From a virus: a stretch of 23,806 nt of DNA. The notes under the pieces are model-generated. The model was not told where the DNA came from. It saw only the letters and a list, made by a program, of their open reading frames with translations, and did no database searches. Numbering within the stretch: the stretch's first letter is position 1; every line of letters begins with the position of its first letter. The translations under genes and the position numbers were made by a program. Below are positions 1 through 23,806 of this stretch, piece by piece. The DNA lies in IMG/VR virus record IMGVR_UViG_3300042197_002016, positions 1 through 23,806 of that record; one strand, written 5' to 3'.

Positions 1-442
1 TAATATAAAAACTATCAGTGACGAAATAATATATCATCCAGTTACTTACAAAATTTTATTTGGAAGAACAGCACCGAGTAGATTGCAGGCTATATTTAAG
101 GTGGTAAAAAATTCAAACAAAAGTATTAACGACAACGATTTAAAAGTAAGAATAATTTCTTCTATTAATGAATTTTTTGATATTAATAATTGGGATTTTG
201 GCGACACATTTTATCTATCAGAATTAATAACATATGTGACAAACGCCACAGCTCCTGATATCAGTAATATGGTTATAGTCCCTAAGCAAGAAGATCAAGT
301 TTTTGGTAGTTTGTTTGAGATAAAAAGTAGGTCAGATGAAATTTTTATCAGCGGGGCTACTGTCGATGATATAGAAATAGTTTCTGCAATTATAGCATCA
401 GAGATAAAGGCCAACGCCAAAAATATTATTTCAAGCACATAG
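1..442 (+). CDS. 6: Baseplate wedge subunit gp6, C-terminal part (5' end outside window)
   Basis: The reading frame is open from base 2 to the TAG at 440-442, so this is the last ~146 residues of a longer gene. An internal TTG at 83 could be mistaken for a start, but the frame continues upstream with sensible residues (GRTAPSRLQAIFKVV). The segment NWDFGDTFYLSEL followed by a TAPDI..MVIVPKQ stretch and an EIFISGATVDDIE ending is what I recognise, from memory, as the C-terminus of T4-like cyanophage gp6. In T4, gp6 dimers form the inner ring of baseplate wedges around the hub and contact gp7, gp25 and gp53. The gene is followed after two bases by the giant gene, which matches the T4 6-7 order. 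No odd features are visible in the part present. The family call is strong; the N-terminal part cannot be assessed. Confidence 0.88.
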   Translation, partial: NIKTISDEIIYHPVTYKILFGRTAPSRLQAIFKVVKNSNKSINDNDLKVRIISSINEFFDINNWDFGDTFYLSELITYVTNATAPDISNMVIVPKQEDQVFGSLFEIKSRSDEIFISGATVDDIEIVSAIIASEIKANAKNIISST

Positions 443-444
443 AT

Positions 445-3400
445 ATGGAAAATAAAAAATTCCCCGAAAGTCAATTACCTATTAGAAAAACTTCCGAATT
501 ACTGCCGCAGGTTTTTCAAACAGCCGCCAACAAAAAATTCCTAGCAGCTACCCTCGATCCGCTAGTACAGCCGGGTGTTCTGCAAAAAACCGTAGGATAC
601 ATCGGAAGAAGATACGGTAAAACATTTAATGGTAATGATGTTTATCTTGATTCAGATCAAACTCTACGTAGTCGATATCAGTTAGAACCTGGGGTAGTAA
701 TAGAACAAGAAAACAAAGATACAAAATTTTATGACTATTTAGATTTTAAAAACATTTTAAGATTTTTTGGAAATACCGAAGAAGACGACAAGTTAGTAAC
801 TAATCAAGAACATTACAGTTGGGATCCTCCGATCACTTGGGATAAGTTTGTTAATTTTAGAGAATATTATTGGGTACCTGAAGGCCCCCCGCCGATAACT
901 ATCACTGGCCAATCACAGGTAATTGAAAGTACCTATAGAGTAAAATTAGGAGTTACTGATAGCTATATTTTGTTTCCTGATGGACTGACTAATAATCCGA
1001 CGTTGACATTATATAGAGGACAAAAATATAAATTTATAATCAATGCTCCGAAGAATGGATTTACAATACGAACATCGTATGATGCCGGTAGTTTGCGATA
1101 TAACCCGGATCTGGCATATTCTAAAGGATCTTTAGTCTTGTTCGATGACAAATTATGGAGAGCTCTTAATAACATTCCCCAAGGTGATGGAAGTACTATA
1201 GATGAAAATAGTCAAGATTGGGAATATGTAGAACCTGCGTCTGTCTCTACCTCTTTAGATTACAATCGCGGAGTGACTAATAACGGCATAGAAAGCGGCA
1301 CATTAACATTTGTAATACCGTTTGATGCTCCTGATGTGTTATATTATCAAAGCGATACTAACCCAAATAGATTAGGTAGATTTATTATTGGCGACATTGG
1401 TTCTAATACACGATTAGATGTAGAAAAAGAAATATTAGGTAAATCTCAGTATACCAGTAGTAATGGAATCACTTTTTCAAACGGAATGGTAATTAGATTT
1501 TCCGGTTTAACGGTTCCTCAAAAATACAACTCAGACGAATCATGGGTAGTAGAAGGTGTTGGCGAAAATATCACGCTGACGAAATTTTCCGATTTAATTA
1601 TTTCTAGCGGATTAAATGCAGAAGTGCCCGAGGTATTGTTCGACAATGCAGGATTTGATACAGAACCATTCGACGATGCTGCTTTTTATGCCGGCAAGAA
1701 AGATTATATTGTTATTAATCGTAGTAGCAATGATTCGAATCCTTGGTCTAGATATAACAGATGGTTCCATCGATCGGTTCTTGATCAAGCATATAAATTA
1801 GCAGGGTCAGAGTTTGATTCTAACGAAACTAATCGAGCGAAAAGACCGATCATCGAGTTTAAATCAAATATTAAATTATTTAATCATGGCGAAAAAGCAA
1901 AACTTTCCGTAGATTATATAGACGATTTTACCACTGATGTTTTCAGTAAGATCGAAGGCAGTAAAGGATATATCGTAGACGGAGAAGAATTATTTCAAGG
2001 TGCAAGGATATTAGTAACCGCTGATACTGATAGTTTAGCTAATAATAAAATATACCAGGTTAACTTCATAATACATAATGGAAATCGACAGATAAATTTA
2101 AGACCGACCGACGATTCCGATTCGTTGTTAGGGGAATGTGTTCTGGTAAAAAGAGGTGCTGCAAATAAGAGATTAATGTATCATTATGACGGAACACAGT
2201 GGATAAAAAGTCAGATTAAACAATCAGTTAATCAATCTCCTAGATTTGAAGTTTTTGATGAGGCAGGAATTAGTTTCTCAGACGTCGACAATTATCCAGT
2301 TTCCTCTTTTACCGGAACTGAAATTGTTAGCTATAAATTAGGAACAGGAATAGTAGATAGTGAATTAGGATTTTCACTAAGTTATCTTAACATAGGCAAT
2401 GTAGGAGATATTCAATACGAATTTGATTGGGAGATTGATTCTTTTTTCTACCAGATAAATCAGGTCACTTTTCAGAAATATATAAGAACAGGATTTTACA
2501 AGAACACTGTTGATGGTTCTTATAGGAACAGTTGGACAGTCACCGATTCTTCGTTTGTACAGCCTATTATCGATAGTAAGATTATCAGCGAGACAACGAA
2601 TAGTGTTGATTTTAATACGGTAGATTGGAATAAGTTTGATAATGAACCTAATACAGACGTAGCGATCTACTTAAATGGAAACCGATATAATGGAAATGTT
2701 ATCAGAACAAAATCTAAATTTGTTTTTGAAAATATGCTATCGATCGGCGATACAATTACGATAAAATTATTTTGTAATACATTACCAGATTTAGGATTTT
2801 ACGAAATCCCTATAGGATTAGAACGCAATCCTCTTAATGATACTTTGAAAAATTTTACTTATGGTGTAGCAGTAGATCATATTATGTCGGCTTTAGAATT
2901 TAATGAATCGTTAATAGGACCAACTGTTGGAGTTAATAATTTAAGAGATATAGCAGATTATATTCAATATTCAACAAAAATTCTTAAACATGCGGGAATA
3001 CCTGCACTGCCTATTTCTTTACTATGCGATAAGCAAATTAATTTAATTAAATCGATAGATTACGCTAAGAAAAAATATACAGAATTTAAAAGTGCTTTTT
3101 TAGATTTTTCAACAAGAATAGTTTACAATGAAAATATTTCCGAACTCTGCGATCAGGTGCTAACTGAATTAACAAGAACAAAAACGTCGAAAGATCCGTT
3201 TGCCGACAGCGATATGCTAGGTACCGGAGCATATAATGATATTATCTATCGAGTAGAAGATGTCGGAATTACTACTTTTGCGTTATCTGAAAAGTTTGAT
3301 CTAACTTCTGACAGCAGAAAAGCGGTCTATGTTTATCTTAATAATTCTCAGCTAGTAGCCGATCGAGATTACGAGTTTGATTCTGTATTTGGATTTTTAA

Positions 3401-6400
3401 AGATATTAATAGAATTGCAAGAAAATGATTTAATAACTATTAGAGAATACAATTCTACAGCGTCCTGTTTTGTCCCACCCACGCCAACTAAACTAGGATT
3501 ATATAAAAAATATCTCCCGCAGAAATTTTTAGATGATACCTATGTCGAACCTAAGTTAGTTATTCAAGGTCACGATGGCAGTATTAGTGTTGCCTATAAT
3601 GATTTTAGAGACGATCTTCTTTTAGAATTAGAATTTAGGATTTATAATAATATAAAAAGGCAGTACAATGAAAAAATATTCAATATTGATAATATTTTAG
3701 GTGGTTATTACGGTATCGGAGAATACAGCAAAGACAAAGTTGATGTTATTCTTAATAGACAGTTTTTACAATGGGTCGCTGATACAAATATAGACTATGT
3801 TAATAATATATATTTCGATAGCGAAAATAGTTTTACCTACACTTATTCTAATATGACTGATCGCAGTCAATCTGTAAATCTTCCCGGGTATTGGAGAGGA
3901 GTTTACAGATGGTTCTATGACACAGACCGCCCTCATCGATGCCCTTGGGAAATGTTAGGATTTTCAGAACAACCTGCATGGTGGGAAGATGAATATGGTC
4001 CAGCACCATATACCAGTGGTAATCTTTTATTATGGGAAGATCTAAGAGATGGAATAATACGTCAAGGCTCTAGAGCAGGAGTCTATGATCGATATAAAAG
4101 ATCTTCGATCTTAAGTCATATACCTGTTGATGGAGACGGAAATTTATTGAGTCCTCTAGATTCAAATCTAGCAGGAAATTTTTCTTTGATTAATAATCAA
4201 GGAGATTTTAAGTTAGGCGATTGTGCTCCAGTAGAATATGCATGGAAATCTAGTTCAGAATATCCGTTTGCTTTAATGACAGTGTTTTCACTATTGAAAC
4301 CGTTTGAGTTTGTCGGCGATAATTTTACATTGTCATCTACCGAGAACAATATCTTAAATCAGACTATTAATTCAAAAACAAAATATTTTTATACCATTCG
4401 TGATATCGAAATTCCTATTGCCGGTGAAATCTTTGGTTCTGGATTAATCAAATATGTAATGGATTATCTAAAAAGTTTTAATTTAAGTAACATAGATTTA
4501 CAGAATTTTTTAAATGGTATAGATGTAAGACTTTCAACGAGACTTTCGGGCTTTGTTGATCCCGAAAATCAGAAATACGTCCTAGACAGCAAAAATCCTC
4601 AAAGTACATCCGGCAGTATATTTGTTCCTGCAGAAAATTATGATATTATTTTTAATATTAGTAGTCCTGCAAGCACGATTTCTTATAGCGGTATTATTGT
4701 AGAAAAGACTGATAGAGGATTTAAAATCTATGGATACGATAAATTAAATCCATATTTTAATTATAATAAAGCCATACCTTCTCAAACAGATTCTTTAATT
4801 AATGTAGGTGGTATCAGTGAAAGTTTCATAGATTGGGCCGGAGAAAAATTTTATGGAAACGGTGTAATTATTAGATATAATAATGAATTTTATCGAACGC
4901 TCCAAAGTTTCACTTCCGGAAGTACGTTTACTCTTGATAATCTCAAGAAATTACCATCACTGCCAGTAATACAAGGTGTTAATGCATTATATAGAAGAAA
5001 TTTTGATACGCTTCGAGTTTCAAATTTAATTTATGGAACCATACTTTCTAGTGTACAAGATGTAGTTGATTTCTTTCTCGGATATCAAAAATATCTACAA
5101 TCTTTAGGATATGTGTTTGACGCATATAATTCAGAATTAGGAGTGTCGATTGATTTTTTCACATCGGCTAAAGAATTTATGTTCTGGACTAGACACAATT
5201 GGCAGGTAGGTTCACTAATCTCTCTAAGCCCGTTGTCTACTAAAATCAAACTGTCAACTAGAATCGGTGTTGTTGATAATTTGTTAGATAATTTTTACCA
5301 GTATTCTGTCTTAAAAAGTGACGGTAATGTTCTTGATCCGTCGGTTATAGAAGTTGTAAGAGATTTTCAAGAATTTACATTATCAACAAAAAACACTAAC
5401 GATGGAATTTATTTCTTTTCGGCACACACAGTCTTAAAAGAAAATGTGACAATTTTTGACGATCGTACGGTTTTTAATGATGTAATTTATGATAAAACCA
5501 CCGGATATAGACAGGAAAGGATGAAAAGCAGAGGATTCCGTACCACCGATTGGGACGGTGATTATACCAGCCCGGGATTTATGTTCGACAGCGTAAATAT
5601 CACAGTTTGGGAACCTTACACTGATTATAAATTAGGTGACATAGTTTCATACAAAAGTTTTTATTGGACAAGTTTAATTAATCAAGCTGGCTCCGAAGAA
5701 TTTATTAATGAAAATTGGTCAAAATTAGATTCTGTTCCTTCTAAAAAATTAGTAACAAATTTTGATTATAGAATTAATCAGATAGAAGATTATTATGATT
5801 TGGATTCGGAAGGATTGGGAAATTCTCAGAGAGATTTAGCTAGACATTTAGTTGGTTATCAGAAACGAGAATATCTATCAAATCTAGCAGAGGATGAAAT
5901 AATACAATATAAGTTGTATCAAGGCTTTATCAGAGAAAAGGGAACAGCAAATGCAGTTAAAAAGATTTTTGATAAAACCAGTGGCGTCGAAGATGACAGT
6001 TTAGTTTTAAAAGAAGAATGGGCATTATTATTATCTAGATATGGTGGCGTAGATCAAAAGATCGAAGTCGAATTTAATATTACTCGAAATAAATTAAAGA
6101 CAAATCCTCAGCCGGTAATTTTTACAGTTTCAGAAACATCGGGGCCTATTTTAGATCAGTTTGTAAGAATTCCTCAGGCGGATTTTACAATTAGTAAAAT
6201 TCCATTTACTACCAATATCAATCCTGTTCAATATTTTAATGACAATAACAGATCTGCAGGATTTGTGAAACTGGATCAAGTAGAATTTATTGTAGCCAAT
6301 GTCGATGAATTAATATCACTAGATATTAATCAAATTAGAGAAAATAATCATATATGGATCACGTTTTTATCAGAAATTTCGTGGACAGTTTGGAGATTTA

Positions 6401-9400
6401 ACAAATCTCCAATATTAACTATCAGCAGTATAATAAAAGAAGGGTCTCGAGTTATCATAGATTTTGGTAGACCGCATACATTCTCTATTGGGGATGTAAT
6501 AGGTATTAAAGAAATTCCCAATCTAACCGGTTTCCATCAGATCATAGAAATAGGACAGCGCATTGTAGTGATCGAAACTACATCGACACAACCTATAGAA
6601 TTTGATGGCAGTACTATAAACTATATCTATGAATTTACAGTCGCCAAATATTCAAAATACCAAGATCTTAATTTAGAAAAATCAGCAGGCCTAAAATCTG
6701 GTTCTAAGTTATGGATAGAACAAAATGAAAATCAAAGATGGGAAGTAGTTGAAAAAAATAAAATATATTCTTCCAAAGGATTGATGGATTACGGAACAGT
6801 TAATCCTAGAGAAACAGGATATCGAGTTCTTTACAGCGAGATCCTCGGCCAGTCTATTGTTAGTTTACCTCATTCTAATCAGGTCTTAATTTATAGAGAA
6901 TCATCAGAATTTCTATCTTTCTATGCCAATATAAATCTCCCAACGTACCTAGAAAATTCTATGAATTTTTCATTAGGCAAAGGTATGGCAATTAGCTCAG
7001 ACGGTAGATGGCTATTGATAGGAGCTCCTAATGCTAGTGGAATTAGATCTAAATTTATGGGAGAATATGACCCTAATGGACAGTATTTTCTAGGCGAAAT
7101 AACAAGATATGCCAATCGGTTATGGGCGGCCACTGATGATATGTTTGGTGACGGTAGTACCGTTGACGTTTATACAGATAGATGGGATCCTGTTGAAATC
7201 ATAGAAGCAACGCCTATCGGTAGATCTATGGGATACAGCAATCAAGGCTGCGTATTGATTTATGAATGGGCAAATCAACAATGGAATTATACTACTACAA
7301 TTTTAAGCCCTGCGGCAGACATAAATGAAAATTTCGGCCATGATATTAGCATAGGTAAAGCCGGAAAAAATTATTATGTGTCGGTAGCTGCTCCAGGCTC
7401 TTTAGAAAATCGTGGTCGAGTATACTTGTACAAGTATGAAAACAATGCTTGGAAAAATTTGCTAGATACCCGATATTCTGGAATTTATAAATCTGCAACA
7501 TTTTATCCAGCAGGATCTATTGTATGGTATGAAAATAAGTTATTCCAAGCGAAAATAGATGTAATCGGTGACGGTAGCACCATAGGATTAACGGAAGTGG
7601 TCAGCAACGAGTGGATACAAATTGATCCAGTAAGCACAGAGTCGTCATTGCCTAAAAATATTTTCTTAGATGATGACGGATCTACCCTAGCATCATCTAT
7701 GCTCAGCAATGACGAGTTAGCTGAGTTAACTAAGAACGGAGATCAGTTTGGTTATTCGGTAGCTATGAACTTTGATGGAAGTTTATTGTTTGTTTCTTCG
7801 ATTTACAGTGACGGTCAATTTTTTGCAAATTACAAAGGTGATTGGCGAATAGAAGTAATTTACAAAGAAGGTGATGTAGTTAGAAATAACGGCGGATATT
7901 TTAAATTGACCGACCCTAGATTTAACGTCGAGGATAGCACAGTAGTTTACACCAGTCAAAATGAAGACCCGGTTAGCGAACCCTGGATTTCAGTAGGCGA
8001 TAGCACCGATACTCCTACAGGAAAAGTTTTTGTTTATAAAAGAGATGCTGTGGATAGGTATCAATTAGTGCAGACTATTACAGCTGGCAATTTAAATGAT
8101 TTAAATGATACTACGGAGACATTTATTTCGTCTGGCGATCTTTTTGGTTATGATCTCGATATTGATTATAGCGGAACAACATTAGTTGTTAGCAGCCCTG
8201 AAGCTGATGTTAATCTTATTAGCCAAGGATCGGTGTATGTTTTTAAAAATGATAACTTATACAACACGGAATTTAGATTAAAGCAAAAATTAATTAGTTA
8301 CGAAAATAATGTAAACTTATTTTTTGGAAGTAGTATAGCAATAACTCCATCTACAGAAAAAATTGTAGTAGGAGCTCGAAATGCCCCTTTCAAAATATTT
8401 GCCAGGTTCGACGGCGATTTAGGAACAACGTTTGACGATGGAACTACTATTTTTTCTACCAATCAAGGATATCCGGGACAGGTGTACGTTTATCAGAAAA
8501 CTGATAGTGTTTACATATTGTCTGAAAAGTTAGAATCAGATGATCTTACCAGCTTTGAATCTTTCGGATTCAGTGTCGATGCTACAGCATCTAGAATATT
8601 GGTAGGCTCTCCTTATTTTCAAACCCAGAATGAATATAAAGGAATTGTAAGATTATTTGTTTCAAATCCAAATATACAATCCTGGAATGTTATTGGTGTA
8701 GAAGATAAACTTGTTGATATAGCTTTAATTGATGGAATATTTGTGATCGATGACATATTAGATGAAAAATTATCTAATCTTGATGTAGTTGATCATTTTA
8801 AAAATAAAATTATAGGTATAGCAGAACAAGAAATAAATTACAAACTAATGTATGATCCTGCGATTTATACATTAGGTGACGATAGTGTTGTGGTAGATAG
8901 CTCCCAAAATTGGAAAGATAAGCATATAGGTGAAGTTTGGTGGGATCTACGGACTGTAAAATGGATTGAATACGAACAAGGAGATACTTCTTACAGAAGT
9001 GGTAATTGGAACAAGCTAGCCTATGGCGCGATAGTTGATGTATATGAATGGGTAGAATCTAGGTATCTACCATCGGAGTGGAACACTTTAGCAGATACTT
9101 CTGAGGGGCTAGCAGAAAATATATCTGGTCAAACTTTATATGGAGACGAAATTTATTCCTTTAAAGAAAATTATAATATATTAAACGGTGAAATAACTGA
9201 AATTTTTTACTATTATTGGGTGAAAAATAAAAAAACTATTCCAAACGTTAAATTTAGAAGAAGATCAGTTTTTGATGTTGCTAGATTAATAGAAACTCCT
9301 CAATCGGGCGGAATCCCGTTAGTGGCAATGATATCTGCTGATCAAATGTTGCTGTTTAATTTTGATAGTTTATTAAAAGGAAATCAAAGTTTAATAAATG

Positions 9401-12400
9401 TCAAGTATAAAAAATCTGTCGAGTATTCGACACCTATACATCGCGAATATCAGTTGTTGACAGAAGGTCAGGCCGACAGTTTACCGACTAACCAAATAGA
9501 AAGAAAATGGATCGATAGCCTGATAGGTTTTGATGAACAAGGAAATAATGTTCCGGAATCTGATTTACCAGTTAAGCAGAGATACGGAATTAGTTTTAGA
9601 CCGAGGCAGAGTATGTTTGTTGATAGAACAAAAATACTTAAAATCATTATCGATAATATCAATAACATATTGACACAGCGTCCATTTGCAGATTCATTGG
9701 ATTTAAAAAATTTAAATTCTGTAGATCCTTTACCTAGCGAGGATTTAAATGAATATGATATAGCAGTTGATAGTTTTATAGATCTTTCTCAGGTCGGTAC
9801 AGCTAGAGTTAGACAGGCAAGGCTAGTTCCAAATATCGTCGACGGCGAAATAGAGTCCATTACAATTCAAGACACAGGGTTCGGATATAGAAATGCTCCT
9901 AGAATATTCATTGAAGGCACGGGCATTGGAGCAACTGCTGAAATTACAATAGACGGTCAGGGCAGGATAAATTCTGCTAGAGTATTGACTAGAGGCAAAA
10001 AATATACGTCGGCTGTGATATTAGTTCGACAGTTTTCAGTACTAGTAAGAAATGATCAGACAGCCAATAATTTTTGGAGCATTTATAGTTGGGATCAGCA
10101 AAGATTTAATTTTTATAGAAGCAGATCTCAAGGATTTAATACCACAATATATTGGGATTATAAAGATTGGTGGAAATCAGGTTATGGTATTTCGTCAAGA
10201 ATTAATGTAGAAATTAAAAATTATTACTTAGAGCCAACTTTATTTGACCTAATCGAAGGTGATTTAGTCAAAGTTACTGAATTTGGTAATGGTGGTTGGG
10301 CAGTGCTTGAGAAATCTCGAGACGGCCTAGGTGATATTGACGGAAAGTACAATCTTGTAGGAAGGCAGCGCGGTACATTATTTTTAAAAGATTCTTTATA
10401 TAATAAGAAAACTACTCCGTTAGGATTTGATAATGTTGGTAGTTTCGATTCTGCGCTGTATGATTTACAACCGATTCAAGAATTAAGAAATATATTTAAA
10501 GCCGTGAAGGAAGATATATTCATCGAAGATCTCTCAGCCGAATGGAATAAATTATTTTTTCTAAGTTTGAAATACATACTATCAGAACAGGAATACGTTG
10601 ATTGGTTGTTTAAGACCAGTTTTCTTGGCGCAGTACACAATATCGGTGAGCTAGAACAAAAATTATCGTATAAAAATGATAATCTAGAAAGTTACAAACT
10701 GTATTTAGACGAAGTAAAACCATATCGAACCACTATAAGAGAATTTACTAGTAGATATACTACATTAGATAATAATCTCTCGACAGTCGCTGACTTTGAC
10801 CTCCCCCCAACATACTCAGAAGTCGATGGTACAGTATTGCCAATTAATCGATATTTCGATAAAACTGATCAATATCCCTGGAAATGGTGGAAGGATAATC
10901 AGGGATTTGGTATAGCAGAGATACTGGTTGCAAATCGAGGCAGTGGATACATAAATGTTCCTAAAGTAATTATCGAAGGTAATGGACAAGAAGCTGCTGC
11001 TCGAGCATACATTTCTAATGGGCGAGTCACAAGAATTTTAGTTACGAATTCGGGTTACGGTTATACTAAAACTCCAACAATAACATTAGTCGGAGGAAAC
11101 GGTTCGTCTACTGATACCGCTGTTGCGGCAGCGGTGTTAGGAGATTCGTTGGTTAGAGCATTCGAAATTAAATTGAAATTTGATAGAATTTCTAAACTTC
11201 CAATTTATAATAATTTTTCTCAAACACAGACGTTCATAGCTACAGGAAACACGTCAGTGTTTAATCTCAATTATGCCTCTACTATAGATAAAAGTAAGAT
11301 CACTGTTCTTAGGAACGGCCAAATAATATTAAACAACGAATATGACATTTCTCTTTTTACGATAGAAACAGATCCTTATCAAATTTTGAGAGGACGATTA
11401 ACATTTGTAACAACTCCAACTATCGGAGATACTATTACAATAACTTATGAAAAGAATGACGAATTGTTAGACAGTGTATCGAGGATAGACAAATATTATA
11501 ACCCAACTAGTGGCATGAAAGGCAATGAACTAAATCAACTAATGACCGGAATAGATTTTGGAGGTGTGCAGATACAAGGGACCACATTTGATATTACCGG
11601 AGGCTGGGATGCATTACCATGGTTCACTGAAGGTTGGGACAGTGTCGAGTCTAACAGTGATTTTTATGTGGTTGCTGACGGTAGTACCAATGTTATTACC
11701 TTGCCTTATGTTCCTGAACCGGGACAACTAGTAACAATCTATATAAAAAGAAATTATATATCACCATTTATTGGATTGAGTCGAGATTCTACCTTTGAAC
11801 AACGTATAAATGATCTACAGTTTAACGAAATAGAACAAGAACCAAGATCGATTCGTATTGACGATCCTTACTATGATATGTATGACGGATCTACCGTCAT
11901 GCCGAACGGAAGAAAAACACCTCCAGAAGGCACAGTAATGCCTACTTTTATCGGTGACGGATCAACAGTTGTTATTGACTTTGCCGATCCGGTGACCGAT
12001 ACACCTTATATTACTACCAATGCAGGCGACACTTTAATTTTTAGACTTGTCGACAGCGACGGTTCATTAACAATAAACGATGTGAATCTAGTCGATACAT
12101 TGATATCGGGCGGGTCTTTGAATACCGCAGCAGGAGCATATGTAACCGCTAATGGAATGCTAGCAGAAGAGATTTCTATAGACGGAGATAAATTTATTAC
12201 TCCGGATCAAGTGCCTTCTCCTGAAGAAAATATTCCAGGCCAAGTTCTTGATAGTCTTAGTGTAAAAGTTTTCAACACCACTAAAACCGGAGCGGCCCCT
12301 TTACAAACTAAAATATATTTTGGTGATGGGTTGACTAAAATATTTGATATTGATTTAGAAATTTTACAAGTAAATTCATTAACAGTATACGTTAATAAAG

Positions 12401-14277
12401 ATAAGAAGTTACACGATATTGATTATCGAATAAATTTTGAAGACAATACTATAATTTTTAATACAGCACCAACAGTCGGCGATTTTATAGAAATTATTTC
12501 TATTGGACTAGGTGGTGTAGAAATTCTCGATTATCAAGAATTCAATGCCGACGGCGAAACATCTTTGTTCCTTACTAGAGCCAAATATGATCAAACTACT
12601 GGTATTTTCGTTACAGTTGATGGAATAGTTACCGATGTTGATTTTGTTAACAGCGTAGAATTTACAATAGAAAATAATTTCACAATGGCACAATTTGGAA
12701 TACCGCCGGCTCAAGGAACAAGTATTAAGATTGTTTCTTTGGGAGCATCAACAGTTGATACCGATTCGAGCAATTTGCCTATTATAAGTGTTAATCGTCA
12801 GCAATTCGTCTTTGACGGAAGTACTCGTTCTTTTTCTATAGACGGATTCGTAACACTTACTAGAGGGTCTTCGAAGTCTAGCATACTAGTTTCTGTAAAC
12901 GATAGCTTCTTGATCGGAGTGGACACAATATATACGGTCTACAACGGAAACAACAATGAAATTTTTATAGGACTAGATCCAGAAGAAGCTATCGGTAATA
13001 TTACCCCTAGCAATATTTCAGTCTTCGTAAATAACGATCTTCAAAGATTTGTGATAGATTATGTCTTTGATGGAACTCAAAATTTAATCATTATTCCTAG
13101 AACTAATTTAGCCATTGGCGACGAAATAAAAATCGAAGTTGATCTTAGATCCGAATATACTATAATTGCTAATGACGTTTTAACAATATCTAATAGTGTT
13201 TCTTTGTCTGAAAATGACGTAATCGAAATTACCTGGTTTGGCGAATACCCAACTATGGATCTTATATCAGATGAATTTACCGGCGGAAAAGTTAACTATC
13301 AACTTAGCAGAACCCCATTAGAAATCGCATATGTTTGGGTATATTTAAACGGTGTAAGATTAACCCAAGATCAAGATTACGAAATATCGTTACCTAGAAA
13401 TGTAGTGTATCTAAAAACAGAAACTACAGAAAATGATCTTATAAAGATAGTAAACTTCGGCTCGTCTTCTTATAATAGTCCAGTGGCATATGAGGTTTAC
13501 AAGGATATGTTAAATTTTAACCATTTTAAAAGATACAGCAAAAATAAACAGATAAAGTTGGCCAGAACATTAAATTATTATGATACAGAAATTATAGTTA
13601 CAGATGGATCGTTATTATTTCAACCATCTGCTAGCAGAAACTTAGCCGGAATGATTGAAATTAACAACGAAAGAATAGAATATCTGCAGAAAAATGGAAA
13701 TATTTTATCCGGATTACGCAGAGGATCTCAGGGTTCGGCGATAGCCGAACTGCACGATGCGGACAGCTTCGTAGTAGATATCGGAGTTGAAGAAACTATT
13801 CCATATAATGAACAACAGTTTAGGAATGATTTTGTCAGCGACGGAAGTAGTTTACTCATAGGATCATTAGATTACATACCTACAAAGAGTGATAGAAATT
13901 TTTATAGAATAGTAAATGACCAAGGAGATCACATTAGTATTCCGGAGAATTATGGTTGCTGTGACGAAATAGAAGTATTTGTTGCCGGAAAAAGACTGAG
14001 AAAACAGTCAATTTCTATATATAATGAAGATCGAGGATCAATTAGTCCGGAAGCAGATATCATGCTAGAAGCTGAATTTAGTGTAGACGGATCCTCTCCA
14101 CAAATACGACTCACTTCGCCGGTTCCGGCAGGAATTAGAATTACAGTAATTAAAAGAATTGGCAATATTTGGTATGAAAGAGGAGAGTCCTCGGCTTCGA
14201 AAGGTAAAACTTTCTTAGAAAACGATACACCTTATGTGAGATTTATAAATGAAAAATCCAGTGAATTACCCGAATAA
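445..14277 (+). CDS. Giant modular virion/baseplate protein (4610 aa), positional equivalent of gp7
   Basis: The frame is uninterrupted for 4610 codons. ATG lies two bases after the gp6 stop with no clear Shine-Dalgarno, suggesting translational coupling. The N-terminus (residues ~10-150, with FLAATLDPLVQPG and SWDPPITWDKFVNFREYYW) resembles large structural proteins of marine T4-like phages that I recall. Modules seen in order are: carbohydrate-binding-like repeats with a GDGST turn (~219-262, ~2208-2253, ~2351-2396) and related ones without it (~1718-1765, ~2465-2520); a Trp-rich block (~1145-1280, YWRGVYRWFYDTDRPH); a helical segment (~1783-1845) with K1832-G-T resembling T4 gp7 and P2 gpI; FG-GAP-like propeller repeats (~2170-2740); Gly-X-Gly-Tyr repeats (~3138-3194, ~3493-3560); and beta-rich DGST-type repeats (~3590-4560). 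An INNERIEY...RRGSQG motif lies at ~4404-4445. No membrane segment or signal peptide was seen. T4 gp7 has 1032 residues, so this protein is about 4.5 times longer. The likely role is baseplate wedge plus peripheral or host-contact structure. A virion role is fairly sure; gp7 equivalence is inference. Confidence 0.85.
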   Translation: MENKKFPESQLPIRKTSELLPQVFQTAANKKFLAATLDPLVQPGVLQKTVGYIGRRYGKTFNGNDVYLDSDQTLRSRYQLEPGVVIEQENKDTKFYDYLDFKNILRFFGNTEEDDKLVTNQEHYSWDPPITWDKFVNFREYYWVPEGPPPITITGQSQVIESTYRVKLGVTDSYILFPDGLTNNPTLTLYRGQKYKFIINAPKNGFTIRTSYDAGSLRYNPDLAYSKGSLVLFDDKLWRALNNIPQGDGSTIDENSQDWEYVEPASVSTSLDYNRGVTNNGIESGTLTFVIPFDAPDVLYYQSDTNPNRLGRFIIGDIGSNTRLDVEKEILGKSQYTSSNGITFSNGMVIRFSGLTVPQKYNSDESWVVEGVGENITLTKFSDLIISSGLNAEVPEVLFDNAGFDTEPFDDAAFYAGKKDYIVINRSSNDSNPWSRYNRWFHRSVLDQAYKLAGSEFDSNETNRAKRPIIEFKSNIKLFNHGEKAKLSVDYIDDFTTDVFSKIEGSKGYIVDGEELFQGARILVTADTDSLANNKIYQVNFIIHNGNRQINLRPTDDSDSLLGECVLVKRGAANKRLMYHYDGTQWIKSQIKQSVNQSPRFEVFDEAGISFSDVDNYPVSSFTGTEIVSYKLGTGIVDSELGFSLSYLNIGNVGDIQYEFDWEIDSFFYQINQVTFQKYIRTGFYKNTVDGSYRNSWTVTDSSFVQPIIDSKIISETTNSVDFNTVDWNKFDNEPNTDVAIYLNGNRYNGNVIRTKSKFVFENMLSIGDTITIKLFCNTLPDLGFYEIPIGLERNPLNDTLKNFTYGVAVDHIMSALEFNESLIGPTVGVNNLRDIADYIQYSTKILKHAGIPALPISLLCDKQINLIKSIDYAKKKYTEFKSAFLDFSTRIVYNENISELCDQVLTELTRTKTSKDPFADSDMLGTGAYNDIIYRVEDVGITTFALSEKFDLTSDSRKAVYVYLNNSQLVADRDYEFDSVFGFLKILIELQENDLITIREYNSTASCFVPPTPTKLGLYKKYLPQKFLDDTYVEPKLVIQGHDGSISVAYNDFRDDLLLELEFRIYNNIKRQYNEKIFNIDNILGGYYGIGEYSKDKVDVILNRQFLQWVADTNIDYVNNIYFDSENSFTYTYSNMTDRSQSVNLPGYWRGVYRWFYDTDRPHRCPWEMLGFSEQPAWWEDEYGPAPYTSGNLLLWEDLRDGIIRQGSRAGVYDRYKRSSILSHIPVDGDGNLLSPLDSNLAGNFSLINNQGDFKLGDCAPVEYAWKSSSEYPFALMTVFSLLKPFEFVGDNFTLSSTENNILNQTINSKTKYFYTIRDIEIPIAGEIFGSGLIKYVMDYLKSFNLSNIDLQNFLNGIDVRLSTRLSGFVDPENQKYVLDSKNPQSTSGSIFVPAENYDIIFNISSPASTISYSGIIVEKTDRGFKIYGYDKLNPYFNYNKAIPSQTDSLINVGGISESFIDWAGEKFYGNGVIIRYNNEFYRTLQSFTSGSTFTLDNLKKLPSLPVIQGVNALYRRNFDTLRVSNLIYGTILSSVQDVVDFFLGYQKYLQSLGYVFDAYNSELGVSIDFFTSAKEFMFWTRHNWQVGSLISLSPLSTKIKLSTRIGVVDNLLDNFYQYSVLKSDGNVLDPSVIEVVRDFQEFTLSTKNTNDGIYFFSAHTVLKENVTIFDDRTVFNDVIYDKTTGYRQERMKSRGFRTTDWDGDYTSPGFMFDSVNITVWEPYTDYKLGDIVSYKSFYWTSLINQAGSEEFINENWSKLDSVPSKKLVTNFDYRINQIEDYYDLDSEGLGNSQRDLARHLVGYQKREYLSNLAEDEIIQYKLYQGFIREKGTANAVKKIFDKTSGVEDDSLVLKEEWALLLSRYGGVDQKIEVEFNITRNKLKTNPQPVIFTVSETSGPILDQFVRIPQADFTISKIPFTTNINPVQYFNDNNRSAGFVKLDQVEFIVANVDELISLDINQIRENNHIWITFLSEISWTVWRFNKSPILTISSIIKEGSRVIIDFGRPHTFSIGDVIGIKEIPNLTGFHQIIEIGQRIVVIETTSTQPIEFDGSTINYIYEFTVAKYSKYQDLNLEKSAGLKSGSKLWIEQNENQRWEVVEKNKIYSSKGLMDYGTVNPRETGYRVLYSEILGQSIVSLPHSNQVLIYRESSEFLSFYANINLPTYLENSMNFSLGKGMAISSDGRWLLIGAPNASGIRSKFMGEYDPNGQYFLGEITRYANRLWAATDDMFGDGSTVDVYTDRWDPVEIIEATPIGRSMGYSNQGCVLIYEWANQQWNYTTTILSPAADINENFGHDISIGKAGKNYYVSVAAPGSLENRGRVYLYKYENNAWKNLLDTRYSGIYKSATFYPAGSIVWYENKLFQAKIDVIGDGSTIGLTEVVSNEWIQIDPVSTESSLPKNIFLDDDGSTLASSMLSNDELAELTKNGDQFGYSVAMNFDGSLLFVSSIYSDGQFFANYKGDWRIEVIYKEGDVVRNNGGYFKLTDPRFNVEDSTVVYTSQNEDPVSEPWISVGDSTDTPTGKVFVYKRDAVDRYQLVQTITAGNLNDLNDTTETFISSGDLFGYDLDIDYSGTTLVVSSPEADVNLISQGSVYVFKNDNLYNTEFRLKQKLISYENNVNLFFGSSIAITPSTEKIVVGARNAPFKIFARFDGDLGTTFDDGTTIFSTNQGYPGQVYVYQKTDSVYILSEKLESDDLTSFESFGFSVDATASRILVGSPYFQTQNEYKGIVRLFVSNPNIQSWNVIGVEDKLVDIALIDGIFVIDDILDEKLSNLDVVDHFKNKIIGIAEQEINYKLMYDPAIYTLGDDSVVVDSSQNWKDKHIGEVWWDLRTVKWIEYEQGDTSYRSGNWNKLAYGAIVDVYEWVESRYLPSEWNTLADTSEGLAENISGQTLYGDEIYSFKENYNILNGEITEIFYYYWVKNKKTIPNVKFRRRSVFDVARLIETPQSGGIPLVAMISADQMLLFNFDSLLKGNQSLINVKYKKSVEYSTPIHREYQLLTEGQADSLPTNQIERKWIDSLIGFDEQGNNVPESDLPVKQRYGISFRPRQSMFVDRTKILKIIIDNINNILTQRPFADSLDLKNLNSVDPLPSEDLNEYDIAVDSFIDLSQVGTARVRQARLVPNIVDGEIESITIQDTGFGYRNAPRIFIEGTGIGATAEITIDGQGRINSARVLTRGKKYTSAVILVRQFSVLVRNDQTANNFWSIYSWDQQRFNFYRSRSQGFNTTIYWDYKDWWKSGYGISSRINVEIKNYYLEPTLFDLIEGDLVKVTEFGNGGWAVLEKSRDGLGDIDGKYNLVGRQRGTLFLKDSLYNKKTTPLGFDNVGSFDSALYDLQPIQELRNIFKAVKEDIFIEDLSAEWNKLFFLSLKYILSEQEYVDWLFKTSFLGAVHNIGELEQKLSYKNDNLESYKLYLDEVKPYRTTIREFTSRYTTLDNNLSTVADFDLPPTYSEVDGTVLPINRYFDKTDQYPWKWWKDNQGFGIAEILVANRGSGYINVPKVIIEGNGQEAAARAYISNGRVTRILVTNSGYGYTKTPTITLVGGNGSSTDTAVAAAVLGDSLVRAFEIKLKFDRISKLPIYNNFSQTQTFIATGNTSVFNLNYASTIDKSKITVLRNGQIILNNEYDISLFTIETDPYQILRGRLTFVTTPTIGDTITITYEKNDELLDSVSRIDKYYNPTSGMKGNELNQLMTGIDFGGVQIQGTTFDITGGWDALPWFTEGWDSVESNSDFYVVADGSTNVITLPYVPEPGQLVTIYIKRNYISPFIGLSRDSTFEQRINDLQFNEIEQEPRSIRIDDPYYDMYDGSTVMPNGRKTPPEGTVMPTFIGDGSTVVIDFADPVTDTPYITTNAGDTLIFRLVDSDGSLTINDVNLVDTLISGGSLNTAAGAYVTANGMLAEEISIDGDKFITPDQVPSPEENIPGQVLDSLSVKVFNTTKTGAAPLQTKIYFGDGLTKIFDIDLEILQVNSLTVYVNKDKKLHDIDYRINFEDNTIIFNTAPTVGDFIEIISIGLGGVEILDYQEFNADGETSLFLTRAKYDQTTGIFVTVDGIVTDVDFVNSVEFTIENNFTMAQFGIPPAQGTSIKIVSLGASTVDTDSSNLPIISVNRQQFVFDGSTRSFSIDGFVTLTRGSSKSSILVSVNDSFLIGVDTIYTVYNGNNNEIFIGLDPEEAIGNITPSNISVFVNNDLQRFVIDYVFDGTQNLIIIPRTNLAIGDEIKIEVDLRSEYTIIANDVLTISNSVSLSENDVIEITWFGEYPTMDLISDEFTGGKVNYQLSRTPLEIAYVWVYLNGVRLTQDQDYEISLPRNVVYLKTETTENDLIKIVNFGSSSYNSPVAYEVYKDMLNFNHFKRYSKNKQIKLARTLNYYDTEIIVTDGSLLFQPSASRNLAGMIEINNERIEYLQKNGNILSGLRRGSQGSAIAELHDADSFVVDIGVEETIPYNEQQFRNDFVSDGSSLLIGSLDYIPTKSDRNFYRIVNDQGDHISIPENYGCCDEIEVFVAGKRLRKQSISIYNEDRGSISPEADIMLEAEFSVDGSSPQIRLTSPVPAGIRITVIKRIGNIWYERGESSASKGKTFLENDTPYVRFINEKSSELPE
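6961..8660 (+). repeat. FG-GAP-like beta-propeller repeats inside the giant protein
   Basis: Protein-level repeats cover residues ~2173-2740. Each unit pairs an FG-S-type start (FGHDISI, FGYSVAM, FGYDLDI, FFGSSIAI, FGFSVDA) with a strand ending in a variant of VVSSP or LLIGAP, then a RVYLYK / SVYVFK / QVYVYQ strand. I count about six units: near residues 2173, 2297, 2435, 2567, 2626 and 2707. This is the pattern of FG-GAP blades in integrin-alpha-like propellers. Carbohydrate-binding-like modules with GDGST turns are inserted between blades (~2208, ~2351, ~2465). Seeing the repeats is direct; the fold is inferred. Confidence 0.6.
11224..14150 (+). repeat. C-terminal tandem beta-sandwich-like repeats of the giant protein
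   Basis: Residues ~3594-4570 repeat a pattern: a DGST-like turn followed by an alternating hydrophobic strand, then a 'VYVN' or 'VFVN' strand with a short insertion, a 'DY.I' segment, and a 'GD.I.I' strand. The turns are at residues ~3745 (ADGST), ~3838 (GDGST), ~3960 (GDGLT), ~4036 (DGET), ~4124 (DGST), ~4466 (DGSS) and ~4548 (DGSS). Similar repeats occur, from memory, in long structural proteins of marine T4-like phages. They probably form a chain of small beta domains extending from the baseplate. Confidence 0.55.
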
Positions 14278-14929
14278 ATATACTGCAGAAGAGCAAATAG
14301 ATAACTCGGAGAACAGTAAAAACATGCCTAACGAAAGAAGCGGATTTCATTTCGAAGGACACATAAAGATCTTTGATCCGGAAACCAAAGAAGTGTTTAT
14401 AGACAAAAGAAATGCTATACACTACGAAAATATGAGTGTGGCCATGGTTAATGCACTGTCGAATCAAGGTCAAGGAACTATTTTCGAAATGGTGTTCGGC
14501 TCGGGTGGCACCGCCGTAGATCCAACAGGGTTGATAACATATCTCACACCAAACACTGTAGGAGTTAACAGCAGTCTGTATAATCAGACTTATTCTAAAG
14601 TAATCGATCAAAATTCGATATCTAATAGCGATCCCGTGAGGAATAAAATGCAGATAAGACACATAAGTGGCGCTACTTATAGTGACATAATTATATCTTG
14701 TATTTTAGATTACGGTGAGCCGGACGGTCAAGAAGCTTTTGATAATAGTCAGGATTTGAGCGGAAATTTTGTTTTTGATGAGCTAGGCTTGAAATCTTAT
14801 AATCCTAATGGGACCGGAAAATTATTAACTCATGTAATATTTCACCCCGTTCAAAAATCATTGAACCGATTATTACAGGTCGATTATACGATTCGAATAC
14901 AGAGTTTAACTGGCTTTAATGAGGTATAA
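14249..14929 (+). CDS. Small virion structural protein of unknown function (226 aa)
   Basis: The frame begins 29 bases before the end of the giant gene and ends three bases before the next ATG. The segment from residue ~31 (GFHFEGHIKIFDP, then KRNAIHYENMS) resembles, from memory, small structural proteins encoded beside the fibre genes in marine T4-like phages. It is not similar to T4 gp8 as far as I recall that sequence. No signal peptide or membrane segment is seen. The start is uncertain. ATG 14249 has a weak GTGAG upstream. ATG 14324 (residue 26) has GGAGA at 14308-14312 and sits ~44 bases after a candidate late promoter (14273-14280), so late mRNA might make a ~201-residue form. The conserved block begins after both starts. 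A role in the baseplate or in attaching fibres is inferred from position only. Confidence 0.8.
   Translation: MKNPVNYPNKYTAEEQIDNSENSKNMPNERSGFHFEGHIKIFDPETKEVFIDKRNAIHYENMSVAMVNALSNQGQGTIFEMVFGSGGTAVDPTGLITYLTPNTVGVNSSLYNQTYSKVIDQNSISNSDPVRNKMQIRHISGATYSDIIISCILDYGEPDGQEAFDNSQDLSGNFVFDELGLKSYNPNGTGKLLTHVIFHPVQKSLNRLLQVDYTIRIQSLTGFNEV
14273..14280 (+). promoter_or_regulatory. Candidate T4-type late promoter (AATAAATA)
   Basis: The octamer matches the NATAAATA late promoter motif of T4-like phages (T4 consensus TATAAATA). It overlaps the stop codon of the giant gene. By T4 spacing, transcription would begin about six bases downstream, near 14286. That is after the ATG at 14249 but before the in-frame ATG at 14324, which has its own GGAGA. 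By eye this is one of only two ATAAATA copies on the + strand in the window. A chance match in AT-rich DNA cannot be excluded. Confidence 0.4.
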
Positions 14930-14931
14930 AA

Positions 14932-17004
14932 ATGCCATATATTGTTAATTTTACAGATAGAGAAAACAAAGTACCTATTACAGTATTTGATAATACTTCT
15001 AGTACAGATACCAGTTTAACTTTTCCTGGCAGAAATGTAACAGGATACGGACAGATTATTGCTGAAAATTTCCTAGCCCTGCTAGAAAATTTTTCTAGAC
15101 CCACCGCGCCGATCAATCCAACAGAAGGGCAATTATGGTATGACAGTGCTGAGGGAGTTCTAAAAATATGGGATAATGTTCAATGGAAAGCAGCATCTAA
15201 CATACAAAGAAGCCCTGTGGAACCAGGCACTGAATCTTCTAGACTCGGTGAACTTTGGGTAGATACTACTAACCAGCAGTTATATGTGTTTTCGGGAACT
15301 CGTTGGATCTTAGTAGGACCTAATTTTTCAACAGGACTAAGAAGCGGCCCCTTAGTAGAACAGATCGATGATTCAGACGGCCAGGCCAGAGTGATACTTT
15401 CTTTTTATGTAGAAGATGAACCGGTATTTATAATCAGCAAAGACAGTTTTACTCCTAAGATATCTATCGCGGGTTATACTGTAATAAGATCTGGCCTGAA
15501 CATTACGAATTTGTTAATCGACGACAATGATCTCGAAACAAAACTTTGGGGTAGGACCGAAACTGCTGACGGATTAAATATCTCCGGAATTGCTGTTCCG
15601 GCCGGAAGATTTTTAAGATCCGACGTCATTAATACTACAGAATTCGGTATAAATGTTAGGAACAATTCAGGAATTACCATCGGCACAGACGGTAATTTTA
15701 GTCTAAGCACTTCGGCAACTGCGGCAAAAATTTACAATTCTACCGAAGGAAGCAGTTTAGACTTACAGATTAACAGAAGTGGAATTCCTGAGACTGTTTT
15801 AAGAATCATCGACAATAATGTTGGAATCAATGTTCCAGATCCCGATGAAGCTTTGGAAGTGTCTGGAAATATATTGACGGACGGAAGCCTTATCGTAACT
15901 AACTCTAATATTGCTACCAATCTAACAAATGGAACTATACGAACAGCAGGCGGAGTATCGATAGCAAAAAATCTCATAGTAGGAGATTCTCTTGATGTCT
16001 CGGGCACAGCTAACTTAATTACTACTCAGCCTAAAATCACTGACACGTATGAGTTAGGTACGATAACCAAAAGATGGAATACAGTAAGAACTAAAACGTT
16101 AATAGCTGATGTTATTGAAGGGACCTTAGATGGAGATATTGTTGGTAACGCTACCACGGCGACCAATCTTAGATTTGAAACAGAATTCAGGCTTGATGGT
16201 GATGTTACTTCACCAAATGTAAAATTTGACGGTCAAATTGGTGGTACCACAAAGGTTTTTAACACTACGTTGGATCCTAATCTCATACAGAGTAAGTTGT
16301 TTCCGATCCCTAATAAATCCGTTCCTAACGATACTGTTTTAGTTTTTAGATCGGGCACCGGGTTGATTAAAGAAACTAGAGATGTCTTCATCGCCGACCT
16401 TGGCGTGCCGATAGGTGCGATTATGTCTTACGCCGGTGCAAATGTCCCAGAGGGATATTTGTTATGCGATGGTAGCGAGGTTGAACAAGATAAGTTTCGC
16501 CAATTGTATGACATTATAGGTACGACATATAATGGTACACAACCACTTAATGGTTTTCGTACTTTTAGATTGCCGGATCTTAGAGGTAGATTTCCTCTAG
16601 GTAGAGATAATATGGACAACGGAATACAGGTTCCTAACACCACTGGAGGTTTTGCAGATGGAGGCGGAGGAAATATAGATAGGGTTCCAGGAACAGCGGC
16701 AGATAACTTAGCAGGGTTCGGTGGACAAAGTTCTAACACACTGATTATTGACAATTTACCCGATCATGAACATTCTATGAGAGGATCTACCGGACAACAA
16801 TATTTCGCTACTAGAATCGATACTGCAGCGCCATTAGATTCTGGTGCTTTTAGCGAAAAAGGTCCAACTACTGCAGGTCAGAGTCAATATCTACCTAGTT
16901 CTGGCGGAATTAGAACTCCAGGAGCCTTAGGTCAACCATTTGCAGTAATGAACCCGTATCTGACTGTTAATTACATTATAAGGTCGGGACCTCCGCTATT
17001 CTAA
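14932..17004 (+). CDS. Tail fibre/adhesin with phage tail collar domain (690 aa)
   Basis: This is the first of four tandem paralogs. GAGG at 14921-14924 sets the start. Residues ~1-200 form the shared N-terminal module: a GRNVTGYGQIIAENFLALLENF block (quoted here in part), GQLWYD, a second ELWVDT..QQLYVF unit, then SKDSFTP. It is the likely baseplate-docking part. The middle is beta-rich, with a 'LGTITKRWNTV' motif and a GNATTAT-type repeat (~375-405) typical of fibre shafts. Residues ~494-545 match the phage tail collar family: PIGAIMSYAGANVPEGYLLCDG, followed by RLPDLRGRFPLG. The C-terminus carries NLPDHEH (His612 and His614) and ends in MNPYLTVNYIIRSG. T4 gp12, the short tail fibre, has a collar region and His-X-His metal sites, so a gp12-like receptor-binding role is plausible. 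Collar domain: confident. Exact T4 equivalent: inference. Confidence 0.88.
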   Translation: MPYIVNFTDRENKVPITVFDNTSSTDTSLTFPGRNVTGYGQIIAENFLALLENFSRPTAPINPTEGQLWYDSAEGVLKIWDNVQWKAASNIQRSPVEPGTESSRLGELWVDTTNQQLYVFSGTRWILVGPNFSTGLRSGPLVEQIDDSDGQARVILSFYVEDEPVFIISKDSFTPKISIAGYTVIRSGLNITNLLIDDNDLETKLWGRTETADGLNISGIAVPAGRFLRSDVINTTEFGINVRNNSGITIGTDGNFSLSTSATAAKIYNSTEGSSLDLQINRSGIPETVLRIIDNNVGINVPDPDEALEVSGNILTDGSLIVTNSNIATNLTNGTIRTAGGVSIAKNLIVGDSLDVSGTANLITTQPKITDTYELGTITKRWNTVRTKTLIADVIEGTLDGDIVGNATTATNLRFETEFRLDGDVTSPNVKFDGQIGGTTKVFNTTLDPNLIQSKLFPIPNKSVPNDTVLVFRSGTGLIKETRDVFIADLGVPIGAIMSYAGANVPEGYLLCDGSEVEQDKFRQLYDIIGTTYNGTQPLNGFRTFRLPDLRGRFPLGRDNMDNGIQVPNTTGGFADGGGGNIDRVPGTAADNLAGFGGQSSNTLIIDNLPDHEHSMRGSTGQQYFATRIDTAAPLDSGAFSEKGPTTAGQSQYLPSSGGIRTPGALGQPFAVMNPYLTVNYIIRSGPPLF

Positions 17005-17013
17005 GGATAAAAA

Positions 17014-18891
17014 ATGGCCTATTCAATTAACAAAACTGATGGAACAATATTAGCAACTGTATCAGACGGACAAATAGATCAATTTTCTACTGATTTAACT
17101 TTAATAGGAAAAAATTATAGTGGGTTCGGTGAAGTCTTAAACGAAAATTTCATAAAACTTTTAGAAAATTTTGCGGAAATTTCTGCTCCCCTAAATCCTA
17201 TTAGAGGACAGATTTGGTTTGATGCATCGGAACTAAAACTTAAAGTATATAACGGCACAGCATTTGTACCGGTGAGTTCTGCCACTATCTCTAGAAGTCA
17301 ACCGACAACACTGGGTGTAGGAGATCTTTGGTTCGATGATTTAAACAAACAATTGTTTTTCTTTGATGGCACGAATACAATTCTACTAGGTCCCGATTAT
17401 TCGGTTAGTCAAGGACTGAGCGGGTTAAGAGTAGCCAGTATATTAGATACTCTTAATCAAAATAGAGTTATTACGTATCTTTATACCAATGGGATATTAT
17501 TAGGAATTTTCAGCAAAGATTCATTTACACCTAAACTGCCTATCACGGGATTTTCAGGATCCTTAGAACCCGGATTCAATGCAGGCACACTAGCAGGAAT
17601 AAAATTTCGTGTTACCTGCACAAATTCAGACAGATTAGGCGACCAACCAGCAAGTGTTTATGTTAGGAATGATACATCTAATATTATTAATGGTCAATTA
17701 ATCATTGCTTCTAATCTAGGATTAATAGTCGGTGACGCCAGTCAGGCTCAACTATTAGTAAACAATGGTAATGTATTACTAGCTAACATAGCATCTGATA
17801 AAAATATGAATTTCTTGGTCAGAAAGGGAATTGTTGCCGAAACAGCCATTGCTATAAGCTCGGGCGATCGAAAAATAAATTTATATTCTGGATTCACCGA
17901 TAGCGAAGTTACCACAGGTGGCGATTTAACAGTAAATGGTGATGTAACAATTAGAGGTAATTTGGTTATTAATGATGGAGATGTTTCTATAATCAAAACA
18001 TCAGATCTCTTAGTTGAAAATAAAAACATTATATTAGCCGATACAGGAGATAGTACATCTACGGACGCCTATGCAGATGGCGGTGGTATTATATTAAGGG
18101 GAGCCACCGATCACGAATGGCTTTGGGATAGAGCTCGAACTAGCTGGTCTTCTACCGAACATATTAATTTAGTTGATGGAAAAGAATATAAGATTGACGA
18201 TATAACAGTTATATCAAAAACATCATTAGGTCCATCTATAACAAGTATTCCGGGTGTTACAAACTTTGGTGTATTAACATCCTTGAATATAGGTCCGATC
18301 GTAGCGCCGGCAACTACACCTACTCCTTACCTGCGTCTACAAGATAATAGAATATCTACATTACAGACTAATCAAGATTTAGAATTATCACCGTCCGGTA
18401 CCGGAAATGTAGTATTGTTAGGCACCCCAAAAATTCAAGGGGTGACCACAACCAATCAGGCAGCAGTAGTACAAGTTTCCGAATCAAGCACACTTTTATC
18501 ATCCTTAGAAAAATCAGAAGCCACGAATAAAGAATATGTTACAAATTTTGTAAGGACTCGCTCAATAGTTCTAAGTCTTGATATTTCAGACGGTATTTCT
18601 AACAGTGGAATCGCAGCCCTGCTCACGCAGATAGCACCGATAAATGAATATGAAAATGGAACCATTGCACGAATATTATGTAGTTTTTTATCAGCGACAT
18701 CGACAACATTAAATATTAATTCTTTAGTATCTACAACAACAGCTACCTTTGTCACTCCAGCTGGAACTGCTCCTGCGGTAATAGAACCGGTAGCATTTTC
18801 ATCAGCAACTATTCCAGCCCCTACAATAACACCAAGTAGAATTGTAAAAACATTCCGTCTGCAATCGGGTGCATGGACATTTCTATCATAA
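17014..18891 (+). CDS. Tail fibre/structural protein, second N-terminal paralog (625 aa)
   Basis: AAGGA (17003-17007) overlaps the preceding stop codon and fixes the ATG, giving tight coupling. Residues ~1-200 repeat the shared module (GKNYSGFGEVLNENF, LLENF, GQIWFD, GDLWFDD, SKDSFTP). Residues ~300-420 hold a beta-rich segment with ENKNIILADTGDSTS, ADGGGIILRG and a Trp-rich strand, followed by a YKIDD stretch. From memory, this occurs in many T4-like cyanophage structural proteins. The last ~115 residues (RSIVLSLDISDG onward, then KTFRLQSGAWTF at the end) form another module I associate with such phages. There is no collar domain and no YADLAE-type end, so this protein probably displays a different tip from its neighbours. 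Fibre or baseplate-accessory role is inferred from paralogy and position. Confidence 0.83.
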   Translation: MAYSINKTDGTILATVSDGQIDQFSTDLTLIGKNYSGFGEVLNENFIKLLENFAEISAPLNPIRGQIWFDASELKLKVYNGTAFVPVSSATISRSQPTTLGVGDLWFDDLNKQLFFFDGTNTILLGPDYSVSQGLSGLRVASILDTLNQNRVITYLYTNGILLGIFSKDSFTPKLPITGFSGSLEPGFNAGTLAGIKFRVTCTNSDRLGDQPASVYVRNDTSNIINGQLIIASNLGLIVGDASQAQLLVNNGNVLLANIASDKNMNFLVRKGIVAETAIAISSGDRKINLYSGFTDSEVTTGGDLTVNGDVTIRGNLVINDGDVSIIKTSDLLVENKNIILADTGDSTSTDAYADGGGIILRGATDHEWLWDRARTSWSSTEHINLVDGKEYKIDDITVISKTSLGPSITSIPGVTNFGVLTSLNIGPIVAPATTPTPYLRLQDNRISTLQTNQDLELSPSGTGNVVLLGTPKIQGVTTTNQAAVVQVSESSTLLSSLEKSEATNKEYVTNFVRTRSIVLSLDISDGISNSGIAALLTQIAPINEYENGTIARILCSFLSATSTTLNINSLVSTTTATFVTPAGTAPAVIEPVAFSSATIPAPTITPSRIVKTFRLQSGAWTFLS

Positions 18892-18902
18892 TGGAGCGAT
18901 AA

Positions 18903-20732
18903 ATGGCGTATATAATTAATAGATTTAGCGGATTACAGTTAACGGTATTAGAAGATGGAACTATCGATGTTTCGACTAGTCTGGGCTTAGTTGGAAGAAA
19001 TTATACAGGGTATGGCGAAATACAAAATGAAAATTTTGTATACCTATTAGAAAATTTTTCTAACGTTAGTCCGCCTGCACGCCCTCTTTCGGGTCAAACT
19101 TGGTTTAATAATTCAAATTCTACCTTAAATGTTTATGATGGTGATAGTTGGAAAGCAGTCGGATCTGCAGTCGTTTCTGAATCACAGCCAGCCGGTAATG
19201 AAGGAGCTCTATGGATAGATTCGAAGACGAATCAACTGTATACCTATAATAACAATTGGATATTAGTTGGCCCCGAGGCGGTAGAAAATTTTGGTGTAAC
19301 TAAGGTACGAGCTAGATCTATAAGAGACGTATTAGGGACAAGACACGCAATTTTAGAAATGGTCAATGATAATAAAACTATTTGTGTGGCTAGCTCGGAT
19401 GAATTTTCTATCAATGTTTTAGATTTTATAGACGGATTTTCTAATCTAAAGCCAGGAATTAATTTAAACTCCAGCACTTTATCAGGTAATAAAATATATT
19501 ACTATACTGGAGACGTTATCGGTAATTCTGAATCAGCTTCTCGGTTAGCGAATCCTCGAAAAATAAATGGTATTAACTTTGACGGCCAATCCGATATAAC
19601 AATAACTTCGAATACAGGTTCAACATTATCGAGAGGAACATATCTTATAGGCAACAATTTTAACGGTTCTGTAGCTACTACATGGGCTGTAGATGCCACA
19701 CCGGCTAATACTATAGGAAAAGTTGTAGCCAGAGATAGTGCCGGCAATTTTAATGCCGGGACTATCACTGCCGACCTTATCGGTAATGTTACTGGAAATG
19801 TTACTGCTGTTGTTGGAACAAGTTCGTTCGATATCATTTCAGCTAATCGAGTTATCGGGGCAACTTTTACAGGTAATGCTTTTACAACTACCAAACTTGA
19901 AACCGCAAGAACGATCAATGGTGTAAGTTTCGACGGTACCGCCAATATTACTGTTACGGCTGCAGCAAATACATTAACCGACACGGTATTAGCGGCCAAT
20001 GTAGTTAACAGCAGTCTTGTTAGTTTAGGATTTTTAAATAATCTAGCAGTTAGAGATACTGGTATTACATTAGGCAATAACTCTGTATTAAAAATATTTG
20101 CAAATCCTTCTTCTGAAGATCCTGTGCTATATTCGCAGGTTTCCGGAAAATCAATTTATATGCAGGTTCAAGATTCTGCTTATCCGGGATCTACTGCAAA
20201 AATTTCTTTGTCACCGAGCGATGTATCATTATCTTTAGGAGGTAGCAATACGCCTTCTCTTATGCCATCGAGAGATGTAGATATTAATTTAGGGCATGTA
20301 AATTATCGATGGAAAAATACCTATTCCGAATTTTTCATAGGCCTTGCGACTACAGCGCAGTATGCAGATTTAGCAGAAAACTATCTTGCTGACGATAATT
20401 ACGAACCGGGAACTGTAGTACAATTTGGTGGAGAATACGAAATAACAATTGCTGCCAGTGAAACTACGGCAGTTGCAGGTGTTGTATCTCAAAATCCTGC
20501 ATATCTAATGAATAGTAAATTAACAGGAAAATATGTAGCTGCGATTGCTCTACAAGGAAGAGTTTATTGTAAAGTTATAGGCAGTGTTAAAAAAGGAGAC
20601 ATGTTGATTTCGGCTGGAAACGGGCTCGCAAAGGCCGAGGCAACTCCTAAATTAGGTACTGTTATAGGTAAATCTTTGGTGGATTTCGAGGGTGAAACCG
20701 GAGTAATTGAAGTGGTTGTAGGCAGACTTTAA
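18903..20732 (+). CDS. Tail fibre/adhesin, third N-terminal paralog with YADLAE-type C-terminus (609 aa)
   Basis: GGAG at 18893-18896, just after the previous stop, supports this ATG. Residues ~1-190 are the shared docking module (GRNYTGYGEIQNENF, LLENF, GQTWFN, GALWID, then a SSDEFS version of the SKDSFTP motif). The middle (~200-460) is built from fibre-shaft modules: 'ESASRL..PRKINGINFDG', 'VVARDSAGNF', 'GNVTGNV', a second 'ARTINGVSFDG', and a YRWKNTYSEFFIG segment. The last ~126 residues (from about 484, QYADLAENYLADDNY, PGTVV..GG, GVVSQNPAYLMN, GRVYCKV..VKKGD) form a C-terminal domain also present in the next gene and, from memory, in many marine phage fibres. No catalytic motif is evident. 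Likely role: trimeric fibre with its own tip. Confidence 0.85.
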   Translation: MAYIINRFSGLQLTVLEDGTIDVSTSLGLVGRNYTGYGEIQNENFVYLLENFSNVSPPARPLSGQTWFNNSNSTLNVYDGDSWKAVGSAVVSESQPAGNEGALWIDSKTNQLYTYNNNWILVGPEAVENFGVTKVRARSIRDVLGTRHAILEMVNDNKTICVASSDEFSINVLDFIDGFSNLKPGINLNSSTLSGNKIYYYTGDVIGNSESASRLANPRKINGINFDGQSDITITSNTGSTLSRGTYLIGNNFNGSVATTWAVDATPANTIGKVVARDSAGNFNAGTITADLIGNVTGNVTAVVGTSSFDIISANRVIGATFTGNAFTTTKLETARTINGVSFDGTANITVTAAANTLTDTVLAANVVNSSLVSLGFLNNLAVRDTGITLGNNSVLKIFANPSSEDPVLYSQVSGKSIYMQVQDSAYPGSTAKISLSPSDVSLSLGGSNTPSLMPSRDVDINLGHVNYRWKNTYSEFFIGLATTAQYADLAENYLADDNYEPGTVVQFGGEYEITIAASETTAVAGVVSQNPAYLMNSKLTGKYVAAIALQGRVYCKVIGSVKKGDMLISAGNGLAKAEATPKLGTVIGKSLVDFEGETGVIEVVVGRL

Positions 20733-20744
20733 AAATACAGTACT

Positions 20745-20752
20745 GATAAATA
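20745..20752 (+). promoter_or_regulatory. Candidate T4-type late promoter (GATAAATA)
   Basis: This exact NATAAATA match lies in the 44-base gap between the third and fourth fibre genes, one of the two largest gaps in the window. Expected initiation is about six bases downstream (near 20758), leaving a leader of ~19 bases that includes GGAG (20765-20768) ahead of the ATG at 20777. Position, spacing and motif all agree with a phage late promoter read by a gp55-like sigma factor, which is not in this window. It would give separate late expression of the last fibre and the 327-residue protein. Confidence 0.6.
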
Positions 20753-20776
20753 TAAAATAAAGATTGGAGCTTATCA

Positions 20777-22528
20777 ATGGCGTATCAAGTAGACAAATTT
20801 AATGGCACATTTTTAATATCAGTTGAAGATGGAACCATTGATACGACTACCGATTTAAGATTTGTAGGTAAAAATTATGCAGGATATGGAGAAGTACAGA
20901 ATGAAAATTTTCTCCATTTATTAGAAAATTTTGCCAATACCACAGCTCCCCCTAAGGTGGTTACCGGACAAATTTGGTTTGATTCAGCCACTAAAAAATT
21001 AAAATTTTATGACGGGTCTAAATTTAGAATAGCTAGTGGTGCAGAAGCTAGCCAAACTGCACCTAGTGGACTTACTCCTGGAGATTTTTGGTTTGACACA
21101 GCCGGTCAACAGCTATATGCTTTTAACGGTACTGAATTTGTATTAATTGGACCTGAGAGCGCCCCTGATATAGGAACTTCGGCGCTGATTCCACAAGTAG
21201 TGAGAGATAATGCCGGCGGTACTCATAGCATAGCTAAATTGTTAGCCGGCGGCGAAACAATGCTGGTAATCAGCAAAGATGCGTTTACGTTAGGAAATGA
21301 GAATCCTATAACTGGATTTTCTGTAATCAAAAAAGGCATAACTTTAGTTAACACTAATGGTATTACAGGTATAACTTCTACTGATCATTATTTCTGGGGA
21401 ACAGCAGCAAACGCTTTGAAATTAGGAAGTTTTGTCGCTGAAGATTTCGTTAGACTTTCTAGTCCTGCATTGCCTTCTGGTGCTGAATTTGATGATCAAG
21501 GGTTTTTCTTAGGTGATCAAAAAGATATTAAATTTTCGGTAGAGAATGGTGACGAACCTTCGATTGAAAATCAATTAGGTCAAACAATTAGAATTAAAAT
21601 TAGAGTTAGCTCAGGAGATCGTCGAGACGTTGCTATCTTTGATAGAGATGCAATATTTCCAGGTACGAATAATTTATATACTTTAGGAAAATCCACCAGT
21701 AGATGGAATAATGTATATTCTACGTTGTTTACTGGAAATTTATCCGGCAATGTCACTGGCAACATAACTGGCAATGTCACGGGTAATATAATTGCTACAG
21801 ATCTTTCAACAATCATTAATGCTACTACAAAAACAGTGACCGCAGCATTTGTTGGGCAGTTGACCGGTAATGTAATTGGTGATGTAGTTGGAACTGCTAA
21901 CAATGCCTTGACATTAAACGGACTCCCCTTCGCTGTTGCCGCCACAGCATCTACTATAGCGGCCAGAGATAATAGTGGAAATCTAACAGCGAATCAGTTT
22001 ATAGGTACAGCAAACAGGGCAGATAGGTTAAAGATAGATAATGCAGCAGTTGACAGTGATCTTAATTATAGATCAGCAAAAACAACAGCTACCGCGAATA
22101 CTATTGCAGCAAGAGATTCTAGCGGTAATTTAGTAGCGGTATTATTTGATGGAACAGCTACGGCTGCTCGATATGCCGATCTAGCAGAAAAATATTTATG
22201 TGATAAAGAATACACACCCGGAACTGTGGTTATTGTAGGTGGCGATGCTGAAGTTACAGCTTCTATTTCAGGAAAACGTGCAATCGGTGTGGTAAGTACC
22301 AATCCAGCATTTATGATGAACAAAGATCTGGAAGGTGGAACATATATAGCATTAAAAGGACGTGTACCAGTTAAAGTGATTGGAAAAGTTTGTAAGGGAG
22401 ACAACCTTATAGCGGCCGATAACGGTCACGCTATGAAATCTGTATATCATTCTTCCGAAGTATTTGCCATTGCGTTGGAAGATAATGATAGTATTGATGA
22501 AAAAATAATCGAAGCAATAATAATTTGA
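20777..22528 (+). CDS. Tail fibre/adhesin, fourth N-terminal paralog with YADLAE-type C-terminus (583 aa)
   Basis: The start is set by GGAG at 20765-20768, downstream of a candidate late promoter. Residues ~1-195 repeat the shared docking module (GKNYAGYGEVQNENF, LLENF, GQIWFD, GDFWFD, SKDAFT). A 'LGKSTSRWNNVYSTLFTGN' type segment (~307-325) leads into tandem GN(V/I/L)(T/S) tetrapeptides, then two IAARD(N/S)SGNL modules. The end (~463-583) parallels the third paralog: ARYADLAEKYLCD, PGTVV..GG, GVVSTNPAFMMN, GRVPVKV..VCKGD. The final ~25 residues diverge (SEVFAIALEDNDSIDEKI). The third and fourth genes look like a duplication or exchange pair that has drifted. Likely role: host-contact fibre. 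Confidence 0.85.
   Translation: MAYQVDKFNGTFLISVEDGTIDTTTDLRFVGKNYAGYGEVQNENFLHLLENFANTTAPPKVVTGQIWFDSATKKLKFYDGSKFRIASGAEASQTAPSGLTPGDFWFDTAGQQLYAFNGTEFVLIGPESAPDIGTSALIPQVVRDNAGGTHSIAKLLAGGETMLVISKDAFTLGNENPITGFSVIKKGITLVNTNGITGITSTDHYFWGTAANALKLGSFVAEDFVRLSSPALPSGAEFDDQGFFLGDQKDIKFSVENGDEPSIENQLGQTIRIKIRVSSGDRRDVAIFDRDAIFPGTNNLYTLGKSTSRWNNVYSTLFTGNLSGNVTGNITGNVTGNIIATDLSTIINATTKTVTAAFVGQLTGNVIGDVVGTANNALTLNGLPFAVAATASTIAARDNSGNLTANQFIGTANRADRLKIDNAAVDSDLNYRSAKTTATANTIAARDSSGNLVAVLFDGTATAARYADLAEKYLCDKEYTPGTVVIVGGDAEVTASISGKRAIGVVSTNPAFMMNKDLEGGTYIALKGRVPVKVIGKVCKGDNLIAADNGHAMKSVYHSSEVFAIALEDNDSIDEKIIEAIII
21734..21793 (+). repeat. Five tandem 12-base repeats encoding GN(V/I/L)(T/S/I)
   Basis: The unit GGCAATGTCACT (with variants) occurs at 21734, 21746, 21758, 21770 and 21782 in frame within the fourth fibre gene. 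Copies two and four are identical except for the last base. Looser copies follow near 21864-21890, and a short version lies in the third fibre gene at 19783-19806. Such tetrapeptide runs suit a regular beta-helical or collagen-free shaft. The number of units could change by slippage or recombination. Confidence 0.75.
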
Positions 22529-22537
22529 GGATAAAAA

Positions 22538-23521
22538 ATGGCTAACAGTGTCGGCGGAATAATCGAAGATGTTGATTATAACAGTATTAGAAATAAAATT
22601 ATTGCAGTATTAGGAACAGGTACAGGCAATACTGGTTATGGTCAAACTGCTCGAATACAGAGTTCGGCCGTAGCTGACGGAAATACCATTACAGCAGCGC
22701 AGTGGTCGAATCTTCGATTCGATATTTTTAACTGTCTGGTCCATCAGAACGGAACTACCCCAACCATTGTTCAGAAAGCTGTAGGAGATGTGGTACAGTA
22801 CGGGGCCGGACAGCCTAATAATGCCTATGATACTCTAGCAGATACTATAACAACAAATAGATTTACCTTGGGGACAGGGCGGTTTGTTACTGAAAATTTA
22901 GCATCAGCCACTTCAGGAGATGTTACCTGGTTAAGTCAAATTTATGCAGATATTACCTATACATTTAGTACGGCAGAAACGGCAAGATTTTTCTTTAACA
23001 GTGGAGGTCAGTTAAGAGTAACATCCAGTTTTGTTAAAAGCGTTACTAAAGACCAGACTACTTCATGGGAAAATCTTATAAGTTCAGCCGGCCAACAAGG
23101 CTTTGGCGGCCAAGTACCCAGTACTGGATTTAGTCCGCTAAATGGAACTAACTTTTTCAGGTTGACGAATACCTTCCAAACGTATTATACCGCCACTGCT
23201 AGCGGCCCTTATTCTAGCAATACATATAGATTGCAGGCTAGATCAAATGTGGCCGATAATTCTTCCGGAACTGCTAATCAAGTTTTTATTAGAGTTCTTT
23301 TAAATGATCCTTATGTTGATCCTCCAGTAGGTGTTCCTCCTGCCTCTACTGCACCAGTTCCTCCAGAAGACTCTGTTAGCGGAACGTTAACAGTTACTAC
23401 AGATATGATCCGTGCCAGTGGAGTTATGCAACCGGCACCGACCACCGGTAATTTTACTACCAGCGGTCCAAATCCCACTGGTGGTGGAACCACGTCAATC
23501 GGTTCATTCATTTATTCATAA
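22538..23521 (+). CDS. Virion structural protein with Pro/Gly-rich C-terminus (327 aa)
   Basis: GAGGA at 22527-22531 overlaps the previous stop and fixes the ATG. The N-terminal ~75 residues (DYNSIRNKIIAVLGTGTGNTGYGQT, quoted here only as key residues Y15 to T39, then an ITAAQWSNLRFDI segment) are familiar, from memory, as a conserved structural protein of T4-like cyanophages and pelagiphages encoded near the fibres. The middle (~130-260) is beta-rich with aromatic strands. Residues ~262-327 are low-complexity Pro/Gly/Thr (DPPVGVPPAS, PNPTGGGTTS), probably a flexible or surface-exposed tail. It does not carry the N-terminal docking module of the four fibres. The exact virion location is unknown. 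Confidence 0.8.
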   Translation: MANSVGGIIEDVDYNSIRNKIIAVLGTGTGNTGYGQTARIQSSAVADGNTITAAQWSNLRFDIFNCLVHQNGTTPTIVQKAVGDVVQYGAGQPNNAYDTLADTITTNRFTLGTGRFVTENLASATSGDVTWLSQIYADITYTFSTAETARFFFNSGGQLRVTSSFVKSVTKDQTTSWENLISSAGQQGFGGQVPSTGFSPLNGTNFFRLTNTFQTYYTATASGPYSSNTYRLQARSNVADNSSGTANQVFIRVLLNDPYVDPPVGVPPASTAPVPPEDSVSGTLTVTTDMIRASGVMQPAPTTGNFTTSGPNPTGGGTTSIGSFIYS

Positions 23522-23529
23522 TTTTTTGT

Positions 23530-23583
23530 CCATATTTTTCTCCTGGTAAATAAACTGTACAGTTTACTACGGAGGAAATATGG
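23530..23583 (+). promoter_or_regulatory. Long hairpin sequestering the ribosome binding site and start codon of the next gene
   Basis: Pairing read from the sequence: 23530-23537 with 23576-23583 (8 bp, including the start codon); U23538 bulged; 23539-23543 with 23571-23575 (5 bp, one G-U, covering the GGAGG Shine-Dalgarno); 23546-23548 with 23568-23570; and 23551-23556 with 23561-23566 around a GTAC loop. The inner part is a 16-base perfect palindrome (23551-23566). In a transcript read through from the fibre genes, both GGAGG and AUG would be paired. There is no U-tract after it on either strand, so it is not a typical terminator. Translational control is inferred from T4 genes e and soc. 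Confidence 0.6.
23545..23552 (+). promoter_or_regulatory. Weak candidate late promoter inside the hairpin (GGTAAATA)
   Basis: This matches NATAAATA except for G at the second position. By T4 spacing, initiation would fall near 23558, in the hairpin loop. The resulting mRNA would lack the 5' arm and leave GGAGG (23571-23575) and ATG 23580 free. The position is what makes it attractive; the motif alone is weak. Confidence 0.3.
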
Positions 23584-23806
23584 ACGAGCGTCTTAAAAAT
23601 GCTTTGGATTTTTCTAACTACAGACAGACACTTGCAGTGCAACGTCGATCATTGAATGAAAAAATGCAGGCAAAATTGACCTATGGTCACAATGGCGGTA
23701 TTTTTAAAATCGATAGATCTTTGCTGACTTTCGTATGGTCATTGTGTGCTGGACGCAGAACAGCAGATATCGTTTTATTAGATCAAAACGATAATCCTAT
23801 ATTAAT
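23580..23806 (+). CDS. Conserved phage protein of unknown function, N-terminal part (runs off window)
   Basis: ATG 23580 is preceded by a strong GGAGG (23571-23575), and the frame is open to the window end (75 codons plus two bases). The sequence begins MDERLKNALDFSNYRQTL and continues with YGHNGGIFKIDRSLLTF and VLLDQNDNPI. From memory, short proteins with this NYR...NGG.F..D..L..FV...VLLD.N.NPI pattern are conserved but uncharacterised in T4-like marine phages. No enzymatic motif is visible. It is not part of the fibre family, and its expression is probably set separately by the hairpin spanning its start. The function is unknown. Confidence 0.8.
   Translation, partial: MDERLKNALDFSNYRQTLAVQRRSLNEKMQAKLTYGHNGGIFKIDRSLLTFVWSLCAGRRTADIVLLDQNDNPIL

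Follow-up and report, generated by a model that had tools for sequence, protein, structure and literature searches.

The leader of the last gene in a 23.8-kb viral contig fragment (the window, 23,806 nucleotides in full) is best explained as a translational lock in which a late promoter is embedded, a reading that we consider very probable. Read-through mRNA from the upstream fibre genes would hold both arms of a hairpin, in which the Shine-Dalgarno (SD) sequence and, here, the AUG as well would be paired, and such long messages would be silent for the controlled gene. RNA polymerase with a gp55-type late sigma factor would initiate at GGTAAATA between the arms, and the late transcript, expected to start near 23558 and to lack the 5' arm, would have its SD freed and be translated. 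Messages begun at this promoter are probably the sole translated form of the gene, whose expression would be kept apart from that of the fibre operon without any terminator; the ORF that follows, which is glycosyltransferase-like and overlaps the stop codon of the controlled gene, would probably be translated by coupling.

The window carries the end of a gp6-like baseplate wedge gene, a 4610-aa ORF, a fibre cluster, a 327-aa gene and the gene start at 23580, the controlled gene being cut off by the end of the fragment (Table 1). The closest matches of the baseplate fragment are jumbo phages of the RaK2/CBB/PA5oct/Atu_ph07 kind, at 45-50% identity, and the phages concerned are an uncultured giant T4-related group. 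The 4610-aa ORF is a single reading frame (445-14277) that separates the baseplate wedge from the fibre cluster, a position equal to that of the giant structural gene CBB_236 (3340 aa) of phage CBB. The distance from the upstream stop codon to the ATG is 54-66 nt in 67 of 70 leaders, which is room just sufficient for the hairpin and the promoter; the usual spacing between adjacent fibre genes of the window is about 10 nt. A ribosome that terminates on the upstream gene would reach no further than the base of the stem.

Table 1. Features of the lock and its surroundings (window coordinates)
Feature	Position	Strand	Basis or remark
GATAAATA, late promoter-like site of upstream fibre gene (ATG 20777)	20745..20752	+	orthologous sites in relatives
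Upstream gene, 327 aa, last of the tail-fibre cluster	22538..23521	+	stop codon 58 nt 5' of ATG 23580
5' arm of hairpin, with anti-Shine-Dalgarno CUCC at 23540-23543	23525..23551	+	fold; co-variation with 3' arm in relatives
GGTAAATA, putative T4-type late promoter octamer	23545..23552	+	NNTAAATA at the same place in 74/77 leaders; recurrent 5' of relatives' structural genes
Predicted transcription start, ~6 nt past the octamer	23558..23559	+	T4 late promoter geometry (PMC2988020)
3' arm of hairpin, holding SD and start codon	23562..23588	+	fold
Shine-Dalgarno GGAGG	23571..23575	+	pairing probability 1.00 in long transcript, 0.28 in short
Controlled gene, 5' part, 75 of ~117 codons, DUF4376-like predicted fold	23580..23804	+	complete in L003

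When the segment 23520-23600 is folded, a hairpin of 26 pairs spanning 23525-23588 is obtained (-27.7 kcal/mol, z -5.9), a stability that none of 200 dinucleotide shuffles matches. GGAG at 23571-23574 pairs with the CUCC of the 5' arm and the start codon AUG (23580-23582) lies within the stem, so that the claim of a preliminary description of this DNA that the hairpin pairs both GGAGG and AUG is borne out; the hairpin itself also stands, with a stem that extends about 5 nt further on each side than the 23530-23583 first given for it. In the minimum free energy structure the octamer belongs to the 5' arm, where it had been placed, and adjoins the loop. For an RNA that begins some 6 nt beyond the octamer the predicted folding energy is only -2.7 kcal/mol, and its SD is mostly free, although the drop in SD pairing probability between the two forms is by itself a weak measure, as shuffled leaders already average about 0.7. 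It is hardly conceivable that this structure is an intrinsic terminator of the fibre operon, as might be supposed of a strong hairpin behind a stop codon, for the 3' arm has no U run following it, it is absent from the list produced by a terminator scan, and the start of the next gene lies in that very arm. The same scan found no terminator after the hairpin, in keeping with the terminator-free arrangement first proposed.

The promoter reading of the octamer, which had been described as late-promoter-like, draws on its recurrence in relatives that encode a matching sigma factor. N[A/G]TAAATA is enriched between genes in the relatives, whereas similar control octamers are rare there or missing, and NATAAATA and GGTAAATA precede structural genes, the GGTAAATA variant recurring 5' of other structural genes that include the baseplate wedge genes. 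Octamers of the TATAAATA class recur before late genes at orthologous structural genes, although GGTAAATA differs from TATAAATA itself at two positions, a point against the reading. A gp55-type late sigma factor is encoded in the contigs of 10 of 11 relatives and is 38-44% identical to the one annotated in CBB, a phage whose structural genes are described as preceded by ATAAATA (PMC5259590). Judged from sequence, GGTAAATA is a T4-type late promoter. Many leaders of the 117-aa gene carry nnTGC, often unpaired, after ATAAATAA (23553-23557 in the window), and the ATAAATAAnnTGC pattern is confined to this gene in the contigs scanned. Two other octamer sites may be recorded here. In the window AATAAATA at 14273 falls within a called ORF (14249-14929), which probably starts in reality at an ATG some 50 nt downstream (ATGCCTAAC), because the orthologs (214 aa, MSDELQ...) begin 3' of the equivalent site. 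At G003:58559-58589, within L070, there are two divergent late-type octamers, one of which, GATAAATA, shares bases with the Shine-Dalgarno region of a baseplate-hub gene on the opposite strand.

At least 567 relatives of the 117-aa protein are present in viral contigs, and 77 distinct leaders were examined. The NNTAAATA octamer is kept in 74 of these and, in 70 leaders, ends 24-31 nt 5' of the ATG, mostly 25-28 nt. Folds with z at or below -2 were obtained for 57 of 74 leaders, with the octamer in the apical loop in most relatives; in the predicted structures the SD core is paired in 57 of 73 leaders and the AUG in 36 of 73, so pairing of the start codon is not universal. RNAalifold, applied to a plain MAFFT alignment of the leaders (A2), predicted zero pairs because the arms are too diverged for sequence alignment, and an arm-swap test was therefore used instead. 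In 42 clusters of diverged arms, the mean duplex energy is -14.3 kcal/mol for own arms and -9.7 for swapped ones, and no permutation in 50,000 was as good as the own pairing. Co-variation holds for each part taken alone, from promoter to SD (0 of 50,000 permutations) and from SD to start (1 of 50,000), and compensation can be read directly in pairs such as CUGAUUA/UAAUCAG in L026 versus CUAGUUA/UAACUAG in L010. The compensatory changes that the preliminary description had asked for, and whose absence it would have counted against the lock, are thus found across dozens of diverged leaders, and on this comparison the pairing is maintained by selection.

An inverted repeat of this form could also act as DNA, as an operator or repressor-protein site over the late promoter in the manner of I-TevI on its own promoter, and an inner 16-bp palindrome, TAAACTGTACAGTTTA, does surround the predicted start site. 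We regard this as quite improbable: it is the pairing that is conserved and not the sequence of the palindrome, G-U pairs make up 39 of 365, and the + strand RNA is more stable than that of the - strand in 17 of 21 representatives, as expected for selection on mRNA and not for a DNA palindrome. About as improbable is a signal acting in trans (a protein, an RNA or temperature) that opens the hairpin on the long transcript, with the internal octamer adding late expression; some relatives have stems of moderate strength (-8 to -16 kcal/mol), which would suit such a signal, but no loop or stem motif is conserved beyond the promoter and nnTGC, and there is no Rfam match.

It is clear that the lock is not universal across relatives, since several of them hold the octamer with a weak hairpin (L007, L019, L027, L047, L105 and L122). 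L007 and L008 have, in place of the fibre-cluster gene that normally lies upstream, a 2OG-Fe(II) oxygenase gene and a DUF6065 gene (L007/L008:132-1446), and there the hairpin is weak despite the retained promoter. The three most distant orthologs have no octamer at the equivalent position and no comparable SD hairpin either, as would be expected if a lock without a promoter would silence the gene. These three also bear on a further reading, in which a long and near-perfect stem right behind the fibre stop codon serves mainly as a processing or 3'-end-protecting element of the upstream fibre mRNA, for example as an RNase III substrate, and pairing of the SD is a by-product. Orthologs that lack both the hairpin and the local promoter are difficult to reconcile with this, as is a stem that covers the next gene's SD and surrounds a late promoter in nearly all relatives, and we hold this reading to be improbable, if a little less so than the two preceding ones.

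The same phages provide a control for the promoter lock, in the form of 64 promoter-plus-gene sites in ten contigs of relatives, 10 of the sites belonging to this gene and 54 to others, including baseplate wedge, baseplate hub, fibre and virion protein genes. No strong promoter-enclosing hairpin was found at the 54 other late promoter sites of those contigs, where the arms pair weakly (-2 to -14 kcal/mol), and the arms of the 117-aa gene reach -22.6. At the control sites (G001-G010, L054-L090) own arms are in fact less complementary than swapped ones, 19,982 of 20,000 permutations being at least as good, although some dependence among the contigs and among orthologous sites makes the exact p-values less certain and leaves the sign unaffected. 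This suggests selection against hairpins in ordinary late-gene leaders; the trend in the control arms is opposite, and late leaders therefore appear generally to avoid hairpins while the 117-aa gene keeps one.

The complete protein, 117 aa, is available in L003, where the next ORF overlaps its stop codon; the glycosyltransferase label of that ORF reflects a general resemblance only, and it has no Pfam hit. An AlphaFold model of the 117-aa protein (pLDDT 88.7) gave several matches named DUF4376 in a BFVD fold search, at modest values (E 3e-3 to 1e-1, TM 0.4-0.65). For none of 28 family members was there a Pfam match above the cut-off, with DUF4376 absent even among the weak ones; PHROGs, Pfam and PDB sequence searches returned only chance-level matches, and no homolog of this protein or of the glycosyltransferase-like gene was found in the phage collection. 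Prefoldin subunits, the best PDB fold matches (Z about 7), were set aside as a result common for long-helix models. DUF4376 proteins include fibre chaperones encoded directly behind their fibre gene (PMC7289586, PMC10579305), and the controlled gene follows genes of the fibre cluster. A DUF4376-like fibre chaperone is, on the strength of the model, a lead and not an assignment.

The purpose of such a lock would be to set how much of a probable fibre chaperone is made, and when. Because a late promoter-like site is also present in the upstream fibre operon itself, at 20745, insulation of dosage is more likely than, or is likely besides, control of timing alone, and should the transcripts from upstream be late as well, the rationale established for T4, that of blocking early expression, would not be directly transferable. 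One tentative extension, to which we give somewhat less than an even chance, is that of a late-to-late insulator by which a catalytic fibre-assembly factor and the coupled glycosyltransferase-like genes are kept independent of abundant, simultaneous fibre transcripts, the e/soc design thus serving dosage and not timing and being conserved in a large uncultured jumbo-phage lineage. Experimental work has described the promoter-in-hairpin design in a handful of T4-like genes, where it mostly serves to prevent early expression. In dozens of diverged phages a single orthologous gene has kept it through compensating changes, which is strong comparative evidence that the gating is selected, and the avoidance of hairpins at other late promoters of the same phages adds to that case. 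The design is hereby extended to jumbo phages of the T4 superfamily, in a setting that points to a second use, insulation from a neighbouring late operon, and the relatives supply natural variants of the stem for use in tests.

The genes e, soc, 49 and I-TevI of T4 combine a late promoter with a hairpin over the ribosome binding site (PMC3014915), which supports the original comparison with e and soc. In T4 gene e the SD and start region is sequestered in long transcripts, and late promoters in the region of the 5' strand yield late transcripts that lack this strand and are translated (PMC3014915). Homing endonuclease leaders likewise have a late promoter so placed that the late RNA is without the 5' arm (PMC2988022). 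The leader described here resembles these, with SD and AUG paired in the predicted fold of the long leader and the late promoter inside the hairpin, as judged by the place of the octamer and the fold of the short transcript, and by its sequence features it belongs to the T4 e/soc/I-TevI kind. The RBS hairpin is shared with the leaders of T4 soc, 49, I-TevI/II/III and segB and of Aeh1 mobE, whereas the genes and hosts are different, and neither a homing endonuclease nor a protein operator was found here. With the RaK2-like jumbo phage CBB it shares the same class of octamer (ATAAATA) 5' of structural genes and, in its relatives, a gp55-type sigma; the passages of PMC5259590 consulted make no mention of hairpin control. 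The silent transcripts of T4 are early or middle ones, early in the case of gene e, whereas here the upstream fibre genes have a late promoter-like site, and the T4 gene serves lysis (lysozyme), whereas here a gene behind the tail-fibre genes encodes a product that is probably fibre-associated. The leader is a new and widely conserved case of a known design, without a new principle, and it goes beyond T4 gene e in that its conservation spans many diverged phages with co-varying arms.
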